Source: a bacterium
GTDB taxonomy: Bacteria; CAIWAD01
Length of the DNA: 64,000 bases
Direction: 5' to 3'
Assembly (NCBI GenBank): GCA_030429345.1
Contig: JAUIFJ010000008.1
Coordinates: forward strand, 88,728 to 152,727
In this document: positions 1 through 64,000 of the stretch, piece after piece
Layout of the letters: every line of letters begins with the position of its first letter
Position numbering within the stretch: the first letter of the stretch is position 1
Position numbers and translations under genes: made by a program
Notes under the pieces: generated by a model
Database searches by the model: none
What the model was told of the DNA's origin: nothing
Seen by the model: the letters and a program-made list of their open reading frames with translations, nothing else

Positions 1-690
1 CTGCAGCAACAGGGCGGACACGCCCTGCGGCGCGTGGACAGCGGCACGAGCTTCTACTCCGTGGATCACAAGCGCACCGGCGCTTCGGCCCTGCTCCTGC
101 TGCAGGGGCTGGACGGACACGAAAGCGCCGAAGTCGCCCTCAAGACCCCCGACGGCCGCGTGATCTCGGCGGCTCCCGTCGAGAGCGGCCAGGCGGTGCT
201 CACCGCCTGGGGCGACGACTTCACCACGCCGCAGCACACCGAAGGCGCGCGCGCCGGCGAGGAGCTGCTGGCCTTCCTCTACGATCCCGCCACGGGCCTG
301 GAAGAGGAGCTGCGGCTGGACGCGTTGCAGGACGCGCTCAGCGGCCGCGCGCTGGCGGAGAACCGCCTGTTCTACGCCAACCGCCGCGTCTGGAAGGCCC
401 GGGGCAGCGCCGCGGGCGGCCTGCCGTCGCGCTTCGCGCTGCGCGCCAACTACCCCAATCCCTTCAATCCCGAAACGACGATCCAGTTCGACCTGCCGGT
501 CGAGGCGGCGGTGCGCCTTTCGGTCTACAACCTGGTCGGCCAGCGTGTGACGACCCTGGTCAGCGGCGAATTGCCGGCGGGCCGCCACAGCGTGCCCTTC
601 CGCGCCGGGACCCTGGCCAGCGGCCTGTACCTCTACCGGATCGAGTGCGAAGGCTTCCGTGAAACACGCAAGATGATGCTGCTTAAATAG
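1..690 (+). CDS. Secreted protein, C-terminal part, with type IX-like sorting domain (5' truncated)
   Basis: The frame is open from the first base, so the gene begins outside the window; an ATG at 34 is only internal. About 130 residues of unrecognised sequence precede a C-terminal domain of about 85 residues. That domain opens with ANYPNPFNPETTIQFDLP and continues through VYNLVGQRV and ASGLYLYRI to the basic end RKMMLLK. This is the FlgD-Ig-like / Por-type C-terminal domain that directs FCB-group cargo through the type IX secretion system to the surface. The stop lies 10 bases before the next gene, so the two are probably co-transcribed. The function of the upstream part is not recognisable. 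Confidence 0.85.
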   Translation: MQQQGGHALRRVDSGTSFYSVDHKRTGASALLLLQGLDGHESAEVALKTPDGRVISAAPVESGQAVLTAWGDDFTTPQHTEGARAGEELLAFLYDPATGLEEELRLDALQDALSGRALAENRLFYANRRVWKARGSAAGGLPSRFALRANYPNPFNPETTIQFDLPVEAAVRLSVYNLVGQRVTTLVSGELPAGRHSVPFRAGTLASGLYLYRIECEGFRETRKMMLLK

Positions 691-700
691 GACACACCGG

Positions 701-3700
701 ATGATCAGCACCCTGCGCGGCTTTGCCCGCGGAACGGGACTCGCAGTATTCCTGGCCCTTGCGGCGCAGGCTCAGCAGACCCCTTTCCACTTCGACTGTG
801 CCACTGCCACCGGCCGCCACGCGGGCCTGGCGGTGCCGGCGGGCATCAACCCGACGATTTCCGGCGTTCCGCTCGCGCCGGGCGACGAGATCGGCGTCTT
901 CGGCGCGAGCAGCGGCGTCTGCGGCGGCGCCGGCGTCTGGACCGGCTTCAACCTGGTGATCACGCTCTGGGGCGACGATCCCCTGACACCGGAGCTCGAC
1001 GGTCTCGAGGACGCCGAGGGCCTCTCCTATCGCGTCTGGCGCGAGGGCACGGACACGGAGTACAGCGATGTCAGCGTGAGCTACACGCAGGGCAACGGCT
1101 TCTATGAAGAGAACGGCCTCTATGTGCTCGGCGAGCTCTATGTGGAAGCGACGCTGGCCACCGCGCCCGAGCTGATCTTTCCCGCCGAGGACGACACGGT
1201 CTACACCGGCACGCCGCTGCTGCAGTGGACAGCCATCGGCGGCAGCTTCCAGCCGGCCTACGAAGTCCGCGTCAGCGAAATCCTCGAGAGCCAGGCGCCC
1301 GAAGAGGCCCTCGACGGCAACACGCCCCTGCTCGAGCTGGAGGATCTCTTCGCCACTTCCCTGCTCTACCCGGAGGATGCGCTGGAGCTCGAGAGCGGTT
1401 CGTCCTACGCCTGGCAGGTGCGGGCGGTGGACGACAACGGCAATGCCGCCGCCGAGAACGAAGGTTACAGCGCCGTCGGCCGCTTCCACTACCTGGACGC
1501 CGGTTCGGGAGGCGAAGTGCTCAACGAGGCCGCCCTGGGGGGCGTCATCCGTGATTTCCACGACGACCAGCTCCTCGACGGGGCGCAGATCCTGTATACG
1601 CGGCTGGAGATGGCGAACGGGCAGCTCCAGGAGGTGCCGGGCAGCGAACAGCTCCGCGTCAGCGGCGGCGACGGTTCCTTCCTCTTCGAGAGCGTAGAGG
1701 ACCAGAGCTGGTTCCGCCTGGCGGTGAGCCATCCCGGCCACGAGGAGCAGCTGCTGCAGGGACCCCAGTACTACCTCGAAGGGGACCGGGAAGGCCTGCT
1801 GGTCCTGCTGCAGCCTCTCGGCGGAAGCCTGCAGGGGCGCATCGAGCGCCCTTCGGGAGGCGCGCCGGTCCAGGGGGCGCGGGTCGAGCTCAGCCGCGAG
1901 GGCCAGGTGCTGCGTCTCCAGGAGACCGGGCCCAACGGCGTCTTCGCCTTCGAGAACCTGCCGCCTTCCGACGCCTACAGCCTCCAGGTATCACGCAGCG
2001 GCTGGACGAGCGCCTCGCGAGAGGAGATCACGCTGGCGGGCGGACAGGGGCGCGATCTCGGCGTCTTCTCCATCCGGCCCCTGCGCGCCCGCATCCGCGC
2101 CACCCTGCTGGGACCGGGGAACGCCCCGGTCGTCGGCGCCGAGGTGCGCGTCTACGCGGGCCAGGGCCTGGTGCTGGACCCGGGCGCTATCGGCTCGGGC
2201 AGCCTGCCGGAGGGCACCCTGCTGGCCGGGCCGCTTCCGACCGGCAGCGAGGGCAGCTGCCTGGTGCCCGACCTGCCGCTCAATGCTCTCGACGATCCCG
2301 AGGACAGCCACGTGGTCTTCGTCAGCGCCCAGGGCCTGTACGACAGCTGGAGTCCCGCGCGCCTGGTCAACGACGGCGAAACCTACGAGATCGAGCTGCA
2401 GAGCGAGGCCGCGTCGGCCCTGCTCTACGGCACCTTGAGTTCCAGCGCCGGCACGGCCGTCAACGGCGCGCAGGTCGTGCTCTGGCAGGGGGACACGCCC
2501 CTAGCGACGGCGACGACCAGCCCGGACGGCAGCTGGTCCCTGCCGAACCTGGAAGGCGGTGCCGGTCTGCGCCTGGACGCGGTACGCATCGGCCTGCAAC
2601 GGCTCGTGCTCGCCGAAGAGCTGGACCTGGGCCCGGGCGACCAGCTCGAATTCGACGGCGTGATGCAGGCCGCCCTGGCGGAACTGGGCGGCAGCGTGAG
2701 CGGTCCACTGGGCGAAGCCCTGGAAGGCGTGCAGATCCAGCAGGTGGGCGGCGACGGCGCGCAGACGCAGAGCGACGGCAACGGCTCCTTCAGCCTGCTG
2801 CTTCCCGCGGGTCCGGCGCAGCTGCTGCTGACGAAGGCGGGCCATGTGGATCTTCCCGTTTCCCTCGACCTGCCTGTCGGGCCGACGGAGCGCGAGTTCA
2901 CGCTGCCCCTGCTGGGCGGGGAACTCCAGCTGACAGTCGTGCGCGCCGGCAGTGGCGAGGCCCTGTCCGGTGCGCGGGTATCCCTGGACGGCGGCGCCTT
3001 CCAGGCCTGCAATGCGCAGGGCGTATACGCCCGGCCCGCGCTTTCCGCCGGCCTGCACGAACTGCGCGTCCGCGGACCGCAGGGCGCGGACTTCCTGGAA
3101 GTGCAGACGACCCTCCAGCTGGAAGCCGGCAGCTCTCTTTTCACTACGGTCCAGCTGCAGGCGGCGGCCCGCCTCTCGGGCATCGCCCTCTCGCCGGGCG
3201 CTTCCGGCGCGCAGCCTCTGCGCGAGGTCCGTGTCACAGTCGAGGGCTACCCGGCCTTCGAGGCGCAGACGGGCAACAATGGCGCCTGGGAACTGCGAAA
3301 CCTGCCGACCGGCGTGCCGCTGCTCGTCACCGGCAGCCGGGGAGGCTACCAGAGCGCTTTCGCCGAGAACATCGTGCTCCAGCCGGGCGAGAACCGCGGA
3401 GGCGTCGAGCTGCTCCTGGCGCAGCAGACCCTCGAAAGCCTGCACGGCTTCAATGTCGCCATCGAGAGCAGCCTGACCCTGGCCAGCGGCGTGACACGCT
3501 ACACGGGGCACCTGGTCGACGTGCCGGAGAACGATGTGATCCGCCTGGCCAATCCGGAGGTGGAGCTCGGTTTCGCCGTCGAGGTCGGACCCGACGGCAA
3601 CGTGCTCGACGAAGCGGTTGCCCTGATGCCGGTGAATGCGCAGGTACGCGTCTACAATTTCCGCTGCCGGATGGACGGCATCACCTTGCGGCTCGACGGG

Positions 3701-5602
3701 GAGAGCGGCGTCGGGAAGCTGGACGGGGAGATCCTGGTCGAGAACATCGTCGCCCAGCAGATCCCCAACAGCGAATGGATCCAGGAACGCATCAGCGCCG
3801 ATACGGCGCCGGCGATCTGGGCCGACGGCGAGCACCGCGGCGAAGAGGATCTTGTCACACAGCGCGGACCGGGCGAGGTCCGCATCTGGGGCATGGCCTT
3901 CGCCAACGGGGACGAATTCGGCACGCTCAACGGGGACGGCCTGACCTATCCCTCTTTCGAGGTCAGCTTCTCCGAGGTCACGGTCGGCGTCGACAGCCTG
4001 ACCTTCGGCGCCGACGAGGACGGCAGCCTGCACATCGCCGCCCTGACGATCTCCAGCGATCCGCCCCTGACCGTCAACCTGGGATCCTTCGCCCTGACCG
4101 TCAGTTCCGGGGGCATCGACGAGGAGGGCTTCTTCGCCGACGGCAACGTGCTGCTGACCTCCCTGGAGAACCGCCAGTACGATTTCGAGGGATTGCGCTT
4201 CAGCACCAGCGGTGAGTTCCTGGGCGTCACGATCACGCCGGGCAACGAGGAGGCGGAAGAGATCGAGATCCACTCGGCCACCGTGACCCTGGCCGAGATC
4301 TCGCTGATCCAGGAGAACGGCCTCTTCACCTTCTCATTCGCCGGCGAACTGGAAATGGAAGCCTTCGACGATCCCATCGAGATCGAGGAACTGAAGTACA
4401 CGGAGAACGGCGACTTCTCGCTCGTGCTCTGCATGAACATGGACGCCAGCTTCAAGGGCGTGCTGACCATCACCCTGACCGGGATCGAGCTCTCGAGAAC
4501 GCAGGAAGAGGGTGTATACTGGGCGATCGAAGGCAACCTGCACTTCGAGATTCCCAACCTGGCGATCCAGACCGGCGACATCAGCATCGACTCCGACGGC
4601 AGCGTGACCATGGACGAGATCTCGATCCACTTCGAGGCCGGGGCGGTCACGGTGGACCTGCATTTCGCCTGGAGCGACGAGGAGTTCAGCGGCGAAGGGA
4701 TGCTGCGCGTGCTGCCGACCTTCGAGGTTGCCGCCGAGTTCCGTTATGCCAGTTCGACGAGCTGGTACATTCGGATCACGGCCGGCGTGCACATCCCGCT
4801 GGGGCCGGTGACCATCGTCAGCGTCTCCGGCTCGCTGGGCCGCGAGGGCGAAAGCTGGATCTTCGGCTTCGGCGGAGGGGTCACAGTCGCCAATGCCGAC
4901 CGCGCGATCCGCCTGGATGTCTTCGTCGAGGTCACCACGACCAACGAGGGCCCGCTGATCCACGGCACGGCGGATGTCACGGTGGCCAACTCGATCAACG
5001 CCGGACACGCGGACATCCTCTGGGACAGCCCCAACAGCACCTTCACCGGCACCCTGGACATGGTCTTCGAGAAGGGGCCGGTCCTGGTCGAGGCCCAGGT
5101 CGTGATCGCCGTCGGGCCGGGCTTCTGGTTCTTCGGCGGCACGGTGGAAGTCAACATCGCCGACTTCATCGAGGGCCAGGGCGAGGCCTGGATCGCGCAC
5201 AACTACCAGGGCAGGAACGGCATCCACGCCTCCGGCGGCATGGGCTATGAGGCCAGCGGCGATCTCTGGTCCCTCGACATGGGCTTCCAGGCGCAACTCG
5301 ACGTGGACTGGTCGGGCAACTTCTCCGGCAGCATGGACATTTGGGCCAACGGCTCCTTTGATCTGGAAGTGGCCGGCGCCGCGGCGGAATTCGCCATGGG
5401 CGGCACGGTCAGCGGCAACGACAGCTACTTCGCCTGCAGCGCCTATGCATCGGTTTCCCTGCGAGGCTACTGGTGGAGCTGCGACCGGGACAACGACTGC
5501 TGGACCTACTGCTTCCCGACGGGCGGCGTGGTCTGCATCTCGGCCGGAGTTAACGGCAGCTACGACAGCCGCAGCGGCTGGGACTTCAGCGTCGACCTGT
5601 AA
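701..5602 (+). CDS. Giant secreted repeat protein with carboxypeptidase-regulatory-like domains
   Basis: The protein has 1633 residues and starts with an export signal (hydrophobic run GLAVFLALAAQAQ, residues about 14-25). The ATG at 701 fits that signal, although its ribosome site is weak. Residues about 270-850 hold a series of CarboxypepD_reg/Cna-B-like beta-sandwich repeats, recognisable by patterns such as GAPVQGARVEL followed by GVFAFENLPP and GYQSAFAENIVL. Residues about 900-1560 are strand-rich and acidic with recurring GTL, GSL and E-I-E motifs, suggesting a long beta-solenoid or barrel-like fold. The last 60 residues are rich in Cys and Trp (WWSCDRDNDCWTYC) and lack a YPNPFNP tail. 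Probably a surface or periplasmic structural protein; no enzyme motif is visible. Confidence 0.75.
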   Translation: MISTLRGFARGTGLAVFLALAAQAQQTPFHFDCATATGRHAGLAVPAGINPTISGVPLAPGDEIGVFGASSGVCGGAGVWTGFNLVITLWGDDPLTPELDGLEDAEGLSYRVWREGTDTEYSDVSVSYTQGNGFYEENGLYVLGELYVEATLATAPELIFPAEDDTVYTGTPLLQWTAIGGSFQPAYEVRVSEILESQAPEEALDGNTPLLELEDLFATSLLYPEDALELESGSSYAWQVRAVDDNGNAAAENEGYSAVGRFHYLDAGSGGEVLNEAALGGVIRDFHDDQLLDGAQILYTRLEMANGQLQEVPGSEQLRVSGGDGSFLFESVEDQSWFRLAVSHPGHEEQLLQGPQYYLEGDREGLLVLLQPLGGSLQGRIERPSGGAPVQGARVELSREGQVLRLQETGPNGVFAFENLPPSDAYSLQVSRSGWTSASREEITLAGGQGRDLGVFSIRPLRARIRATLLGPGNAPVVGAEVRVYAGQGLVLDPGAIGSGSLPEGTLLAGPLPTGSEGSCLVPDLPLNALDDPEDSHVVFVSAQGLYDSWSPARLVNDGETYEIELQSEAASALLYGTLSSSAGTAVNGAQVVLWQGDTPLATATTSPDGSWSLPNLEGGAGLRLDAVRIGLQRLVLAEELDLGPGDQLEFDGVMQAALAELGGSVSGPLGEALEGVQIQQVGGDGAQTQSDGNGSFSLLLPAGPAQLLLTKAGHVDLPVSLDLPVGPTEREFTLPLLGGELQLTVVRAGSGEALSGARVSLDGGAFQACNAQGVYARPALSAGLHELRVRGPQGADFLEVQTTLQLEAGSSLFTTVQLQAAARLSGIALSPGASGAQPLREVRVTVEGYPAFEAQTGNNGAWELRNLPTGVPLLVTGSRGGYQSAFAENIVLQPGENRGGVELLLAQQTLESLHGFNVAIESSLTLASGVTRYTGHLVDVPENDVIRLANPEVELGFAVEVGPDGNVLDEAVALMPVNAQVRVYNFRCRMDGITLRLDGESGVGKLDGEILVENIVAQQIPNSEWIQERISADTAPAIWADGEHRGEEDLVTQRGPGEVRIWGMAFANGDEFGTLNGDGLTYPSFEVSFSEVTVGVDSLTFGADEDGSLHIAALTISSDPPLTVNLGSFALTVSSGGIDEEGFFADGNVLLTSLENRQYDFEGLRFSTSGEFLGVTITPGNEEAEEIEIHSATVTLAEISLIQENGLFTFSFAGELEMEAFDDPIEIEELKYTENGDFSLVLCMNMDASFKGVLTITLTGIELSRTQEEGVYWAIEGNLHFEIPNLAIQTGDISIDSDGSVTMDEISIHFEAGAVTVDLHFAWSDEEFSGEGMLRVLPTFEVAAEFRYASSTSWYIRITAGVHIPLGPVTIVSVSGSLGREGESWIFGFGGGVTVANADRAIRLDVFVEVTTTNEGPLIHGTADVTVANSINAGHADILWDSPNSTFTGTLDMVFEKGPVLVEAQVVIAVGPGFWFFGGTVEVNIADFIEGQGEAWIAHNYQGRNGIHASGGMGYEASGDLWSLDMGFQAQLDVDWSGNFSGSMDIWANGSFDLEVAGAAAEFAMGGTVSGNDSYFACSAYASVSLRGYWWSCDRDNDCWTYCFPTGGVVCISAGVNGSYDSRSGWDFSVDL

Positions 5603-5623
5603 TACAAGGATGATGGAACAGGC

Positions 5624-7723
5624 ATGATTCACAGAACACGGATGGCCGCCCTGCTGGCCACAATGCTGCTGGCCCTGGCCTGGAGCGGGCCGGCGGCCGC
5701 CCAGTCGCTCGACGGAGGACTACCGCTGGACGAGGAGCTGCGCGCGACGCCGATCTGGGGGCCGCGGGGCGTGATCGTCGTGCTCAGCGGATTCAGCATG
5801 TCGGGCCTCGATCCGGCCGCGGGCTTCCATGTCTACCGCGACGAGGGCCGCGGCTTCCGGCGCATCACCGATCGCGGCGGCCTGCGCGCCCTGGGCGACG
5901 AGCAGGAGATGATCCGCGTGATCGGCCGGAGACGCATCGAGCGCCTCGTGAGACAACTGGACCTGGACCCGGCCCGAGGCCAGGAGGAACTCTTCCGCGC
6001 CTTCCGGCAGAGGGAGGAGCAGCTCTTCGTCTGGGCCACCCTGGATCCCGCCCTGATGGAGGCCCTCGGCGTGCTCTACCGGGACGAAGAGGCACGGGAC
6101 GCGGGCGCCACGGTCCGCTACCTGGCCACGGTGATCGGGGCCGACGGCCGCGAAGAGCGCCGCGGCATTGCCGGCGAGGTGCAGGTCGGCGTACCGGCCA
6201 TGCCGCTGCGCAGCCCGCGCATAACGGACATCGAGCTGCGGCAGAACTCCGCCCGCATCCGCTGGGAGGCCGACCCCGAAGACCGCGCCTCGCTGGGCTT
6301 CAATGTATACCGAGGCCCCGACGCCGAAGGGCCCTGGCAGAAGCTGAACGGCAGCCTCCTGCTGCTGATGAGCGTGGGCGGCGGCCTGCCGACCGCGGGA
6401 AGCTTCACGGACTCCACCTTGAGCATGGACCGCGCCTGGCACTACCGTGTGACCGGGCAGGACTTCGCCGGCAACGAGAGCGCCCCCGCCGAGGCGCCGC
6501 CGGTTCTCCCCGTGGACACGCAGGCGCCGGCGCAGCCCGTCGGCGTGCGGGTGGACACGGCGGCCGAAGGCATCCTGCTGGTCTGGCCCAGCGAGGCCCT
6601 GGCCGACCTGGCGGGCTACCGCGTCGAACGGCGCACGAAGGACTCCCTCGTAGAGGACTTCTCCTCCCTGACCGAGAGCCTGCTGGCGCCCGCGGGGCAG
6701 GACAGCAACCGCTTCGTGGACCGCTCGGCGCAGCCCGGCCGCACCTACGAGTACCGGCTGCAGGCCTTCGACGCGGCGGGCAATGCCAGTCCGTATACGG
6801 TGGCCTTCGACGGTCTCTTCCGCAGCACGGCCCCGCTGCTCCCGCCGGGCAACCTTCGCGCCGGAGCCGCCGGGCGCGCCATCCGGCTGGACTGGGAGCC
6901 GGGCCCCTCCGGCAGCGCCACGGACCTGGCGGGGTATCACATCTTCCGCAGCCTGTCCATCGGCGGCGACAAGGCGCAGGTCTCCCACCTGATTGACCCG
7001 GACACCCTGTTCTTCGTTGACGAAGACGCCGCGCTCTCCCCCGAGGGCAGCTACTGGTATACCGTGCGCAGCGTCAATTTCGAAGGCGTGATGAGCGCCG
7101 ACTCGCGCCCGGTGGCCGCCTCGCCGGAAGGCGTGATCCTGCCCGATCCGCCGACGCAGGTGCGGATCACGCAGGCCGAGCACGCTCTGCGCCTCTTCTG
7201 GGGCGGTCTCGGCGACCGGCGCATCGCCGGCTTCCATGTTGAACGCATGGTCCGCGACGGCGCGGGCCCCGGACCATGGCAACGCCTGACGACGGAAGCG
7301 CTGTCCCGCGAGCAGACCAACTACCGCGACGCCGGCGCCGCGCCCGGAGTCGACTACAGCTACCGCATTCTCAGCGTAGACCGCGAGGGAAATCCCGGTC
7401 CGCCGAGCGCGGTGATGGACGGACGCGTTTTCGTGCCGGCGCCGCCCGCTCCAGGCAATCTGCGGATCCATGCCGAGGCCGGGGCGCTGGTCCTGCAGTG
7501 GGATCCGCTGATCGGCGTGGAAGGCACGCTGACCCGCGTATACCGCCGCCGCGAGGACCAGGCCGAAAGCCGGCTGCTGGACAGCGTGCCCTTCGGGGAG
7601 AGCCGCTTTCGTGATACGGACGTGCAGGGCGGCGTGCGCTATCTCTACAGCCTGCGCAGCCTCTCGGCCGGCGGCAAGGAAGGCGAAGGCTCGGCCGAAG
7701 TGGATTACCGCCTGCGGAACTGA
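5624..7723 (+). CDS. Exported protein with about five fibronectin type III domains
   Basis: The protein has 699 residues and an N-terminal signal peptide (LLATMLLALAWSGPAAAQ, cleavage near residue 27). From residue about 200 it consists of repeated fibronectin type III modules, each opening with a Pro-rich linker and a strand such as ARIRWEAD, ILLVWPSE, AIRLDWEP, LRLFWGGL or LVLQWDPL, followed by a Y/F-x-V/I-Y/F-R strand and a YRV or YSYRI strand. There is no catalytic motif and no sorting tail. It starts 21 bases after the giant repeat protein and ends 13 bases before the lipoprotein gene. Together these suggest one envelope assembly; a role in adhesion or outer-membrane organisation is inference. 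Confidence 0.75.
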   Translation: MIHRTRMAALLATMLLALAWSGPAAAQSLDGGLPLDEELRATPIWGPRGVIVVLSGFSMSGLDPAAGFHVYRDEGRGFRRITDRGGLRALGDEQEMIRVIGRRRIERLVRQLDLDPARGQEELFRAFRQREEQLFVWATLDPALMEALGVLYRDEEARDAGATVRYLATVIGADGREERRGIAGEVQVGVPAMPLRSPRITDIELRQNSARIRWEADPEDRASLGFNVYRGPDAEGPWQKLNGSLLLLMSVGGGLPTAGSFTDSTLSMDRAWHYRVTGQDFAGNESAPAEAPPVLPVDTQAPAQPVGVRVDTAAEGILLVWPSEALADLAGYRVERRTKDSLVEDFSSLTESLLAPAGQDSNRFVDRSAQPGRTYEYRLQAFDAAGNASPYTVAFDGLFRSTAPLLPPGNLRAGAAGRAIRLDWEPGPSGSATDLAGYHIFRSLSIGGDKAQVSHLIDPDTLFFVDEDAALSPEGSYWYTVRSVNFEGVMSADSRPVAASPEGVILPDPPTQVRITQAEHALRLFWGGLGDRRIAGFHVERMVRDGAGPGPWQRLTTEALSREQTNYRDAGAAPGVDYSYRILSVDREGNPGPPSAVMDGRVFVPAPPAPGNLRIHAEAGALVLQWDPLIGVEGTLTRVYRRREDQAESRLLDSVPFGESRFRDTDVQGGVRYLYSLRSLSAGGKEGEGSAEVDYRLRN

Positions 7724-7736
7724 TCTGGAGAGTTTC

Positions 7737-10553
7737 ATGAACAGCACACAGCGCCTTGGCGCGAAGTGGAAGACCGGCGGCCCGCTGCTGCTCGGACTGA
7801 TCCTGGCCGGCTGCGGCGTCGAAGCGCCTTCGCCGGGCGAGGTCCTGCTGCTGGCACCGGGCGTCGGCGAGGTCCTGCCCTCGGAGTCGGTCACCCTGAG
7901 CTGGCAGCCGGAAGGCGCCGCGATGCCCCTGCTCTACCAGGTCCGCTGGAGCAATGGGGAGACGGGCGCCGTCCTCGGCGAGGAGACCCTGGAGGACACG
8001 ACGCTGCTGCTGGCGAAGCTGCCGCAGGATGTAGACATCGAGTGGAGCGTGCGCGCCCTGCTGCGCGGCCAGGATGACGTCCGGGGCGAGCTGCGCCAGG
8101 GCCTCTTCCGCTGCGAGGTGCCCGAGGCCCCGCGACCCGGCGCGCTGCTGGCTCCGCCGGAAGGCCTCTTGCCCGAACGCATGCCCGCCTTCCGCTGGGA
8201 AGAGGCGCGGGATCCGGACCCCGGCGCGCGCCTGAGCTACCGCCTGCTGCTCGGCCGCAGCGAGGACCTGGCCGATGCCCGCACGCTCCCCGCGGGGCCG
8301 ACAGGCCTGGAGATGCCCGCCGGCCTGGACGACGGCACCTGGTACTGGGCCCTGGAAGTCAACGACGAAACCGGCCTCGCCGCTCGCAGCCCGCAGCGCT
8401 CCTTCACCGTGACCGCGCCGGAAGCGCAACTGCGTGTCACACCGGATCCCCCGGCGTCGAGCGCGCCTTCCCCGCCCCCGCCCTCCCCGCTGGCCGGGGC
8501 GGAAGTCCCCGAAGCGAGCGAAAGCCCGGAGCGGCAGGCCGAGCCGGTGCGGGCCGCATCCGAAGCGACGGGAGAGGCTGTCGAAGCGCCGCAGCTCGTC
8601 AGTCCGATGGGCGGCGCGGCGATCACGAAGGACGAGGTCTGGCTCTTCTGGAATCCCGCTCCCGCCGACAGTCTCGTCTACGAAGTCGAGCTGGCGAACT
8701 CCCCGACCTTCGAGGACGCCCGCGTGATCCGCACCGAAGAGCTGGCGCACCGTCTCACGAAAGGCGATGCCCCGGCCGACGCGGTCTGGTGGCGCGTGCG
8801 CAGCGTGACGCGGGAAGGGGCCGCCGGCGAGCCCGGTCCCGGCCGCAGCCTGAGCTTCACCGCGCCCGCTCCTCCACTCGTGATCCAGCCCCGGGCCGGG
8901 GCGACCGGGCCGCTCGCGGTCGGGTCGCCTTCCCGCGGCACCTTCTTCGGGCTGAAGACGCGCTGGACCGGCGAGGCGGGCATGCTCTCGGAAGCCTACC
9001 GCGTCGACGGCCGGGATGCCGCCAAGCCCGGCGGGTATACGCGCTGGTTCCTCAGGCCGACCCTTGTCGTCAACGATCGCCTGCGGATCTCCACCGACCT
9101 GATGTATACCACGGAAGAGAGACGCGGGCGCCTGGACCGCAACCGCTACCGGGTCGATTTCGACTGGATCACGGGCGGCGCCCAGCTCGGCGACTTCCAC
9201 CGCGACTGGGGCGCGAACATCCTCAGCGGCCTGGCCATGCGCGGGCTCAACGTGGATCACCGGATCACGGAGCGGATCGAGGCGGGCCTGCTCTACGGCA
9301 TGCGCCAGGGCAGCGAGCGCGTGCGCACGACGACCCAGGCCGAGTACGACCGCCAGTTCCTCGGCGCGAGGCTGGCCCTGGGCGGCGTCGAGGCGAGCCA
9401 GCTGGAGCTGATGGGGCTGCACGCAAAGGATCTGCTCGGCACCCTGAGCGCCATCGACATCGAGCTGGATTCCACGGAGACGGACACGCTGCTCTTCCCC
9501 TTCGACAGCCTGGCCTTTCCGGACGACGAGGAACGCGTCGCCACGGCTCGGGAAAACCTGGTCGCCCTGGGGCGCGCCCGCCTGCAGCTCTTCGAGAAGG
9601 CGCTCAAGTTGCATATGGAACTGGGCCAGAGCTGGATCACGGACGACCGCCTTTCCCCCGAAAGCGGGGAGAGCACTCCGGCGGATTTCCTGATGAGCCA
9701 TCGCCTGAGTTCGCGGGAGGCGCAGGCGGCGGAAGTCGGCGCCAGCTGGCAGGCCACGTCCTCCCTGCGCCTGGAAGGCGGCTTCCGGCGGGTCGATCCG
9801 GGCTACGAGAGCCTGGGCCAGGTCAGCAGCCAGGGCGATCGCCAGGAAAGCCGCGCCGGATTCGACGCCCACCTGGGCGCATTCCGGCTGCGGAGCAGCC
9901 TGAGCCTGCAGGAGGACAACCTGGAGGGCGACAAGGAGCTGACGACCGAGCGCCTGACCAGCCGCAGCCAGATGCGGCACACTCCGGGCGGGAACTGGAA
10001 CTCGAGCTACAGTCTTTCGCTGGTCCAGCTGGGCAACGACGGCAGCGGGGCCGAGTCCATCGACAGCCGCCTGCTCAGCCTGGGCACTCGGCAGAACTGG
10101 CTCCTGTCGGAAAGCGGCCTGTGGCGCAGCTTCGGCCTGGACTACACCTTCCAGCAGTCCTCGGAAGGCACCGAGGCCCGCAAGGGGAACGAGGGCGACT
10201 CGCACAATGCAGGCCTCAGCCTGGGCATGGAACCGGCCTCCAACCTGGTGATGGGCCCGACGCTGAACTACATCACCACCGACCTGGGAGGCCAGAGCCG
10301 CGAAAGTTGGATCCCCGGCTTCGGCCTGCGCCACAGCCTGTGGGAGCGGCGCCTGGTCAGCCGTTTCAACAGCAGCTGGGCCTTCACGGAAGGCAACGAC
10401 CGGCTCAAATTGCGCCTCTCGAGCCGCTACAAGCTCAGCACGAAGGACAATCTGCAGCTGCAGCTGAAGACCGGGCAGTTCCGCGATGGCGACGATGCGC
10501 AGCGCGACTACACGGATTTCACGATTCAGTTCGGCTGGACTCGACGCTTCTGA
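7737..10553 (+). CDS. Lipoprotein with FnIII-like domains and an outer-membrane-barrel-like C-terminus
   Basis: The open frame extends upstream to 7611, but the ATG at 7737 is chosen because it lies 13 bases after the previous stop, follows a GGAGAG site and gives a lipoprotein signal with lipobox LAGC (Cys 26). The product is 938 residues. Residues about 30-230 hold FnIII-like strands; about 231-285 form a Pro/Ala/Glu-rich linker; another FnIII-like domain follows. From about residue 390 to the end, alternating polar and hydrophobic strands rich in Tyr, Trp, Arg and Gly finish in GWTRRF with terminal Phe, as in outer-membrane beta-barrels. A lipid anchor and a barrel in one chain is unusual. 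The family is not recognised. Confidence 0.7.
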   Translation: MNSTQRLGAKWKTGGPLLLGLILAGCGVEAPSPGEVLLLAPGVGEVLPSESVTLSWQPEGAAMPLLYQVRWSNGETGAVLGEETLEDTTLLLAKLPQDVDIEWSVRALLRGQDDVRGELRQGLFRCEVPEAPRPGALLAPPEGLLPERMPAFRWEEARDPDPGARLSYRLLLGRSEDLADARTLPAGPTGLEMPAGLDDGTWYWALEVNDETGLAARSPQRSFTVTAPEAQLRVTPDPPASSAPSPPPPSPLAGAEVPEASESPERQAEPVRAASEATGEAVEAPQLVSPMGGAAITKDEVWLFWNPAPADSLVYEVELANSPTFEDARVIRTEELAHRLTKGDAPADAVWWRVRSVTREGAAGEPGPGRSLSFTAPAPPLVIQPRAGATGPLAVGSPSRGTFFGLKTRWTGEAGMLSEAYRVDGRDAAKPGGYTRWFLRPTLVVNDRLRISTDLMYTTEERRGRLDRNRYRVDFDWITGGAQLGDFHRDWGANILSGLAMRGLNVDHRITERIEAGLLYGMRQGSERVRTTTQAEYDRQFLGARLALGGVEASQLELMGLHAKDLLGTLSAIDIELDSTETDTLLFPFDSLAFPDDEERVATARENLVALGRARLQLFEKALKLHMELGQSWITDDRLSPESGESTPADFLMSHRLSSREAQAAEVGASWQATSSLRLEGGFRRVDPGYESLGQVSSQGDRQESRAGFDAHLGAFRLRSSLSLQEDNLEGDKELTTERLTSRSQMRHTPGGNWNSSYSLSLVQLGNDGSGAESIDSRLLSLGTRQNWLLSESGLWRSFGLDYTFQQSSEGTEARKGNEGDSHNAGLSLGMEPASNLVMGPTLNYITTDLGGQSRESWIPGFGLRHSLWERRLVSRFNSSWAFTEGNDRLKLRLSSRYKLSTKDNLQLQLKTGQFRDGDDAQRDYTDFTIQFGWTRRF

Positions 10554-10592
10554 GCGGGGGGCTGAATCCTGCGCAGGCAGGCCGACAAAGCT

Positions 10593-10628
10593 ATGATCAT
10601 TGACAAGGATCATGTTCATTGTTAGTCG
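10593..10628 (+). promoter_or_regulatory. Putative promoter overlapped by an inverted repeat, upstream of the DtxR-type regulator
   Basis: ATGATC (10593-10598) and GATCAT (10608-10613) form an inverted repeat with a 9-base spacer. A TTGACA hexamer (10600-10605) sits inside the spacer, with a poor -10 candidate, TTAGTC, 17 bases downstream. A palindrome covering the -35 element fits metal-dependent autorepression by the regulator encoded at 10764, but the match to a DtxR/MntR operator consensus is only loose. Confidence 0.4.
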
Positions 10629-10763
10629 ACTTGTTAGATTCGGCTGGGAGTCTGTCGCCGAGGAAGAGAGTTCGGCGCGCCCGCCTTCGATGCATGGATC
10701 TCACAGACCCCCCATCCTTCATTTCCCTGGAGGATGCACGCAGGATAACCTCGGGGAAGCCCA

Positions 10764-11225
10764 ATGACTCAACACAACCAGCACAAGCAGAACGGGGACG
10801 ACGCGCTGACCGCCAGCCAGGAGATGTATCTCAAGACCATCTTCCTGATCTGCGAAGAGCACAAGGTGGCCCGTGTCAAGGACATTGCGGCCAGTCTGGA
10901 TGTGAGCATGTCCAGCGTCAACGGAGGCATCAAGGGACTGGTCGCCCGCGGACTCTGCGAGCACAATCGCTACGGCTACGTGGACCTGAGCGAGGAAGGC
11001 CGCCGGATCGCCGAGGACGTGGTCGAGCGACACCGGGTGTTGACCATCTTCCTGAGGGATGTCCTGGGCGTGTCCGAGCAGGTGGCCCTGGACGACGCCT
11101 GCGAAATGGAACACGTGGTTTCGCACGAAACCGTGCAGCGCGTCATCCGCTTCACGCGCTTCCTGACGCAGCACAGCGGGGATGGCCGGCGCATTCTCGA
11201 AGCCTATCAGACCTCCGCTTCCTGA
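10764..11225 (+). CDS. DtxR/IdeR-family metal-dependent transcriptional repressor
   Basis: A 153-residue DNA-binding regulator. Residues about 13-75 form the winged helix (VARVKDIAASLDVSMSSVNG, then VARGLCEH and YVDLSEEG). The dimerisation and metal-binding half follows, with HRVLTIFLRDVLGV and DACEMEHVVSHETVQR. The Cys-x-x-Glu-His arrangement matches the Cys102/Glu105/His106 metal site of DtxR/IdeR rather than the Glu99 version of MntR, so iron is the likelier signal. There is no C-terminal SH3-like domain, so the length resembles MntR. It probably controls metal uptake genes; none is adjacent. An inverted repeat upstream may be its own operator. Confidence 0.85.
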   Translation: MTQHNQHKQNGDDALTASQEMYLKTIFLICEEHKVARVKDIAASLDVSMSSVNGGIKGLVARGLCEHNRYGYVDLSEEGRRIAEDVVERHRVLTIFLRDVLGVSEQVALDDACEMEHVVSHETVQRVIRFTRFLTQHSGDGRRILEAYQTSAS

Positions 11226-11311
11226 GCAGCCATCGGACCTGTAGCCGAAAGAAAAGCAAACACGTCCCTCGCAGGGCTCACATGCTCCGCTTCCCATCTT
11301 GTGTTTTGATG

Positions 11312-11337
11312 GATCGGTACGCGCCGATCGCCTTTCC
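11312..11337 (+). terminator. Possible weak terminator after the DtxR-type gene
   Basis: GATCGG (11312-11317) pairs with CCGATC (11324-11329), followed by a pyrimidine-rich stretch GCCTTTCC. The stem is short and the T-run poor, so this is tentative. Confidence 0.25.
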
Positions 11338-11362
11338 TCCCTTCGGCTAAGGTCTGCCCCTG

Positions 11363-12151
11363 ATGAGTGCTACGAGTTCATCCCTACTGGACCTGGAGAT
11401 GAGAGCCGGCCGTTACCGTCTGACTCTTGCCCGCACGCCCCGCGACCTGGAAGCGGCCCAGCGCCTGCGCTTCAAGGTCTTCAACCTGGAACTCAAAGAA
11501 GGACTGGCAGCAGCCTGGCGCAACGGCCTGGACCAGGACGAGTACGACTCCCAGTGCCATCACCTGCTGATCACCGACGAACGCGAGGAAGAGGTGGTCG
11601 GAACCTACCGGTTGCAGACCCGGGCGATGGCCGACAAGGGAGCCGGCTTCTATTCGGACCAGGAATTCGACTTGAGCGCCTTGCCCGCGGATCTGCTGGA
11701 CCAGGCCGTCGAAGTCGGCAGGGCCTGCATCCACCGCGATCACCGCAGCACGCGTGTGCTGTTTTTTCTATGGAAAGGCCTGGCCTGCTATCTGCAACAC
11801 ACCGGACTGCGTCACCTTTTCGGCTGCTGCAGCCTGAGCTCGCAGGATCCCGAGGAAGGCTGGCGCGCCTGGCGCTGGATGCGGACCCGGGGACTGCTGG
11901 ATTCACGCCAGGCACCGGCGCGACCGGCCTATCTCTCGGCTCCGGCCAAGGATCCTTCGGCACCGGTCGTGCCCTATGAGCTGCCTCCCCTCTTCCGCAT
12001 GTACGCCAGCCACGGCGCCACGGTGCTCAGCGAGCCTGCGATCGACCGCTCTTTCGGCACCATCGACTTCCTTGTGCAGCTGGATACCGGGACCCTGAAG
12101 GGACGGGACCGGCAGACCTATTTCGGCAGCGGACAGGAGGAAGCGAGCTGA
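11363..12151 (+). CDS. OlsB-like N-acyltransferase (GNAT fold, ornithine-lipid type)
   Basis: A 262-residue protein of the Acetyltransf_5 / OlsB family, whose best-known member transfers a 3-hydroxyacyl chain from acyl-ACP to the alpha-amino group of ornithine in phosphorus-free aminolipid synthesis. Diagnostic segments are AQRLRFKVFNLEL near residue 33, a VVGTYRLQ strand near 75, and EVGRACIHRDHR near 118, the family signature. The C-terminal part, about residues 175-262, includes FRMYASHGATVLSEPAIDR, as in the longer hemolysin-like subgroup. It heads a four-gene operon: its stop overlaps the next gene, a PlsC-type acyltransferase, the same pairing as OlsB/OlsA. The acceptor amine is not certain. 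Confidence 0.75.
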   Translation: MSATSSSLLDLEMRAGRYRLTLARTPRDLEAAQRLRFKVFNLELKEGLAAAWRNGLDQDEYDSQCHHLLITDEREEEVVGTYRLQTRAMADKGAGFYSDQEFDLSALPADLLDQAVEVGRACIHRDHRSTRVLFFLWKGLACYLQHTGLRHLFGCCSLSSQDPEEGWRAWRWMRTRGLLDSRQAPARPAYLSAPAKDPSAPVVPYELPPLFRMYASHGATVLSEPAIDRSFGTIDFLVQLDTGTLKGRDRQTYFGSGQEEAS

Positions 12152-12933
12152 AAGGTATCACGCGGACCCCCCTGCGGCTCGGGCGACTGCTGTGGCTTGG
12201 CGCCCGCTTTCGCCGCGCCCTTCGGCGAGCGAGGCGGGCGCAAGACCCGGAACGGTCGCAGCGCCTGATCCAGGACTGGTGCCGCAGCTTCTGCCGCATC
12301 CTGGGCATGGAGGTCTCCTGCAGCGGCAAAGCGCCGGCTCCGCCCTTCCTGCTGGTGGGAAACCACCTGAGCTATTTGGACATTGTCGGACTGCTGAGCG
12401 TCCTGCCGGCGGTCTTCGTCGCCAAGAGCGAGGTCCGAGGCTGGCCCCTGCTGGGCGGGATCGCCGCCGACTTCGGAACGATCTTCATCAAGCGCGATTC
12501 CCTGCGCGACGCGGACCGCGTGAGACGCGAACTGGATCAACGGCTCGCGTCCGGCGAAGGACTGGTCGTCTTTCCCGAAGGGACGAGCAGCCCCGGCGAG
12601 GAGGTTCTGCCCTTCCGCGCGGCGCTGCTCGAGGCCGCGCGCGCGCAACAGCGCCCCGTCCACTGGATGGCGCTTCTGTACGACAATCCCGCCAGCCGCA
12701 GGACGCCCGCGGAAGCTCTCTGCTGGTGGGGCGGCATGGGATTCGCCAGCCACCTGCTTGGCGTGCTGCGCGAGCCGCCCTTCCGGCTGCGCATCCACTT
12801 CGGCGGGAGCTGCGCCCCGGACGCGGACCGCGGCAGGCTGGCGAAGGAACTGCATGCCGGTGTCTCACAAGGACTGGCGCAACTGAAGGACGAGACGCAT
12901 GAACAGCATCGAGCGCCTGGCCGCCGAAAATAG
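12148..12933 (+). CDS. PlsC/OlsA-like 1-acylglycerol-3-phosphate-type acyltransferase, probable CTG start
   Basis: A lysophospholipid acyltransferase (LPLAT/AGPAT) with motif I NHLSYLD (residues 72-78 from the chosen start), KSEVRGWPLLGG, and motif III FPEGTSS (142-148). The first ATG, at 12307, removes about 53 residues that are in frame, basic-amphipathic and typical for the family. The CTG at 12148 lies 7 bases after a perfect GGAGG and overlaps the upstream stop as CTGA, mirroring the ATGA overlaps around it, so it is preferred. The frame overlaps the next gene by 35 bases. Likely role: O-acylation of the lyso-aminolipid made by the upstream enzyme, or of lysophosphatidate. Confidence 0.75.
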   Translation: MKGITRTPLRLGRLLWLGARFRRALRRARRAQDPERSQRLIQDWCRSFCRILGMEVSCSGKAPAPPFLLVGNHLSYLDIVGLLSVLPAVFVAKSEVRGWPLLGGIAADFGTIFIKRDSLRDADRVRRELDQRLASGEGLVVFPEGTSSPGEEVLPFRAALLEAARAQQRPVHWMALLYDNPASRRTPAEALCWWGGMGFASHLLGVLREPPFRLRIHFGGSCAPDADRGRLAKELHAGVSQGLAQLKDETHEQHRAPGRRK

Positions 12934-13420
12934 CCGCCTGCTGCTGCAGGGCCGAAGGCTGGTGGAAGGACTGGAGGAGCCGGCCTACCGCGGGGAAACG
13001 GGCAGCCTGCGCCCCGCTCGCCACTTGAGGCATGTTCTCGACCACTACCGCAGCCTGCTCTCGGGAAGCGACGTGATCGACTACGACGCGCGCCAGCGTG
13101 ATACGAACGAGGAAGAGCGGCGGGCAGCGGCCCTGCGCGGAATCGACGAGATTCTGGAGGGCCTGGGGAAGCTGAGGGAGGACCGTCCCCTGCGCGTTCG
13201 CAACAACGACGATCCCGCCGCGCCCTCGCCCCTGCTCGCAGCCTCAAGCCTGCTGAGGGAACTGCAGTTCGTGCTCTCCCATACCGTGCATCACTTCGCC
13301 CTGCTCGCGCGGCCCCTGCGCGAGCAGGGCCTGGATCTGCCCGCGGGTTTCGGTGTCGCACCATCGACCCTGTACTACGAAGCCGAACTGCCGACGCCCG
13401 ACGACGGGACCCGCGGATGA
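12899..13420 (+). CDS. DinB-superfamily four-helix protein
   Basis: A 173-residue protein with the DinB/DUF664-type arrangement of metal-binding histidines: RHLRHVLDHYRSLL near residues 41-54 and LSHTVHHFALLARPL near residues 120-134. The YDARQRDTNEE segment after the first histidines is characteristic of a subgroup found in many Gram-negative genomes. DinB-fold proteins include metal-dependent thiol S-transferases, but no substrate is known for this subgroup. It overlaps the acyltransferase gene by 35 bases and the following fusion gene by 4 (ATGA), so translation is coupled. A role in lipid or acyl-thiol chemistry is inference from context only. Confidence 0.7.
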   Translation: MNSIERLAAENSRLLLQGRRLVEGLEEPAYRGETGSLRPARHLRHVLDHYRSLLSGSDVIDYDARQRDTNEEERRAAALRGIDEILEGLGKLREDRPLRVRNNDDPAAPSPLLAASSLLRELQFVLSHTVHHFALLARPLREQGLDLPAGFGVAPSTLYYEAELPTPDDGTRG

Positions 13421-15951
13421 AGCGCCTGGGCCTGCGCCTGCTCTTCCTGGTCCTGCTGCTGCTGGCCGCTTCCAACGCCTGGCGCCTGCTGGGACCTGCG
13501 CCCCCCCTGCCCGCCGACCGCCTGCAGATCACCGTTTCCGGCGCGGAGACCGGCGCGCAGTTCTTCGCCTGGCGCGAGAAGGGTCCGACAAGCCGGCTGC
13601 AGCCGCCCGTCGTCCTGCTGAACGGGTCCCCGCCCATCGACAGGCTGCTGGAGCCGCTGGCGCGCGTGATTGGCCAGCGCGGCCGGCAGGTGCTGCTGCC
13701 CGACCTGCCGGGCTTCGGCCACAGCACGACGCCTTCCGGAGGCTATGCCTTCGGCACACAAGCCGAGCTGCTCGGCGCCTGGATGGACAGCCTCTCCCTG
13801 CCTCCGGTGCACCTGGTTGCCTACAGCCAGAGCGGCGGCGCGGCCCTGCACCTCGCCGATGCCCGCCCGGAACTCCTCGCCTCGCTGACCCTGCTGAGCA
13901 GCATCGGCGTGATCGAGCACGAACTGCTGGGGGACTACACGCTGAATCACAGCCTGCACGGGCTGCAGCTGATCGGCATCCGCCTCTTCGGCTGGCTCCT
14001 GCCGCACTTCGGCCTGCTGGACGACTTCCCCTTCAACCTGGCCTATGCGCGCAGCTTCCACCAGGGCGACCAGCGGCCCCTGCGCGGCATGCTCGAACGC
14101 TGGGACGGACCGGCCCTTGTGATTCACGGCGCACGGGACCGCCTGGTGCCGGTCAGCGCCGCGCTGGAACACGCGCGCCTGCTGCCGCAGGCGGATCTGG
14201 TGACCTGGTCCGGCGGGCACAGCATCGCCTATACCCTGGCTCCCGAAGTCGCCGAGACCCTGGAAGGCTTCATGGAAGCCGTGGATCACGGTCAGGGCGT
14301 GACACGCACCAGCGCGGACACGGAACGCCGCCTGCGCTCCGGCGAACCGGCGCGCCCCATGCCGCGCAGCCACGGCATCGCGCTCTGGCTGACCCTGATC
14401 GGCATCGCCCTGGCGACCCTGCTCTCGGAGGACCTGAGCTGCATCGCCGCCGGGCTGCTGGCGGCCCGCGGCTGGATCGGCTACCCGGAAGCGGTGGCGG
14501 CCGCCTTCGCCGGCATCGTGATCGGCGACCTGCTGCTCTTCCTGCTGGGCAGGCTGATGGGCTACCGCGTGACACAACACAGGCTGACCCGGCGCCTGGC
14601 TCCAGCCGCCGCCCTGGAACGCGCCCGCCGCTGGTTCGACCGGCGCGGCGCGGCAGCGGTCCTTGTCTCGCGCTTCATTCCCGGAACCCGGCTGCCGACC
14701 TATGTCGCCGCGGGCATCAGCGGGGCTTCGGCGCCGCTCTTCCTCTTCTGGTTCCTGCTGGCGGCTGCCCTGTGGACGCCCCTGCTGGTGGGCGCCGCGA
14801 TGCTGGCCGGGGAGCAGCTGCTGGCCGCCTACGAGACCTGGTCCTGGGCCGCCCTGCCTTCGCTGTTGCTGCTGCTGGCGCTCCTGCATCTGCTTTTCCG
14901 CACCCTGCCGCAGCTTGTCACACAGAAGGGCCGCCGCCTGCTGGCAGTCCGCCTGCTGCGGCTGAAGCGCTGGGAGCACTGGCCCGCCTGGCTCTTCTAC
15001 GCGCCGGTCGTGCTTCACGTGATCGGCCTGGGGCTCAGGCACCGCAGTCCGACCCTCTTCTGCGCGGCGAATCCCGGCATTCCGCTGGGCGGCTTCCGGG
15101 GGGAATCCAAGGCCGGAATCCTGCAGCCCCTGCTGGCAAGCGGGGACTGCGCCCCGTTCCGCGTCCTGTCACACAGCAGGCGCGAGGACTGGCAGCGGAT
15201 CGCCCGGCAGGCCGTCGAAGAGTTCGGATTCCCCCTGGTGCTCAAGCCGGACAAGGGCGAACGCGGCCGGGGAGTGCGGATCTGCCGCAACGAGGCCGCC
15301 CTGCGGGAAGCGCTGGACCAGGCGGAAAGCTCCCGGGACTGGCTGCTGCAGGCCTTCGCGAAGGGAGAGGAGTACGGCGTGTTCTACGCCCGACACCCGG
15401 ACGAGAAGCAGGGGCGCGTGCTCTCGATCACGCGCAAGGAGAAGACCCGTGTCAGGGGAGATGGCCGTCGCACACTGGAAGAACTCATCCTGTCCGATCC
15501 CGCCACGCGCGCCATGGCGGATCATTTCCTGAGCGCACACTCCGAGTCCCTCGACCGCGTCCTGTCGCTCAACGAGACCTTCATCGTGGCCGAGCTGGGC
15601 ACGCACGCCCTGGGCGCCACCTTCCGCGACGCGCGCACAATGAACACGCCGGAGCTGGAAGCCGCCATCGAAGGCATCAGCCGCCGGCTGCCGGGATTCT
15701 TCTTCGGCCGCTACGACCTGGTGGTCCCCGACACGCAGGCCCTGCAGGAAGGCCGGGAGCTGCAGGTGCTCGAGCTCAACGGCGTCACCGGGGAGATGGC
15801 GCACATCTACGACCCCGGCAACAGCGTCCGGCAGGCCTGGAAGACCCTTCGGCAGCAGTGGCGGCTGGCCTTCGAAATCGGCCGGGCCAACCGGGCACGC
15901 GGGGCGCAGGTGGCCACGCTGGGGGATGTGCTGCTGGCGGTGTTTCACTGA
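13417..15951 (+). CDS. Triple fusion: alpha/beta hydrolase - DedA/VTT membrane domain - ATP-grasp ligase
   Basis: An 844-residue protein built of three recognisable parts. An N-terminal membrane segment (LLFLVLLLLAASNAW) precedes an alpha/beta hydrolase (about residues 50-290) with nucleophile motif YSQSGG (Ser 139), acid in HGARDRLVP and histidine in SGGHSIAY. Residues about 318-505 form a DedA/VTT domain with LGRLMGYRV and the family motif SRFIPGTRLPTYVAAG. Residues about 518-840 form an ATP-grasp domain: FGFPLVLKPDKGERGRGVRI near 600 and LELNGVTGE near 785 are the nucleotide and metal-binding segments. ATP-grasp enzymes join a carboxylate to an amine or thiol; DedA proteins handle lipids or undecaprenyl phosphate. 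It closes the lipid-type operon. Substrates unknown. Confidence 0.8.
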   Translation: MKRLGLRLLFLVLLLLAASNAWRLLGPAPPLPADRLQITVSGAETGAQFFAWREKGPTSRLQPPVVLLNGSPPIDRLLEPLARVIGQRGRQVLLPDLPGFGHSTTPSGGYAFGTQAELLGAWMDSLSLPPVHLVAYSQSGGAALHLADARPELLASLTLLSSIGVIEHELLGDYTLNHSLHGLQLIGIRLFGWLLPHFGLLDDFPFNLAYARSFHQGDQRPLRGMLERWDGPALVIHGARDRLVPVSAALEHARLLPQADLVTWSGGHSIAYTLAPEVAETLEGFMEAVDHGQGVTRTSADTERRLRSGEPARPMPRSHGIALWLTLIGIALATLLSEDLSCIAAGLLAARGWIGYPEAVAAAFAGIVIGDLLLFLLGRLMGYRVTQHRLTRRLAPAAALERARRWFDRRGAAAVLVSRFIPGTRLPTYVAAGISGASAPLFLFWFLLAAALWTPLLVGAAMLAGEQLLAAYETWSWAALPSLLLLLALLHLLFRTLPQLVTQKGRRLLAVRLLRLKRWEHWPAWLFYAPVVLHVIGLGLRHRSPTLFCAANPGIPLGGFRGESKAGILQPLLASGDCAPFRVLSHSRREDWQRIARQAVEEFGFPLVLKPDKGERGRGVRICRNEAALREALDQAESSRDWLLQAFAKGEEYGVFYARHPDEKQGRVLSITRKEKTRVRGDGRRTLEELILSDPATRAMADHFLSAHSESLDRVLSLNETFIVAELGTHALGATFRDARTMNTPELEAAIEGISRRLPGFFFGRYDLVVPDTQALQEGRELQVLELNGVTGEMAHIYDPGNSVRQAWKTLRQQWRLAFEIGRANRARGAQVATLGDVLLAVFH

Positions 15952-16052
15952 AGGAATTCCTGCAGGGTCTGAATCCTTTCTTCCTTTCCCCGGTCAAACC
16001 CTCATTCCAGTGCCACCGGCACGCACACGGTTCCCCGAAAAGGAAGAGTCCC

Positions 16053-17186
16053 ATGTCCCTTCGATCCTGCCTGCTGGCCCTGCTGGCGGCCTCCTCTGTT
16101 TCCGCCCAGACCGTCGAAACCGTGCTCAGCGGTCCCGAGGCCTTCGATGACGCTCTCAGCCTGGACGCCCAGGGCCGCCTCTACGGCTCCTACTACTACG
16201 GTCAGCGCATCACGCGCATCTTGCCGGACGGCTCGACGGAGCTGTTTCTGGACGGCCTCGGCAATCCCAACGGCACCGCCTTCGATCCGGAGGGCCGTCT
16301 GCTGGTCGCCGAGGCGGGAGGGGATCGGGTGTTGCGCGTGACGCAGGAGGGTGTCAGCGAAACGCTGATCGAGGGCCTCAACAACCCGGCCGGCGTGCTC
16401 CCTCTCGCCGATGGCAGCCTGCTCATCGCGCGCTATTCAAACAACAGAGTGGACATTCTCTACGCAGAGGAGGAAGAAACCGAACTCTGGCTCAGCCACC
16501 CGAGCATGAGCGGGCCTGTCGGCCTGAAGGCGGACACGGAAGGGAATGTATACATCGGCTGTTTCAACAACGGCAAGGTGCTCAAGCGCGACAGCGAGGG
16601 CGAGGTCACGGAGATCGGCGATGTGCCGGGCTACCTGGGCTTCCTGGAGATCGTCGGGGACTTCGTCTACGCGACGGCTTTCCAGGAGCACCAGATCTAC
16701 CGGATGGCCCTCGACGGCAGCGGACAGGAAGTCTGGGCGGGAAGCGGGAGTTCCGGGCAGATCGACGGCCCGCTGGCGGAGGCGCGCTTCGACGGGCCCA
16801 ACGGCATCCTGGCCAGCGCGAGCGGGGACACGCTCTGGATCACGGACCACAACAGCCGGGCGCTGAGGCGCATTGTCGGCGTGCTCGAGGGCACCGGCTT
16901 GTCGCAGGGCCCGGAACGTCCCTCGTTCTTCGAACTGGGTGCCCCCTATCCCAATCCCTTCAACCCGCGGGCGCTGCTGCCGCTCCAGCTGCACCGCGAG
17001 GCGACGGTGCGCCTGGCTCTCTTTGATCTGCGTGGTGCGCGAGTGGGGTCCGAGGCGGTCTTCCGCCTGGGAGCCGGGGAACACCTGTTGCCGCTCGAGG
17101 CGCAGGACCTGGCCAGCGGGGCCTATTTCCTGCGCCTGCAGGCCGGCGATGACCAGGCCAGTCGCCGTATCACACTGCTTCGCTAG
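16053..17186 (+). CDS. Secreted NHL/SMP-30-like beta-propeller with type IX-like sorting domain
   Basis: The ATG at 16053 follows an AAGGAAG site and gives a clean signal peptide (SCLLALLAASSVSAQ); the frame is open far upstream, but that part is only a shadow of the preceding gene. The mature protein, about 358 residues, has six-bladed-propeller repeats (LDAQGRLYGSYY, FDPEGRLLVAEAGGDRVLR, NVYIGCFNNGKVLKR, DTLWITDHNSRALRRI). It ends with a FlgD-Ig-like sorting domain starting at APYPNPFNPRALLPLQL and closing with SRRITLLR. Such propellers often bind or hydrolyse small ligands, but no catalytic metal site was identified. The last 17 bases overlap the 3' end of the convergent mannosidase gene. 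Confidence 0.8.
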   Translation: MSLRSCLLALLAASSVSAQTVETVLSGPEAFDDALSLDAQGRLYGSYYYGQRITRILPDGSTELFLDGLGNPNGTAFDPEGRLLVAEAGGDRVLRVTQEGVSETLIEGLNNPAGVLPLADGSLLIARYSNNRVDILYAEEEETELWLSHPSMSGPVGLKADTEGNVYIGCFNNGKVLKRDSEGEVTEIGDVPGYLGFLEIVGDFVYATAFQEHQIYRMALDGSGQEVWAGSGSSGQIDGPLAEARFDGPNGILASASGDTLWITDHNSRALRRIVGVLEGTGLSQGPERPSFFELGAPYPNPFNPRALLPLQLHREATVRLALFDLRGARVGSEAVFRLGAGEHLLPLEAQDLASGAYFLRLQAGDDQASRRITLLR

Positions 17187-19953
17187 AAGCGAAGACCACT
17201 TCCAGTCCCAGCACCTTGTGGCTGCCAAAACGGAGCTCGATGCTGTCCTTCGCCGTGAGTGACAGCTCCTCCTGCCGCTCCTCGATCAGGTTCGTGATCC
17301 AGGCCTTGGCCAGCGGGCGGCCGAAACGAAGGCGGACCGGGGCTACCGCCGAGCCCGTGTTCCACAGGCGGATCACCAGGCTGTCCCGTTCCTCGTGGAC
17401 CTTCAGCGCCGAAGGCAACACGCCCGCCCCTTCCAGTTCCAGCAGGCCGGCACCCGCCGCCGCTCCGGCGCAGACCCCCTGGCGCAGCTGCAGGGGGGCG
17501 CGATAGGCCATAGAACACCTGGCGGCTTCCACGACCGGCGAGTCCCCCTGCAGGCACTGCAGGGCATAGCGGAAAGTGTGCTCGCCCGCGCACTGGGCCT
17601 CCGGGGTCGGCAGCGTGGGGCCCGCGTTGCAGTTGCGGCGCGTCGGGAAATCGTCGCGGCTCAGCCAGCCGACGGCTCGCAGGAGAGTCAGCGCCATCCC
17701 CGCTCCCTGGCCCTCGTCCAGCGGCGCGATCTCCGGCAGGCCGCGGTTGTATACCGCCAGGCCACGGCCTTCCTGATGGAGGAAACTATAGCCCTGCTGC
17801 GGCAAGGTGCCGGGGTGGGGCTGCTCCCAGTGCTCGCTGGCCGGTGTGCGCAAGGGCCGTGCGTGCACCATGAACTGCCCCTCGCTGTGGATCGTCGTGC
17901 AGGGAAGGTCGGTGCGGAAGAGGGCGCGATAGCGGATGTCCTCGGCGCGGTTGTCCAGCGTGGTCTCGACACGCAGCAGTGGATCGCCGTCGCGCAGACT
18001 CAGGCGCACACGCACCGGAAGCTCGACGAGCTCCTCGCTGCGGGTCTTGCGGTCCTTGCCGATCCTCTTCGGGACCGGCCAGTGGAAGCGGGCTTCCAGG
18101 CGCGCTTCCAGGCCCCCGGCATCCAGCACCTCCACCTGGCCCTCGAGGCCGTCGCTCGTGCCGCAGAAACCTTCGGCGGCGGGGCTGTAGTCGTACTCGT
18201 CGCCGACATCCTCCTGCTGCTCGAGCAGGTGGAGATCCTGGTATTCCTTGCCGCCCTGCTTGTCCAGCAGGTCGAAACTGCCGTTGCCGTGCAGTGTCAC
18301 ACGCAGGTACCCGTTCTCGAGGACCCGGCCTTCCGCCCGGGCCGTACCGATCCGCTCCCTGCAGCTGGAATCGCCCTCCCCGGCCGGCAGCAGGCGATAG
18401 CCCTTGTGCCCCAGTCCGGGAAGATCCGTGGCCCTGAAGCGGATCAGGCAGAACTGGTCCGCCTTGTCCTCCGGGTCCCCGCTGCGGCGGATGCGTTCGC
18501 CCATCGCATGGAGATAGGTGTCACGCAGCTTCAGCTGTTCTTCGGTATGCAGTTCGGCGCGGTAGTCGATGCCCCAGAAACGCTCCTGCCAATGACGCTC
18601 GACCAGCTCGAAGGGCACGGCCTTCCCGGCCTCGTCCTCCAGGCGCATCCGGTCAATATGAGGCTGGCCCGGCAGCAGGATCACCATTCGTGTGACAACC
18701 TCGTCGCGCCGCCAGGGCAGGCTGTTGGTCACCGCCAGGCGTGTGTGCGTGTCGTCCGCGTGTGCGGGCGCGAAGAAGGGCTGCAGGTCGCGCAGGATGC
18801 GATGCAGCTGCTGCTCGCAGGCCTCCTGGACCTCCGAGAAGCGGGCCATCATCTCGCGGTGCACGCGGTCAGTCGAGCACCCGCAGATGCTGTCGTGGGG
18901 GTGGTTCTCCATCAGCCTGCGCCAGGCCCAGCGCAGCACGCCGCGCGGGGCGGGCAGGCCATGCAGGAAATGCGCCATGGCGCTGAGCGGTTCCAGGCGC
19001 TGTTCGAGCAGGGTCTGCAGTTCCTCGTTGGCCTGCTTGATGTACATTCTCGCCGACCAGACGCCGCTGAGGATGTGATGTGTCACGCCACCCAGCAGTT
19101 CTCCCCGGTGCAGGGGCAGCTCCGCCCCCTGGGCCTGCAGGTCCGCGAGGAACTGCCGATGGCTGCCGGAGCGGAACTCGACCTGCGGAAAGGCCTCGCG
19201 CAGGGCGGCGAGCACGCGTCCGAAGTCGCGCTGGGGCGGGAAATGGTCGCAACCGTTGTTGAGCAGCCAGACGCCGGCCCTGCCCCGCTCGGACAGTTTC
19301 CCGAGCAGAGCACCGATCTTCTCCACCGCCAGCTCCGTGTCGACGCGTCGCGGCGTGTGCGCTTCCCAGATTTCCGGCACGCCCAGGCCGGCGGCGTTGC
19401 AGTAGCCTTCTTCCTGGCAGATGGCGAGCACCTCGCTGCCGTCCGGAGCCTGCCAGCGGTACTCGCTTCCCATGGCCCGGCTGGCGTCGTCGTTTCCGCG
19501 CGTGTAGACGAAACTGTCCAGTCCGGCACCACGCAGCAGCTGCGGCACCTGGGCCAGGTGCCCGAAGGAGTCGGGCATGTAGCCCACATCGGCCCTGCCG
19601 CCCAGGGAGTCGCAGATCTGGCGGCCGGCCAGCAGGTTGCGCAGGGTGGCTTCCCCGCTGACCAGGAACTCGTCGGGCAGGATGTACCACGGTCCAATGG
19701 AAAGCCTTCCTCCGCGAACGTGATCCAAAACGCGGCGGCGGTCCTCCGGCCGGAACTCCAGGTGGTCCCGCAGGGCGATGGCCTGGCCGTCGAGCACGAA
19801 ATGCTCCATTTCCCCCTTGTCGAGCGCGTCCAGCACCTCCCCGACGACGCGCGCCAGGTCGACACGGAAACGCCCCACGCTCAGGTACCACTCGCGGTCC
19901 CAGTGGGTGTGGCTGACCAGCCAGGCACGGCCCTTCGGCTTGCCGGTACTCAT
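17170..19953 (-). CDS. Glycoside hydrolase family 38 alpha-mannosidase
   Basis: A 927-residue cytoplasmic-type GH38 enzyme without signal peptide. The N-terminal catalytic domain opens with the zinc-binding HTHWDREW (residues 15-22). GYMPDSFGH near residue 122 carries the expected Asp nucleophile, and ENHPHDSICGCSTDRVHREM near 350 carries further zinc and substrate ligands. The rest is the beta-sandwich-rich C-terminal region of the family. It releases alpha-linked mannose. Its ATG overlaps the symporter stop by 4 bases, so it is the last gene of a CBM9-like / symporter / mannosidase unit. Imported alpha-mannosides are the likely substrates. Confidence 0.9.
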   Translation of the reverse strand: MSTGKPKGRAWLVSHTHWDREWYLSVGRFRVDLARVVGEVLDALDKGEMEHFVLDGQAIALRDHLEFRPEDRRRVLDHVRGGRLSIGPWYILPDEFLVSGEATLRNLLAGRQICDSLGGRADVGYMPDSFGHLAQVPQLLRGAGLDSFVYTRGNDDASRAMGSEYRWQAPDGSEVLAICQEEGYCNAAGLGVPEIWEAHTPRRVDTELAVEKIGALLGKLSERGRAGVWLLNNGCDHFPPQRDFGRVLAALREAFPQVEFRSGSHRQFLADLQAQGAELPLHRGELLGGVTHHILSGVWSARMYIKQANEELQTLLEQRLEPLSAMAHFLHGLPAPRGVLRWAWRRLMENHPHDSICGCSTDRVHREMMARFSEVQEACEQQLHRILRDLQPFFAPAHADDTHTRLAVTNSLPWRRDEVVTRMVILLPGQPHIDRMRLEDEAGKAVPFELVERHWQERFWGIDYRAELHTEEQLKLRDTYLHAMGERIRRSGDPEDKADQFCLIRFRATDLPGLGHKGYRLLPAGEGDSSCRERIGTARAEGRVLENGYLRVTLHGNGSFDLLDKQGGKEYQDLHLLEQQEDVGDEYDYSPAAEGFCGTSDGLEGQVEVLDAGGLEARLEARFHWPVPKRIGKDRKTRSEELVELPVRVRLSLRDGDPLLRVETTLDNRAEDIRYRALFRTDLPCTTIHSEGQFMVHARPLRTPASEHWEQPHPGTLPQQGYSFLHQEGRGLAVYNRGLPEIAPLDEGQGAGMALTLLRAVGWLSRDDFPTRRNCNAGPTLPTPEAQCAGEHTFRYALQCLQGDSPVVEAARCSMAYRAPLQLRQGVCAGAAAGAGLLELEGAGVLPSALKVHEERDSLVIRLWNTGSAVAPVRLRFGRPLAKAWITNLIEERQEELSLTAKDSIELRFGSHKVLGLEVVFASSEAV

Positions 19954-21890
19954 TGCCTGTCCTCCTGTCTCACAATGCCGTCGTCAAGCACGTCGCGCCG
20001 GCTGGCGCCGAGCCGGGCGAACATGCGCTTCAGGTCCCCCAGCCCGCCGACGGTGAACCAGACCAGCACGCTGGCCGAGACCACGGCGTAGAGCCCGATG
20101 TAGACTTTCCAGAACGCCATCCATTCGGCGTCGCTCACGTCGCGGCTCAGGTTGATGATCGTGCCCACCCCGAAGATCGCTCCCCAGAGCAGGGTCCAGG
20201 CGTAGGTCAGCAGGTAGAGCGCGCGATCCCGTCGACTGAATTCACGGCCCATGCCGAAGACGCGCCAGCCACGCGAGGGGTTTGCGCGCTCGATTTTCGT
20301 CTCGTCGGGCAGGGCCCATTTGCCGCGGTGCAGCAGCCGGTCCAGGTCGAAGACCTTGCGCGGCCCGAGCAGCGAGACGAGCACATAGAGGATGCTGCTG
20401 CCGAACATGGAGAGCATCCAGAACTGCTGGCCGTTGACCGGGAAATCGGGATTGAACTGGCGGATCACGATCCCGCCGACCGCCACGCTGCTGCCGGTAA
20501 TCATCGCTGTCCAGGCAGCTGCCGTCGTGCCGCGCTTCCAATAGAGTCCGCCAATGATCACGGCCCCCGATCCGCCGGCGAAAATCGCCCCCGTGATGGC
20601 GAAGAACATGGCGATGTACTCGCTGGGCCGGAACCAGAGGCTGAAGAAATAGATGAACACGGCTACCGCGAAGATCGACAGGCGCAGCAGCAGCAAGTGG
20701 GTCTTCGGCTTGAGCGGCTCCTTCTTCCTGCGGAAGGGAAGGATCACGTCCTGGACCAGGATGCTGCCCCAGGAATGCAGGTAGGTGTCGTGCGTGCTGA
20801 CGAAGGCGGCCAGCATCACGGCGGCGAAAGCGCCCAGCAGGCCGGCAGGCAGCAGTTCGACCAGGACCAGCGGCACGCGTAGCTGGCTTTCGATGGCGCC
20901 GGGTTCCAGCGCCGCCAGCTTGCCGTCGACCACAGACCGGATGCCCTCGTAGGCTCCGTGATGCATCACCATGAAGGCGACGATCGGCACCAGCAGCAGG
21001 GCCGTCGACTGGCCCAGGCCGCGCCAGGTGCCGAGCACGCCGCCCATCTTGGCCTCGTGGGCACTGGTCGCGCTGGCATTGTAGCCCTGTGTGCCCTGCC
21101 AGGACATGGCTCCGTAGATCACGCCGAAGACACCGATCAGGAAATAGCCCAGGTTGAAGTCCTCCATGTGGGAGGTCTTGAAGGGGTTGATCTTGGAAGC
21201 CTGCTCGGGAGCCATCGCCATCGCTTCCGCCATGTGCTGCCAGTCCAGGCCGACAAGCACATAAAGCAGCAGCAGCACGAAGACCAGGTTGACGAAGACG
21301 CCCTGGATGAAGTCGCTGATGATGATCGCCACCTGGCCGCCGCTGTAGACGAAATAAAGCGCGATGCCCAGCAGGCAGGCCATCAGAGCGGGATAGGTGC
21401 CGATCGTGATCCCGAGTACATCGAAAGAGAGCGGCAGGCCGCAGAAGTGGATGAAGAAGCGCGCGCCGACGCTGGGAAAGATGCCGAAGTTGACCAGGCC
21501 GGCGGCGAAGGCGATCAGACCGGCGAAGACGCGGAAGCCGCGGCTGTAGCGCGCTTCCAGGAACTGGCTCAGGGTCAGTGCCCGCGTCTGGCGGAAGCGG
21601 TAGTTGACCCAGCCGCTCACGGTGAGCACGAGCATCACCAGGCCCATGGTGAAACCCCACCAGGTCTGGGTGAAGCCGGCCTCGTAGTTCATCTCCAGTT
21701 GGCTGACGATCGTGATCGCGCCCAGCGCCGCCACACCGCTGCTCAGGCTGAGGATATATCGTCCCGCGCTGCGCCCCGCGGCGAGGAAGTCGGCCACACC
21801 CTGCATGTGGCGCTTGCTGATCTGTACTCCGCCGAACATCAAGAGGGCGATGAAGGCCACGATGGTCCAGTCGATCAGGCCCAGGTTCAT
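19950..21890 (-). CDS. Sodium:solute symporter (SSS family)
   Basis: A 646-residue integral membrane protein with about 13-14 hydrophobic helices. The start at 21890 (MNLGLIDWTIVAFIALLMFG) is taken because it overlaps the upstream stop by 4 bases and begins at the first helix; an upstream in-frame ATG at 21971 would add an unlikely Arg/Pro-rich leader. SSS features include KRHMQGVADFLAAGRSAG after helix 1 and the helix-2 segment SLSSGVAALGAITIV. Between a CBM9-like protein and an alpha-mannosidase, it probably imports a mannose-containing sugar with sodium. Substrate assigned by context only. Confidence 0.88.
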   Translation of the reverse strand: MNLGLIDWTIVAFIALLMFGGVQISKRHMQGVADFLAAGRSAGRYILSLSSGVAALGAITIVSQLEMNYEAGFTQTWWGFTMGLVMLVLTVSGWVNYRFRQTRALTLSQFLEARYSRGFRVFAGLIAFAAGLVNFGIFPSVGARFFIHFCGLPLSFDVLGITIGTYPALMACLLGIALYFVYSGGQVAIIISDFIQGVFVNLVFVLLLLYVLVGLDWQHMAEAMAMAPEQASKINPFKTSHMEDFNLGYFLIGVFGVIYGAMSWQGTQGYNASATSAHEAKMGGVLGTWRGLGQSTALLLVPIVAFMVMHHGAYEGIRSVVDGKLAALEPGAIESQLRVPLVLVELLPAGLLGAFAAVMLAAFVSTHDTYLHSWGSILVQDVILPFRRKKEPLKPKTHLLLLRLSIFAVAVFIYFFSLWFRPSEYIAMFFAITGAIFAGGSGAVIIGGLYWKRGTTAAAWTAMITGSSVAVGGIVIRQFNPDFPVNGQQFWMLSMFGSSILYVLVSLLGPRKVFDLDRLLHRGKWALPDETKIERANPSRGWRVFGMGREFSRRDRALYLLTYAWTLLWGAIFGVGTIINLSRDVSDAEWMAFWKVYIGLYAVVSASVLVWFTVGGLGDLKRMFARLGASRRDVLDDGIVRQEDRQ

Positions 21891-22966
21891 CGCTGCACCC
21901 GGTAGAGAAAGCGGCCTTCGTGATCGATGCTGGATACCAGGCCGTGGCCGTAGTCCAGCGTCAGGCGCCAACCGGCAGGATCGATCCGGAATACAGGTTC
22001 CGCGATGAACCCGGTCTGCTCCGGCAGGAAATCGGCTGGATCACGAATCCAGTCCCCTTTCTCATGAGCCTTCTTCTGGAGATAGTAGAAGTACCACAGT
22101 CTCTGGCGCTCCCCGGGATGGGCTGACCCGTACTGCGATCGCGGCAGCTGCTCGGGATCGAGGATGAAGTACACATAGCCCCAGCGTTCGGGGTAGTGCA
22201 TGGCCACCAGGCCCTGGGGAGTCCAGACCCAGTTGTCCTCGGGCAGCTCCTCGCCGGACTGCGCATCGCGACGCTTGTGATACTCGCCGTCGATCTCATC
22301 CAGGTGATACTGCACGCGCGAGAAGTTCATGCGCCAGAACTCGTGGACTTCAGGAGGACCCGGGTGTGCGGCACACTCCTCGAGGACGCTCCAGGGCACG
22401 GCCAGCTCGACACTCCAGCCCTTGTCTACATCCGAGGGGTCGTTGAGCGTGCCATCCAGGTAGACCGCCGACTGCAGTCCGGGAATCCCCCAGGAATCGA
22501 TGGCCTGGCCGCCGTCGCGGTAGGGTTTCGTCAGCAGCAGGTCCCAGATGGTGCCGAGGGCGTTGATCTCCAGCTCGTAGTAGTTGTGCGTGTCCCCGTC
22601 GGGGTCGATGAAGAACTCGAAGTCGTTCTCGTGGTAGATCACCATGTCGTGTTCGTCGTAGGTCGCCCAGAGATGCGGTTCGTCCATCCAGGCGCCGATG
22701 TAGAGGCATTCTTCGTCCCAGAGCATCTTCATCCGCGTGTCTTGTCTCGGCATGGGGTGGCTGCTGCCGCGAATGTCTACAAAGTGATCGCTCCACTCGG
22801 CAGCCTGCCATGCCGGATCATCAAGGCGGCCGTCAACCAGGGGACCCTGGTCGACGAAGACACAGTGATACTCGCGCACGGAATCGTCCCCTTCCGGAAC
22901 GGGGAAGGCCTGCACACGACAAGCACTCCCGATGATGCACCAGGCTACAATCCCTTCGCGCAGCAT
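21887..22966 (-). CDS. Secreted carbohydrate-binding family-9-like protein
   Basis: A 359-residue protein. The ATG at 22966 is preceded by a strong AAGGAGG and followed by a hydrophobic leader (GIVAWCIIGSACRVQAF); the upstream in-frame ATG at 23062 is less likely. The body matches the CBM9-like fold seen in many FCB secreted proteins: VDGRLDDPAWQAAEWS, then MLWDEECLYIGAWMDEPHLW, ENDFEFFIDPDGDTHNYYE and KGWSVELAVPW, with a C-terminal tail LTLDYGHGLVSSIDHEGRF. No catalytic residues are evident. Its stop overlaps the symporter start, and it probably captures or presents sugars for uptake. Confidence 0.8.
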   Translation of the reverse strand: MLREGIVAWCIIGSACRVQAFPVPEGDDSVREYHCVFVDQGPLVDGRLDDPAWQAAEWSDHFVDIRGSSHPMPRQDTRMKMLWDEECLYIGAWMDEPHLWATYDEHDMVIYHENDFEFFIDPDGDTHNYYELEINALGTIWDLLLTKPYRDGGQAIDSWGIPGLQSAVYLDGTLNDPSDVDKGWSVELAVPWSVLEECAAHPGPPEVHEFWRMNFSRVQYHLDEIDGEYHKRRDAQSGEELPEDNWVWTPQGLVAMHYPERWGYVYFILDPEQLPRSQYGSAHPGERQRLWYFYYLQKKAHEKGDWIRDPADFLPEQTGFIAEPVFRIDPAGWRLTLDYGHGLVSSIDHEGRFLYRVQR

Positions 22967-23079
22967 CCAGCCTCCTTGATCGATCCAATCCCCGGGCAAC
23001 CAACCGCGGCTATTCGCTAGAACCCTGGTCCGGGACGGGAACCCATCTTCTTCACACTTCATACTTCATACTTCGTACT

Positions 23080-24000
23080 TCAGCCTTCATCCTTCATCGC
23101 CAGCTCCGCCAGGCCCAGGAAGGCTGCGTGGCTGCCCGGCAGCGCCGAGGTCCGCAGCTCGATCCGCCCGCGCATCACGGGCAGCAGGTGCGCTTCCAGA
23201 CTGGCGCGGGCCGGCTCCAGCAGCAGATCCCCGGCGTGCGACAGCCCCCCGCTGATCACGAAGGCCTGCGGATTCAGCACAAGCGCCACCTGGGCCAGGC
23301 CGCGCCCGAGGCGCGCGCCCGTGATACTCCAGCACTCCAGGGCTCCGCGGTCCCCGGCGCGCGCCCGTGTTTCCAGCTCCCTGCCGCCGGGCTCGCCGGG
23401 CAGTCCCAGTTCGCGCGCCGTGATCCGGATGCCTGTGGCGCTGACATAGCGTTCCAGGCAGCCTTTCGCCCCGCAGCCGCAGGGGCGTCCTCCCGCCTCC
23501 AGTTCCAGGTGGCCCAGTTCTCCGGCGAAGCCCTGCGCCCCCTGCTGCAACACGCCGCCGGCAATGATGCCGCCGCCGACACCCGTGCCCAGGGTCAGCT
23601 GCACGAAATCGCACAGGCCCTTGCCCGCTCCATGGGTCGCTTCGCCCCAGGCCGCGGCGCTGGCATCGTTGCAGACCGTGAGACAGGGAGCGGGATCCGC
23701 CAGGGACAGGAGCAGCTGCTCCAGGTCGACCGTTCCCCAGGGCAGGTTCGGCGGTTCGACAATGCGGCGTGTCAGGGGATCGCCATTGGGGGCGCCGATG
23801 GCCAGGCGAGCGGGAAGGGGGCCCTGCCCACGCGCCCAGTCCAGGCAGCGGGCAAGCAGGGCCGCCGGCCCTTCCCCCGATCGGGTCTCGAGACTGTGTT
23901 CCGAAAGGACGCTGCGCCCGGCGTCGAGCAGGGCGAGGGCCGTGTTCGTGCCGCCCAGGTCCAGGGCCAGCAGCGCGGCCTCGCGGGAGGAGTCCGGCAC
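23080..24000 (-). CDS. ROK-family sugar kinase / glucokinase-like protein
   Basis: A 306-residue ROK protein starting at the GTG at 24000, whose first base is also the last base of the preceding TAG stop. The phosphate-1 motif ALDLGGTNTALALLD lies near residue 12, the phosphate-2 segment TLGTGVGGGIIAGG near 125, ELGHLELEAGG near 150, and the zinc-binding cluster CGCGAKGCLE near 163, the diagnostic ROK signature. The catalytic Asp is in VCNDASAAAWGE. There is no N-terminal helix-turn-helix, so it is a kinase and not a ROK repressor. Placed after a GH130 phosphorylase, it probably phosphorylates the mannose or glucose released. Confidence 0.88.
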   Translation of the reverse strand: MPDSSREAALLALDLGGTNTALALLDAGRSVLSEHSLETRSGEGPAALLARCLDWARGQGPLPARLAIGAPNGDPLTRRIVEPPNLPWGTVDLEQLLLSLADPAPCLTVCNDASAAAWGEATHGAGKGLCDFVQLTLGTGVGGGIIAGGVLQQGAQGFAGELGHLELEAGGRPCGCGAKGCLERYVSATGIRITARELGLPGEPGGRELETRARAGDRGALECWSITGARLGRGLAQVALVLNPQAFVISGGLSHAGDLLLEPARASLEAHLLPVMRGRIELRTSALPGSHAAFLGLAELAMKDEG

Positions 24001-24971
24001 TAGACGGCCCTGCAGGCGTCGAGCAGTTCGCGGACCGTGGCCTCGGCCATGCAGACCCGCGTGTCGGCGGCGCCGTAATACACCCGGACGATGGCCGTGT
24101 CCGGGGCCGGCTCGCCCTCTACCTGGTCCGACACGGTCCAGGCGGTGGGAAAGACGACATTGGGCACCTGTCCCGTCTGCTCGTAGGAGAAACGCGGCTC
24201 GAGAATGTTCTGCCTCGAGCGGAAAAGAAGGCGGGAAGGGTCCTGCGCGTCCAGCAGGGCCAGGCCGGCCTGGTAAACGCCGGCAGCGCCGAAGTGGGTC
24301 GCGACACCGTGATACAGCAACAGCCAGCCTTCGGAGGTCAGCAGGGGCGGGGGACCGGCGCCGATGCGCTCGTCCCAGAAATGGGGCCGCCCGCGCAGCA
24401 GCTCGCCTTCCCTGCGCCAGTCCTGCAGATCCTCCGAGCTGCGGGCCACGATGCGGTCCCCGCTGGCAGGCTCGCCCGGCGCGCGGGTCGTATTGGGCCG
24501 ATCCAGCATCCAGTAGCGCCCTCCCGGCCGCCCGGGGAAGAGCACCGAATTGCGCGCGGGCTCCTCGTCGAAGAGACGCAGCAGCTGCAGGGAATCCCGG
24601 GTCGTCCATTCGAAGAGGCCCGTGTGACAGGCCTGCTCCATGTCCAGGGCCAGGAAGACGAAGAGGCGTCCCTCGAGGGCCGTGATCCGCGGATCATAAC
24701 CATGGAAGACCTTGCGCCCTTCCAGGCCCAGCAGGCGCACCGGTTCCGGGTCCACGTGGAACTGGGAGCGGCTGCCCTGGGTCGCGTGCAGGAGCCAGGT
24801 GCGGCGGCCCCGGTCCTGGACGCGCAGCAGCAGGTGCAGCGTGTCGTCCACCAGCACCGCGCCGGGATTGAAGACCGCGCTGGGATCGAAGAGCGGGGAG
24901 TCGGAAGGCAGCTGCAGGTCGTCGGGACGCAGCAGCGGGTTGTCGGGAAAGCGGCGCAGCTGGGAAAGCAT
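24000..24971 (-). CDS. GH130-family beta-mannoside phosphorylase
   Basis: A 323-residue five-bladed propeller enzyme of GH130, which splits beta-mannosidic bonds with phosphate to give mannose 1-phosphate. Seen in the sequence: the N-terminal PLLRPDD, FNPGAVLVDDTLHLLLRVQDR near residue 35, the YDPRITALEGRLFVFLAL segment carrying the catalytic Asp near residue 92, and YHGVATHFGAAGVYQAGLAL near 220 followed by VPNVVFPTAW near 272. The start follows a good GGAGGTG. It is coupled to the ROK kinase and lies upstream of a mannosidase operon, giving both beta- and alpha-mannoside activities. Mannosyl-glucose versus mannosyl-GlcNAc specificity is not resolvable. Confidence 0.85.
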   Translation of the reverse strand: MLSQLRRFPDNPLLRPDDLQLPSDSPLFDPSAVFNPGAVLVDDTLHLLLRVQDRGRRTWLLHATQGSRSQFHVDPEPVRLLGLEGRKVFHGYDPRITALEGRLFVFLALDMEQACHTGLFEWTTRDSLQLLRLFDEEPARNSVLFPGRPGGRYWMLDRPNTTRAPGEPASGDRIVARSSEDLQDWRREGELLRGRPHFWDERIGAGPPPLLTSEGWLLLYHGVATHFGAAGVYQAGLALLDAQDPSRLLFRSRQNILEPRFSYEQTGQVPNVVFPTAWTVSDQVEGEPAPDTAIVRVYYGAADTRVCMAEATVRELLDACRAV

Positions 24972-24989
24972 CGCACCTCCAGTATTGGA

Positions 24990-25469
24990 TCACAGGGGGC
25001 GGCGCAGCCTTTCCACCGCCGGGGCGTAGAGTCGGCAGAGTTCCTCGGCCAGGTCGCGCTCGGCCTCGCCGAAGCGGGCCACACGATGGCTGTCCACGTC
25101 GAGCTGTCCGATGACGGCTCCTTCGTGGAACACGGGAACGACGAGTTCGGAACGGACGGCGTCGCCGCAGGAGAGATAGTTCTCTTCCTGTCGCACATCG
25201 AGCACGACGATGCTCTCCTCCCGTTCGGCGGCCAGTCCGCAGATGCCGCGGCCGAAGGGGATCCGGCGGTGGTCGGTAGCGGCGCCGGCGAAGGGGCCGA
25301 GCACGAGTTCCCGGGGCGAGGCGGGATCGACCAGGTACCAGCCGACCCAGTCCCAGCCCTCCAGGCGCTCGCGCAACAGGGACACGATACGCTCCGCCGC
25401 CCTCTCCGGATCCGCGGCCAGCAGCTCGCGGGCCGAACGGCGAAGGGCCTCGAATTCAGGGCCTGCCAT
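24990..25469 (-). CDS. GAF-domain protein of the free methionine-(R)-sulfoxide reductase family
   Basis: A 159-residue single-GAF protein that fits fRMsr (MsrC/YebR): DWVGWYLVD, LVLGPFAG, RIPFGRGICGLA and YLSCGDAVRSELVVPVFHEG match the family along its length. The family normally has three conserved cysteines. Here those in GICG and YLSC are present, but the one just before RIP (the position of E. coli Cys84) is replaced in AATDHRRIP. The enzyme may therefore rely on two cysteines or have changed role. It begins directly after the OsmC stop, and both proteins belong to oxidative-stress repair. Confidence 0.75.
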   Translation of the reverse strand: MAGPEFEALRRSARELLAADPERAAERIVSLLRERLEGWDWVGWYLVDPASPRELVLGPFAGAATDHRRIPFGRGICGLAAEREESIVVLDVRQEENYLSCGDAVRSELVVPVFHEGAVIGQLDVDSHRVARFGEAERDLAEELCRLYAPAVERLRRPL

Positions 25470-25889
25470 TCAGGCCTCGAGCGCGGCGTCCATCGTGATC
25501 TCGGGGCCGGCGAGGGCCTTCGAGACCGGGCAGTTGGCCTTGGCGGCCGCGGCGGCTTCCTGGAACTCGGCGTCGGAAATGCCGGGCACGGTCGCCTTGC
25601 AGTCCAGGTGGATCTTCGTGATCGTCGGGCCGTCGCCCAGTGTCACACGGGCCACGGTGCGGATCGAAGCGATCTCGTGTCCGCCCTTGCCCAGCACGGC
25701 GCTGAGGAACATCGAGAAGCAGCCCGCGTGAGCCGCGCCCAGCAGCTCCTCCGGATTCGCTCCGGTCTGGTCGCCGAAACGGCTGGCCCAGGTATAGGGG
25801 CCGCTCCAGGCTCCGCTTTCCAGTTCCAGCTTGCCGGCTCCGTCCTTGAGGGACCCTTTCCAGACGGCGGTGGCGCTCTTGATCGACAT
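25470..25889 (-). CDS. osmC: OsmC-family peroxiredoxin
   Basis: A 139-residue OsmC protein reducing organic hydroperoxides through two cysteines, seen here in AHAGCFSMFLS (near residue 57) and KANCPVSKAL (near residue 118). NPEELLGAAHAGC is the family's helix motif. The SKALAG ending fits OsmC rather than Ohr. The start follows AAGGAGT. It lies immediately upstream of the methionine-sulfoxide-reductase-like gene, and the two probably form a small oxidative-defence unit after dcd. Confidence 0.88.
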   Translation of the reverse strand: MSIKSATAVWKGSLKDGAGKLELESGAWSGPYTWASRFGDQTGANPEELLGAAHAGCFSMFLSAVLGKGGHEIASIRTVARVTLGDGPTITKIHLDCKATVPGISDAEFQEAAAAAKANCPVSKALAGPEITMDAALEA

Positions 25890-25907
25890 GGGGACTCCTT
25901 ATGAAGG

Positions 25908-26471
25908 TTATGCGGACGGGGCCTTGTCGGGACCTTCCGCGCTGTCGGCGTCGAGGAACACCCGGCTGCCCACGCTCTTGCGTTGGCCCTGGTACTTGCC
26001 GCGGTAGGGATTGGGCGTGCTGCGGTCCATGCGGCAGAAGACCAGCTGGCAGATGCGGCGCCCGGCCTCCAGCCGGATCGGCAGGCTGTTGGCGTTGTAC
26101 AGTTCGAGCGTGATACGCCCTTCGAATCCGGGATCGACCCAGCCGGCGTTCTGGATGAACAGGCCCATGCGGCCGATGCTGCTGCGGCCCTCGACGAAGG
26201 CCGTCAGGTTGTCCGGCAGCCGGACATACTCCAGGGTCGTCGCCAGCAGGAAGCTGTGCGGAGGCAGGGTGATGCTGTCGCCTTCGAACTCGCGGTACTC
26301 GATCTCCTCGTCCAGGCTGAGCACGTGCATGGTGTTGGCCTCGATGACGAGAAAGTGCCGCCCCAGGCGGCAGTCGACGGAGGCCGGCTGGATGCTGTGT
26401 TCGGCCAGCGGCTCGATGCCCAGCGTGTCCGCGGCGAGCATCTCCTTCAGGGTGCTGTCGGAAAGGATCAC
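25908..26471 (-). CDS. dcd: dCTP deaminase
   Basis: A 187-residue dCTP deaminase converting dCTP to dUTP (or dUMP in bifunctional members) for thymidylate supply. Start: GTG at 26471, 4-base overlap with the transketolase stop (GTGA) and a strong AAGGAGG upstream. Motifs: IQPASVDCRLGRHFLVIE near residue 26, the trimer active-site segment EGRSSIGRMGLFIQ near 95 and NAGWVDPGFEGRITLEL containing the catalytic Glu near 120. RICQLVFCRMD and YRGKYQGQ close the fold. Length is normal for the family. It is translationally coupled to tkt. Confidence 0.93.
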   Translation of the reverse strand: MILSDSTLKEMLAADTLGIEPLAEHSIQPASVDCRLGRHFLVIEANTMHVLSLDEEIEYREFEGDSITLPPHSFLLATTLEYVRLPDNLTAFVEGRSSIGRMGLFIQNAGWVDPGFEGRITLELYNANSLPIRLEAGRRICQLVFCRMDRSTPNPYRGKYQGQRKSVGSRVFLDADSAEGPDKAPSA

Positions 26472-28453
26472 GCCTCCTCCTTCAGCAGCTCGCGCGCTTC
26501 CTTTTCCAGGGCGTCCACGTGGATGCCCAGTTCCCGCATGGCCACATCGCCGGGGGCGCTCAGGCCGAAGCGCTCGATGCCCAGGACGCGCCCCCGCTCG
26601 CCGACCCATTCGCGCCACAGGGCTCCGACCCCCGCCTCAATGGCGATGCGCCGCCAGCAGCCTGTGGGAAGCACATCCTTGCGATACCCTCCGCCCTCGC
26701 GGCGGAAGCGTTCCATGGAGGGCATGCTGACCACGCGGACAGCCGGCCCCAGGCGTTCCGCGGCGGCAAGCGCCAACTGGACCTCGGAGCCGCTCGCCAG
26801 CAGGATCAGTTCCAGTTCGGCGGATTCGGGACGGATCACATAGGCGCCGTGTGTCGGCCCCCGCCTGCGCAGCGAGGCCGGGGCCGGTTCCAGGTCGGGC
26901 AGGTTCTGCCGGCTGAGCGACAGCACCGTCGGCCCTTCCCGCCTCATGAAGGCCGCGGCGACGGCGCCGGCGCTCTCCTCGGCATCGGCGGGGCGTATCA
27001 CGTCCAGGCCCGGTATCAGCCGCAGGCCGCTGACCGTCTCCACCGGCTGGTGGGTCGGTCCGTCCTCGCCGACCCCGACGCTGTCGTGCGTCAGGAAGTA
27101 GACCACCGGCAGGCCGGCCAGGGCCGCCAGGCGGATCGACGGCCGCAGGTAGTCGGCGAAGACCATGAAGGTCGCGCCGCTGGCGAGCAGGTGCCCGTCG
27201 TAGGCCATGCCGTTGAGAATCGCCCCCATGGCATGTTCGCGGATGCCGAAGCGGATGTTGCGCCCGGATGGCGTCTCACGTTCCAGGAAGCCGCCGTCCT
27301 CGATCAGGTTCTTCGTGCTGCCGTGCAGGTCGGCGCTGCCGCTGAGCAGGTGCGGCAGGCGGGTAGCCAGGGCGCTCAGCGCCTTGCCCGCCGCCGCCCG
27401 CGTGGCCTGGGGTTTGCCCGTGGCGAGGGTGCTAATGGACGCAAGCAGGTCCTCGTCGCCGGGAGCCGGATCCCGCAACAGCTCCGCCGCCGCGGCGTGT
27501 TCGTCGGCGAAAGCCTCCCAGCGGGCGTTCCAGATCTCGCGGTCCGTGCCCCGCTTCTCCTTCAGGTTGGCGAAGGCGCGGGCCACCTGGGGGTCCACGT
27601 GGAAGGTCTCTGCGGGAAGGCCCAGCCCGGCGCGCGCTTCGGCGGCGAAGGCCGTGCCGCCCTCGCCGTGCCCCTTGGCCGTTCCGGCCACCTGCGGAAT
27701 GCCGCGGGCGATCTCCGTGTCGACGAGGACGAGCCAGGGCCTGCCGGTGCGGGCCTGTCTCACGCGCGCCAATGTGTCACGAAGGGCGGCGACGTCGTGT
27801 CCGTCCACGCGGCAGACATCGAAGCCGATGGCGCGGAAGCGCGCTTCCGTGTCCTCGCTCTGGGTGGCCGAGGCAGGCGCGTCGAGCGTCACACGGTTGC
27901 TGTCGAAGAGCAGGACCAGGTCGTCCAGGCCCTGGTGGGCCGCGAAGGCGCAGGCCTCCATGGCGACGCCCTCCTGCATGCAGCCGTCACCGGCCAGGCA
28001 GAAGACCTTGTAGTCCAGCGGGGCTTCCGCATGGCGGGCCTTGAGCCAGCGCGCCGCCAGCGCCATGCCGACGGCGTTGCCGATGCCCTGCCCGAGAGGT
28101 CCCGTGGTACATTCCACGCCCGCCGTCTCGCCGAATTCCGGGTGACCGGGAGTGCGGCTGCCCAGGCGGCGAAAGGCCTTCAGGTCGTCCAGGGAAAGGT
28201 CGAAACCGGCCAGGTGCAGCCAGGCGTAGAGAAACATGCTGCCGTGTCCGGCGCTCAGCACGAAGCGGTCCCGGTTGATCCAGCGGGGGTCCGCCGGGTC
28301 CAGCCGCAAGGTGTCGCCGAAGAGAACCGCGCCCAGTTCGGCAGCGCCCAGCGGCAGTCCTAGATGTCCGGAGTTGCAGGCGCTGATGGCGTCGATCGCC
28401 AGTCCGCGCGCCGTGTCGGCCGCGCGGGCCAGCAGGGAGTCAGGCAGGAGCAT
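26468..28453 (-). CDS. tkt: Transketolase
   Basis: A full-length 661-residue transketolase of the pentose-phosphate pathway, transferring two-carbon ketol units with thiamine diphosphate. The ThDP-binding half includes NSGHLGLPLGAAELGAVLF (residues about 27-45), ECTTGPLGQGIGNAVGMALA (about 114-133) and the GDGCMQEGVAMEA motif (about 155). The pyrimidine-binding half has FGIREHAMGAILNGMAYDG near 405 and HDSVGVGEDGPTHQPVE near 465. The ribosome site is weak (GGAAA). The start overlaps nothing upstream; downstream it is coupled to dcd. Confidence 0.95.
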   Translation of the reverse strand: MLLPDSLLARAADTARGLAIDAISACNSGHLGLPLGAAELGAVLFGDTLRLDPADPRWINRDRFVLSAGHGSMFLYAWLHLAGFDLSLDDLKAFRRLGSRTPGHPEFGETAGVECTTGPLGQGIGNAVGMALAARWLKARHAEAPLDYKVFCLAGDGCMQEGVAMEACAFAAHQGLDDLVLLFDSNRVTLDAPASATQSEDTEARFRAIGFDVCRVDGHDVAALRDTLARVRQARTGRPWLVLVDTEIARGIPQVAGTAKGHGEGGTAFAAEARAGLGLPAETFHVDPQVARAFANLKEKRGTDREIWNARWEAFADEHAAAAELLRDPAPGDEDLLASISTLATGKPQATRAAAGKALSALATRLPHLLSGSADLHGSTKNLIEDGGFLERETPSGRNIRFGIREHAMGAILNGMAYDGHLLASGATFMVFADYLRPSIRLAALAGLPVVYFLTHDSVGVGEDGPTHQPVETVSGLRLIPGLDVIRPADAEESAGAVAAAFMRREGPTVLSLSRQNLPDLEPAPASLRRRGPTHGAYVIRPESAELELILLASGSEVQLALAAAERLGPAVRVVSMPSMERFRREGGGYRKDVLPTGCWRRIAIEAGVGALWREWVGERGRVLGIERFGLSAPGDVAMRELGIHVDALEKEARELLKEEA

Positions 28454-28658
28454 GCAGGGATTTCCAAGCTAGAGGAGTTGCCGACAAGCCGCGCCAATGC
28501 GCAGGCGCGCCCGCGAGGAACGGAACGCGCGCAAGGTGGCAAAACCCTGTCTGCCATGAAATGAACAGGGCCCCCGTTCCGTCCGCGGGCGGTGGGTTCA
28601 GGCAGGGGCTGGCTGGGAAAGGAATGCGGAAGGGAGGCCCTGGCGGACCTCCGCGCGG
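28454..28658. other. Intergenic gap between transketolase and the response regulator
   Basis: A stretch of 205 bases that should hold the transketolase promoter on the minus strand and the end of the signalling operon. A GGAGG/CCTCC stem (28642-28661) lacks a T-run. No convincing promoter hexamers, RNA gene or small coding region were recognised. Confidence 0.4.
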
Positions 28659-29078
28659 TCATGCGGAGGCGGGCGGGGAGTCGCTGTTCCGTGAGCCGTC
28701 CGGAATGTAGCGCTGGACAGCATCGATCAGGTCGGGCAGCGAGTACGGCTTGACGAGGATTCCCTCGACCGCTTGCCCGTCCAGGTTCTCGCGAATCTCC
28801 TCTTCCTCCTGACCGCTGGCCACGATGACCGGCTGGGTGAAGGCCTCGCCGCGCAGACGGCGCAGCAGCTCGGAGCCGCTCATGCGGGGCAGGGTCATGT
28901 CCAGAAGGATCAGGCAGGGAGAAGGTTGTCGCACACGCAGGCAGTCCAGGGCCGAGTCTCCGCAGTCGGCCAGGTAGACCGTGTGCCCCAGCCTCTCCAG
29001 CAGGCTCTGGAGAATGCTGCGGACATCCGGATCGTCCTCGACGACCAGGATCGGCGCTGCTTTTGCATCACAGCTCAC
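28659..29078 (-). CDS. Single-domain response regulator
   Basis: A stand-alone receiver of about 139 residues. ILVVEDDPDV gives the acidic pair, LILLDMTLPRMSG the phosphoacceptor Asp, VIVASGQ the Thr/Ser position (here Ala-Ser) and ILVKPYSLPDL the Lys. No ATG fits; the GTG at 29078, 6 bases after GAGGTG, is preferred over a GTG at 29084. There is no output domain, so it probably passes phosphate or acts on a protein partner. It is the last gene after the HPt protein and the hybrid kinase, suggesting a phosphorelay (kinase - HPt - regulator). Confidence 0.8.
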   Translation of the reverse strand: MSCDAKAAPILVVEDDPDVRSILQSLLERLGHTVYLADCGDSALDCLRVRQPSPCLILLDMTLPRMSGSELLRRLRGEAFTQPVIVASGQEEEEIRENLDGQAVEGILVKPYSLPDLIDAVQRYIPDGSRNSDSPPASA

Positions 29079-29139
29079 GGCCACCTCGCTCCGTCCCGTG
29101 AATCCGCCCGCATGGCGCCAGGTCCGCCGGCTCCATCCA

Positions 29140-29496
29140 TCAATCGGCAAGATAGGATGAAAAGAACTGCTCGGCACGATCGAATTCCTGGCGCAGGCGA
29201 TCCAGCAGCTCGATGCCCCGGCTGAGGTCGCCCTGGCGGGCCAGGGCCTCAAGTTCGAAGGCCACTTCCCGCACCAGGTTGGTGCCCACGTTGCTGCTCG
29301 CGCCCTTGATGGTATGGGCCTCGCGCTCGACGCGGTCCAGGTCGGAACCGTTGAGCGCCTCATCGAGCGTGTCCAAACGCTGGCGAGTATCCACGCGGTA
29401 CATTTCGATCAGTTCGGCCGCGAACTCCTTGTCGCCGTCGGTCATCACTTCCAGATGATCGACGTCCACGGGGGTGGCCGCATCAAAGTCGCCCAT
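29140..29496 (-). CDS. Histidine phosphotransfer (HPt) protein
   Basis: A 118-residue four-helix HPt protein with the phospho-histidine motif REAHTIKGASSNVG near residues 61-74. The start at 29496 (MGDFDAATP) follows GGAGGAAAC; an in-frame ATG 17 codons earlier lies in the kinase tail region and is rejected. It lies 29 bases after the hybrid kinase gene and before a lone receiver, so it probably relays phosphate between them. It is similar in pattern to the HPt domain at the end of that kinase, so an internal duplication is possible. Confidence 0.85.
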   Translation of the reverse strand: MGDFDAATPVDVDHLEVMTDGDKEFAAELIEMYRVDTRQRLDTLDEALNGSDLDRVEREAHTIKGASSNVGTNLVREVAFELEALARQGDLSRGIELLDRLRQEFDRAEQFFSSYLAD

Positions 29497-29525
29497 GTTT
29501 CCTCCTTGTTCACTTGCGCCCGACT

Positions 29526-32384
29526 TCAGGCCGAAGGCTGGCGGCACTGGTCCAGGTACTGCTCCAGCTCCTGGCGCACTTCCTCGTATTCCCTGCGCAG
29601 CGAACCCAGCAGGCCGGGCGCCTCACCAAGCTGCCCCTGGCTGCCCTGCTGTTCCAGTTCGAAGGCGATTTCCCTCATGATCTGGGCGCCGATCCCGGCG
29701 CAGATCCCCTTCACCGTATGCGCTTCCAGGTGGACCACTTCCGACTCGCTCTTGCCGATGGCCTCTTCCAGGGTGTTCAGGCGGCGCTCGGCGTCGCGCA
29801 GGAAGAGCCGGATCAGTTCCTGTTCGAAGGCGACATCTCCTTCACTATCGTCGCGCAGAAGACTGAGGTCCAGTCTCACGGCGGATTCTTCGCTCTCCTC
29901 GGCTGCCGGGACCTTGGAAGAAACCGCCTCGGCCTCTCCGGAAAGGGCTTCCTGGACATCCCCGTTTTCCTGTCGGGGCAGATAGCGGTCCAACAGGGCA
30001 AAGAGAGCCCGTCGCCGGACGGGTTTTTCCAGGTAGTCGTCCATGCCGGCGGAAATGCAGCGCTCCCGATCGCCGCCGACCGCGTTGGCCGTCAAGGCGA
30101 CAATGCGGGTCCACTTGCCGGCTTCTTCCTGGCGAAAGCGCCGCGTGGCGCTCAGGCCGTCGAGGCGCGGCATCATGCAGTCCATCAGCACCAGGTCGAA
30201 GTCCTCCGCGACCATGCGCTCCAGGGCCTCCAGGCCGTCCACCGCCGTGTCCACCCGGTAGTCGCGGCGGCGCAACAGGTTCTGGATCAGGCTCAGGTTG
30301 ACCGGATTGTCGTCGACAGCCAGGATCCTGTATCCCGCGTAGCCCGTCTCGACGCCCGAAGCGGGGCCGGCCGGGGGCTTCTCTTCCTTCTTCGCTTGCT
30401 GTTCTTTCGGCGGGAGAACCCGGCGCAGTCCTTCACAGGAGTGCACTCCCTCTTCCTGGAACAGGCTGGCAAGGGCCAGGCTGCGCACCGGCCGCGTGAG
30501 AATCGCCGAGAACTGCTGCAGGTCCAGCTGATCGTTCTCCGCCAGGCTGGAAGGCGCCAGCAGCACGCGCAGGGTCTCGGCAGGCAGCTCGCGCTGCAGG
30601 CGCTGGAGCTGGTCCGGACGGCAGTTGCTGAAGACTTCCCAGGAAATCAGGATCACGCGGGGCCGCCATTCGCTCCACTGGGGGTCGCGCAGCAGATGCA
30701 GGGCCGTTTCCAGATCGTCCACATCCGTCGAGTCCACTCCCAGGGCCTGCAGCCGGCAATGCACGGCCTCGCAGATCAACGGATTGTGCTCGACCAGCAG
30801 CAGCCGCTGCCCTCCCGCGACCTGGGGCAGTCCGGCCTGCAGCAGGTCGAACTGGATCTTGAAAGTGAAGATGCTTCCCGCGCCGGGCTTGCTGCGCGCC
30901 GTGATCCGTCCGCCCATCATCTCCACCAGGCGGCGGCTGATGCTCAGGCCCAGGCCCAGGCCCTCGTGACGCCGCGACAAGGAACCATCGGCCTGGACGA
31001 AGGGCTCGAAGAGCGTCGCCATCTGGTCCGGCTCCATGCCGATGCCCGTATCACGAATCTCGAAGCAGACCGTCACCTTGCCTTCGGCCTGGTGCATGCG
31101 GCTGACGCGCAGGGCCACTTCCCCCGCATCGGTGAACTTGACCGCGTTGCCGGTCAGGTTGTGCAGGATCTGCCGCAGCCGGGCCGCGTCGCCCTGCAGG
31201 CGGAAGGGCACGTCCTGCTCGATCAGGCAGACCAGTTCCAGCTTCTTGTCGTGCGCCGTCCGCATGTGCGCGTCGCAGACCGACTCCAGCAGGCTGTGCA
31301 GGTCGAAGTCGACCTGGCTCAGTTCGAAGGACTCGTTCTCCAGCCGGCTGAAGGCCAGCAGGTCGTTGATGACTTCCAGCAGCTGGTCCACCGCGTCCTG
31401 TATACGGCCGATCAGGGTCCGCTCGCTGCCGCGCCCCGGCGACGCGTCGAGCAGTTCCAGGTTGCCGACCAGGTTGTTCAGCGGCGTGCGGATCTCGTGG
31501 CTGATCGCGGCCAGGAAGTCGTTGCGCAGGCGCCCTGCCTCCTCGACCTTCGCCTTCAGCGCGTCGAGATCGCGCCGCGAGCGCTCTCTCAGCCGCTGCC
31601 GGCTGCGGTGCAGGCGCAGCAGGGTGTGTCCCAGGTGGCGCAGTTCCGGAATGGGGTGCTCCTCCCAGCGCCGGATCTCGTCGGTCGACAGGCGGGCCAC
31701 CCCCCGACCGGCCATCTCCTCCAGGGGACGGATCGCCGTTTGTCGCACAACCAGGTAGAATCCGGCGCAGAGGACGAGCAGCAGCATGCTGCCCAGCAGG
31801 ATCCACATGCGCTGGCTGCGCTCGAACTGGGCGATGCTCCTTTCGATGGAGTGCAGCTCGCGGTTCCCCGCCAGGATCAGCTTGCGGAAGCCGAAGGTAT
31901 TCGCGTATACGGCGGCGATCACGGCCTCGACCAGCGCGCCGCGCAGTTCCGCGTCCTCCGTCTCCAGGGCCTGCGCCAGCGCCATGCGGATGCCGCCGTA
32001 CTGCTCGTCGATGCTGCTCAGGCGGTGGCTGCGGTCGTCGGGAAGGGGCAGAAGGCCGACATCCGTGATACGCTTCCGGATCTCTCCCGCCTGGCCGGCG
32101 GCCAGGCGCAGCAGCGAGGCGTCCGGAGAGCGCCGCAGCTCCTCGACGGTCCTGTAGAGGTCCGCGATGCCGTGGTCGAGCACGGCCAGGCTACTGACCT
32201 TCTGCTGCTGCAGCAGGGCCGCATGACGCAGCTCGCCCAGGCGCCCTCCGCTCGCATGCAGGGCGAAGAAGAGGGCCAGGAAGCACAAGGCGAGAATCCC
32301 CAGCCAGAGGCGCAGGCGGAGATCGATCCTCATGCCGGTAGCCGCGGTCGAATGCCGCGCGGGATCCGCTCCCTCCAGGCTCAT
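29526..32384 (-). CDS. BarA-type hybrid sensor histidine kinase (HisKA-HATPase-REC-REC-HPt)
   Basis: A membrane kinase of about 952 residues. The ATG at 32384 overlaps the PilZ stop (ATGA); an alternative ATG at 32333 begins just before the first membrane helix (LGILALCFLALFFALHA). A periplasmic helical sensor segment and a second helix (ILLGSMLLLVLCAGFYLVV) are followed by a HAMP-like linker. The H-box AAISHEIRTPLNNLVGNLEL lies near residue 290, the N-box NLTGNAVKF near 410 and the G-box DTGIGM after it. A degenerate receiver (LLLVEHNPL, Asp site lost) precedes a normal one (AVDDNPVNL, LMDCMMPRLDG). The C-terminal HPt carries EAHTVKGICAGIG near 889. The signal is unknown. Confidence 0.88.
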   Translation of the reverse strand: MSLEGADPARHSTAATGMRIDLRLRLWLGILALCFLALFFALHASGGRLGELRHAALLQQQKVSSLAVLDHGIADLYRTVEELRRSPDASLLRLAAGQAGEIRKRITDVGLLPLPDDRSHRLSSIDEQYGGIRMALAQALETEDAELRGALVEAVIAAVYANTFGFRKLILAGNRELHSIERSIAQFERSQRMWILLGSMLLLVLCAGFYLVVRQTAIRPLEEMAGRGVARLSTDEIRRWEEHPIPELRHLGHTLLRLHRSRQRLRERSRRDLDALKAKVEEAGRLRNDFLAAISHEIRTPLNNLVGNLELLDASPGRGSERTLIGRIQDAVDQLLEVINDLLAFSRLENESFELSQVDFDLHSLLESVCDAHMRTAHDKKLELVCLIEQDVPFRLQGDAARLRQILHNLTGNAVKFTDAGEVALRVSRMHQAEGKVTVCFEIRDTGIGMEPDQMATLFEPFVQADGSLSRRHEGLGLGLSISRRLVEMMGGRITARSKPGAGSIFTFKIQFDLLQAGLPQVAGGQRLLLVEHNPLICEAVHCRLQALGVDSTDVDDLETALHLLRDPQWSEWRPRVILISWEVFSNCRPDQLQRLQRELPAETLRVLLAPSSLAENDQLDLQQFSAILTRPVRSLALASLFQEEGVHSCEGLRRVLPPKEQQAKKEEKPPAGPASGVETGYAGYRILAVDDNPVNLSLIQNLLRRRDYRVDTAVDGLEALERMVAEDFDLVLMDCMMPRLDGLSATRRFRQEEAGKWTRIVALTANAVGGDRERCISAGMDDYLEKPVRRRALFALLDRYLPRQENGDVQEALSGEAEAVSSKVPAAEESEESAVRLDLSLLRDDSEGDVAFEQELIRLFLRDAERRLNTLEEAIGKSESEVVHLEAHTVKGICAGIGAQIMREIAFELEQQGSQGQLGEAPGLLGSLRREYEEVRQELEQYLDQCRQPSA

Positions 32385-32752
32385 TCCCGGACCTTCAGTC
32401 CTGTGTGACGGCGGAACTCGCCCTCGACCTCCGGAAGCGAGCTCGCATTGTAGCGCACCAGGTTCTGCAGGTGCAGCAGGCTTTCCGGCCCTTCCAGGTG
32501 CTCGAAGCTCAGGGCCATGCCTTCCGCGTCGCTGCGCACGACTTTCGCGGCGGCGCGGATCGCGGCGCCGCTCTCGAGGCCCAGGTCGAAGGAGACGCGG
32601 CATTCGGTCCCTTCGGGAAGCGGCGTATCACAGCAGAGGAAGACGCCATTGAGGCTCAGGTCTCGCGTGCGGCTGCTTTCCACGCTGTTGCCGCCGTCCA
32701 GGTCGACTTCCACGTGTACGACGACACGGGTGAATTCGCGGGTGTCGGACAT
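32381..32752 (-). CDS. PilZ-domain c-di-GMP receptor
   Basis: A 123-residue single PilZ domain. The c-di-GMP-binding signature is complete: an Arg-rich start REFTR (RxxxR) near residues 5-9 and DLSLNGVFL (D/NxSxxG) near residue 32. VRSDAEGMALSFEHLEG is the usual later strand. It lies between cheR and the hybrid kinase gene and overlaps the latter by 4 bases, so it is part of the chemotaxis/motility transcript and probably links c-di-GMP level to flagellar behaviour. Confidence 0.85.
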   Translation of the reverse strand: MSDTREFTRVVVHVEVDLDGGNSVESSRTRDLSLNGVFLCCDTPLPEGTECRVSFDLGLESGAAIRAAAKVVRSDAEGMALSFEHLEGPESLLHLQNLVRYNASSLPEVEGEFRRHTGLKVRE

Positions 32753-32762
32753 TTTCTCCTCC

Positions 32763-33608
32763 TCAGAGTCCCGCGGGCGCGGGCACCGCTTCGCGGACGC
32801 GGTAATACATGAAGCGGCCCATGCTTTCCTGGCCGAAGCCGCGGTCCACGTTCAACACGCTTTCGCTGCTGCCCAGGACCAGCACGCCCTCGGGCCCCAG
32901 CAGGCTCTTGACGCGTCCCAGGATGCGGCGCTTGGTTTCCAGGTCGAAATAGATCAGCACGTTGCGCATCATCACGATGTCCCAGCTTCCGTGCAGCGAC
33001 CAGTTGCCGATCAGGTTCATCAGGCGGAAATCGACCATGCGGCGCAGATCGTCCTTGAGCACCCAGTGGTCGCCGACCTTGTTGAAGTGCTTGACCAGCA
33101 TCATCGCCGGCAGGCCGCGGTTGACCTCCAGCTGGCTGAAGCGGCCCTCCTTGCAGCGTTCGATCATCTCGTGCGAGATGTCGGTGGCGACAAAATCGAT
33201 CTGCCAGCCGGCGAGCTGCGGAAAGTGCTCCTTCAATAGCAGGGCCACGCTGAAGGGTTCCTGGCCGCTGCTCGCCGCCGCGCACCAGATGCGCAGGCGC
33301 CGGGTGGCGGCGCGCTTCTCGATCAGCTCGGGAAGGATCGCAGTCTTGAGCGCTTCGAAGGGGAACACATCTCGGAAGAAATAGGTCTCGTTGGTGGTCA
33401 TCAGGTCGACCACCCGCTGCTGCATCAGTTCCACAGGCTGCGCCCGCAAGTGGGCAATGAAGTCGGACAGGGAGCCGAAGCCTTCCTGCTGGACGATCGT
33501 CGCCAGGCGCAGTTCGACCAGGTATTCCTTGTCGTCATCCAGCACGATGGCCGAGCGCTCGCGCACCAGGTCACGGATATACTCGAAGTCCATGCGGTTC
33601 AGTGCCAT
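32763..33608 (-). CDS. cheR: Chemotaxis protein methyltransferase CheR
   Basis: A 281-residue S-adenosylmethionine-dependent methyltransferase that methylates glutamates on chemoreceptors. The N-terminal helical domain (DFEYIRDLVRERSAIVL) is followed by TTNETYFFRD, WCAAASSGQEPFSVALLL (SAM site), VATDISHEMIERCKEG and MMRNVLIYFDLETKRRIL, all classic CheR segments. Length is normal. It lies between cheB and pilZ. No chemoreceptor gene is present in the window, so its targets are encoded elsewhere. Confidence 0.95.
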   Translation of the reverse strand: MALNRMDFEYIRDLVRERSAIVLDDDKEYLVELRLATIVQQEGFGSLSDFIAHLRAQPVELMQQRVVDLMTTNETYFFRDVFPFEALKTAILPELIEKRAATRRLRIWCAAASSGQEPFSVALLLKEHFPQLAGWQIDFVATDISHEMIERCKEGRFSQLEVNRGLPAMMLVKHFNKVGDHWVLKDDLRRMVDFRLMNLIGNWSLHGSWDIVMMRNVLIYFDLETKRRILGRVKSLLGPEGVLVLGSSESVLNVDRGFGQESMGRFMYYRVREAVPAPAGL

Positions 33609-33621
33609 GGGTTCATCCCGT

Positions 33622-34695
33622 TCAGATTGACAGCGACAAGCGGGTGCTCACCAGGTCGGTGACGCGCGCCGCAATGGCGTCCAGCGGCAGGACTTCGCTG
33701 GCCAGGCCTGCCTGCACCACGGCTCCCGGCATGCCCCAGACCACGCTGCTTTCCTCGTCCTGGGCCAGCAGCCGCCCTCCCTCGCGGACCAGGGTTTCCG
33801 CCCCGCGCGCCCCGTCCTGGCCCATGCCGGTCAGCATCAGGGCCAGACAGCCCCCGCCGACCGTGCGGGCCGCCGAGCGGAAGAGCACGTCGACGGCCGG
33901 CCGGCAGGAATTCTCCGGCGGATCGTCGGTCAGGCGGATCTGCAGCCGGCCCTTGGCCTCCTGCAGTTCCATGTGGCGGTTGCCCGGCGCGATCAGCGCC
34001 TCGCCCGGCAGAAGGACCTCGCCCTCCTTCGCCTCGCGCACGGTCATGGCCACCTTGCTGTTCAGCCTCTCGGCCAGGATGCCGGTGAACATGGGCGGCA
34101 TGTGCTGCACGATGGCCACAGGGACCGGCAGGTCTCCCGGCAGCGCCGAAAAGAGGCGCATCAGGGCTTCCGGGCCGCCGGTGCTGACGCCGATCACCAG
34201 CAGGCGCACGGGCGCGTTGCTCCGGGTGGCCACTCGGCGCGGCACGGGAGCGGGAGGGGCGCTTGCCGGGTTTCGCGAACTCCGGCGGGAAGCACAGAGC
34301 TGCTTGATGCGGGGCAGCAGTTCGCCGCGCACCACTCGCACAGCTTCCTGCGGATCCGCCACCTTCTCGGGCTTGGTCACGTAGTCGTTGGCCCCGTGCG
34401 ACAGCGCCTCGATGGTGGCCGTCCCGCCGCGCAGGGTCAGGGTGCTGAACATGATCACCGGCAGGCGGGGCCATTCGCGGCGCAGTTCCTTGAGCGCGGT
34501 CAGGCCGTCCATCACCGGCATTTCCACATCCAGGGTCAGCAGATCGGGCTGCAGGCTTCGCGCCAGCTCGAGGGCCTCCTGCCCGTTGCGCGCGCGTCCG
34601 CAGACTTCCACTTCCGGATCCGCTGAAAGAGCCTGCTCGATCAGGCGCCGCACGACACTGCTGTCGTCGACGATGAGCACGCGAATTGCCTTCAT
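33622..34695 (-). CDS. cheB: Chemotaxis response regulator protein-glutamate methylesterase CheB
   Basis: A 357-residue protein with an N-terminal receiver (VLIVDDSSVVRRL, TLDVEMPVMDGLTALKEL, DYVTKPEK) and a C-terminal methylesterase with the catalytic triad segments GVSTGGPEALMRL (Ser), VQHMPPMFTGIL (His) and LTGMGQDGARGAE (Asp). It removes receptor methyl groups when phosphorylated by CheA. The ATG at 34695 overlaps the CheY-like stop by 4 bases; a longer upstream frame is a shadow of that gene. Confidence 0.95.
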   Translation of the reverse strand: MKAIRVLIVDDSSVVRRLIEQALSADPEVEVCGRARNGQEALELARSLQPDLLTLDVEMPVMDGLTALKELRREWPRLPVIMFSTLTLRGGTATIEALSHGANDYVTKPEKVADPQEAVRVVRGELLPRIKQLCASRRSSRNPASAPPAPVPRRVATRSNAPVRLLVIGVSTGGPEALMRLFSALPGDLPVPVAIVQHMPPMFTGILAERLNSKVAMTVREAKEGEVLLPGEALIAPGNRHMELQEAKGRLQIRLTDDPPENSCRPAVDVLFRSAARTVGGGCLALMLTGMGQDGARGAETLVREGGRLLAQDEESSVVWGMPGAVVQAGLASEVLPLDAIAARVTDLVSTRLSLSI

Positions 34696-35072
34696 TGCTT
34701 GCCTTCCAGGCTGAAGCCGATGAGGGCCAGTTTCTCGACCAGGGCCTGCTGGGTGCAGGGCTTCATGATGTACTCGTTGGCGCCGGCCTCCAGGGCCTCG
34801 ATGACGCGCTCCAGTTCGTTGAGCGAGGTCACCATCATGATCGGCACCTCGTTGAAGCGCTCCTCGGCGCGGACTGCGCGAACGAACTCGATGCCGTTCA
34901 TGCGCGGCATTTCCCAGTCCACCAGGAGCACATCGGTTTCTCCGCGCTCCTGCAGTTTCTCGAAGGCCTGCTGACCGTCCTCGGCTTCCGTGCACTCGAA
35001 GTCCAGAGCCTGCAGGTACTGGCTCAAAATCTTGCGGATAGCGCTGGAGTCATCAATGACAAATGCGTGCAT
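34692..35072 (-). CDS. CheY-like receiver
   Basis: A 126-residue single receiver with FVIDDSSAIRKIL, LLVDWEMPRMNGIEF (phosphoacceptor Asp) , MMVTSLNE (Thr) and YIMKPCTQQALVEKL (Lys). It is the first gene of the CheY-CheB-CheR-PilZ-kinase run and overlaps cheB by 4 bases. Tight coupling to cheB and cheR suggests an adaptation or phosphate-sink role rather than the motor-binding CheY, which may be the copy at 39837. Confidence 0.88.
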   Translation of the reverse strand: MHAFVIDDSSAIRKILSQYLQALDFECTEAEDGQQAFEKLQERGETDVLLVDWEMPRMNGIEFVRAVRAEERFNEVPIMMVTSLNELERVIEALEAGANEYIMKPCTQQALVEKLALIGFSLEGKQ

Positions 35073-35143
35073 GTCCAGGATCCTCTTGCATTGGCGTTAC
35101 GATCCATTGCGGCAACCCGGCGGGACCTACTGCCGCAGTTCCC

Positions 35144-35171
35144 CTATCGGCAAAAGGCACCAGGTGATCCA
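35144..35171 (-). promoter_or_regulatory. Possible sigma-28-type promoter for the cheY-cheB-cheR run
   Basis: On the minus strand GCCGATAG (35144-35151) matches the flagellar sigma-28 -10 element GCCGATAA at 7 of 8 bases. The -35 region 11-12 bases upstream (about 35163-35171) matches poorly, so this site is weaker than those before cheA and the second cheY. Confidence 0.35.
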
Positions 35172-35200
35172 CGACCCCCAAAGCCCAATTCCACCGCAAA

Positions 35201-35248
35201 AGCCCCGAAGGGGCGACAGAACAGTAGCTGCGGGTGCCAACCGGCAGA
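35201..35248. repeat. REP-like intergenic repeat, copy 1
   Basis: A GCCCC/GGGGC mini-hairpin (AGCCCCGAAGGGGCG) followed by CTGCGGGTGCCA and CCGGCAGA. It shares almost all of about 48 bases with the element at 39214-39261, also next to a chemotaxis terminator. The following 40 bases contain further CCGCAGATGGG repeats. Confidence 0.7.
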
Positions 35249-35301
35249 ATGCGGGCGATAGCCCGCAGATGGGTACCCACCCGCAGATGGGAACCAGAGA
35301 G

Positions 35302-35329
35302 AAAACGACCCGGCAAGGTACCGGGTCGT
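35302..35329 (-). terminator. Intrinsic terminator after cheW
   Basis: Stem ACGACCCGG (35305-35313) with CCGGGTCGT (35321-35329), a 7-base loop, and TTTTC following on the minus strand. It ends the cheA-cheX-cheW transcript, whose last stop is at 35361. Confidence 0.85.
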
Positions 35330-35360
35330 GCAGCAGTCGGTGAAGTGAGCCAGTCCCGGC

Positions 35361-35801
35361 TCAGGCGTCCTGGGCTTCGAACTGCAGGGTGCGGTCCACG
35401 TCGAGGATCAGCAGCAGGCTGCCGTCCAGCTTGTAGGCGCCTTCCAGCAGCTCGCGGGCCACTCCGCTGACCGTCTCGGGCACGCGCTCGAAACGCTCCT
35501 CGTCCATTTCGTGGACATCGCGGATCTCGTCGACCAGCAGGCTGATCATGCCGTCGCCGGTCTTGATCACCACGTTCATCGGAGTCGCGTCCGGGGCGAA
35601 GGGCTCCATGTCCATGCGGCTGCGCAGGTCGACGGCGGTGACGATCTGGCCGCGCAGGTTGATCAGGCCGGGAAGGGTCTCCGCGGCCAGGGGGATCCGG
35701 GTCATTTCCTGGTAGCGCAGGACCTCCTGCACGCGAGTGACTTCCACACCGAAGAAGTGCTCGCCGAGCATGAAGGTGCAGAACTGCCGACGCTCAGCCA
35801 T
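35361..35801 (-). CDS. cheW: Chemotaxis coupling protein CheW
   Basis: A 146-residue CheW linking receptors to CheA. The fold is visible as FCTFMLGEHFFGVEVTRVQEV, IPLAAETLPGLINLRGQIVT, VDLRSRM, VVIKTGDGMISLLVDEI and LLEGAYKLDGSLLLILDV. It lies one base after cheX, with cheA upstream, and is followed by an intrinsic terminator, so it closes a cheA-cheX-cheW operon. Confidence 0.93.
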   Translation of the reverse strand: MAERRQFCTFMLGEHFFGVEVTRVQEVLRYQEMTRIPLAAETLPGLINLRGQIVTAVDLRSRMDMEPFAPDATPMNVVIKTGDGMISLLVDEIRDVHEMDEERFERVPETVSGVARELLEGAYKLDGSLLLILDVDRTLQFEAQDA

Positions 35802-35802
35802 A

Positions 35803-36285
35803 TCAGCCTCCGACGTTGTGTGACAGCTTCATCGTGACTTCCATCATCAGCCGGCTCTTCCCGACGCCGAAGGGGATCACCATGACCGGCGCGTCGATCT
35901 TCTGCACCAGGTTGTGTCCCTGGCCGACGACCACCGTGGGGATCGAGATGTGGAAACTGAGCCCCATCTCGGCGAACTCGGTCTTGGCGCCGCCGGCCAC
36001 CATGTTGGCCAGTTCGCCGACGCAGTCCTCCACGTCCTGCGTGATGCGGAAGACCGATTCGCCCATCATCATCTTGTATACCTTGAGCGCCAGGGGCTGG
36101 GGAAAACTCATCGCCACGGCGCCGGAGACATCGTTGCCGGCGAAACCGATGATGCCGCTGATGTCGCCCTGCGTCTTGTTCTCCTGCTTGAGGTAGGGCG
36201 TCTTGCGCTCCAGCTCGATCCCGACCATGGTCTCCAGGGCATTGATCGCGCCATTGATGAAGGGGTTGATGTATTTCGCGTCCAT
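35803..36285 (-). CDS. cheX: CheY-phosphate phosphatase CheX (copy 1)
   Basis: A 160-residue protein of the CheX/CheC phosphatase class. MDAKYINPFINGAINALETM is the typical N-terminus and VEDCVGELANMVAGGAKTEF carries the catalytic Glu and Asn three residues apart. TVVVGQGHNLVQ and VIPFGVGKSRLMMEV are later family strands. It removes phosphate from CheY-P. It lies between cheA and cheW; a second CheX with the same active-site pattern is at 39337. Confidence 0.88.
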   Translation of the reverse strand: MDAKYINPFINGAINALETMVGIELERKTPYLKQENKTQGDISGIIGFAGNDVSGAVAMSFPQPLALKVYKMMMGESVFRITQDVEDCVGELANMVAGGAKTEFAEMGLSFHISIPTVVVGQGHNLVQKIDAPVMVIPFGVGKSRLMMEVTMKLSHNVGG

Positions 36286-36312
36286 GAGACTCTCCGGCTT
36301 GCGACGACCGCC

Positions 36313-38619
36313 CTAGGCCATCGTTGTTTCGACAAAGCGCACCTGTCCCATCTCGAGCAGGTGATCCACATCCAGCATTTCCGTGACACGCTCCTTGATC
36401 ACGATCACGCCGCCGACTCCCTCGCGGGTCGCCTGGCGCGTCTCTTCCAGGTTGGTTTCCACGATGTCGACGATCTCGTCGACGACCAGGCCGACGTCGT
36501 GCCCGCAGGATGTCGTATACACGACCACGTGAAGCAGGCCCTCCCTGGCCGATCCGGCCCCCTCGACCTCGCGCGGCTCGCGGCGGCGCTCGGAGAGGAT
36601 CTCGTCGGGCCGCACCAGGGTCATGATGTCGCCCCGGTACTGGACCACCTCCACTCCGCCCACCTTCTCCACGCTGGCGAGCTCGATCTCCTCCAGGCGC
36701 TTGACCTGGGAGAGCTTCATGCTCATACGGCCGCTGCCCAGCCGGAAGACGAGCACGCTTTCCAGGTCCAGGTCCTCTTCGGCGGCGGCGCGGGCCATGT
36801 CGATCAGCGCCTGGTCGCGCAGCTTGGAGATCACATTGGCCTTCTGGGCCATGCCCATCACGTCGAGGATCAGCGCCACGCGGCCGTCCCCCATGATGGT
36901 GGCTCCGGCGTACTGGGCGATGGCCTTCAGCTGCCGGCTCAGCGGCTTGACGACGATCTCCTCCGAGTCGTTGATCTGGTCGACGACCAGCCCGAAATGC
37001 TGGCTGTCGGCCTGTAACACGACGATGTTGATCTTCTCGTCCTCGCGGGGCTCGCCGGCCTTGCGCAGGCCCAGCTCCTCGTCCAGGTATACAATCGGCA
37101 GCAGCTTGCCGCGCAGGCGGAAGACCGGCGCGTCGGAAATCCTCTCGATTCCCTTGCGCGCGTCCTCGCCCTGCAGGCGCACCAGCTCGAGCAGGCTGAC
37201 CTGCGGCACGGCGAAGCGCTCGCCGGCGCAGCTGACGATCAGCGCCGGGATGATGGCCAGGGTCAGCGGAATCTTGACCCGCACGGTCGTGCCCTGGCCC
37301 ATCGTGCTGTCCAGGTCGACGCTTCCGCCGATGCGTTCGATATTGGTCTTGACCACGTCCATGCCGACGCCGCGGCCGGAAACGTTCGTCACCTGTTTCG
37401 CCGTGGAAAAGCCGGGTCGGAAGATCAGGTTCTGCAGTTCCTTCCCGCTCATCCGCTCGGCGCTCTCCTCGGTGATCAGGCCGCGCTCGATGGCCTTGTC
37501 GCGGATCCGCTCCCCGTCGAGACCGCCGCCGTCGTCGCCGACCTCGATGATCACCATGCCGCCTTCGTGATACGCCACCAGGCTGAGCACGCCTTCCGGG
37601 TGCTTGCCCGCCGCCTTGCGGATCTCCGGACTCTCGATGCCGTGATCCACCGAGTTGCGCACCAGGTGGGTCAGCGGATCCTTGATCGCCTCGATCAGGG
37701 TCTTGTCGAGTTCCGTGTTCTTGCCTTCCATCTCGATGCGCACCTGCTTGCCGCAGCCGCGGGCCAGGTCGCGCACGACACGGGGGAACTTGTTCCAGAT
37801 GTTTCCCACCGGCTGCATGCGCGTCTTCATCACGCCTTCCTGCAGCTCGCTGGTGATGTGATTCAAGCGTTGGCTGGTGGCGTGCAGGGCGGGCAGTTCC
37901 ACCCCGCTGAGGTGCTGCAGGATCTGGTTGCGGCTGAGCACCAGCTCGCCGACCAGGTTCATCAGGCGGTCCAGCAGGTGGACATCCACGCGGATCGAGG
38001 TGTCCGCGATGCTGGCATTCTGCGGCCGGGGCGTATTCGCGCTTCCGGTTTCTCCCCTGGGAGCCGCGGCAGCCGGGACCTCGGCTTCGGTCTGTTCCGC
38101 AGCCGGCTCCTGCACGGGCTCGGAAGCGGTGGCCTGCTGCCCGCAGGGCGCGGCCTCCTTCTCCGGCTCCGCCTGGGTCGGCGTGGACTCTTTTTGGGGC
38201 TCTTCGGCGGCTCCGGACGCCGCAGCGGCGGCACCGGCGGCCTCGGCTTCCAGCAGGCGGGTCAGTTCGACCTTGAGATCCGCGTATTCTTCCGCGCCGT
38301 CGTTCTGCTCGTTCTCGATCACGGACAGCATTTCGCGCACGGCGTCGACCATGTGCAGCAGTCCGCTGGTGACTTCCGGGTTGAGCCGGACTTCTCCGTC
38401 CCGCAGCTTGCTGAGCAGGTTCTCGCCCACATGGGTCACCGATTCCAGGCGATTGAAGCCCAGGAAGCCGCAGGTGCCCTTGATGGTGTGGATTGTTCTG
38501 AAAATAGAAGCCAGCAGTTCGCGATTCTCCGGATCCTCTTCCAGCTGCACCAGGTTGCGGTCCAGCTGATCCAGATTCTCGTGGCTTTCGATCAGGAATT
38601 CATTGACCAGGTCGTCCAT
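36313..38619 (-). CDS. cheA: Chemotaxis histidine kinase CheA with a second CheW-like module
   Basis: The ATG at 38619 follows AGAGGTG; an in-frame ATG at 38658 is upstream but lacks a site. The 768-residue product has an HPt domain (RTIHTIKGTCGFLGF near residue 43), an Ala/Glu/Pro-rich linker, the dimerisation helix (LLDRLMNLVGELVLSRNQIL near 190), and the ATPase (HLVRNSVDHGIESPE, VGDDGGGLD, GRGVGMDVVKTNI). A regulatory CheW-like domain follows (about 460-600). A second CheW-like stretch, about 620-768 (LVFRLGSGRMSMKLSQVKRL, then HDVGLVVDEIVDIVE), is extra to the standard five-domain layout. It phosphorylates CheY and CheB. Confidence 0.93.
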   Translation of the reverse strand: MDDLVNEFLIESHENLDQLDRNLVQLEEDPENRELLASIFRTIHTIKGTCGFLGFNRLESVTHVGENLLSKLRDGEVRLNPEVTSGLLHMVDAVREMLSVIENEQNDGAEEYADLKVELTRLLEAEAAGAAAAASGAAEEPQKESTPTQAEPEKEAAPCGQQATASEPVQEPAAEQTEAEVPAAAAPRGETGSANTPRPQNASIADTSIRVDVHLLDRLMNLVGELVLSRNQILQHLSGVELPALHATSQRLNHITSELQEGVMKTRMQPVGNIWNKFPRVVRDLARGCGKQVRIEMEGKNTELDKTLIEAIKDPLTHLVRNSVDHGIESPEIRKAAGKHPEGVLSLVAYHEGGMVIIEVGDDGGGLDGERIRDKAIERGLITEESAERMSGKELQNLIFRPGFSTAKQVTNVSGRGVGMDVVKTNIERIGGSVDLDSTMGQGTTVRVKIPLTLAIIPALIVSCAGERFAVPQVSLLELVRLQGEDARKGIERISDAPVFRLRGKLLPIVYLDEELGLRKAGEPREDEKINIVVLQADSQHFGLVVDQINDSEEIVVKPLSRQLKAIAQYAGATIMGDGRVALILDVMGMAQKANVISKLRDQALIDMARAAAEEDLDLESVLVFRLGSGRMSMKLSQVKRLEEIELASVEKVGGVEVVQYRGDIMTLVRPDEILSERRREPREVEGAGSAREGLLHVVVYTTSCGHDVGLVVDEIVDIVETNLEETRQATREGVGGVIVIKERVTEMLDVDHLLEMGQVRFVETTMA

Positions 38620-38662
38620 CCCGCACCTCTGATTCACCAGGGGGTTCCCACTGTTCACCTAC

Positions 38663-38690
38663 ATATCGGAACAGCGATTGGCGGATTTGA
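38663..38690 (-). promoter_or_regulatory. Sigma-28-type flagellar promoter upstream of cheA
   Basis: On the minus strand TCAAATCC (38683-38690), 12 bases, then TCCGATAT (38663-38670). This nearly equals the site before the cheY at 40190 (TGAATTCC, 12 bases, TCCGATAA), and both resemble TAAAGTTT-N11-GCCGATAA of FliA-type sigma. Distance to the cheA ATG is about 43 bases. Confidence 0.7.
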
Positions 38691-38757
38691 TGGGATGGAC
38701 AGGAAAGGAGACGAATCGGTCAAAAACGAGACCGCAGTCAACCGGAAGACAAGAAGA

Positions 38758-39180
38758 CTAGACGATGAGGAAACTGGTCAGGAAGTTCCCAAGTCGCGCC
38801 ACCAGGAAGAGAACGGCCAGGCGCAGGTGCCAGGCTCTCAGGCCCGAATGGCCGCGCAGCAGCAGCCCTCCGAGCACGACCAGCCCCAGCCAGCCCAGCG
38901 CCGCCACCGCCGAGAAGCCGATGTGGATCGCCAGTATGCCGCGAAGGGCGGGGTCGAAGGCCTGCTCGATGGCGCTGCGGTTCAATTCGATCCAGAGCAC
39001 CAGGGCCGTATCTAGCAGAAACGCCGAGAGCATCCAGCGGACATGCCGCAGCCGTTCTCGCCGCAACACCAGCCCGCGACCAATCATCAGCAGCACAAGG
39101 AAGGATACGAGGTGCGTCCAGTTCACAAGGAGTCCCGTTGTCTCACAAACGCAGACAATATGCAGAATTTCCCCGACCAT
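38758..39180 (-). CDS. Small four-helix integral membrane protein
   Basis: A 140-residue protein with four hydrophobic segments: about residues 22-37 (THLVSFLVLLMIGRGL), 49-65 (WMLSAFLLDTALVLWIE), 84-107 (AIHIGFSAVAALGWLGLVVL) and 120-139 (LAVLFLVARLGNFLTSFLIV). Histidines and arginines before helix 2 (RHVRWM), Asp in helix 2 and a His in helix 3 recall heme- or quinone-associated DUF420-like membrane proteins, but the match is too weak to name. It lies alone between the cheA promoter and a REP-like repeat. No function assigned. Confidence 0.6.
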   Translation of the reverse strand: MVGEILHIVCVCETTGLLVNWTHLVSFLVLLMIGRGLVLRRERLRHVRWMLSAFLLDTALVLWIELNRSAIEQAFDPALRGILAIHIGFSAVAALGWLGLVVLGGLLLRGHSGLRAWHLRLAVLFLVARLGNFLTSFLIV

Positions 39181-39213
39181 TGACCCCTACGGGGCCAGAC
39201 ACCCCAAGAGACC

Positions 39214-39261
39214 AGCCCCGAAGGGGCGGCAGACTAGTATCTGCGGGTGCCAGCCCGCAGA
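39214..39261. repeat. REP-like intergenic repeat, copy 2
   Basis: AGCCCCGAAGGGGCGG hairpin, then CAGACTAGTA and CTGCGGGTGCCAGCCCGCAGA, which can itself fold. Nearly identical to 35201-35248. A partial extra copy of GCGCCAGCCCGCAGA follows directly. Confidence 0.7.
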
Positions 39262-39292
39262 CAAGGGCGCCAGCCCGCAGAGGGTGCAGGCA

Positions 39293-39319
39293 ATAAAAAA
39301 GCCCGCCGGATCGGCGGGC
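39293..39319 (-). terminator. Intrinsic terminator after the second cheX
   Basis: Stem GCCCGCC (39301-39307) with GGCGGGC (39313-39319), 5-base loop, followed on the minus strand by TTTTTT. It ends the cheY-cheX unit. Confidence 0.88.
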
Positions 39320-39336
39320 CTGCAGCGAATGTCCGT

Positions 39337-39828
39337 TCAGTCGCCCGCGGGCCGTTCGCCCAGTTCCAGGGCGATCTCCATCAGGCAGGAATGCTCGCGG
39401 AAGCCGAAGGGAATGTCGACCACGGCCATGCGGTTGCGCATGCGGATCGAGTGGTTGGGGCCTTCGATGATCGTCGGGATCGAGATCAGGAAATGCACGT
39501 CCCGAGCCGCGAAAAGCGTCTTGGCATTTCCAAGGACAATGTTGGCGATTTCGCCAATGCAGTCATGCACTTCGGGGCCGCAGCGCTCAAGGCTCTCGCC
39601 CATCATCGCCTCGTAGAGCCCCAAAGCCGCGGCCTGGGTGAAACGAAGGCTGAGCACACCGCTCACGCCATCGCCCCCGAAACCGATGACCGCGCTCAGG
39701 TCGCCGAAGGCCTTGTGGCCTTTCTGAACCGTAGGCTTGTCAATGCGGACCTCTTCGCCCAGCATCATTTCAGCCGTACTGCCCAGGGATTCGGCGAAGA
39801 GCTGAAGATTGTTCAGCGCTTTGGCCAT
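39337..39828 (-). CDS. CheX-type CheY-P phosphatase (copy 2)
   Basis: A 163-residue CheX/CheC-class protein. EVHDCIGEIANIVLGNAKTLF contains the catalytic Glu and Asn, and GDLSAVIGFGGDGVSGVLSL, FLISIPTIIEGPNH and VDIPFGFREHSCLMEIALEL match CheX strands. It lies 8 bases after a cheY gene, giving a regulator/phosphatase pair driven by a sigma-28-type promoter. The other copy (35803) is linked to cheA and cheW, so the two may serve different CheY pools. Confidence 0.85.
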   Translation of the reverse strand: MAKALNNLQLFAESLGSTAEMMLGEEVRIDKPTVQKGHKAFGDLSAVIGFGGDGVSGVLSLRFTQAAALGLYEAMMGESLERCGPEVHDCIGEIANIVLGNAKTLFAARDVHFLISIPTIIEGPNHSIRMRNRMAVVDIPFGFREHSCLMEIALELGERPAGD

Positions 39829-39836
39829 GAGAGGAG

Positions 39837-40190
39837 CTAGAGTCCCAGGACCTTGTTGATCTTCTCGACCATCACCGGCTTGGTGAAGGGCTTGACGATG
39901 TAGTCGTTGACGCCGTTCTTCAGCGCTTCGAGCACCTCGTTCTTGGCCCCTTCCGTGGTGACCATGATGATCGGCTTGTCAAAGCCCTTGCCCCGGGCCT
40001 CCTTGACGAAGGTCAGCCCGTCCATGACCGGCATGTTCCAGTCCGTGAGCACCAGTTCCGCGGCGTCCACCTTTCCCAGCGCTTCCTGGCCGTCGCCGGC
40101 CTCGTCCACGTCCGAATAGCCGGCCGCCTTGAGGGTATTGATGATGATGCGGCGCATCGTGCTGGAATCGTCTACCACCAGGACTTTCAT
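39837..40190 (-). CDS. cheY: Chemotaxis response regulator CheY
   Basis: A 117-residue receiver with VLVVDDSSTMRRIIINTLKA, LVLTDWNMPVMDGLTFVKEA, IIMVTTEG and YIVKPFTKPVMVEKI, the canonical CheY residues (acidic pair, Asp, Thr, Lys) in the flagellar-CheY version. Of the three CheY-like proteins here this is the closest to classical motor-binding CheY, and it has its own sigma-28-type promoter and a phosphatase gene directly after it. Confidence 0.92.
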   Translation of the reverse strand: MKVLVVDDSSTMRRIIINTLKAAGYSDVDEAGDGQEALGKVDAAELVLTDWNMPVMDGLTFVKEARGKGFDKPIIMVTTEGAKNEVLEALKNGVNDYIVKPFTKPVMVEKINKVLGL

Positions 40191-40303
40191 GCGGTGACTC
40201 CTTTGCCTTGCATCCGTACTGGCCTGCAGACGCGATGACCGTCATCTGCCATCCGCGCATTCGGACTCCGCGGGTCGTGACGGAGTCCATGCAGGCTGAA
40301 GTC

Positions 40304-40331
40304 TTATCGGAGTCCCGGCGAAGGGAATTCA
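40304..40331 (-). promoter_or_regulatory. Sigma-28-type flagellar promoter upstream of cheY
   Basis: On the minus strand TGAATTCC (40324-40331), 12 bases, then TCCGATAA (40304-40311), 7 of 8 with the FliA -10 GCCGATAA. The layout is the same as at 38663. The leader to the cheY ATG, about 105 bases, contains a GGACTCCG/CGGAGTCC stem (40263-40270 with 40281-40288). Confidence 0.7.
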
Positions 40332-40401
40332 GGAGGCGGGCAGAGCGGTCAATGATTCCGTGCAAATGCCCCGGGACGGGTGGGGAAGGAGGAAAGACGT
40401 G

Positions 40402-41109
40402 TCAGGCCGCGCCCTGGTGCGAGACAAGGTCCATGGTCCGCGCCACGGCGTCCTTCTGCAGGAAGCCGTCCAGGTGCCCGGCCGCTCCGCGTCTCTGCAG
40501 GTTTTCGGCAAGCTCTCCTACGCCCAGCAGCAGGAAGGGGCAGCCGACGGCGGCAGCGGCCTCGAAATCCCACTCGTTGTCGCCCAGGAAGAGGCAGGCC
40601 TGTTTCTCGAAGGACCCCTCGCTGCGCATGGCTTCCCGCAAGAGGCCTTCCTTGTCCTGGCCCGCCTCGCCCTCCGGTGAACAGTCCCGGGGGCAGTAGA
40701 GCGGCAGGGCGGGGAATCCGGCCCATTTGAGTTTCATGCGGCTGACGGTCTGCCAGCCGCAGGAGATCACGGCGAGCTGCCAGTCGGCATGGTCCAGGAA
40801 GGACTGGACGAACTCGCGGGCCCCTTTCTGGGCATGAAAAAATTCTGGATTGCTGTGGCGCGCCTGTTCGAGCAGGCTGAGGAAACGGTAGTGCAGGCGG
40901 TGCAGCTCGTCGGCCCTGGGCGGTCGCTCGAACCAGGTTTCCAGGATTTCCCTTCCCTGGCCCCAGTCGGTCCGCAGCCGGTAGCTGCTCCAGTCCCGGT
41001 TGAAGTCGCGAATGCCGAATTCCTGCTCCAGCGCCATGGAGAAACAGGCCTCGTCGATCCGGGCCGTACGCGTCAACGTACCGTCCAGGTCGCAGAGCAA
41101 CAGATGCAT
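40402..41109 (-). CDS. HAD-superfamily hydrolase
   Basis: A 235-residue soluble HAD phosphatase. Motif I is CDLDGTLTR (Asp 7 and Asp 9), motif II VISCGWQTVSR, a Lys-containing stretch precedes LFLGDNEWDFEAAAAVG (motif IV acidic residues), and a helical cap lies between motifs I and II. The start at 41109 is the first ATG after a GGAGGG-containing stretch; the longer open frame upstream is a queD shadow. Substrate unknown; a phosphoserine-phosphatase-like or MtnX-like subgroup is possible. It lies 383 bases after queD and is probably transcribed separately. Confidence 0.8.
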   Translation of the reverse strand: MHLLLCDLDGTLTRTARIDEACFSMALEQEFGIRDFNRDWSSYRLRTDWGQGREILETWFERPPRADELHRLHYRFLSLLEQARHSNPEFFHAQKGAREFVQSFLDHADWQLAVISCGWQTVSRMKLKWAGFPALPLYCPRDCSPEGEAGQDKEGLLREAMRSEGSFEKQACLFLGDNEWDFEAAAAVGCPFLLLGVGELAENLQRRGAAGHLDGFLQKDAVARTMDLVSHQGAA

Positions 41110-41492
41110 GAAGAGCCCTCCGGTCGATGGACCGGCCGAACACAGTGCTTCCGGGGCGTGGGCGTGGCGTGTGGTACAAATCAGAGCGTCCCGCGCGTGC
41201 GCCAGCATGTGATCGCCGCTTTGTGCTGTATCACAGTGCGGGTTGCCGGTTGCCCGGCCCCCTGTCCCGCCTGTGACGAGGGCTGAGTTTATGACAAAAG
41301 GCGCTGCCATGCAACGCAACAGCGGGGGCAGGAAGGGATACCGCTGCCATAGCGGCGTTTCCGTGTGCGCAAGTCCAGAAGACGGGCTTTGCGCGCGGCA
41401 AAAGGACAATTCCTGGACCCTTCCCCCGAAGGCCGCTGTCTGCACGGGCCGCGCAAGGCGGGCGGGCCGGCCGCCGCGCTGCGGCAGGGTCC
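41110..41492. other. Intergenic gap between queD and the HAD hydrolase gene
   Basis: A stretch of 383 bases. Open frames on both strands are short, Arg-rich shadows. No tRNA, convincing terminator or repeat was seen. It presumably holds the HAD gene's promoter. Confidence 0.4.
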
Positions 41493-41849
41493 TCAGTCGC
41501 CCTCGTAGACGCACCCGCTGGTGCAGGTCTCGTGGATCACGATGCGCGAGAGTTCTGGCAGACGAGGCTTCAGCTCGGCCCAGATCCAGCGGCAGAGCAG
41601 CTCGCTGGTCGGATTCTCCAGTCCCGGGATCTCGTTGAGGTAGTGGTGATCCAGCCGATCGTATACGGGCTTGAAGGCCTTCTTGATGTCGGCGAAATCC
41701 ATGATCCAGCCAAGGCGGCCGTCCGGCTCGCCTTTCACATGGATGTCGACACGAAAGCTGTGTCCGTGCAGGCGCGCGCACTTGTGCCCTTCCGGCACAT
41801 GGGGCAGGCGATGCGCGGCCTCGAAATGGAAGGTCTTGTAGATTTCCAT
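41493..41849 (-). CDS. queD: 6-carboxy-5,6,7,8-tetrahydropterin synthase
   Basis: A 118-residue QueD, the second step of queuosine/7-deazaguanine synthesis. Zinc ligands His13 (EAAHRL) and the HGHSF pair (His28, His30) and the catalytic Cys24 (KCARLHGH) are present, as are [23 protein letters not shown] and the Glu in ENPTSE. The ATG shares one base with the queE stop. Length is normal. It is the last gene of queC-queE-queD. Confidence 0.93.
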
Positions 41850-42490
41850 CAGCGGATTCCAAGTTCCTTGTGGCTCTGCAGGCTCAGGCTCCAGCGCGGG
41901 TGGCGCAGGCAGTAGGCCAGAGCGGCCGCCGTGTTCTCCTTGCGGCGCGGACCGTCCATGGGCTGCAGGCTGTAATACAGGAAATCCCCGGCCGGCAGGT
42001 CCTCCGGCAACAGGTCCTCCTGCGGGTAGACGAGCTTCAGTTCCTGCCCCCTGCGCTGGATCAGCGGCGCGCCGGCCTTGGGACTGATGCACAGCCAGTC
42101 GATGCCTGGCGGCGCGGGCAGCGTGCCGTTGCTTTCCACGGCGACTTCGAAGCCCTTGGCGTGCAGGGCTTGCAGCAGCGCTTCGTCCAGCTGCAACAGC
42201 GGTTCTCCGCCTGTCAGGACCAGGAAGGGCCGCCCGCCGCCGTCGCCGCCGCTGTCCCACAGGCCGCGCAGGTGACCGGCCAGCTCCTCCGCGCCTTCAA
42301 AGCGGCCGCCGCCCTCGCCGTCGGTTCCGCGAAAATCCGTATCACAGAAGCGGCAGATCGCTTCGGCGCGGTCCTCTTCGCGGCCGCTCCACAGGTTGCA
42401 GCCGGCGAAACGGCAGAAGACCGCCGGACGGCCGCTCTGCCGTCCTTCGCCCTGCAGGGTGTAGAAGGCTTCCTTGACGCTGTAGCTCAT
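41849..42490 (-). CDS. queE: 7-carboxy-7-deazaguanine synthase (radical SAM)
   Basis: A 213-residue radical-SAM enzyme. The cluster cysteines are Cys31, Cys46 and Cys49 (CX14CX2C), the expanded spacing known for some QueE enzymes such as that of Burkholderia multivorans, instead of CX3CX2[22 protein letters not shown] is the QueE N-terminus, [11 protein letters not shown] the SAM-binding GGE motif, and [10 protein letters not shown] and CISPKAG follow. It overlaps queC by 4 bases. Confidence 0.93.
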
Positions 42491-43206
42491 GCGGGGCGCT
42501 CGCAGTAGGCTACCGGGTCCTCGTGGCCGGCGCGGGAAAAGCCGCGCAGGCGCAACAGGCAGGCATCGCAGTGTCCGCAGGCGCGTCCCGCGGAGTCCGG
42601 ATCATAGCACGAGGTCGTCCGGCCGTAGTCGACACCCAGGGCCAGGCCGCGCTCGATGATCGCCGCCTTGTCCAGGTCCATCAAGGGCGTGTGCACCTGC
42701 AGCTCACGGCCCTCCTCCACACCGGCACGCGTGGCCAGCCGGGCCATTTTCTGCCAGGAGGCGATGTACTCCGGCCGGCAGTCGGGATAGCCGCTGTAAT
42801 CCAGTGCATTGACCCCAATGAAGATGTGATCCGCCTGCAGCACCTCGCACCAGGCCAGGGCGAAGGAAAGGAAGACCGTGTTCCGCGCCGGCACGTAGGT
42901 TAATGGAATCCGCTCCTCCCGGTCGACCTCCTCGGCGCGCTCATGCTTTGGAACGGCCATGGCAGCGGTCAACGCCGATCCGCCGAATCCGGCCAGGTCG
43001 ATCTGCAGAACGCGGTGCTCGCGAGCGCCCAGCTGACGGGCCACCGCCGCGGCGCAGTCCAGTTCATGGCGATGCCGCTGCCCGTAGTCGAAACTCAGCG
43101 CGTAGCAGGCATAGCCCTGCTCCCGGGCCAGGGCCAGGCAGGTCGTGGAATCCAGGCCGCCGCTCAGCAGGACAACCGCCCGGGGGGTAGATGGGGAATC
43201 AGTCAT
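42487..43206 (-). CDS. queC: 7-cyano-7-deazaguanine synthase
   Basis: A 239-residue QueC making preQ0. The PP-loop [16 protein letters not shown] lies at residues about 12-27, [11 protein letters not shown] near 40 and [14 protein letters not shown] near 110. The zinc site is four cysteines in [21 protein letters not shown] near 200. The ATG at 43206 is the real start: the open frame continues upstream through the 12-bp tandem repeat, and a predicted Gly-Thr-Val-Pro leader should not be included. Transcription must start in or beyond the repeat. Confidence 0.93.
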
Positions 43207-43248
43207 GGTGCAAACATAGAAAGTGGCGAGCTTCGGAACACTGTCTGG

Positions 43249-43680
43249 CGCGGTGCCAAGGACGGTGCCAGGCACGGTGCCAGGGACGGTACCAGGGACG
43301 GTGCCAGGGACGGTGCCAGGGACGGTGCCAAGGACGGTGCCAGGCACGGTGCCAGGCACGGTGCCAGGCACGGTGCCAAGGACAGTGCCAGGGACAGTGC
43401 CAGGCACGGTGCCAGGGACGGTGCCAGGGACGGTGCCAGGCACGGTGCCAGGGACGGTGCCAGGGACGGTGCCAGGCACGGTGCCAAGGACGGTGCCAGG
43501 CACAGTGCCAGGGACGGTGCCAGGCACGGTGCCAGGGACAGTGCCAGGGACAGTGCCAGGCACGGTGCCAGGCACGGTGCCAGGGACGGTGCCAGGCACG
43601 GTGCCAAGGACAGTGCCAAGGACAGTGCCAAGGACAGTGCCAGGGACGGTGCCAGGGACGGTGCCAAGGACCATGCCAGG
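43249..43680. repeat. 12-bp tandem repeat array, about 36 units
   Basis: About 432 bases of CGGTGCCAGGGA-type units. The variable part alternates between GGGA, AGGA and GGCA, and C/A changes give CAGTGCC. GGCAC next to GTGCC in many units makes short inverted repeats. As the unit is four codons, all six frames stay open (Gly-Thr-Val-Pro, Ala-Arg-Cys-Gln and others), which is why long open frames here are meaningless. The same unit recurs at 63882-64000. It sits just upstream of queC. Confidence 0.95.
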
Positions 43681-43911
43681 CGAAATCGGTAGTTCCAGCC
43701 TGCGCTTGCCGTCCAGGGAGTTCTGGCAGATGCCCTCATTGGAGCAGTGGTTTCATGATCGTCTTGCGTAAATGGGGGCGGATGCGATCGAAGGTACAAG
43801 AGACCGCTGCCAAATCGTCCGCAAGCCGCCGGCGTCCAGCCATTCGCCCCTGCCGCTCATCCGAAGTATCCTGATTCCGAACAGGAGGACAGCCAGTGGG
43901 CCGGAGCGTGC

Positions 43912-44331
43912 GGAGTGGTTCGTCAAGTGGGCCGGGATTCGCTGCACAGCGTCGTCCGGCTGAATCTGCAACAGGGAGAACGCTGCTTCCAGGTCCTGCT
44001 CAACCAGGATCCCGGGGAGCCACTGCCGCTGGAGTTGACAGGCATCGCGCAGCTGATCACCGCCCCTCTGAAGCCCCGCGTACACGAAGGGAACACGGCC
44101 CTGCTGCCCCATCCTTTCGCCTGCTGCTGAGACACCCGGAGGACATCGCGGTCCTGCAACGCGCGCCCTGGTAGACGCCGCAGAAGACGCAGATGCTCCT
44201 TTGCGGCCTGCTGGCACTGATCGGAGCGACCCTGTTCTGGATCCTCGCCTTGCGCCGCCAGGTGGACAGTCACACGGCGACGATCCGCCAGAAGCTGCGC
44301 CAGGAAGCGCGGCAACGCGAGGACGCGCCGA
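43912..44331 (+). pseudogene. Decayed sensor histidine kinase fragment
   Basis: Frame 1 reads VRQVGRDSLHSVVRLNLQQG and FQVLLNQDPGEPLPLELTG up to a stop at 44130. Frame 3 then reads FRLLLRHPEDIAVLQRAPW, a TAG at 44172 and, in the same frame, the membrane helix LLCGLLALIGATLFWILALR followed by RQVDSHTATIRQKLRQEARQ. That order - sensor strands, LLLRSPEDI-type segment, PWW, helix, coiled linker - is the membrane-linker region of a family of hybrid sensor kinases. A frameshift near 44110, a Trp-to-stop change and absence of the kinase domain show decay. The gene's 5' and 3' parts are missing. Confidence 0.6.
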
Positions 44332-44465
44332 GTCAGCCAGCGGCGAGTTGTACGCCACGCCAAAGTCCACCTGAGACTTGAACGGGTTGGGTTTGCGGGG
44401 AGGAGGCTTGATCCATGGGAGAGCAAAAGGGGCCACGACCAATCGTAACCCCTTGAAATTATGGA

Positions 44466-44538
44466 TGCGCCATCAGGGACTCGAACCCCGAACCTGCTGA
44501 TTAAGAGTCAGTTGCTCTACCAATTGAGCTAATGGCGC
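44466..44538 (-). tRNA. tRNA-Lys (CTT anticodon)
   Basis: A 73-base cloverleaf. Acceptor GCGCCAT pairs with ATGGCGC, the D arm begins TAGCTCA, the anticodon arm is CTGACTCTTAATCAG with anticodon CTT, and the T arm contains GGTTCGAGTCC. The discriminator is A and CCA is not encoded. It borders the decayed kinase fragment. Confidence 0.95.
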
Positions 44539-44654
44539 CTGACTTTCCGACAGAGAACCTGAAGATAGGATTGCATTTCTCGAGGCGCAAGACCCCCGCT
44601 TTGCCGATGGGCCTTCCCCAAGCTGGAGGGAATCCGCGGCAAGTATTTTTTCAT

Positions 44655-44682
44655 TTGTCGGCTGGCTTGTCTTTTCTACTAT
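44655..44682 (+). promoter_or_regulatory. Sigma-70-type promoter for the subtilisin-like protease
   Basis: TTGTCG (44655-44660), 16 bases, then TACTAT (44677-44682), in an unusually A+T-rich stretch. The gene starts 127 bases further on after a strong TAGGAGGAAGA site. Confidence 0.5.
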
Positions 44683-44808
44683 CCTCACTGTCCAACCCAA
44701 ACCAGAAAATCACATAGCCCCACCGGGGCGCGCATGTCCCGCAGGGTCTCTTTCCGGCAAGATCTGGTCGAGTCTCTGTGGGCATCCATACAACATTTAG
44801 GAGGAAGA

Positions 44809-47800
44809 ATGTTGCTGCAGAAGGGACTGCTTGTTTCCGGCACACTGGCCGCCAGCCTGTTGATGGCGACCCTGCCCGCGCAGGCCATGCAACTGCATGG
44901 GCCGCTGGAAGGAGTAGAGCGCCCCGCAACGGGATACTACGCCGCCCCGCGCGTCGAGTTCGCCTTTGACGACATGACCCGGGTCCGCCTGGTGGAGGGG
45001 GTCGATTTCAAGAGCGCCATGAAGTGGGAATACGAGGAGATCGAGGACCTGCTGCAGCGCTATGCGGTCGAGGACCTGCGCCGTCTTTTCGATCAGGACC
45101 TGGCCAAGCTCGACGAGCTGAAGGCGACCGGCGAGGCCCGCACCGGGAAGACCCTGCCCGACCTGGCCAACTGGTATACCTGCATCCTGCCGGATGAGCA
45201 CACGGCCCGCGAGCTGGCCGCCAAGCTGGCCGAGAGCCCCTTCATCCGCAGTGCCTCGGCGACGGGTGTGCCGATTCCCCACGCCGTCGACATTGCCCCC
45301 ACCACCCCGAACTACGAACCGAGCCAGGACTACCACGACGCCGCGCCCTATGGGGTCGGCATCGCCAGCGCCTGGGCCGAGCCCAACGGCACGGGCACGG
45401 GGGTCAATGTACTCCACTACGAGGGCGACTGGACCCTGGATCACGAGAACTACGACGTGTCCTACGAAGGCGGCGGACAGATCGGCAGCAGCAACTGGAT
45501 CAACCACGGCACGGCCTGCCTGAGCATCCTGGGCGCCAATGACGGCGGTTACGGCGTCACCGGCCTGGCCCACGGCGCCGACGGCCTCTACTGCTACGGC
45601 ATCGACGGCGGATCCAGCGGCTGGATCAACGCCACCAACAGCCTCAATCCCGGCGACGTGATCTCCGCTTCCTGGGGCTGGGGCGGCAGCCTGCCCGGCG
45701 GCTACTCTTGCAGCTGCAATCCGGGCCAGACCGGCAGCCAGCCCGCCGAGTCCAACCAGGCGGACTTCGACGCCATTTCGAGTATCACCGCCAACGGCTA
45801 CATCGTGGTCAACAGCGCGGCCAATGGCTGCGTGCCCATGGACAACGCCTTGTACGGCGGCATCTACGACCTCAACCAGCGAGACAGCGGCGCGCTGATC
45901 ATCGGCGCCATCGATCCCGGCGGCGACCCGAGCTGCTTCACCAACTACGGCAGCCGCATCGATGCCCACTCCTGGGGCAGCAGCGTCTACAGCGCGGGCT
46001 ACGGCGACCTCTTCACCGGCGGCGGCGACGACCGCCAGTACTACACCAGCGACTTCGGCGGCACCAGCGCGGCCTGCCCCATCGTCAGCGGCGCCATCGC
46101 CGCCCTGCAGGCCGTCTACAAGCAGCGCAACGGCGGCGACGTGCTCGACCCCTGGGAACTGCGCACTCTGCTGCGCACCACGGGCACGCCCCAGGCCAGC
46201 CAGTCCGGCAGCAAGCCGATCAGCAACCAGCCGGACCTCGAAGAGCTGCTCGATGCCATCGGCGGCGGCGGACCGGATGTGACACCGCCCAGCATCAGCC
46301 ATACGCCCCTCGAGAACACGGGCGACGAGAGCGGTCCCTACATCGTCGAAGCCACGATCACTGATCCCAGCTCCGTCACCTCCGCGAGCCTCTTCTACCG
46401 CGTCGACGGCGGATCGTATACGCAGACGGCCATGTCCGGAAGCCTGGGCAACTATGTCGGCGTGATTCCCGGCCAGAGCGCCGGCAGCGTGATCGACTAC
46501 TACATCCGCGCCACGGACGGCGCCGACCCCTCCAACACGGGCGACAGCTCCACCTGGAGCTTCACCATCCTGAGCACGACCAACGGCATCGTCCTGCTGA
46601 CGCCCTCCGGCAGTGCCTATTCCAGCGGCAGCGAATGGGAAGCGGCGCTTTCCGCCGCCGGCTATGGTGGTACGATCATGAACGTGGACAACCTGGACGG
46701 CATCGTGCTCGGTCCCTCGACGGACGCCCTGGTGGTCCTTTTGGGCATCTACAGCAACAACTTCGTCGTCGACGCCAATTCGGCCATGGCCAACGCCATC
46801 GTCGACTTCGCCAACAGCGGCGGGAATGTATACCTGGAAGGCGGCGATGTCTGGTACTATGATCCTGCCAGCGCCGGCGGCCATGACTTCGGTCCCACCT
46901 TCGGCATCGACGGCGACGCGGACGGCACCGGGGACCTGTCGACGACCACCGGCCAGGGCATCCTGGGCGGCACTTTCGCCTACAGCGGCGAGAACGCCTG
47001 GATCGACCGCCTGACCTCCACCGGCGCCGACCTGCTCTTCAGCAACGACGCCGCGGGCTACAACTGCGGCTATTCGCAGAACGGCGTCCGTACGACAGCG
47101 GGAACCTCCTTCGAACTCGCCGGCCTGAGCGGCTTCGACGGCATCGTCTCGACGCTCTTCGGTTCGGCGCTCTATGACGTGCTCAACCCCGCGGACAATA
47201 CTCCGCCTTCGATCACCCACACCTGCCTCGGCGATCCTCTGGACCTCGCCCCGCGCCTCGTCACGGCCTTCGTCACGGATCCCTCCGGCGTGGCAGAGGT
47301 GAACCTGCTGGCCCGCGTCAACGGCGGCGCATACAGCTCATCGGCCATGCTTCCGACCGGCGGCGGCAGCTACGAGGGCGTGCTCTCCGTCGGCAGCTGG
47401 AACGACACGGTCGAGTACTTCATCGAGGCCATTGACGCCAGCCCGAACTCGAACGCGGGCGCTTCCCCCGTCTGCGATTACCAGCTGCCGGCCCCGCCGG
47501 ACCTGACACCGCCCGCGATTGTCCTCGACTGCCTCGAGAATACGCAGGACGAGGGAGCGCGCACGGTGCTCGCGACGGTCACCGACGCCTCCGGCCTCTC
47601 CTCGGTCGTGCTCTTCGTGCGCCTCAACGGCGGCGCCTGGGGCGATTATCCGATGAATCCGGCAGGCGGAGACGTATACGAGCGCGACATCGTCGTCGGC
47701 ACCTTCGGGGACACGGTCGAGTACTACGTGGAGGCCGTTGACGCGAGCAGCAACGCCAACAGTGCCGCCAGCGGCCTGTGCTCCTACGATCTGCTGCTGC

Positions 47801-49302
47801 CGCCCCAGCTGTCCTACGACCCGCTCTTCCTGATCGGAGTCTCCGTGCCGGGCGGCGGCTTCACCCAGCCGGTGAACCTCTTCAATAATGGCGACGCGGA
47901 CCTGGACTGGAACCTGGAACTGGTGCAGGACCCGCTTCCGGCCCTGGCGCGCAGCACGGAGATCCAGGCGCCCCTGCGCCTGCGCAAGGGCCAGGAGGAT
48001 TCCCGTCCCGGCCAGCTGCCCAACGATGCCGGCGGACCGGATGCCGGAGGCTATGTCTGGAGCGACAGCAACGAGCCCGGTGGCCCGGTCGCCGATTTCC
48101 AGAGCATCTCCGCCGGCGGGACGGCCCTCGGCATGAGCGACGACCAGACCCAGGGCCCCTTCGCCCTGGGCTTCCCCTTCGAGTTCTACGGCCAGAGCTA
48201 TTCGGATGTATACGTCTGCTCCAATGGCTTCGCCTGCTTCCTTCCCAACAGTGAACTGGCCTACACCAACCAGGCGATTCCCGACGGCGCCGAGCCCCAT
48301 GGCATGGTCGCCCCCTTCTGGGACGACCTGAACCCGGCGAACGGCGGCGAGGTCTACACGCAGGCCTTCCCCGACCGCTTCGTGATCGAATGGAACAGCG
48401 TGCCGCATTATCCGAACACCGGTTCCTACACCTTCCAGGCCATCCTGCATGACGACGGCAGCATTGAGTACCAGTACGAGCTGCTGGACGGGGACGAGAA
48501 CAGCTGCACCATCGGCATCGAGAACGCGAGCAGCGACATTGCGACACAGATCGTGTTCAACAATGCCTATGTGACCGACAATTTCGCCATCCGCATCGAG
48601 CGGGAGAGCACGGAAACCATCTGGCTGAGCGCCACTCCGCTGGCCGGCACCCTGGGCGGCGGCACGGCCGGTGCCTTCCAGGTGCTGATGGACGGCGCGG
48701 ACCTGGGTGTCGGCGTCTACACGGGCGAGATCCGCATCCACACCAATGAGCCGCTGACGCATACGATTCCGGTGACCTTCGTGCTCAACGCGGCGGATTC
48801 GGAAGGGCCGGTCATCACCCACGACTGCCTGGAGGACAGCTATTCCACGGACAGCCGTCCCCTGACGGTGACGACGAGCGACGCCTCCACGGTCGCGCAG
48901 GTGGATCTGAGCTACAGCGTGGACGGCAATCCGCCCGTCTCGGTGGGTTTGTCCTCCGGCGACGGCCTGAGCTGGAGCGGCAGCCTTCCCGGCCAGGCGG
49001 CGGGCAGCAGCGTCGAGTACACGCTTTCCGCCTTCGACGAGTATATGAACGGCACGACGACGGATCCCTGCAGCTTCCAGATCCTGGAACTGGCCGCCCC
49101 GGTCCTCAGCATCGAGAACCTTGGCGCCAACACGATCCACCTGAGCTGGACCGCCGTCCCCGGCGCGAGCAGCTATCTGGTACAGAGCGCCAGCGAACTC
49201 GGCGGCAGCTTCAGCACGGTACTTACGACCCCGCTGACCGAAGTCAGCTTCGGCGCACCGGCGGACACCAAGGCGATCTACCAGGTCGTGCCCCAACCCT
49301 AA
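44809..49302 (+). CDS. Giant secreted subtilisin-like (S8) protease with Ig-like repeats
   Basis: The product has 1497 residues. The ATG at 44809 follows a near-perfect TAGGAGGAAGA and gives a signal peptide ending QA (near residue 25); a start at 44734 is rejected. A propeptide-like region precedes the S8 domain: NHGTACLSILG holds the His (about 233), VVNSAANG the oxyanion Asn (335) and GGTSAACPIVSG the Ser (420). The Asp position reads LHYEGDW, so it seems to be Glu205 or a shifted Asp207. Beyond about residue 480 lie repeated Ig-like domains (PPSISHTPLENT, PPSITHTCL, PPAIVLDCLENT), a large domain around YVWSDSNEPGGP, and a final FnIII-like domain. No YPNPFNP tail. Confidence 0.85.
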   Translation: MLLQKGLLVSGTLAASLLMATLPAQAMQLHGPLEGVERPATGYYAAPRVEFAFDDMTRVRLVEGVDFKSAMKWEYEEIEDLLQRYAVEDLRRLFDQDLAKLDELKATGEARTGKTLPDLANWYTCILPDEHTARELAAKLAESPFIRSASATGVPIPHAVDIAPTTPNYEPSQDYHDAAPYGVGIASAWAEPNGTGTGVNVLHYEGDWTLDHENYDVSYEGGGQIGSSNWINHGTACLSILGANDGGYGVTGLAHGADGLYCYGIDGGSSGWINATNSLNPGDVISASWGWGGSLPGGYSCSCNPGQTGSQPAESNQADFDAISSITANGYIVVNSAANGCVPMDNALYGGIYDLNQRDSGALIIGAIDPGGDPSCFTNYGSRIDAHSWGSSVYSAGYGDLFTGGGDDRQYYTSDFGGTSAACPIVSGAIAALQAVYKQRNGGDVLDPWELRTLLRTTGTPQASQSGSKPISNQPDLEELLDAIGGGGPDVTPPSISHTPLENTGDESGPYIVEATITDPSSVTSASLFYRVDGGSYTQTAMSGSLGNYVGVIPGQSAGSVIDYYIRATDGADPSNTGDSSTWSFTILSTTNGIVLLTPSGSAYSSGSEWEAALSAAGYGGTIMNVDNLDGIVLGPSTDALVVLLGIYSNNFVVDANSAMANAIVDFANSGGNVYLEGGDVWYYDPASAGGHDFGPTFGIDGDADGTGDLSTTTGQGILGGTFAYSGENAWIDRLTSTGADLLFSNDAAGYNCGYSQNGVRTTAGTSFELAGLSGFDGIVSTLFGSALYDVLNPADNTPPSITHTCLGDPLDLAPRLVTAFVTDPSGVAEVNLLARVNGGAYSSSAMLPTGGGSYEGVLSVGSWNDTVEYFIEAIDASPNSNAGASPVCDYQLPAPPDLTPPAIVLDCLENTQDEGARTVLATVTDASGLSSVVLFVRLNGGAWGDYPMNPAGGDVYERDIVVGTFGDTVEYYVEAVDASSNANSAASGLCSYDLLLPPQLSYDPLFLIGVSVPGGGFTQPVNLFNNGDADLDWNLELVQDPLPALARSTEIQAPLRLRKGQEDSRPGQLPNDAGGPDAGGYVWSDSNEPGGPVADFQSISAGGTALGMSDDQTQGPFALGFPFEFYGQSYSDVYVCSNGFACFLPNSELAYTNQAIPDGAEPHGMVAPFWDDLNPANGGEVYTQAFPDRFVIEWNSVPHYPNTGSYTFQAILHDDGSIEYQYELLDGDENSCTIGIENASSDIATQIVFNNAYVTDNFAIRIERESTETIWLSATPLAGTLGGGTAGAFQVLMDGADLGVGVYTGEIRIHTNEPLTHTIPVTFVLNAADSEGPVITHDCLEDSYSTDSRPLTVTTSDASTVAQVDLSYSVDGNPPVSVGLSSGDGLSWSGSLPGQAAGSSVEYTLSAFDEYMNGTTTDPCSFQILELAAPVLSIENLGANTIHLSWTAVPGASSYLVQSASELGGSFSTVLTTPLTEVSFGAPADTKAIYQVVPQP

Positions 49303-49335
49303 GCACCACAACCCGCCCAGCGGCGGCGGGAGCAC

Positions 49336-49374
49336 AAAGGGGAAGCGTCTTCGGGCGCTTCCCCTTTTCTTCTC
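49336..49374 (+). terminator. Intrinsic terminator after the protease gene
   Basis: AAAGGGGAAGCG (49336-49347) pairs with CGCTTCCCCTTT (49356-49367) over an 8-base loop, followed by TCTTCTCTT. It lies 34 bases after the stop. Confidence 0.9.
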
Positions 49375-49396
49375 TTGCGGGGATCACGAAGAAGAG

Positions 49397-49608
49397 TTCT
49401 CACGCAGAGGCGCGGAGAGGCATGTAGCACAGGACATTCCAATCATCGCCCCGCCAGGGGCGCACAACGATAGCCCCGGGCTTCAGTCCGGGGCGGAGGC
49501 AGGCACACCCCAAACATTCTGCCACCGCGCAACCAGGAGGAGTTCTCATGCAGAGACGCAGAGACACGGAGAGAGGTGTGGTGCATCTCCGCGTCTCCGC
49601 GTGAGAAT
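49397..49608. repeat. Composite MITE-like repeat block
   Basis: TTCTCACGCAGAGGCGCGGA (from 49397) and TCTCCGCGTCTCCGCGTGAG (49586-49605) are inverted ends about 210 bases apart. A direct partial copy of the left end, TTCTCATGCAGAGACGCAGA, begins at 49543. Between them lie two REP-like hairpins: CGCCCC/GGGGCG (49447-49462) and CCCCGG/CCGGGG (49474-49493). There is no coding frame. Confidence 0.75.
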
Positions 49609-49609
49609 A

Positions 49610-49637
49610 AAAAGCCCGCCTCCAGCAGGAGGCGGGC
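49610..49637 (-). terminator. Intrinsic terminator after nrdJb
   Basis: GCCCGCCTCC (49614-49623) pairs with GGAGGCGGGC (49628-49637) over a 4-base loop; on the minus strand TTTTTATTC follows. It ends the ribonucleotide reductase operon. Confidence 0.9.
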
Positions 49638-49671
49638 GGTAGCCGTGCGGGGATAGGGAGGCCCGTGGGCG

Positions 49672-50298
49672 CTACTTGTCACACTTGGAATAGCCGCAGT
49701 CGACGCAGGTATCACAACCGGCCTCGGTCTTCAGCCCGCGCTTGTTGCAGTCGGGGCAGATGCGGAAGGCGGCGTTGGCCTCGTCCTCCGCGCGCGGGGC
49801 AGGTGCCTCAGAAGCGGGGGCGCTGGCCGTCTCGCCGGCCAGGATGCCCACGTCGCGGAAGAACTGCTCGATCACGTCGGCCACTTCGGCGTAGAAGGAC
49901 TGCACGAAGCGGCCATCCTTGAAGAAGCCGCCGTTGGGGTCGTGAATGCCGCGCAGCTCTTCGAGGATGAAGGCCGGGTCGGCGGTCTTGCGGAAAATGG
50001 CCGAGATCAGCCGGGTCAACACCGCGTACTCGGGGCTGCGGGTCAGATCCTTGGAATTGAAGAAGATCTCCAGGGGACGCTTGCGCCCGTGCTGGCTGAC
50101 CCAGCCGAGGGTGATGTATACATTGTGCTGCACGAAGGCGCTGCGCAGGCGGTAGACGCGGGCGTCGACCACATCCGGCCGCTCGGCAATGGCTTCCGGG
50201 GCCGCGGCGGGCGCCTGCTGCTCGGGCTGCTGATTCTTCGTGTTCTCTTCCTGGACGACTTCTTCCAGGCGAAACTGACGGTCATCGACACGGATCAC
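49672..50298 (-). CDS. nrdJb: Small subunit/C-terminal partner of split class II ribonucleotide reductase (TSCPD-type)
   Basis: A 208-residue protein. Residues about 46-150 match the TSCPD-like domain that ends class II reductases (VYITLGWVSQHGRKRPLEIF, AVLTRLISAIFRK, LEELRGIHDPNGGFF). The C-terminal CPDCNKRGLKTEAGCDTCVDC followed by GYSKC is a zinc-ribbon-like redox tail with the mobile cysteines. These parts are the C-terminus of NrdJ in single-chain enzymes, so the gene is the second half of a split NrdJ like the NrdJa/NrdJb pair of Pseudomonas. Its ATG overlaps the nrdJa stop by 4 bases. Confidence 0.85.
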   Translation of the reverse strand: MIRVDDRQFRLEEVVQEENTKNQQPEQQAPAAAPEAIAERPDVVDARVYRLRSAFVQHNVYITLGWVSQHGRKRPLEIFFNSKDLTRSPEYAVLTRLISAIFRKTADPAFILEELRGIHDPNGGFFKDGRFVQSFYAEVADVIEQFFRDVGILAGETASAPASEAPAPRAEDEANAAFRICPDCNKRGLKTEAGCDTCVDCGYSKCDK

Positions 50299-52868
50299 GC
50301 GTCCACCTCCTCGAAAATCCCGCCCTGGAGCACGCGCTCCACGCTGAGATCGCTGAACTTGATGGTATGGTAGGGTGTGCTCAGGGTGCCGTCGGGCAGG
50401 CGCAGGACCTCGTCTCCGGAGAAGGTCTGCTCCTGGCCCGCCGCGTCCTTGAGGCGGAAGGTCTTCTTCTTGAACTCCTGGAACTCGGTGGTCTTGCCGT
50501 CGACGCTGAGGATCGGCAGGCGGCTGCCGTCGCGATAGACGGTCACGCCCTTCAGGCCCATGCGCCAGGCATCCAGGTAGATGTCACTGATCACTTCCGG
50601 CTGCACGTCCTCGGGCAGGTTGAGCGTGCTCGAGATGCTGTGATCGATGTAGCGCTGGATCACGCCCTGGATGCGCACGCGGCGGGCCGGGTCAATGCGG
50701 TGCGCGGTGCGGAAGAAGTAGGACGGCAGCAGGTTGTCCAGTTCCTCACTGGCCGCGGCCTTGTCGGAAAGGCCCTTCTTGTCGATGTAGGCCTGGATCG
50801 TCGAATGGAAGACCTTGAAGAACTGGTTGTCCAGGCTTTCGCTGCGCCGCGTGTAGTGCGTGGCGAAAACCGGTTCGACGCCACCGCTGACGCCGATGTA
50901 GTGCCGCGAGCCGTCCTTCGCGCTGAGCACGATGTTCGAGATGGTGCCCGTGGGGGCGATGCTCATGATGGCAATGTTGCGCAGGCCCTTGCTGCGGATC
51001 TTCTCGCGCGTCGAGTCCTCCAGGGCCTGGCCGACGAAGGGACAACGCTCGTAGGCCTCGGCATCGAAGATGGGGCTGGCGCCCTTTTCCTCCGCCAGAT
51101 CGGCGCTGGTGGCGTAGGCCGCGTTGCAGATCACGCGGCTGACCTTTGCAATGAGCTCGATGCTTTCTTCACAATCATAGTCCAGCCCCAGCTGGTAGAG
51201 CATGTCGGCGATGCCCATCAGGCCCAGGCCCAGGCGACGGGTCTCGCTGGCGGCCACGCGCTGCTTGCCCAGGGCGTTGAGGCGCTCGTTCCAGCTGACC
51301 ACGTTGTCCAGGAAGCGCACCAGGATGGCGGCGCTTTTTTCCAGCTGCTCCCAGTCCACCTCCGCCTGCTCGCTGAAGGGGTTGAGCACGAAACGGCTCA
51401 TGTTGAGGCTGCCCAGGTTGCAGGCGCCGCCGTCTTCCAGCGGAACCTCCGCGCAGGGATTGGTGCAGATGATCGGCCGGCCCACATAGTTGCTGGGGCT
51501 GAAACGGCTCATGGTGGTCCAGAAGATCAGCCCCGGCTCGGCGGTCTTGTAGTTGCCCTCGACGAAGACGTCCCAGATCTCGCGGGCCTTGATCAGGCGG
51601 CGCGTCTCCCCGGAGGCGTTGTTGGCGAAGTAGAGCAGGAAGTCGCCGCTCTGGCGCACGGCGTACTCGAAGTCCGCCTCTTCCCCGCGCGCCCGCAGCA
51701 GAATGTCGCCGTAGACATCGCGGCGGCCGGCGTCCTCGAAGCTGGAGGCTTCCAGGCTGCCTTCCGCGTGTTCGGTGAGCCAGGCCTGCAGCTCCTTCAG
51801 GCTGCCGAAGCGCGCGCAGAGATCGTAGTCGGCCAGGTGGCGGCTCGGAATGCCGGCGCTGTAATGCACCTCGCCTTCCTGGGGAGCGCTCAGGCAGCGT
51901 TCCAGGTTGAGCTTGCGGTAGACCAGGTACTCCTGGTCGCCGTACTGCTTCTGCTCGTCGACGGCCTGCATGAACTCGTCGCTGGCCTTGATCGAGATGT
52001 TGGCGAAGCGCACCTGGGTGTTCTCGGCGACCTGCTTGCCGATCTTCTTCAGCTGCTCCTCGCTGAACTCGCCGCTCCAGCGGCACTGCTCGACGATCTG
52101 CCGGGTGACCCAGTTGGGGTCCTTCTTGACGCGGATGAAATCGAGAATGTCCGGATGCTTGACATCGATGGTCAGCATCAGCGCGCCGCGGCGGCCGCTC
52201 TGGCCGATGAGGCCGGTGGTCATCGAGAAGAGTTCCATGAAGGAGACCGCGCCGGTCGAGCAGTCGGCGGCGTTGTGCACCACCGCGTTGCGCGGGCGCA
52301 GCGGGCTGACATCCACGCCGATGCCGCCGCCGTAGGAATAGGTGCGGGCGCACTGGAAGGCCGTCTGGTAGATCGAGTCGATGCTGTCCTCGTCGATCCG
52401 TGAGACAAAGCAGTTGGCGAGGGTCTTCAGGCGGAAAAGGTCTCCGGCCCCGGCCAGCACGCGTCCGCCGCAGATGAAGCGGCCCTCGTAGAGTTCGCGG
52501 TAGTACTCGCCGGCCCAGTGGCTCATGTCAGGCCGGCTCTGCTCGATGGCGCCGACGAAGGACGCGACACGCTGGAAGACATCTTCCGGACTGTGCTCGA
52601 GCAGCTCGCCGTTCAGGTCTTTCACGTAGTACTTGCGCGTGTAGACATTGCGGGCCAGCTCGTTGTCGCCCAGGTAGTCGGCGTGTTCGGGCAAGGCCCC
52701 GTTCGCGCGCTGGCGTCCCAGATCGCGGTAGACAGCCTCGTAGTCCCGGCAGTGCTGCTCGCCGATGGTGCGGCGCATCTTGCCCAGCTTCGAGAACATC
52801 ACGTCGAAGTCGGATGCCGGTGCGTTCTGCCCCTGGGGGCGGGTCGCTTCCTTGCCCGGTTGAGTCAT
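50295..52868 (-). CDS. nrdJa: Adenosylcobalamin-dependent (class II) ribonucleotide reductase, catalytic chain
   Basis: An 857-residue vitamin-B12-dependent reductase converting ribonucleotides to deoxyribonucleotides. The start at 52868 follows AGGAGA; the frame continues upstream to 53024, but that leader is Arg-rich and unlike the family. Seen: LANCFVSRIDEDSIDSIYQT, SYGGGIGVDVSPLRPRNAVV, QSGRRGALMLTIDVKHPDIL, and NPCAEVPLEDGGACNLGSLN with the active-site cysteine/glutamate region. MSIAPTGTISNIV and SGGVEPVFATHYTRR follow in the C-terminal half. It needs the small downstream chain for its redox tail. Two NrdR boxes lie upstream. Confidence 0.92.
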   Translation of the reverse strand: MTQPGKEATRPQGQNAPASDFDVMFSKLGKMRRTIGEQHCRDYEAVYRDLGRQRANGALPEHADYLGDNELARNVYTRKYYVKDLNGELLEHSPEDVFQRVASFVGAIEQSRPDMSHWAGEYYRELYEGRFICGGRVLAGAGDLFRLKTLANCFVSRIDEDSIDSIYQTAFQCARTYSYGGGIGVDVSPLRPRNAVVHNAADCSTGAVSFMELFSMTTGLIGQSGRRGALMLTIDVKHPDILDFIRVKKDPNWVTRQIVEQCRWSGEFSEEQLKKIGKQVAENTQVRFANISIKASDEFMQAVDEQKQYGDQEYLVYRKLNLERCLSAPQEGEVHYSAGIPSRHLADYDLCARFGSLKELQAWLTEHAEGSLEASSFEDAGRRDVYGDILLRARGEEADFEYAVRQSGDFLLYFANNASGETRRLIKAREIWDVFVEGNYKTAEPGLIFWTTMSRFSPSNYVGRPIICTNPCAEVPLEDGGACNLGSLNMSRFVLNPFSEQAEVDWEQLEKSAAILVRFLDNVVSWNERLNALGKQRVAASETRRLGLGLMGIADMLYQLGLDYDCEESIELIAKVSRVICNAAYATSADLAEEKGASPIFDAEAYERCPFVGQALEDSTREKIRSKGLRNIAIMSIAPTGTISNIVLSAKDGSRHYIGVSGGVEPVFATHYTRRSESLDNQFFKVFHSTIQAYIDKKGLSDKAAASEELDNLLPSYFFRTAHRIDPARRVRIQGVIQRYIDHSISSTLNLPEDVQPEVISDIYLDAWRMGLKGVTVYRDGSRLPILSVDGKTTEFQEFKKKTFRLKDAAGQEQTFSGDEVLRLPDGTLSTPYHTIKFSDLSVERVLQGGIFEEVDA

Positions 52869-53125
52869 GGAGGGTCTCCTGTCGGCTAGTCTGGAGCTGT
52901 AATGCTGTTCCGGTTTTCGTGTCAGGGCTGCCTGGACGCCCGGTCGAGAAGGGTGTTCGCGAGGCCGGACATCAGGCCTAGGATCGGATAACCGTTGGGC
53001 TCGCGCTCGTCGGAGGCTGATCAATGGATCCCTGCGGTGCCCGCTGCGCGCTGTCTGCGCGCTCGCGCATCACCGACCCTGCTGTGGAAGCCGCAAGGAC
53101 TGCGTTTCCCGGGCCTGGGCCACCG
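52869..53125 (-). other. Long leader of the nrdJ transcript
   Basis: About 260 bases between the NrdR-controlled promoter and the nrdJa start. I looked for a cobalamin riboswitch because the enzyme uses B12, but the conserved GCCACTG box is absent. Only the ribosome site near 52880 is clear. Confidence 0.4.
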
Positions 53126-53173
53126 CCACAAGATATGCGACGAAACCGGCCCTCATGATACTACATCTTGTGG
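53126..53173 (-). promoter_or_regulatory. Pair of NrdR boxes upstream of nrdJab
   Basis: Box 1 on the minus strand is CCACAAGATGTAGTAT (53173-53158), fitting every conserved position of CwAnATnTwG in the NrdR consensus. Box 2 (53126-53141, plus strand CCACAAGATATGCGAC) is degenerate. Their centres are 32 bp apart, three helical turns, as in known NrdR operators. Box 1 overlaps the -10 element. Confidence 0.75.
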
Positions 53174-53183
53174 TGGGTCTCAA
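53155..53183 (-). promoter_or_regulatory. Promoter of nrdJab
   Basis: TTGAGA (53178-53183, minus strand), 17 bases, then TATCAT (53155-53160). The spacer holds most of NrdR box 1, so binding would block initiation. Confidence 0.6.
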
Positions 53184-53413
53184 GAAGACGGGGCACCGGC
53201 GAGCACTTTTGGGGACGATTTTTCGCCCGAATACCAAGCCCGGATAGCCGGCGGATTCCGCAGCGCTCGGATAAAGCAGGAACAGAGGGGCCGGGCGAAA
53301 ATTGTTAGAGATTAAGGCAGGATAACGAATCCTTCCGGGGCCCGGCAGGGTGTCACAAAATTCAGCCTCCGGGGGCAAATGCACCAGCCCGATGTATACG
53401 GCGGCATTCCCGG

Positions 53414-54154
53414 CTACCAGGCCGCGAGCTCCAGCGCTTCCTCCAGGCCGCATCCCGTCTGGAAGAGCGGACTCAGGCTGCCGCTTTCGGGATCGAGCCG
53501 GTAGAGGGTCGAGCTGCCGTCGCTGGCGTAGAACTCCCCCGTGATCCGCGAGGCGCAGACCGAGATCAGCGCCGGCAGCTGGGCCAGGTCCTGGAGAATC
53601 GGCGGATCCTGCCGCAGGTCGAGGCGGGCCAGCCAGCTCTGCCCCGCCGCCTGGCGCAGGACGAGCAGGTCCCAGGCGTCGACGTCTACGCCCAGGGGGG
53701 AACGGAAGGAGACCGGGCTGAAGAACAGGGAGGCGTAGAGTCCGCCGGGCAAGGTCCAGTCCCCCACCTGGGCCGCCGTCTCCGGATTCAGCCGCAGCAG
53801 CCTGCTGTTGTTGTCCAGCAGGTAGAGCCGCCCCAGGTCGTCGGCGGCCATGGACTGCGGCAGGCTGAGCGGATCCACGACGCCGACCGGGCTTTCGCCG
53901 TTGGCATAGGGCCGAATGCGCAGCAGTTCTCGTGTGACCTGGTCGACGGAGTAGAGTTCCCCGAAGGCGGCGGCGGCGAGCACCAGGCTGTTGCCGTTCA
54001 AATAGTCGAGCAGGTCGCAGTTCCGGGTCTCGGGATCCAGGCGCCTGAGCGCGCGTTCGGAGCTGTCGATGAACCAGAGCTCCAGCTGCTCTTCCTGGCG
54101 CTCGTCGTCGCAGGCCGTCAGCAGCAGGAGGGACAGGAGCACAAGGCGCAGCAT
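53414..54154 (-). CDS. Lipoprotein with propeller-like repeats
   Basis: A 246-residue lipoprotein; start at 54154 shares one base with the deoA stop (TGATG), and LRLVLLSLLLLTACDDE gives the lipobox LTAC. Repeated motifs LWFIDSSERALRRLDPET, LYSVDQVTRELLRIRP, LYLLDNNSRLLRLNPET and FYASDGSSTLYRLDPES look like NHL/YVTN-type propeller blades, but only five or so can be seen. It is the last gene of the deo operon. A role in sensing or binding a nucleoside-derived ligand is a guess from position only. Confidence 0.75.
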   Translation of the reverse strand: MLRLVLLSLLLLTACDDERQEEQLELWFIDSSERALRRLDPETRNCDLLDYLNGNSLVLAAAAFGELYSVDQVTRELLRIRPYANGESPVGVVDPLSLPQSMAADDLGRLYLLDNNSRLLRLNPETAAQVGDWTLPGGLYASLFFSPVSFRSPLGVDVDAWDLLVLRQAAGQSWLARLDLRQDPPILQDLAQLPALISVCASRITGEFYASDGSSTLYRLDPESGSLSPLFQTGCGLEEALELAAW

Positions 54155-55545
54155 CAGGGACGCCACAGGGGGTGCGGCTTCAAGCCGTCGCCGACATTGC
54201 GGTATACGCGCCGCCATTCGTCGGGATCAAAGGGCGCGCCAATGGCGCGGAGCAGCATCGGGCGGGGCCGGAAGTCCTCCTCCGCGCCCAGGGTGTAGGC
54301 CTCGCGGACGAGGGCCGCGGCCTCTTCCAGGCGGCCTTCGGGAGTCGAACAGTAGACATCGGCCAGGGCCTCGCCGGGGCGCAGGCTCTCGCCGGGCTTG
54401 CGATGCAGGCTGAGGCCGGCGAGGGCATCGATGGCATCTTCCCGCCGCTGCCGGCCGGCGCCCAGCAGCAGGGCCGCCTGCCCGATGGCCCGGGCGTCCA
54501 CGGCAAGCACGGTGCCGCCCTGGGCGTGTGTCACGGTCAGGCCGCGCGTCGGCCGGGGGGCGCGGTGCGGGAAGCGCAGGCGCTCCGTATTGCCACCCTG
54601 CAGTTCCAGCGCCTTCAGCAGAGCCTCGAAGGCCTTGCCGGAATGGATCACCTCCTGCTGCAGGCGGATCGCCTCTTCGAGGCTCGCGCAGCGACCGGCG
54701 GCCAGCAGGCCGGCGGCGCCCAGGGCGTAGACCACCTCCATCAGGTCGGCGGGGCCGTGGCCCTGCAGGCATTCGGCGCTTTCGACCAGCTCGTTCCAGT
54801 TGCCCACCTGCCGACCCAGGGGCGTGTCCATGTCGCTCAGCAGAGCGCAGGCCTTGCGTCCGCCGGCCGCGGTGATCGCCACCAGGGCCTCGGCCAGTTC
54901 GGCGGCCTGCTCTTCCGTGGCAAAGATCGCCCCGCTGCCGCACTTCACATCCAGCACCAGCTGGTCCAGGTCCTCGGCCAGTTTCTTGCTCAGAATGGAA
55001 GCGCAGATCAGCGGCACGCTTTCCACGGTGGCAGTCACATCGCGCAGGGCGTAGAAGATGCGATCGGCGGGCACCAGGTCCTGTGTCTGCCGCAGGATGC
55101 AGAGCCCGGTCTCGGCCAGCACCTTCTGCATGGCCTCCTGCTCCAGGCCCAGCTCGATGCCGGGCAGGCATTCCAGCTTGTCGACGGTGCCGCCGGTCAG
55201 GCCCAGGCCGCGGCCGGTGATCGTCGGCACCTGCAGCCCGCAGGCGGCCCAGACGGGAGCCAGCACGAAGGTCACCTTGTCGCCCACGCCTCCCGTGCTG
55301 TGCTTGTCTACACGCAGGCCCGAAAGCTCCCCGCGCTGCAGCACGCGCCCCGACTCGAGCATTTCGCGGGTCAGGGTCCAGGTCTCCTCCGGGTTCATGC
55401 CCTGGAAGTAGATCGCCATGAACCAGGCGCTCAGCTGGGCCGGCTCGACTCGCTCGGCCAGCGCGCCCTGGACCATGAAACGGATCTCTTCGGCGCTGTT
55501 GGCCTGGCCGCGCTGCTTTTTCTGGATGATCGAGAAGGCGGTCAC
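54154..55545 (-). CDS. deoA: Thymidine/pyrimidine-nucleoside phosphorylase
   Basis: A 463-residue phosphorylase producing deoxyribose 1-phosphate from thymidine or deoxyuridine. Start: GTG at 55545, overlapping the deoC stop by 4 bases. The signature [19 protein letters not shown] (residues about 78-96) is present, as are [17 protein letters not shown]-type ([18 protein letters not shown]), [20 protein letters not shown] and [12 protein letters not shown]. The C-terminal domain ([21 protein letters not shown]) is complete. It sits between DeoC and a lipoprotein, as part of a five-gene overlapping operon. Confidence 0.93.
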
Positions 55546-56450
55546 GGGCGGGATCCGACGATGGCCACGCTGGCCGACGCGCCCAGGCGGTCGGCGCCCG
55601 ATTCGACCATGCGCACCGCGTCCTCGAAGGTGCGCACGCCGCCGGAGGCCTTGACGCCCATGCCGGCGCCGACCACGCGGCGCATCAGGGCCACGTGCTC
55701 GGCCTTGGCACCCGCGCTGGAGAAGCCGGTGGAGGTCTTGACGAAATCCGCTCCTGCCCGGCGGCTGGCCAGGCTGGCGCGCACGATCTGTTCCTCGTCG
55801 AGCAGGCAGGTTTCCAGGATCACCTTGGTCAACACGCCGCGGCCGGCGCTTTCCACCACTCCGCGAATGTCCTCCTCGACCGCGCTCCAGTCGCCGCTCT
55901 TGGCCCAGCCGATGTTGATCACCATGTCGATTTCCGTGGCGCCGTCGCGCACGGCCTGGCGGGTCTCGGCGGCCTTGATCTTGGGGCTGGAGGCGCCCAG
56001 GGGAAAACCGACCACCGTGCAGGCCCGCACCGGCGAGCCCTGCAGCTCGCGGCTGGCCAGGGGAATCCAGCAGGGATTGACGCACACGCTGGCGAAACTG
56101 TGCTCGCGGGCCTCGCGGCAGAGACGCAGCACGGCGTTCTTGTCGGCGTCGGCCTTGAGCAGGGTATGATCGATCAGGCGGCTGAGTTCGCCGCGCACGC
56201 GGTCGATCAGGCCCAGGGTACAGCTGATGCGGTCGGCGCCGCAGGCCAGGGCATTGTCGGGGGAATAGCTGCCGCACTCGGAGGCGGGAGTCGTTCCGGG
56301 GCGGGCCCAGCTGGCGGCGCCGGCGGCTTGCATGGATCCGCTCGCCGAGAGGCCGCCTCCGGGAGTCGCGCCGTCCGGGGCCGGGGCGCTCGAGCTCTTC
56401 TCGCCGAGCATCTCGTTGATGATGTCTTCCAGTCGGTCACGCGAAGTCAT
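55542..56450 (-). CDS. deoC: Deoxyribose-phosphate aldolase with N-terminal encapsulation-type helix
   Basis: A 302-residue DeoC cleaving deoxyribose 5-phosphate to acetaldehyde and glyceraldehyde 3-phosphate. Core motifs: [28 protein letters not shown] (Asp), FVKTSTGFS (Schiff-base Lys) and [10 protein letters not shown]. About 85 residues precede the core. The first 17, [17 protein letters not shown], make an amphipathic helix, then a Ser/Ala/Pro/Gly-rich linker - the layout of encapsulation peptides that take enzymes into bacterial microcompartments. E. coli-type DeoC lacks this. Directly upstream, overlapping by 4 bases, is a microcompartment vertex protein gene. Confidence 0.9.
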
Positions 56451-56740
56451 GGGGTGTCCTTGTGCCTCGTTTCCGGCAGATGCCAGTCGTCGACCACGGC
56501 GACGATCAGCGCCTGCAGCGGAATGCGGGAATTGTCGAGGGCCAGGCGCGTGCCGCCGCCCTCCTTGTTGACGAGCACCGGATCGCCGATGCCCGCGTCC
56601 ACTGTGTCCACGGCAATGAACTCCTCGCCCTGCACCTCGCCGTCCAGGGTCAGGGGGCGCAGCAGCAGCAGCTTGTGTCCCTTGAACTCGGCGTTCTTGA
56701 CGGTGCTGACGACCTCGCCTGTGACACGCGCCAGGATCAC
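56447..56740 (-). CDS. EutN/CcmL-family microcompartment vertex protein
   Basis: A 97-residue single-domain EutN/CcmL protein, the pentamer that caps the vertices of microcompartment shells. [16 protein letters not shown] at the N-terminus, [42 protein letters not shown] and AIVAVVDDW-like ([10 protein letters not shown]) are the family's strands in order. It overlaps the mutase stop and the deoC start by 4 bases each. No hexameric shell protein gene is in the window, so it would have to be elsewhere. Confidence 0.88.
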
Positions 56741-58089
56741 GCCGGGACCAGCTGCTGGCGGATTTCCGCCACCAGGGCGGCAGCCTTCTGCGGATCGGCG
56801 GCTTCCGAGAAGATGCGCAGGATCGGTTCCGTATTGGAAGCGCGCACCTGGACCCAGCTGCGGCCGTCCTCGTCAAGGATCTTCAATCCGTCGGTCTCGT
56901 CCAGCTTCCGCCCGGCGAAGGCCTGGCGGATGCCGGCGACAGCCTCGGCGCCGTCGCGCTCGCCCAGCTCGATCTTCTCCTTGACCATGTGGTAGCTCGG
57001 CAGCTCCTCGCGCAGCAGGCGGACGCCGCTGCCCGCTTCCAGCATGTACTGCAGGATCAGCGCCATGCCGACCGGCGCGTCGCGGCCCAGGTGCAGGTCG
57101 GGCAGGATCACGCCGCCATTGCCCTCGCCGCCGATCACGGCGCCGATCTCGCGCATGCGCAGGCTGACATTGATCTCGCCGACGCGGGTCCGCTCGAGCG
57201 GCACGCCGGCTTCCTCGCAGACATCGTCCAGGATCGAGCTGGAGCTGACATTGGCCACCACGGGCCCCTTCTTGTGCCGCAGCAGGAAGCGCGCGCACAG
57301 GGCCAGGGTCTGCTCCTCGCCCAGCGCCACGCCCTTGCTGTCGACCAGCGCCAGGCGGTCGGCGTCGGGATCCACGGCAATGCCCAGGTCGAAACCGCCT
57401 TCGGCCACCGTGCGGCTCAGTTCGGTCAGGTTCTCCGGAGTCGGCTCGGCCTCGCGGAAGAAGTGGCCGCTTGAATCACAGCCGATCTTGACCACGTCGC
57501 AGCCCAGCTCCTGCAACAGGTGCGGGACCATGCAGCTGCCGGCGCCGTTGACGCAGTCCAGGGCCACGCGGTAGTTCCGCTTGCGCAGGGAGGGCACCTC
57601 GATCAGGTCCAGGGCCTTGATGCGTTCCACGTGGATGTCGCCCGCGTCCTCGCGGCTGCTCAGGGTTCCCAGCTTCTCCCAGCCGCAGTAGGCCGGTCCC
57701 TGCTCGGCCAGCTCCAGGTGGCGGGCCGCCTGCTCGGGCCCCAGGAAGAGGCCGTCGGAATGGAAGAACTTGAGCGCGTTCCACTGGATCGGGTTGTGGC
57801 TGGCGGTGATGCAGATGCCGCCGGCGGCCCCGCATTCCTCGACCATGATCGCCACCGTCGGAGTGGGCACGACGCCGATATCGATGATCTCGCAGCCCGT
57901 AGCCATCAGGCCGGAGATCACGGCGTGCCGCATGGTCTCGCCGCTGGGCCGGGTGTCGCGGCCGAGCACGACGGCTCCTCCGCCGCAGTAGTTGCCGAAG
58001 GCGGCGGCGTAGCGGGCCACGCTCTCCGGGTCGAGGCCGGCGCCCACGATGCCGCGGATGCCGGAAATGGATTTCATCAGTCGGCTCAT
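56737..58089 (-). CDS. Alpha-D-phosphohexomutase family enzyme (possible phosphopentomutase)
   Basis: A 450-residue phosphomutase. Start at 58089 ([12 protein letters not shown]) follows GGAAAGGAAGG. Motifs: [17 protein letters not shown], the phosphoserine loop [14 protein letters not shown] near residue 100, the metal loop [11 protein letters not shown] near 235, [11 protein letters not shown] near 325 and [12 protein letters not shown] near 420. Families with these motifs act on glucose, mannose or glucosamine phosphates; an archaeal member is known to be a phosphopentomutase. Since it lies in one overlapping operon with deoA and deoC and no DeoB is seen, conversion of deoxyribose 1-phosphate to 5-phosphate is a reasonable inference. 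Confidence 0.88.
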
Positions 58090-58163
58090 GGCCTTCCTTT
58101 CCAAGAGACCGGGGCCGCGTTCGTGTCACACACCTTCGCGGCCCCCGTACGATCTGTCTGTTA

Positions 58164-58472
58164 TTATTCGGAAGCCTTGTCGTCCCCGGAGGCGGGCGCG
58201 TCTTCGCCCTCTTCCGGCCGACGGCTCTCGTCCACGTAGTTCAGCCTCAGGTCCGCGAGGGTCCGGTCGAGAAAGGCCGAAAGGGTCTCGTTGAGGTTGC
58301 CCTTCGTCTTGTTCTGCAGCATGGCCAGCATGTCGATGAAAAGCGAGGCCTCCTGCAGATTGCGCTGCATGCCCCCGTCGGGACGGCTGATCTTGCCCAG
58401 GGCCATCATCGTCAGCTGCTGGTACTGGAAGACCAGCCCCTGGAAGAGCTGGTCGTCGTTGGTCTCATGCAT
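58164..58472 (-). CDS. DUF1844-family small protein
   Basis: A 102-residue protein of the DUF1844 family, widespread in Gram-negative phyla and of unknown function. LFQGLVFQYQQLTMMALGKI and LQEASLFIDMLAMLQNKTKG with NETLSAFLDRTLADLRLNYV are the family core; the C-terminus is acidic. The ATG at 58472 (GGAG six bases upstream) is preferred over a GTG at 58484. It overlaps the preceding kinase-like gene by 8 bases. Confidence 0.8.
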   Translation of the reverse strand: MHETNDDQLFQGLVFQYQQLTMMALGKISRPDGGMQRNLQEASLFIDMLAMLQNKTKGNLNETLSAFLDRTLADLRLNYVDESRRPEEGEDAPASGDDKASE

Positions 58473-59307
58473 GGTGTTCTCCACAACTCAGGATCAGTTC
58501 GGCCTGCTCCAGCCGGATGTCCAGCCGGCGGCCGTGTTCGGCCAGGAAGGCCTGGCAGGTTCCGTCGACGAAGGCCTGCATCACACGGCGACGCATCTCG
58601 ATTCCGGGATCGCCCTGCACGCGCAGGGAAGGCCAGCCCTCATCTTCTGTGATACGAATCGGCAGGCAGCCCGTCTTCGGCGCCAGGGGGATCACGGCCA
58701 GGATCAGGCGGTCCAGCAGCCAGGATGCGTCCGTATACTCCAGCGGGCAGACCTGCTCTTCCGGCAGATCGACCTGGACCTCGCACTGGTGCTTGAAGAC
58801 GGAACTGGCCTGGAAGAACTCCAGTTCCATGGCCACGATCTCGGCCCAGCCGGGAGTGGCGCTGGTGCTGCTGTGCAGCCGGCGGTAGCGCTGGCCATGA
58901 TTGCGGATCATTTCCGCCAGCTTGTCCTGCTGCTTCTCGATCTTCCCCAGATCGCGCTGGGGCCCCAGCTTCATCTCCATCAGCTGGGTCAACCCGGCCA
59001 TGGCGTTCAGCGGATTGTTGAGGTTGTGCACGAAGCCCGAGGCCGTGCTGCCGAAGAGCGCTTCCTGGACCGCCAGGCGGCCGGCGTTCTCCGGTGTAAT
59101 ACAGAAGACCAGTTCCGCGCCCTCTTCCAGGGACACGACGACCGGCGCCGGCTCTTCGGGCACGGGCTGGAGTTCCGCGTCTTCCGCGCACCACTTCAGG
59201 CGAGCCTCGGCCGGGGAGTTCAGGGCCTCGAGTCTCCCCGCCTGGCGGCGGAAGACGGCAAAAGGCAGTTTGTCCAGCAGGTCCTGCGCGGACAGGGTGG
59301 CGCTCAC
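58465..59307 (-). CDS. Histidine-kinase-like protein without a recognisable ATPase domain
   Basis: A 280-residue soluble protein. The N-terminal 90 residues (DLLDKLPFAVFRRQAGRLEALN) resemble a PAS-like or receiver-input domain. GFVHNLNNPLNAMAGLTQLM near residue 92 is a dimerisation H-box with the phosphoacceptor His. The part after residue 140 lacks N, G1 and G2 boxes, so it cannot be a standard kinase. It may be a degenerate kinase, a phosphatase or a dimerisation partner like Spo0B-type proteins. It overlaps the bifunctional nuclease gene by 4 bases and the DUF1844 gene by 8. Confidence 0.65.
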   Translation of the reverse strand: MSATLSAQDLLDKLPFAVFRRQAGRLEALNSPAEARLKWCAEDAELQPVPEEPAPVVVSLEEGAELVFCITPENAGRLAVQEALFGSTASGFVHNLNNPLNAMAGLTQLMEMKLGPQRDLGKIEKQQDKLAEMIRNHGQRYRRLHSSTSATPGWAEIVAMELEFFQASSVFKHQCEVQVDLPEEQVCPLEYTDASWLLDRLILAVIPLAPKTGCLPIRITEDEGWPSLRVQGDPGIEMRRRVMQAFVDGTCQAFLAEHGRRLDIRLEQAELILSCGEHHA

Positions 59308-59933
59308 TCTTCGCTGCTCCGGGTATCGCTGCTGCCGCCCTGCAGTTCCTTGAACTGCTTGATCTGGTCGCGCAGCTCGGCGGCGTGCTCGTAGTTCTCG
59401 GCCTCGACGGCCTTGTTCAATTCCCGCTCCAGGTGGCTGATGCGCTCGTCAATCGAGATCATCTTCGGATAGCCGTCGTGGCCGGCGACGCGCATCACCT
59501 CTTCATTCATATAGATGGGAAGACGCAGTTTGAGCGCCAGGGGAATGGCGTCCGAGGGCCGCGCGTCCAGGGTCAGCAGGTCGCCGTCCGGCTTGAGCAG
59601 GTCGACTTCCGCGTAGAAGGTGTCGTCCCGCAGCTGCGAGATCAGCACCCGGCTGACCACGCCGCCCAGCTTCTCGACCATGTTCTGCATCAGGTCGAAG
59701 GTCATCGGCCTGGGGTACTGGCTGTGGCGCATGTTGAAGGTGATGGTCTGCGCCTCGCCCGGCCCGATGTAGATCGGGAGCCAGCGATCCGCATCCTTCT
59801 GGCGCAGGATCACCATGTAGCTCTTGCTGCTGGGGTTGAAGGTGACTTCGTTGATCTCGACTTCGATCACGGCTGGGACCGCCTTTCCCGGTTTCACATC
59901 AAGGGAGCCGAAAGTACCAAATGAGGGAGGCAT
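59304..59933 (-). CDS. Bifunctional nuclease (BFN/DUF151) with C-terminal UVR motif
   Basis: A 209-residue protein. Residues about 22-160 are the BFN domain (MVILRQKDADRWLPIYIGPGEA, FDLMQNMVEKLGG, LDARPSDAIPLALKLRLPIYM), whose members have RNase and DNase activity. Residues about 168-195 (DERISHLERELNKAVEAENY, then EHAAELRDQIKQFKE) form a UVR helical hairpin as in UvrB/UvrC and McsA. The ATG at 59933 is the only ATG, but homology begins near the GTG at 59870, so the true start may be there. A downstream overlap links it to the kinase-like gene. Confidence 0.85.
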   Translation of the reverse strand: MPPSFGTFGSLDVKPGKAVPAVIEVEINEVTFNPSSKSYMVILRQKDADRWLPIYIGPGEAQTITFNMRHSQYPRPMTFDLMQNMVEKLGGVVSRVLISQLRDDTFYAEVDLLKPDGDLLTLDARPSDAIPLALKLRLPIYMNEEVMRVAGHDGYPKMISIDERISHLERELNKAVEAENYEHAAELRDQIKQFKELQGGSSDTRSSEE

Positions 59934-60478
59934 TGTCAGAGGGGTGGGGGGATGGATGAAGGGTGAAGTTGGGAGAAGGTGCTGGCCGGGTGGGAGGGGG
60001 TTGTCAGGTGCTGGCTGAAGAAAAAATCCTGGTTGCCTGATAGGGTCCTCACTTCATCCTTCATCCTTAATAAAGACGGCCGCCCTCCGAAGAGAACGGC
60101 CGCCACTCCTTCCCTCACCACGAATTCTCCGCCGGGCGGAGTTCGTGATTCGGCTATGTGATTTGGCCCGCACGCGGACCCAGGCAGTCTATGCAACCGG
60201 TGGACGGAGTCCGTCCCGGTCAGAGTTCGTCTGGCTGATCGAAATTCAGGCAAGGGCAAAAGCGAAATAACACTCAGTGACTGCTTTGGCAAGGAAAAAG
60301 AAAGACAAGGGCTCTTTTTAGGATCGTGTCCAGCTTTGCGCTGCGCCAGTTTTGCCTGCCCCGCCATGTTTGACAGTCTTGCTTGTCCAGCTTTGAGAAC
60401 CGGTTTCAATGAACCTGAGAGAAGAAGAGCCCGGCAATGGAAATGCCGGGCCCGGTAGCATTGGAAATAGGTGGGGGG
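59934..60478. other. Intergenic region between the bifunctional nuclease and FlgM-like genes
   Basis: A stretch of 545 bases with no convincing gene. It holds several small stems (CTCCGCCGGGCGGAG near 60128; GGACG/CGTCC near 60203) and two CGGCCG copies near 60080 followed by TCTTTATT on the minus strand, which could end transcripts. No known riboswitch core was recognised. Confidence 0.4.
60422..60451 (-). terminator. Probable terminator after the FlgM-like gene
   Basis: GCCCGGCA (60429-60436) pairs with TGCCGGGC (60444-60451) over a 7-base loop; a modest TCTTCTTC follows on the minus strand. It lies 28 bases after the stop at 60479. Confidence 0.6.
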
Positions 60479-60958
60479 CTAAATGCGGTACAGGTCGATC
60501 AGGCGTTCGGCAACGAAGTCCATGACCTGCTCGCCGGTGTAGAAGCCGGCGTCCAGCTTCTGGTCCACGTCCTGCATCAGGTCGGGACGATAGTTTTCCG
60601 GATTCGGACCGACGGCCTCGCTTCGGGCGGCCTGGCGGGCCAGGTCGATCAGCCCGCTTTCCTCCAGCTTTCCAGCCAGCTCGTCGGAAAAGGCCGGTCC
60701 GTCGTAATGGCCAAGGGCCATTCTTTCCCGGACCTCGGCAAGCTTTTCCTCCCGCAGGTCGGGCAGGGATGCGGCTTCCTGCCGCAGGGTGCTGACCAGC
60801 CTGGCGCGCTGGAGCCCGGATCCGCTAAACTGCACTTTTTCTTCAATCCCTTGTTTATCAAGTCCCTGCGCAGTCTGGCTACGCTGGAAATCGTTCTCGA
60901 TCTGGGCCCGCTGTATGTTGCGGTAGGCATTGAGCTGCCCGCTTTCCCGAATCTGCAT
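60479..60958 (-). CDS. FlgM-like anti-sigma-28 factor with long C-terminal extension
   Basis: A 159-residue protein. Start at 60958 follows GGAGG by 6 bases. The segment SLPDLREEKLAEVRERMALG followed by HYDGPAFSDELAGKLEESG (residues about 82-120) resembles the FlgM core that binds FliA (PdvReekVaelrerIasG-Y pattern), but about 40 further residues (YRPDLMQDVDQKLDAGFYTG) partly repeat the same pattern. FlgM is normally about 90-100 residues. It closes a fliD-fliS transcript, a usual place for late flagellar genes. Assignment is by pattern only. Confidence 0.5.
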   Translation of the reverse strand: MQIRESGQLNAYRNIQRAQIENDFQRSQTAQGLDKQGIEEKVQFSGSGLQRARLVSTLRQEAASLPDLREEKLAEVRERMALGHYDGPAFSDELAGKLEESGLIDLARQAARSEAVGPNPENYRPDLMQDVDQKLDAGFYTGEQVMDFVAERLIDLYRI

Positions 60959-61005
60959 TTCATGCCTCCACGAGTTTCCCCTGCCCATAGCAAGGGTCGG
61001 GCCAA

Positions 61006-61194
61006 TCAGCCGTACAGGTCCAGGCTCAGGCCTTTGCGGCCATGGGCGTCCCGGGATGCCGCGCTGGCCTCTTCCGGGGCGTCCGCCCTGGACTCCGTCG
61101 ATTTGTTCTCCGCCTCGGGCTGCCGCAGCAGGTCCGGCCGGTAGGCCCGGGTCTGCAGATGGCAGCCGACGCTGCTGGGAGCGGCGGCGCTCAC
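61006..61194 (-). CDS. Small coupled protein of the flagellar operon
   Basis: A 62-residue frame starting at a GTG (61194) that overlaps the fliS stop as GTGA, the junction type used throughout this genome. The product is polar, with an Ala/Ser/Glu/Arg-rich middle and the end GRKGLSLDLYG. No family recognised. It may be real because of the coupling and because otherwise a 230-base gap would separate fliS from the FlgM-like gene. Confidence 0.4.
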   Translation of the reverse strand: MSAAAPSSVGCHLQTRAYRPDLLRQPEAENKSTESRADAPEEASAASRDAHGRKGLSLDLYG

Positions 61195-61619
61195 GCCAGG
61201 AATCCGCTACTCTGAGGAACGCTGGCCGGCTCTTCGCCTTCCGCGGCCTGCTGGCGCACGACCTGGGTCCAGGTCTCGCGCAGGTCCCCCAGAATGTTCA
61301 GCACCACATCCAGGTGGGCGGACTGGTTGTTGAAGTTGGCCTCCGTCATGCGGTGCATCATGAAATCGTAGAGGCGGTCCAGGTTGCGGGCAATGTCCTT
61401 GCCGCGTTCCATGTTCAGCGACTTGCGCAGTTCGCCGACGGCGCGGAAGGCCTTGTCCATGTGGCGGCCCTTGGCTTCGTGATCCTGGCAGTCCATGCAG
61501 CGTCCCGCCTCCTGCAGGCTGCTGATCGCCACGTCGTAGACCATCAGCAGCAGTTTGCCGCGGTCCGCGGTCTGCACGCTGGTCTGCCGGTACTGCCGGG
61601 TCCTGGTGTCCTGTTCCAT
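61191..61619 (-). CDS. fliS: Flagellar export chaperone FliS
   Basis: A 142-residue FliS, which binds flagellin before export. Start at 61619 (EQDTRTRQYRQTSVQTADRG) after AGGAAAGGAA; an in-frame start at 61646 is less likely. Family features: YRQTSVQTADRGKLLLMVYD, EAKGRHMDKAFRAVGELRKSL, NLDRLYDFMMHRMTEANFNN and VLNILGDLRETW. It lies 61 bases after fliD, the usual order. Confidence 0.9.
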   Translation of the reverse strand: MEQDTRTRQYRQTSVQTADRGKLLLMVYDVAISSLQEAGRCMDCQDHEAKGRHMDKAFRAVGELRKSLNMERGKDIARNLDRLYDFMMHRMTEANFNNQSAHLDVVLNILGDLRETWTQVVRQQAAEGEEPASVPQSSGFLA

Positions 61620-61680
61620 GCGGTTCCTTTCCTCTGGACGTGACACACGGTCCCGTCTTTCTCCGGAACTGGTTGATGTA

Positions 61681-63342
61681 TTACAGCCCGCCGAGCTGGC
61701 TGCTCAGAAAATTGCCTTGTGACTGATAACTGCTGATCGCCATCTCCATGGCGATGAATTCCCGTTCGTACTTGGCGCGGATCTGCTCCAGGCGGTCTTC
61801 CTGGTCCTCGATGGCGCTCTGCAGGCGCTCGATGGACTCCTCCAGCGCGCCGGTCTGGTACTGCAGCGAGCCTGTATCACTGTTGGTGATGCTCTCCAGC
61901 CGCTTGAGGAAGCTGCCGCTGATGCCCTGCGAGAGGTTGATCGTGGCGTTGACCGTGCCGCCGCCGTCGTCGGGGTCGTTGAAAAGCAGCCGCAGGCCGC
62001 GGAAATCGCTGTCCTCCGGCGCGAGGACGAAGTTGTTGTCGATGACGGCGCTCTCGCCGTTGATTGTCGCCGAGCTGATGCTGCCGTCGACGCCGTAGGT
62101 CACGCTGACCTCGACGCTGCCACCGTCCGTATACTCTTCGCTCTCGAAATACTGGATCACGTTGCTTGTGCTGGAGGTGGTGAAGGCGAAGAGTTCGCCC
62201 ACGTCCTCGAAATTGTCCTCCAGCGCCGCTTCCAGCTTCTCCTCGTCGATGGCGATCATGCCCTTGTCGCCGGTCTTGAGGCCGATCTCGCCCATGCTGC
62301 TGTAGGCGTTGCCGTCCGGAATGCCCGCCAGCGTGCGGTTGGTGAGATTCTGCAGATTGCGCCGCATCTGCTGCATGGCCGCGCTGCCGAAGAGCAGGCC
62401 GCGGGTCTCGGTCTCGGCATTGTAGGCGCCCAGCTCGTCGATCTTCTCCATGATCGCGTTGTAGCTGCCGACAAAGCCGACGATCTTCTGTCTCACGGTC
62501 GCCTCGTCCTGGTTGACCGTGACTTCGACCGGCGTTCCCGCGGTCAGGGTCTTCAGGGTGAAGCTGACGCCTTCCACCACGTTCTCGACCGTGTTGGACT
62601 GGCTTTCGATCCAGTCGGCCGTGGGGTAGCCGTTGACGCGGATACGGGCGTTGACGCCGACGGAACCGTCGGGAAAGGCGGCGCTGTCGAAGCTGCTGCC
62701 GTCTCCCAGGGTCGTCGCGCCGTCGTCGATGGCGATCGCGGTTTCGCTGCCCGTGTCATCGCTGGTCAGGACCAGGTGATACGCCGTCGCGCTGCCGCTG
62801 CCGTCATTGATGATGCTGGCCCGTATACCGGGATTGTTCGCGTCGCGGTTGATCAGGTCCTTCAGTTCGGAAAGAGTGCTTCCGTCCGCCACGTCGATGG
62901 AAACGGTCTCCATCTCCGCGCCGACGCCATAGGTGTATACGAACTGCTGGCTCGATCCGCTGGAGTTGACAGCCGTCGTGTTCAGGTCGGCAAAGCCCGA
63001 GTGGATCAGGTTGCTGGCGGTGGCCAGCTGATCCACCTCGATGGAATAGCTGCCGGTCACGGCGTCCGTGTCCGCGTTGGCAGCGACCACATCGCTGTCG
63101 GAACTGCTTGCCGCCTTGGTCAGGAAGCTGTCCAGGTCCGAGAAGCTGCGCAGCTGTTGCTGCAGCGAGCCGAAGCGATCGGAGAGATCGTTCCAGGCCG
63201 CCACCTGTTCCCGGGTGCTCTCCTGGTTCTGCTCCAGCGTCGTCACGCGCTGGCGCTCGATCTGCATCAGGCTGTCCACCGTGGAACGCCAGTCGATGCC
63301 CGAGCTGACTCCGCTGATCGCGGTGGATGTGGCACTAGACAT
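61681..63342 (-). CDS. fliD: Flagellar hook-associated protein 2, filament cap FliD
   Basis: A 553-residue cap protein. ISGVSSGIDWRSTVDSLMQI is the conserved N-terminus, FliD_N continues to ATASNLIHSGF near residue 110, and FliD_C occupies residues about 270-545 (VRQKIVGFVGSYNAIMEKID; GLLFGSAAMQQMRRNLQNL). The C-terminal coiled coil (LEESIERLQSAIEDQEDRLE) ends with FIAMEMAISSYQSQGNFLSS. Ribosome site GAGGAGATGCTGA. The ordered domains and length are normal. It leads a fliD-fliS unit, possibly under sigma-54. Confidence 0.95.
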   Translation of the reverse strand: MSSATSTAISGVSSGIDWRSTVDSLMQIERQRVTTLEQNQESTREQVAAWNDLSDRFGSLQQQLRSFSDLDSFLTKAASSSDSDVVAANADTDAVTGSYSIEVDQLATASNLIHSGFADLNTTAVNSSGSSQQFVYTYGVGAEMETVSIDVADGSTLSELKDLINRDANNPGIRASIINDGSGSATAYHLVLTSDDTGSETAIAIDDGATTLGDGSSFDSAAFPDGSVGVNARIRVNGYPTADWIESQSNTVENVVEGVSFTLKTLTAGTPVEVTVNQDEATVRQKIVGFVGSYNAIMEKIDELGAYNAETETRGLLFGSAAMQQMRRNLQNLTNRTLAGIPDGNAYSSMGEIGLKTGDKGMIAIDEEKLEAALEDNFEDVGELFAFTTSSTSNVIQYFESEEYTDGGSVEVSVTYGVDGSISSATINGESAVIDNNFVLAPEDSDFRGLRLLFNDPDDGGGTVNATINLSQGISGSFLKRLESITNSDTGSLQYQTGALEESIERLQSAIEDQEDRLEQIRAKYEREFIAMEMAISSYQSQGNFLSSQLGGL

Positions 63343-63495
63343 TCAGCATCTCCTCTTGACCTGCCCCGGGGAAAGCAAGGACCGTGACAGTTGGCCCGGA
63401 CCGGGAAGGGCATTCCCTTCTTAGCTGTTTTTCAATCACTTGGCGCAATGTGCGATGAACGCCTGCGACGATTTTCCAGACCGGATGGGGCAAGC

Positions 63496-63513
63496 CCTGC
63501 AAGCAGGATTCCG
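63496..63513 (-). promoter_or_regulatory. Possible sigma-54 promoter for fliD
   Basis: On the minus strand CGGAATCCTGCTTGCA has GG (63511-63512) exactly 10 bases from GC (63499-63500), with TTGCA matching the -12 element; the -24 element matches only at GG. Position is about 155 bases upstream of fliD. Confidence 0.35.
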
Positions 63514-63539
63514 CCTGCTGGCAATTTCTTCCCGCTCTC

Positions 63540-63719
63540 TCAGGCGATGATGTCAAGGCGGTTTTCGTCTCGAGGAGGATGCGGAACCTCTTTCCGCTCA
63601 TCCTTTTCCTCTGCCGCCTCGTTCTCCCTGACCCTGACTTTCGCTTTAAGGGATGGGCGTCCGCGCTTTCCTTGCCAGCGCTCCGACGGAGCCGGCGCCG
63701 GTGGTTGGATCTGTTCCAT
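63540..63719 (-). CDS. Small hypothetical protein upstream of fliD
   Basis: A 59-residue frame starting MEQIQPPAP and ending RDENRLDIIA, highly charged in the middle (KAKVRVRENEAAEEKDERKE). It lies upstream of fliD, where small flagellar genes such as flaG often sit, but no FlaG pattern is seen. The ribosome site is a run of G only. Could be spurious. Confidence 0.25.
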   Translation of the reverse strand: MEQIQPPAPAPSERWQGKRGRPSLKAKVRVRENEAAEEKDERKEVPHPPRDENRLDIIA

Positions 63720-63881
63720 GGGGCCCCCAGTGTGCCGGACCGGAGTTTCCCCACCGGTCCAGGTCCCGGAATCGGCGGATTCGGGAAAAACTGGAGCGAA
63801 AGCCGCCAGGGAAGTGCGCATGCAAAACGAAACGGGAGAAATCTGCCGGTGAAAGTTGATGGGAACGGGGGAAGGTCAAGA

Positions 63882-64000
63882 GGTGTCAGGGACGGTGCCA
63901 AGGACGGTGCCAGGGACGGTGCCAGGGACGGTGCCAGGGACGGTGCCAAGGACGGTGCCAAGGACCGTGCCAGGCACGGTGCCAGGGACGGTGCCAGGGA
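63882..64000. repeat. Second 12-bp tandem repeat array (runs off the window)
   Basis: From GGTGTCAGGGACGGTGCC onwards, about ten copies of the CGGTGCCAGGGA unit with the same AGGA and GGCA variants as the array at 43249-43680. The array continues past the right edge. Confidence 0.93.

What the first reader, a model, noticed from the sequence alone, without database searches (positions are those of the whole stretch)
53414..58089. Five-gene overlapping operon linking a microcompartment vertex protein to deoxyribonucleoside catabolism
Phosphomutase, EutN/CcmL protein, DeoC, DeoA and a lipoprotein follow one another with 1- or 4-base overlaps at every junction. DeoA gives deoxyribose 1-phosphate, a mutase is needed to make the 5-phosphate, and DeoC cleaves it to acetaldehyde, the kind of volatile aldehyde microcompartments enclose. 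DeoC carries an extra N-terminal amphipathic helix and flexible linker of the encapsulation-peptide type. No hexameric shell protein or aldehyde dehydrogenase is nearby, so this is either a satellite locus of a shell encoded elsewhere or a reduced system. Microcompartments with DeoC are known in Planctomycetes and related phyla; this gene set with DeoA and a phosphohexomutase looks distinct.
Basis: partly seen in the sequence, partly recalled or inferred. Interest (0 to 1): 0.85.

Follow-up and report, generated by a model that had tools for sequence, protein, structure and literature searches.

The report
DNA-sugar microcompartment scattered across genome
This operon is one of about six scattered pieces of a bacterial protein organelle that appears to break down the sugar of DNA building blocks, and the same scattered set in related bacteria suggests what a class of organelles of unknown function does.

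Summary
The operon is real. GlmM-type mutase, EutN/CcmL vertex protein (BMC-P), DeoC, DeoA and a lipoprotein overlap by 4, 4, 4 and 1 bases. It is a satellite locus of a dispersed microcompartment. The same genome carries two BMC-H genes; PduS-like + PduT-like BMC-T; DeoB + two BMC-P; a fourth BMC-P; and acetaldehyde dehydrogenase + PduL, each group on another contig. The genome's only DeoC match carries an N-terminal helix and disordered linker. A profile of that extension trained on other lineages hits 8 of 12 shell-bearing genomes with DeoC and 0 of 18 shell-less ones. The dehydrogenase ends in a conserved helix of encapsulation-peptide type. DeoB sits within 1.3 kb of a BMC-P pair in 12 of 16 shell-bearing genomes where DeoB passed its cut-off. 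Best reading: DeoA and DeoB make deoxyribose 5-phosphate outside the shell; DeoC, the dehydrogenase and probably PduL consume it inside. It resembles known SPU and HO compartments but has the dispersed layout of 'FRAG' compartments, which lack a known signature enzyme; their function becomes testable. No wet-lab evidence.

The parts
56737..58089 (-). phosphohexomutase of the archaeal-type GlmM family, first gene of the overlapping run; most likely housekeeping GlmM
   Evidence: TIGR03990 509.8 bits over cut-off 439; mutase-BMC-P adjacency in many records titled Ignavibacteria, Bacteroidota, KSB1, Calditrichota; only phosphohexomutase of this genome above the GlmM cut-off
56447..56740 (-). BMC-P vertex protein (EutN/CcmL), GTG start, 97 aa; third member of a BMC-P triplet whose other two lie on contig C88
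   Evidence: PF03319 84 bits; own group in the BMC-P tree
55542..56450 (-). DeoC deoxyribose-phosphate aldolase with an 87-residue N-terminal extension; the only DeoC match in the genome
   Evidence: TIGR00126 276 bits; single match; core aligned to solved DeoCs from residue 88, with the aldolase lysines in VKTSTGF and VKASGG
56409..56444 (-). putative encapsulation peptide of DeoC: helix, residues 3-14 ([12 protein letters not shown])
   Evidence: AlphaFold model helix 3-14, pLDDT about 67; conserved in position and pattern; extension profile tracks shell presence
56271..56405 (-). flexible linker of DeoC, residues 16-60
   Evidence: pLDDT below 50 throughout
56211..56270 (-). second conserved element of the DeoC extension, residues 61-80, with invariant G71-A72-x-R74
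   Evidence: invariant in all 22 aligned BMC-linked DeoCs; function unknown
54154..55545 (-). DeoA, thymidine/pyrimidine-nucleoside phosphorylase, GTG start
   Evidence: NF004490 459 bits over cut-off 269; TIGR02644 471.7 over 409; also downstream of DeoC in L051, L110, L114
53414..54154 (-). lipoprotein of unknown family, last gene of the run
   Evidence: signal LLLLTAC in translation; no Pfam or NCBIfam match; 29% identical counterpart in L051
58164..58484 (-). DUF1844 protein, conserved upstream neighbour; probably same operon, function in the compartment unknown
   Evidence: PF08899; same order in L050-L052
58465..59307 (-). HisKA-like protein, conserved upstream neighbour
   Evidence: weak PF00512, below cut-off; same order in L050-L052
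59304..59870 (-). bifunctional-nuclease-domain protein, conserved upstream neighbour
   Evidence: PF02577; same order in L050-L052

Best explanation
The operon is a satellite locus of a dispersed bacterial microcompartment that catabolises deoxyribonucleosides. Inferred mechanism: DeoA, and DeoB from a second satellite locus, act in the cytosol and turn pyrimidine deoxynucleosides into deoxyribose 1-phosphate and then deoxyribose 5-phosphate. The sugar phosphate enters the shell, which is built of two BMC-H, one PduT-like BMC-T and a triplet of BMC-P plus a fourth. [quoted passage not shown] An acetaldehyde dehydrogenase held by a C-terminal helix turns acetaldehyde into acetyl-CoA, and PduL turns that into acetyl-phosphate and recycles CoA. 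The PduS/PduT-like pair may handle electrons. Shown by sequence: the gene set, its dispersal, the conserved extensions and the conserved linkages. Inferred: assembly, encapsulation, flux, and which steps lie inside. The adjacent phosphohexomutase is most likely the housekeeping GlmM.
For: Shell genes in the same genome: 4 BMC-domain and 4 BMC-P matches on five contigs including this one. DeoB directly beside two BMC-P. AldDH best matched by acetaldehyde dehydrogenase (acetylating), 612.8 bits, just under its cut-off of 620.1, overlapping PduL. Same genes and linkages in three same-family genomes. DeoB within 1.3 kb of a BMC-P pair in 12 of 16 shell-bearing genomes with DeoB above cut-off; about 0.3-0.5% expected per genome. 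DeoC extension profile: 8 of 12 shell-bearing versus 0 of 18 shell-less genomes. AldDH C-terminal helix in 15 of 15 relatives with a complete C-terminus. Model: helix, disordered linker, ordered barrel. DeoC compartments for DNA-derived sugar were already proposed (PMC8217296).
Against: No experiment. The helix is short, predicted with modest confidence, and its hydrophobic moment is ordinary (76th-82nd percentile of stretches from the same proteins). Three shell-bearing genomes with a DeoC lack the extension and a fourth is below threshold, so DeoC is not the cargo everywhere. Two shell-bearing genomes of the second set have no DeoC match. AldDH falls just short of its model's cut-off. Genomes are draft assemblies and related, so counts are not independent events.
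Confidence: 0.78

Rival explanations
1. It is simply a known DeoC compartment (SPU or Haliangium-type HO) whose locus has been broken up; nothing is new beyond gene order.
For: [quoted passage not shown] The same DeoC extension occurs in Anaerolineae loci with DeoC, BMC-P, AldDH and BMC-H together and in Acidobacteriota loci with three BMC-P and DeoC.
Against: Shell genes lie in four other places with no locus holding both BMC-H and BMC-P; the dispersed layout and the DeoB-BMC-P and mutase-BMC-P pairs are shared by Ignavibacteria-, Bacteroidota-, KSB1- and Calditrichota-titled genomes, so this is a stable arrangement rather than a recent break. RpiB, shared by SPU loci, is not among the genes named in the operon and was not searched genome-wide.
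Confidence: 0.3
2. The operon's phosphohexomutase is the deoxyribose 1-phosphate mutase of the pathway, like PPMTk of Thermococcus kodakarensis.
For: PPMTk is a pentose-specific member of the same family (PMC11641776); the window enzyme has two glutamates about where PPMTk's docked pentose contacts lie, where hexose mutases have Gly-Asp (read by eye from the alignment). G061 keeps the operon but shows no DeoB above cut-off.
Against: True DeoB in the genome beside BMC-P. 185.8 bits to PPMTk (9ix8) versus 300.5 to an archaeal PGM/PMM. Hexose loop GGEGNGG kept, lost in PPMTk. Only enzyme of this genome above the GlmM cut-off, and the only phosphohexomutase found in G064, which has DeoB too.
Confidence: 0.12
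3. The linkage is chance or a relic: vertex genes lodged beside housekeeping genes, with no working compartment for deoxyribose.
For: Shell genes are scattered and one of the neighbours is a housekeeping enzyme; in some relatives the BMC-P pair lies beside an rpoD-like sigma factor gene.
Against: All four genomes of the family keep the same number of shell-domain matches and the extensions on DeoC and AldDH, which is not what decay looks like; the DeoB linkage recurs far above chance.
Confidence: 0.05

Closest known systems
FRAG microcompartments (Sutter et al. 2021, PMC8217296)
   Same: Shell genes in several separate places, BMC-P triplet, occurrence in Ignavibacteriae and candidate phyla, AldDH present in some
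   Different: FRAG types were described without an obvious aldehyde-producing enzyme; here DeoC with a targeting-type extension, DeoB and DeoA are tied to the shell genes. Formal assignment with the published HMMs not done
SPU (sugar phosphate utilization) microcompartments (Axen 2014 PMC4207490; Sutter 2021)
   Same: DeoC aldolase and an acetaldehyde-type AldDH; proposed use of DNA breakdown products
   Different: SPU loci are contiguous and share RpiB; here genes are dispersed, no RpiB was seen beside the shell genes, and DeoA/DeoB are linked instead
HO (Haliangium ochraceum type) microcompartments (Sutter 2021)
   Same: BMC-P triplet; remote DeoC with EP-like N-terminus in some genomes; satellite loci with two BMC-P and an aldolase
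   Different: HO has a main shell locus; none was found here
Family 4B A-domain encapsulin DeoC systems (PMC8346489)
   Same: A compartment-type shell protein associated with DeoC and deoxynucleoside use
   Different: HK97-type shell in hyperthermophilic archaea, unrelated to BMC shell proteins

Membership tests
Bacterial microcompartment (metabolosome) | BMC-H, BMC-T and BMC-P shell proteins in the genome | tested here: met
   PF00936 and PF03319 searches, all over cut-off; families of each gene
Bacterial microcompartment (metabolosome) | Aldehyde-producing enzyme, acylating aldehyde dehydrogenase and phosphotransacylase | tested here: met
   DeoC; AldDH nearest acetaldehyde dehydrogenase (acetylating), 612.8 against cut-off 620.1; PduL PF06130 over cut-off
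Bacterial microcompartment (metabolosome) | Encapsulation peptides on cargo that bind the shell | tested here: inconclusive
   Helix-plus-linker extensions are present and conserved; binding cannot be tested here
FRAG type | Shell genes in several separate genomic places, no main locus with BMC-H and BMC-P together | tested here: met
   C35, C87, C88, C11, C28; draft assembly, BMC-T lies about 270 bases from a contig end
FRAG type | BMC-P triplet | tested here: met
   C88a, C88b and window BMC-P fall in separate groups of a 239-row tree; quick tree, many unresolved forks
FRAG type | Shell proteins assigned to FRAG by the published type HMMs | not testable with these tools
   HMM library and supplementary data not available
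SPU type | DeoC-type aldolase (PF01791) | tested here: met
SPU type | RpiB (PF02502) with the shell genes | not tested
   Not searched as a family in this genome; none among the operon genes named
HO type | Main locus with BMC-H and BMC-P together | tested here: not met
   No fetched locus of this genome holds both
DeoB phosphopentomutase (C88 gene) | Above the equivalog cut-off | tested here: met
   TIGR01696 417.6 over 341.2; NF003766 489.3 over 256
PPMTk-like phosphopentomutase (window mutase) | Closer to PPMTk than to hexose mutases, with an altered hexose loop | tested here: not met
   185.8 bits to PPMTk against 300.5 to an archaeal PGM/PMM; loop GGEGNGG kept

The most novel reading that the evidence does not exclude
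The dispersed, FRAG-like microcompartments of Ignavibacteria, Bacteroidota, KSB1, Calditrichota and this lineage are one shared, largely vertically inherited organelle for consuming deoxyribonucleosides from DNA, with extended DeoC as signature enzyme and the phosphopentomutase DeoB and phosphorylase DeoA genetically tied to vertex-protein genes instead of to a single locus.
Probability: 0.55. Interest if true: 0.72.

Novelty: new variant of a known kind. Interest (0 to 1): 0.62.

Why it matters
The 2021 microcompartment catalogue left FRAG types without an aldehyde-producing enzyme and called them enigmatic (PMC8217296). Here DeoC with a targeting-type extension, DeoB and DeoA, all tied to vertex-protein genes in this genome, supply one for a dispersed set that recurs across phyla. 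That gives direct predictions: growth on thymidine or DNA, DeoC and AldDH inside the shell, DeoA and DeoB outside. It also shows that a compartment can be recovered from scattered satellite loci by following the pathway rather than the locus.

Tried and rejected
A wide BMC-P alignment was too variable for a collection scan; a narrower one worked. Hydrophobic moment as evidence for targeting helices: ordinary values, not used. Phosphohexomutase as phosphopentomutase: considered seriously because of PPMTk, judged unlikely. Sorting mutases by short motif patterns gave patchy matches and was not used for counts. Literature: in the held open-access library no paper holds both 'microcompartment' and 'thymidine phosphorylase'; two hold 'microcompartment' and 'phosphopentomutase': an encapsulin survey, read in passages, and a manganese-depletion transcriptome of Streptococcus, judged by title and abstract start only. 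No paper holds 'microcompartment', 'Ignavibacteria' and 'FRAG' together as whole words. Supplementary tables of the catalogue could not be read, so whether its FRAG entries list DeoC or DeoB neighbours is unknown. The phylum of the window was not settled: its relatives bear no useful names.
Full report
Observation. Curated models identify an archaeal-type GlmM-family phosphohexomutase, a EutN/CcmL vertex protein, deoxyribose-phosphate aldolase and thymidine/pyrimidine-nucleoside phosphorylase; the lipoprotein has no family. DeoC's catalytic domain starts at about residue 88; solved DeoCs align only from about there.

The rest of the compartment. The genome (4.24 Mb, 92 contigs, 98% complete) has them: two BMC-H genes on C35 (9029-9310 and 8467-8955), one tandem-domain BMC-T on C87 (47416-48003), two BMC-P on C88 (6598-6876 and 6338-6604), one BMC-P on C11 (65633-65947), plus the window's BMC-P. 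Enzymes lie beside them: a PduS/RnfC-like protein directly before the BMC-T, which itself best matches the PduT model, below its cut-off, and a phosphopentomutase DeoB directly before the BMC-P pair (TIGR01696 417 bits, cut-off 341; NF003766 489, cut-off 256). On C75 an aldehyde dehydrogenase (223140-224669), whose best model is acetaldehyde dehydrogenase (acetylating) at 612.8 bits (cut-off 620.1), overlaps a PduL phosphotransacylase gene by 4 bases. The search with the window's DeoC found a single match in the genome.

Conservation in the family. Three other genomes of the family keep the same counts of shell-domain matches, the block BFN-HisKA-DUF1844-mutase-BMC-P-DeoC (DeoA and lipoprotein where the contig continues), DeoB within 1.3 kb of the BMC-P pair and AldDH-PduL.

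Conservation beyond the family. A scan of named genomes with this BMC-P found mutase-BMC-P-DeoC-DeoA in records titled Calditrichota and KSB1, and mutase-BMC-P alone in many records titled Ignavibacteria, Ignavibacteriales, Bacteroidota or Bacteroidetes. In whole-genome searches of thirteen of those genomes DeoB passed its cut-off in eight, and in all eight it lies 44-854 bases from the BMC-P pair (G060, G062, G063, G064, G066, G067, G069, G072). With the window's family that is 12 of the 16 genomes with DeoB above cut-off; the exceptions are G016 (DeoB about 2 kb from a BMC-H), G022, G029 and G033. The chance per genome is about 0.3-0.5%; because the genomes are related the joint probability should not be taken literally. 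The thirteen genomes were picked for a mutase-BMC-P pair, not for DeoB, so the DeoB linkage is not built into the selection. A record titled Kiritimatiellae shows BMC-P, AldDH, two BMC-P and DeoB in a row. Twelve of the thirteen have a DeoC with an N-terminal extension; G071 showed no DeoC.

Targeting. All BMC-linked DeoCs in the 22-row alignment share a short N-terminal segment, a variable linker and a second short element with invariant Gly-Ala-x-Arg before the aldolase core (further examples). The predicted structure of the window DeoC shows helix 3-14, disorder 16-60 and an ordered barrel (mean pLDDT 81.7). A profile of the extension trained on other lineages and applied to the 30 DeoC loci retrieved from the 60-genome sample recovers 8 of 12 from shell-bearing genomes and 0 of 18 from shell-less ones (Fisher p = 8e-5). 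Three further DeoC matches of that sample were not retrieved as loci and not tested. The AldDH ends in a helix of the form LSDEDIDRIVKEFK after a flexible linker in all 15 relatives with a complete C-terminus. The amphipathic moment alone is unremarkable, so the argument is conservation and co-occurrence; binding was not tested.

The mutase. There is a real precedent, PPMTk of Thermococcus kodakarensis, a pentose-specific member of this family (PMC11641776), and the window enzyme has glutamates about where PPMTk's docked pentose contacts lie (read by eye). But a true DeoB is present, the window enzyme keeps the hexose loop GGEGNGG and is much closer to archaeal hexose mutases than to PPMTk, it is the only phosphohexomutase in the genome above the GlmM cut-off, and the BMC-P-linked mutase is the only phosphohexomutase found in G064, which has DeoB as well. 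I judge it housekeeping GlmM whose neighbourhood hosts a vertex gene. G061, with the same operon and no DeoB above cut-off, is the counter-case to watch; it may be incomplete.

Mechanism (inferred). DeoA and DeoB show no such extension in their translations and probably act outside. Deoxyribose 5-phosphate enters the shell; DeoC and AldDH, both with terminal helices, and probably PduL handle the acetaldehyde step inside; acetyl-phosphate and glyceraldehyde 3-phosphate leave. The PduS/PduT-like pair may regenerate cofactor; this is by analogy with PDU systems (own knowledge) and untested.

Comparison with known systems. DeoC compartments are known: SPU, sharing DeoC and RpiB and proposed to consume DNA products, and HO, with a BMC-P triplet and in some genomes a remote DeoC bearing an EP-like N-terminus (PMC8217296, PMC4207490). 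FRAG types have shell genes in up to six places, a BMC-P triplet, occurrence in Ignavibacteriae and candidate phyla, and no obvious signature enzyme. The layout here is FRAG-like: no fetched locus of this genome has both BMC-H and BMC-P, and the three triplet members fall in separate groups of a BMC-P tree. Formal FRAG or SPU membership was not settled, because the published HMMs and supplements were not available and RpiB was not searched genome-wide. What I could not find in the held literature is DeoB or DeoA linked to a vertex gene. So: a new variant of a known kind, with a plausible function for a type that lacked one.

Noticed in passing
window 56211-56275 (DeoC residues about 59-80); L280-L291, L122, L126, L158: Between the putative targeting helix and the aldolase core, many BMC-linked DeoCs carry a Cys-rich stretch (e.g. 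CCKDGVCTDGLCVIHNK, CEYQCADNVCVHTCFD) and an invariant Gly-Ala-x-Arg; the window's family keeps the latter but few cysteines. Metal or redox role unknown.
   Followed up: partly
L219, L222, L224, L225, L227 (between DeoB and the BMC-P pair): Five genomes have two overlapping or adjacent small genes (about 100 and 140 aa) inserted between DeoB and the BMC-P pair; by eye they resemble an AbrB-like/PIN-like pair, but one pair tested had no Pfam match.
   Followed up: partly
L229, L230, L233 (G001-G003): A deoxyhypusine-synthase-family gene (PF01916) lies between DeoB and the BMC-P pair in the three same-family genomes but not in the window's genome.
   Followed up: partly
L252, L253, L254, L268: The BMC-P pair lies just upstream of an rpoD-like sigma factor gene (by eye, from the translation) in several relatives.
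   Followed up: no
L012:9634-11817; L064, L074: A fourth BMC-P, long-branched in the tree, is followed by an ACT-domain gene and a DUF711 gene, also in G003 and G004; role in the compartment unknown.
   Followed up: partly
L009:8467-8955: The second BMC-H of this genome has about 80 extra residues after the BMC domain, without a Pfam match.
   Followed up: no
window 63335-63961; L009 start; L010:3281-3652; L205:1183-1430: Simple-sequence tracts coding for repeats such as APSL, DGARHGA and HRPW recur at several places in this genome.
   Followed up: no
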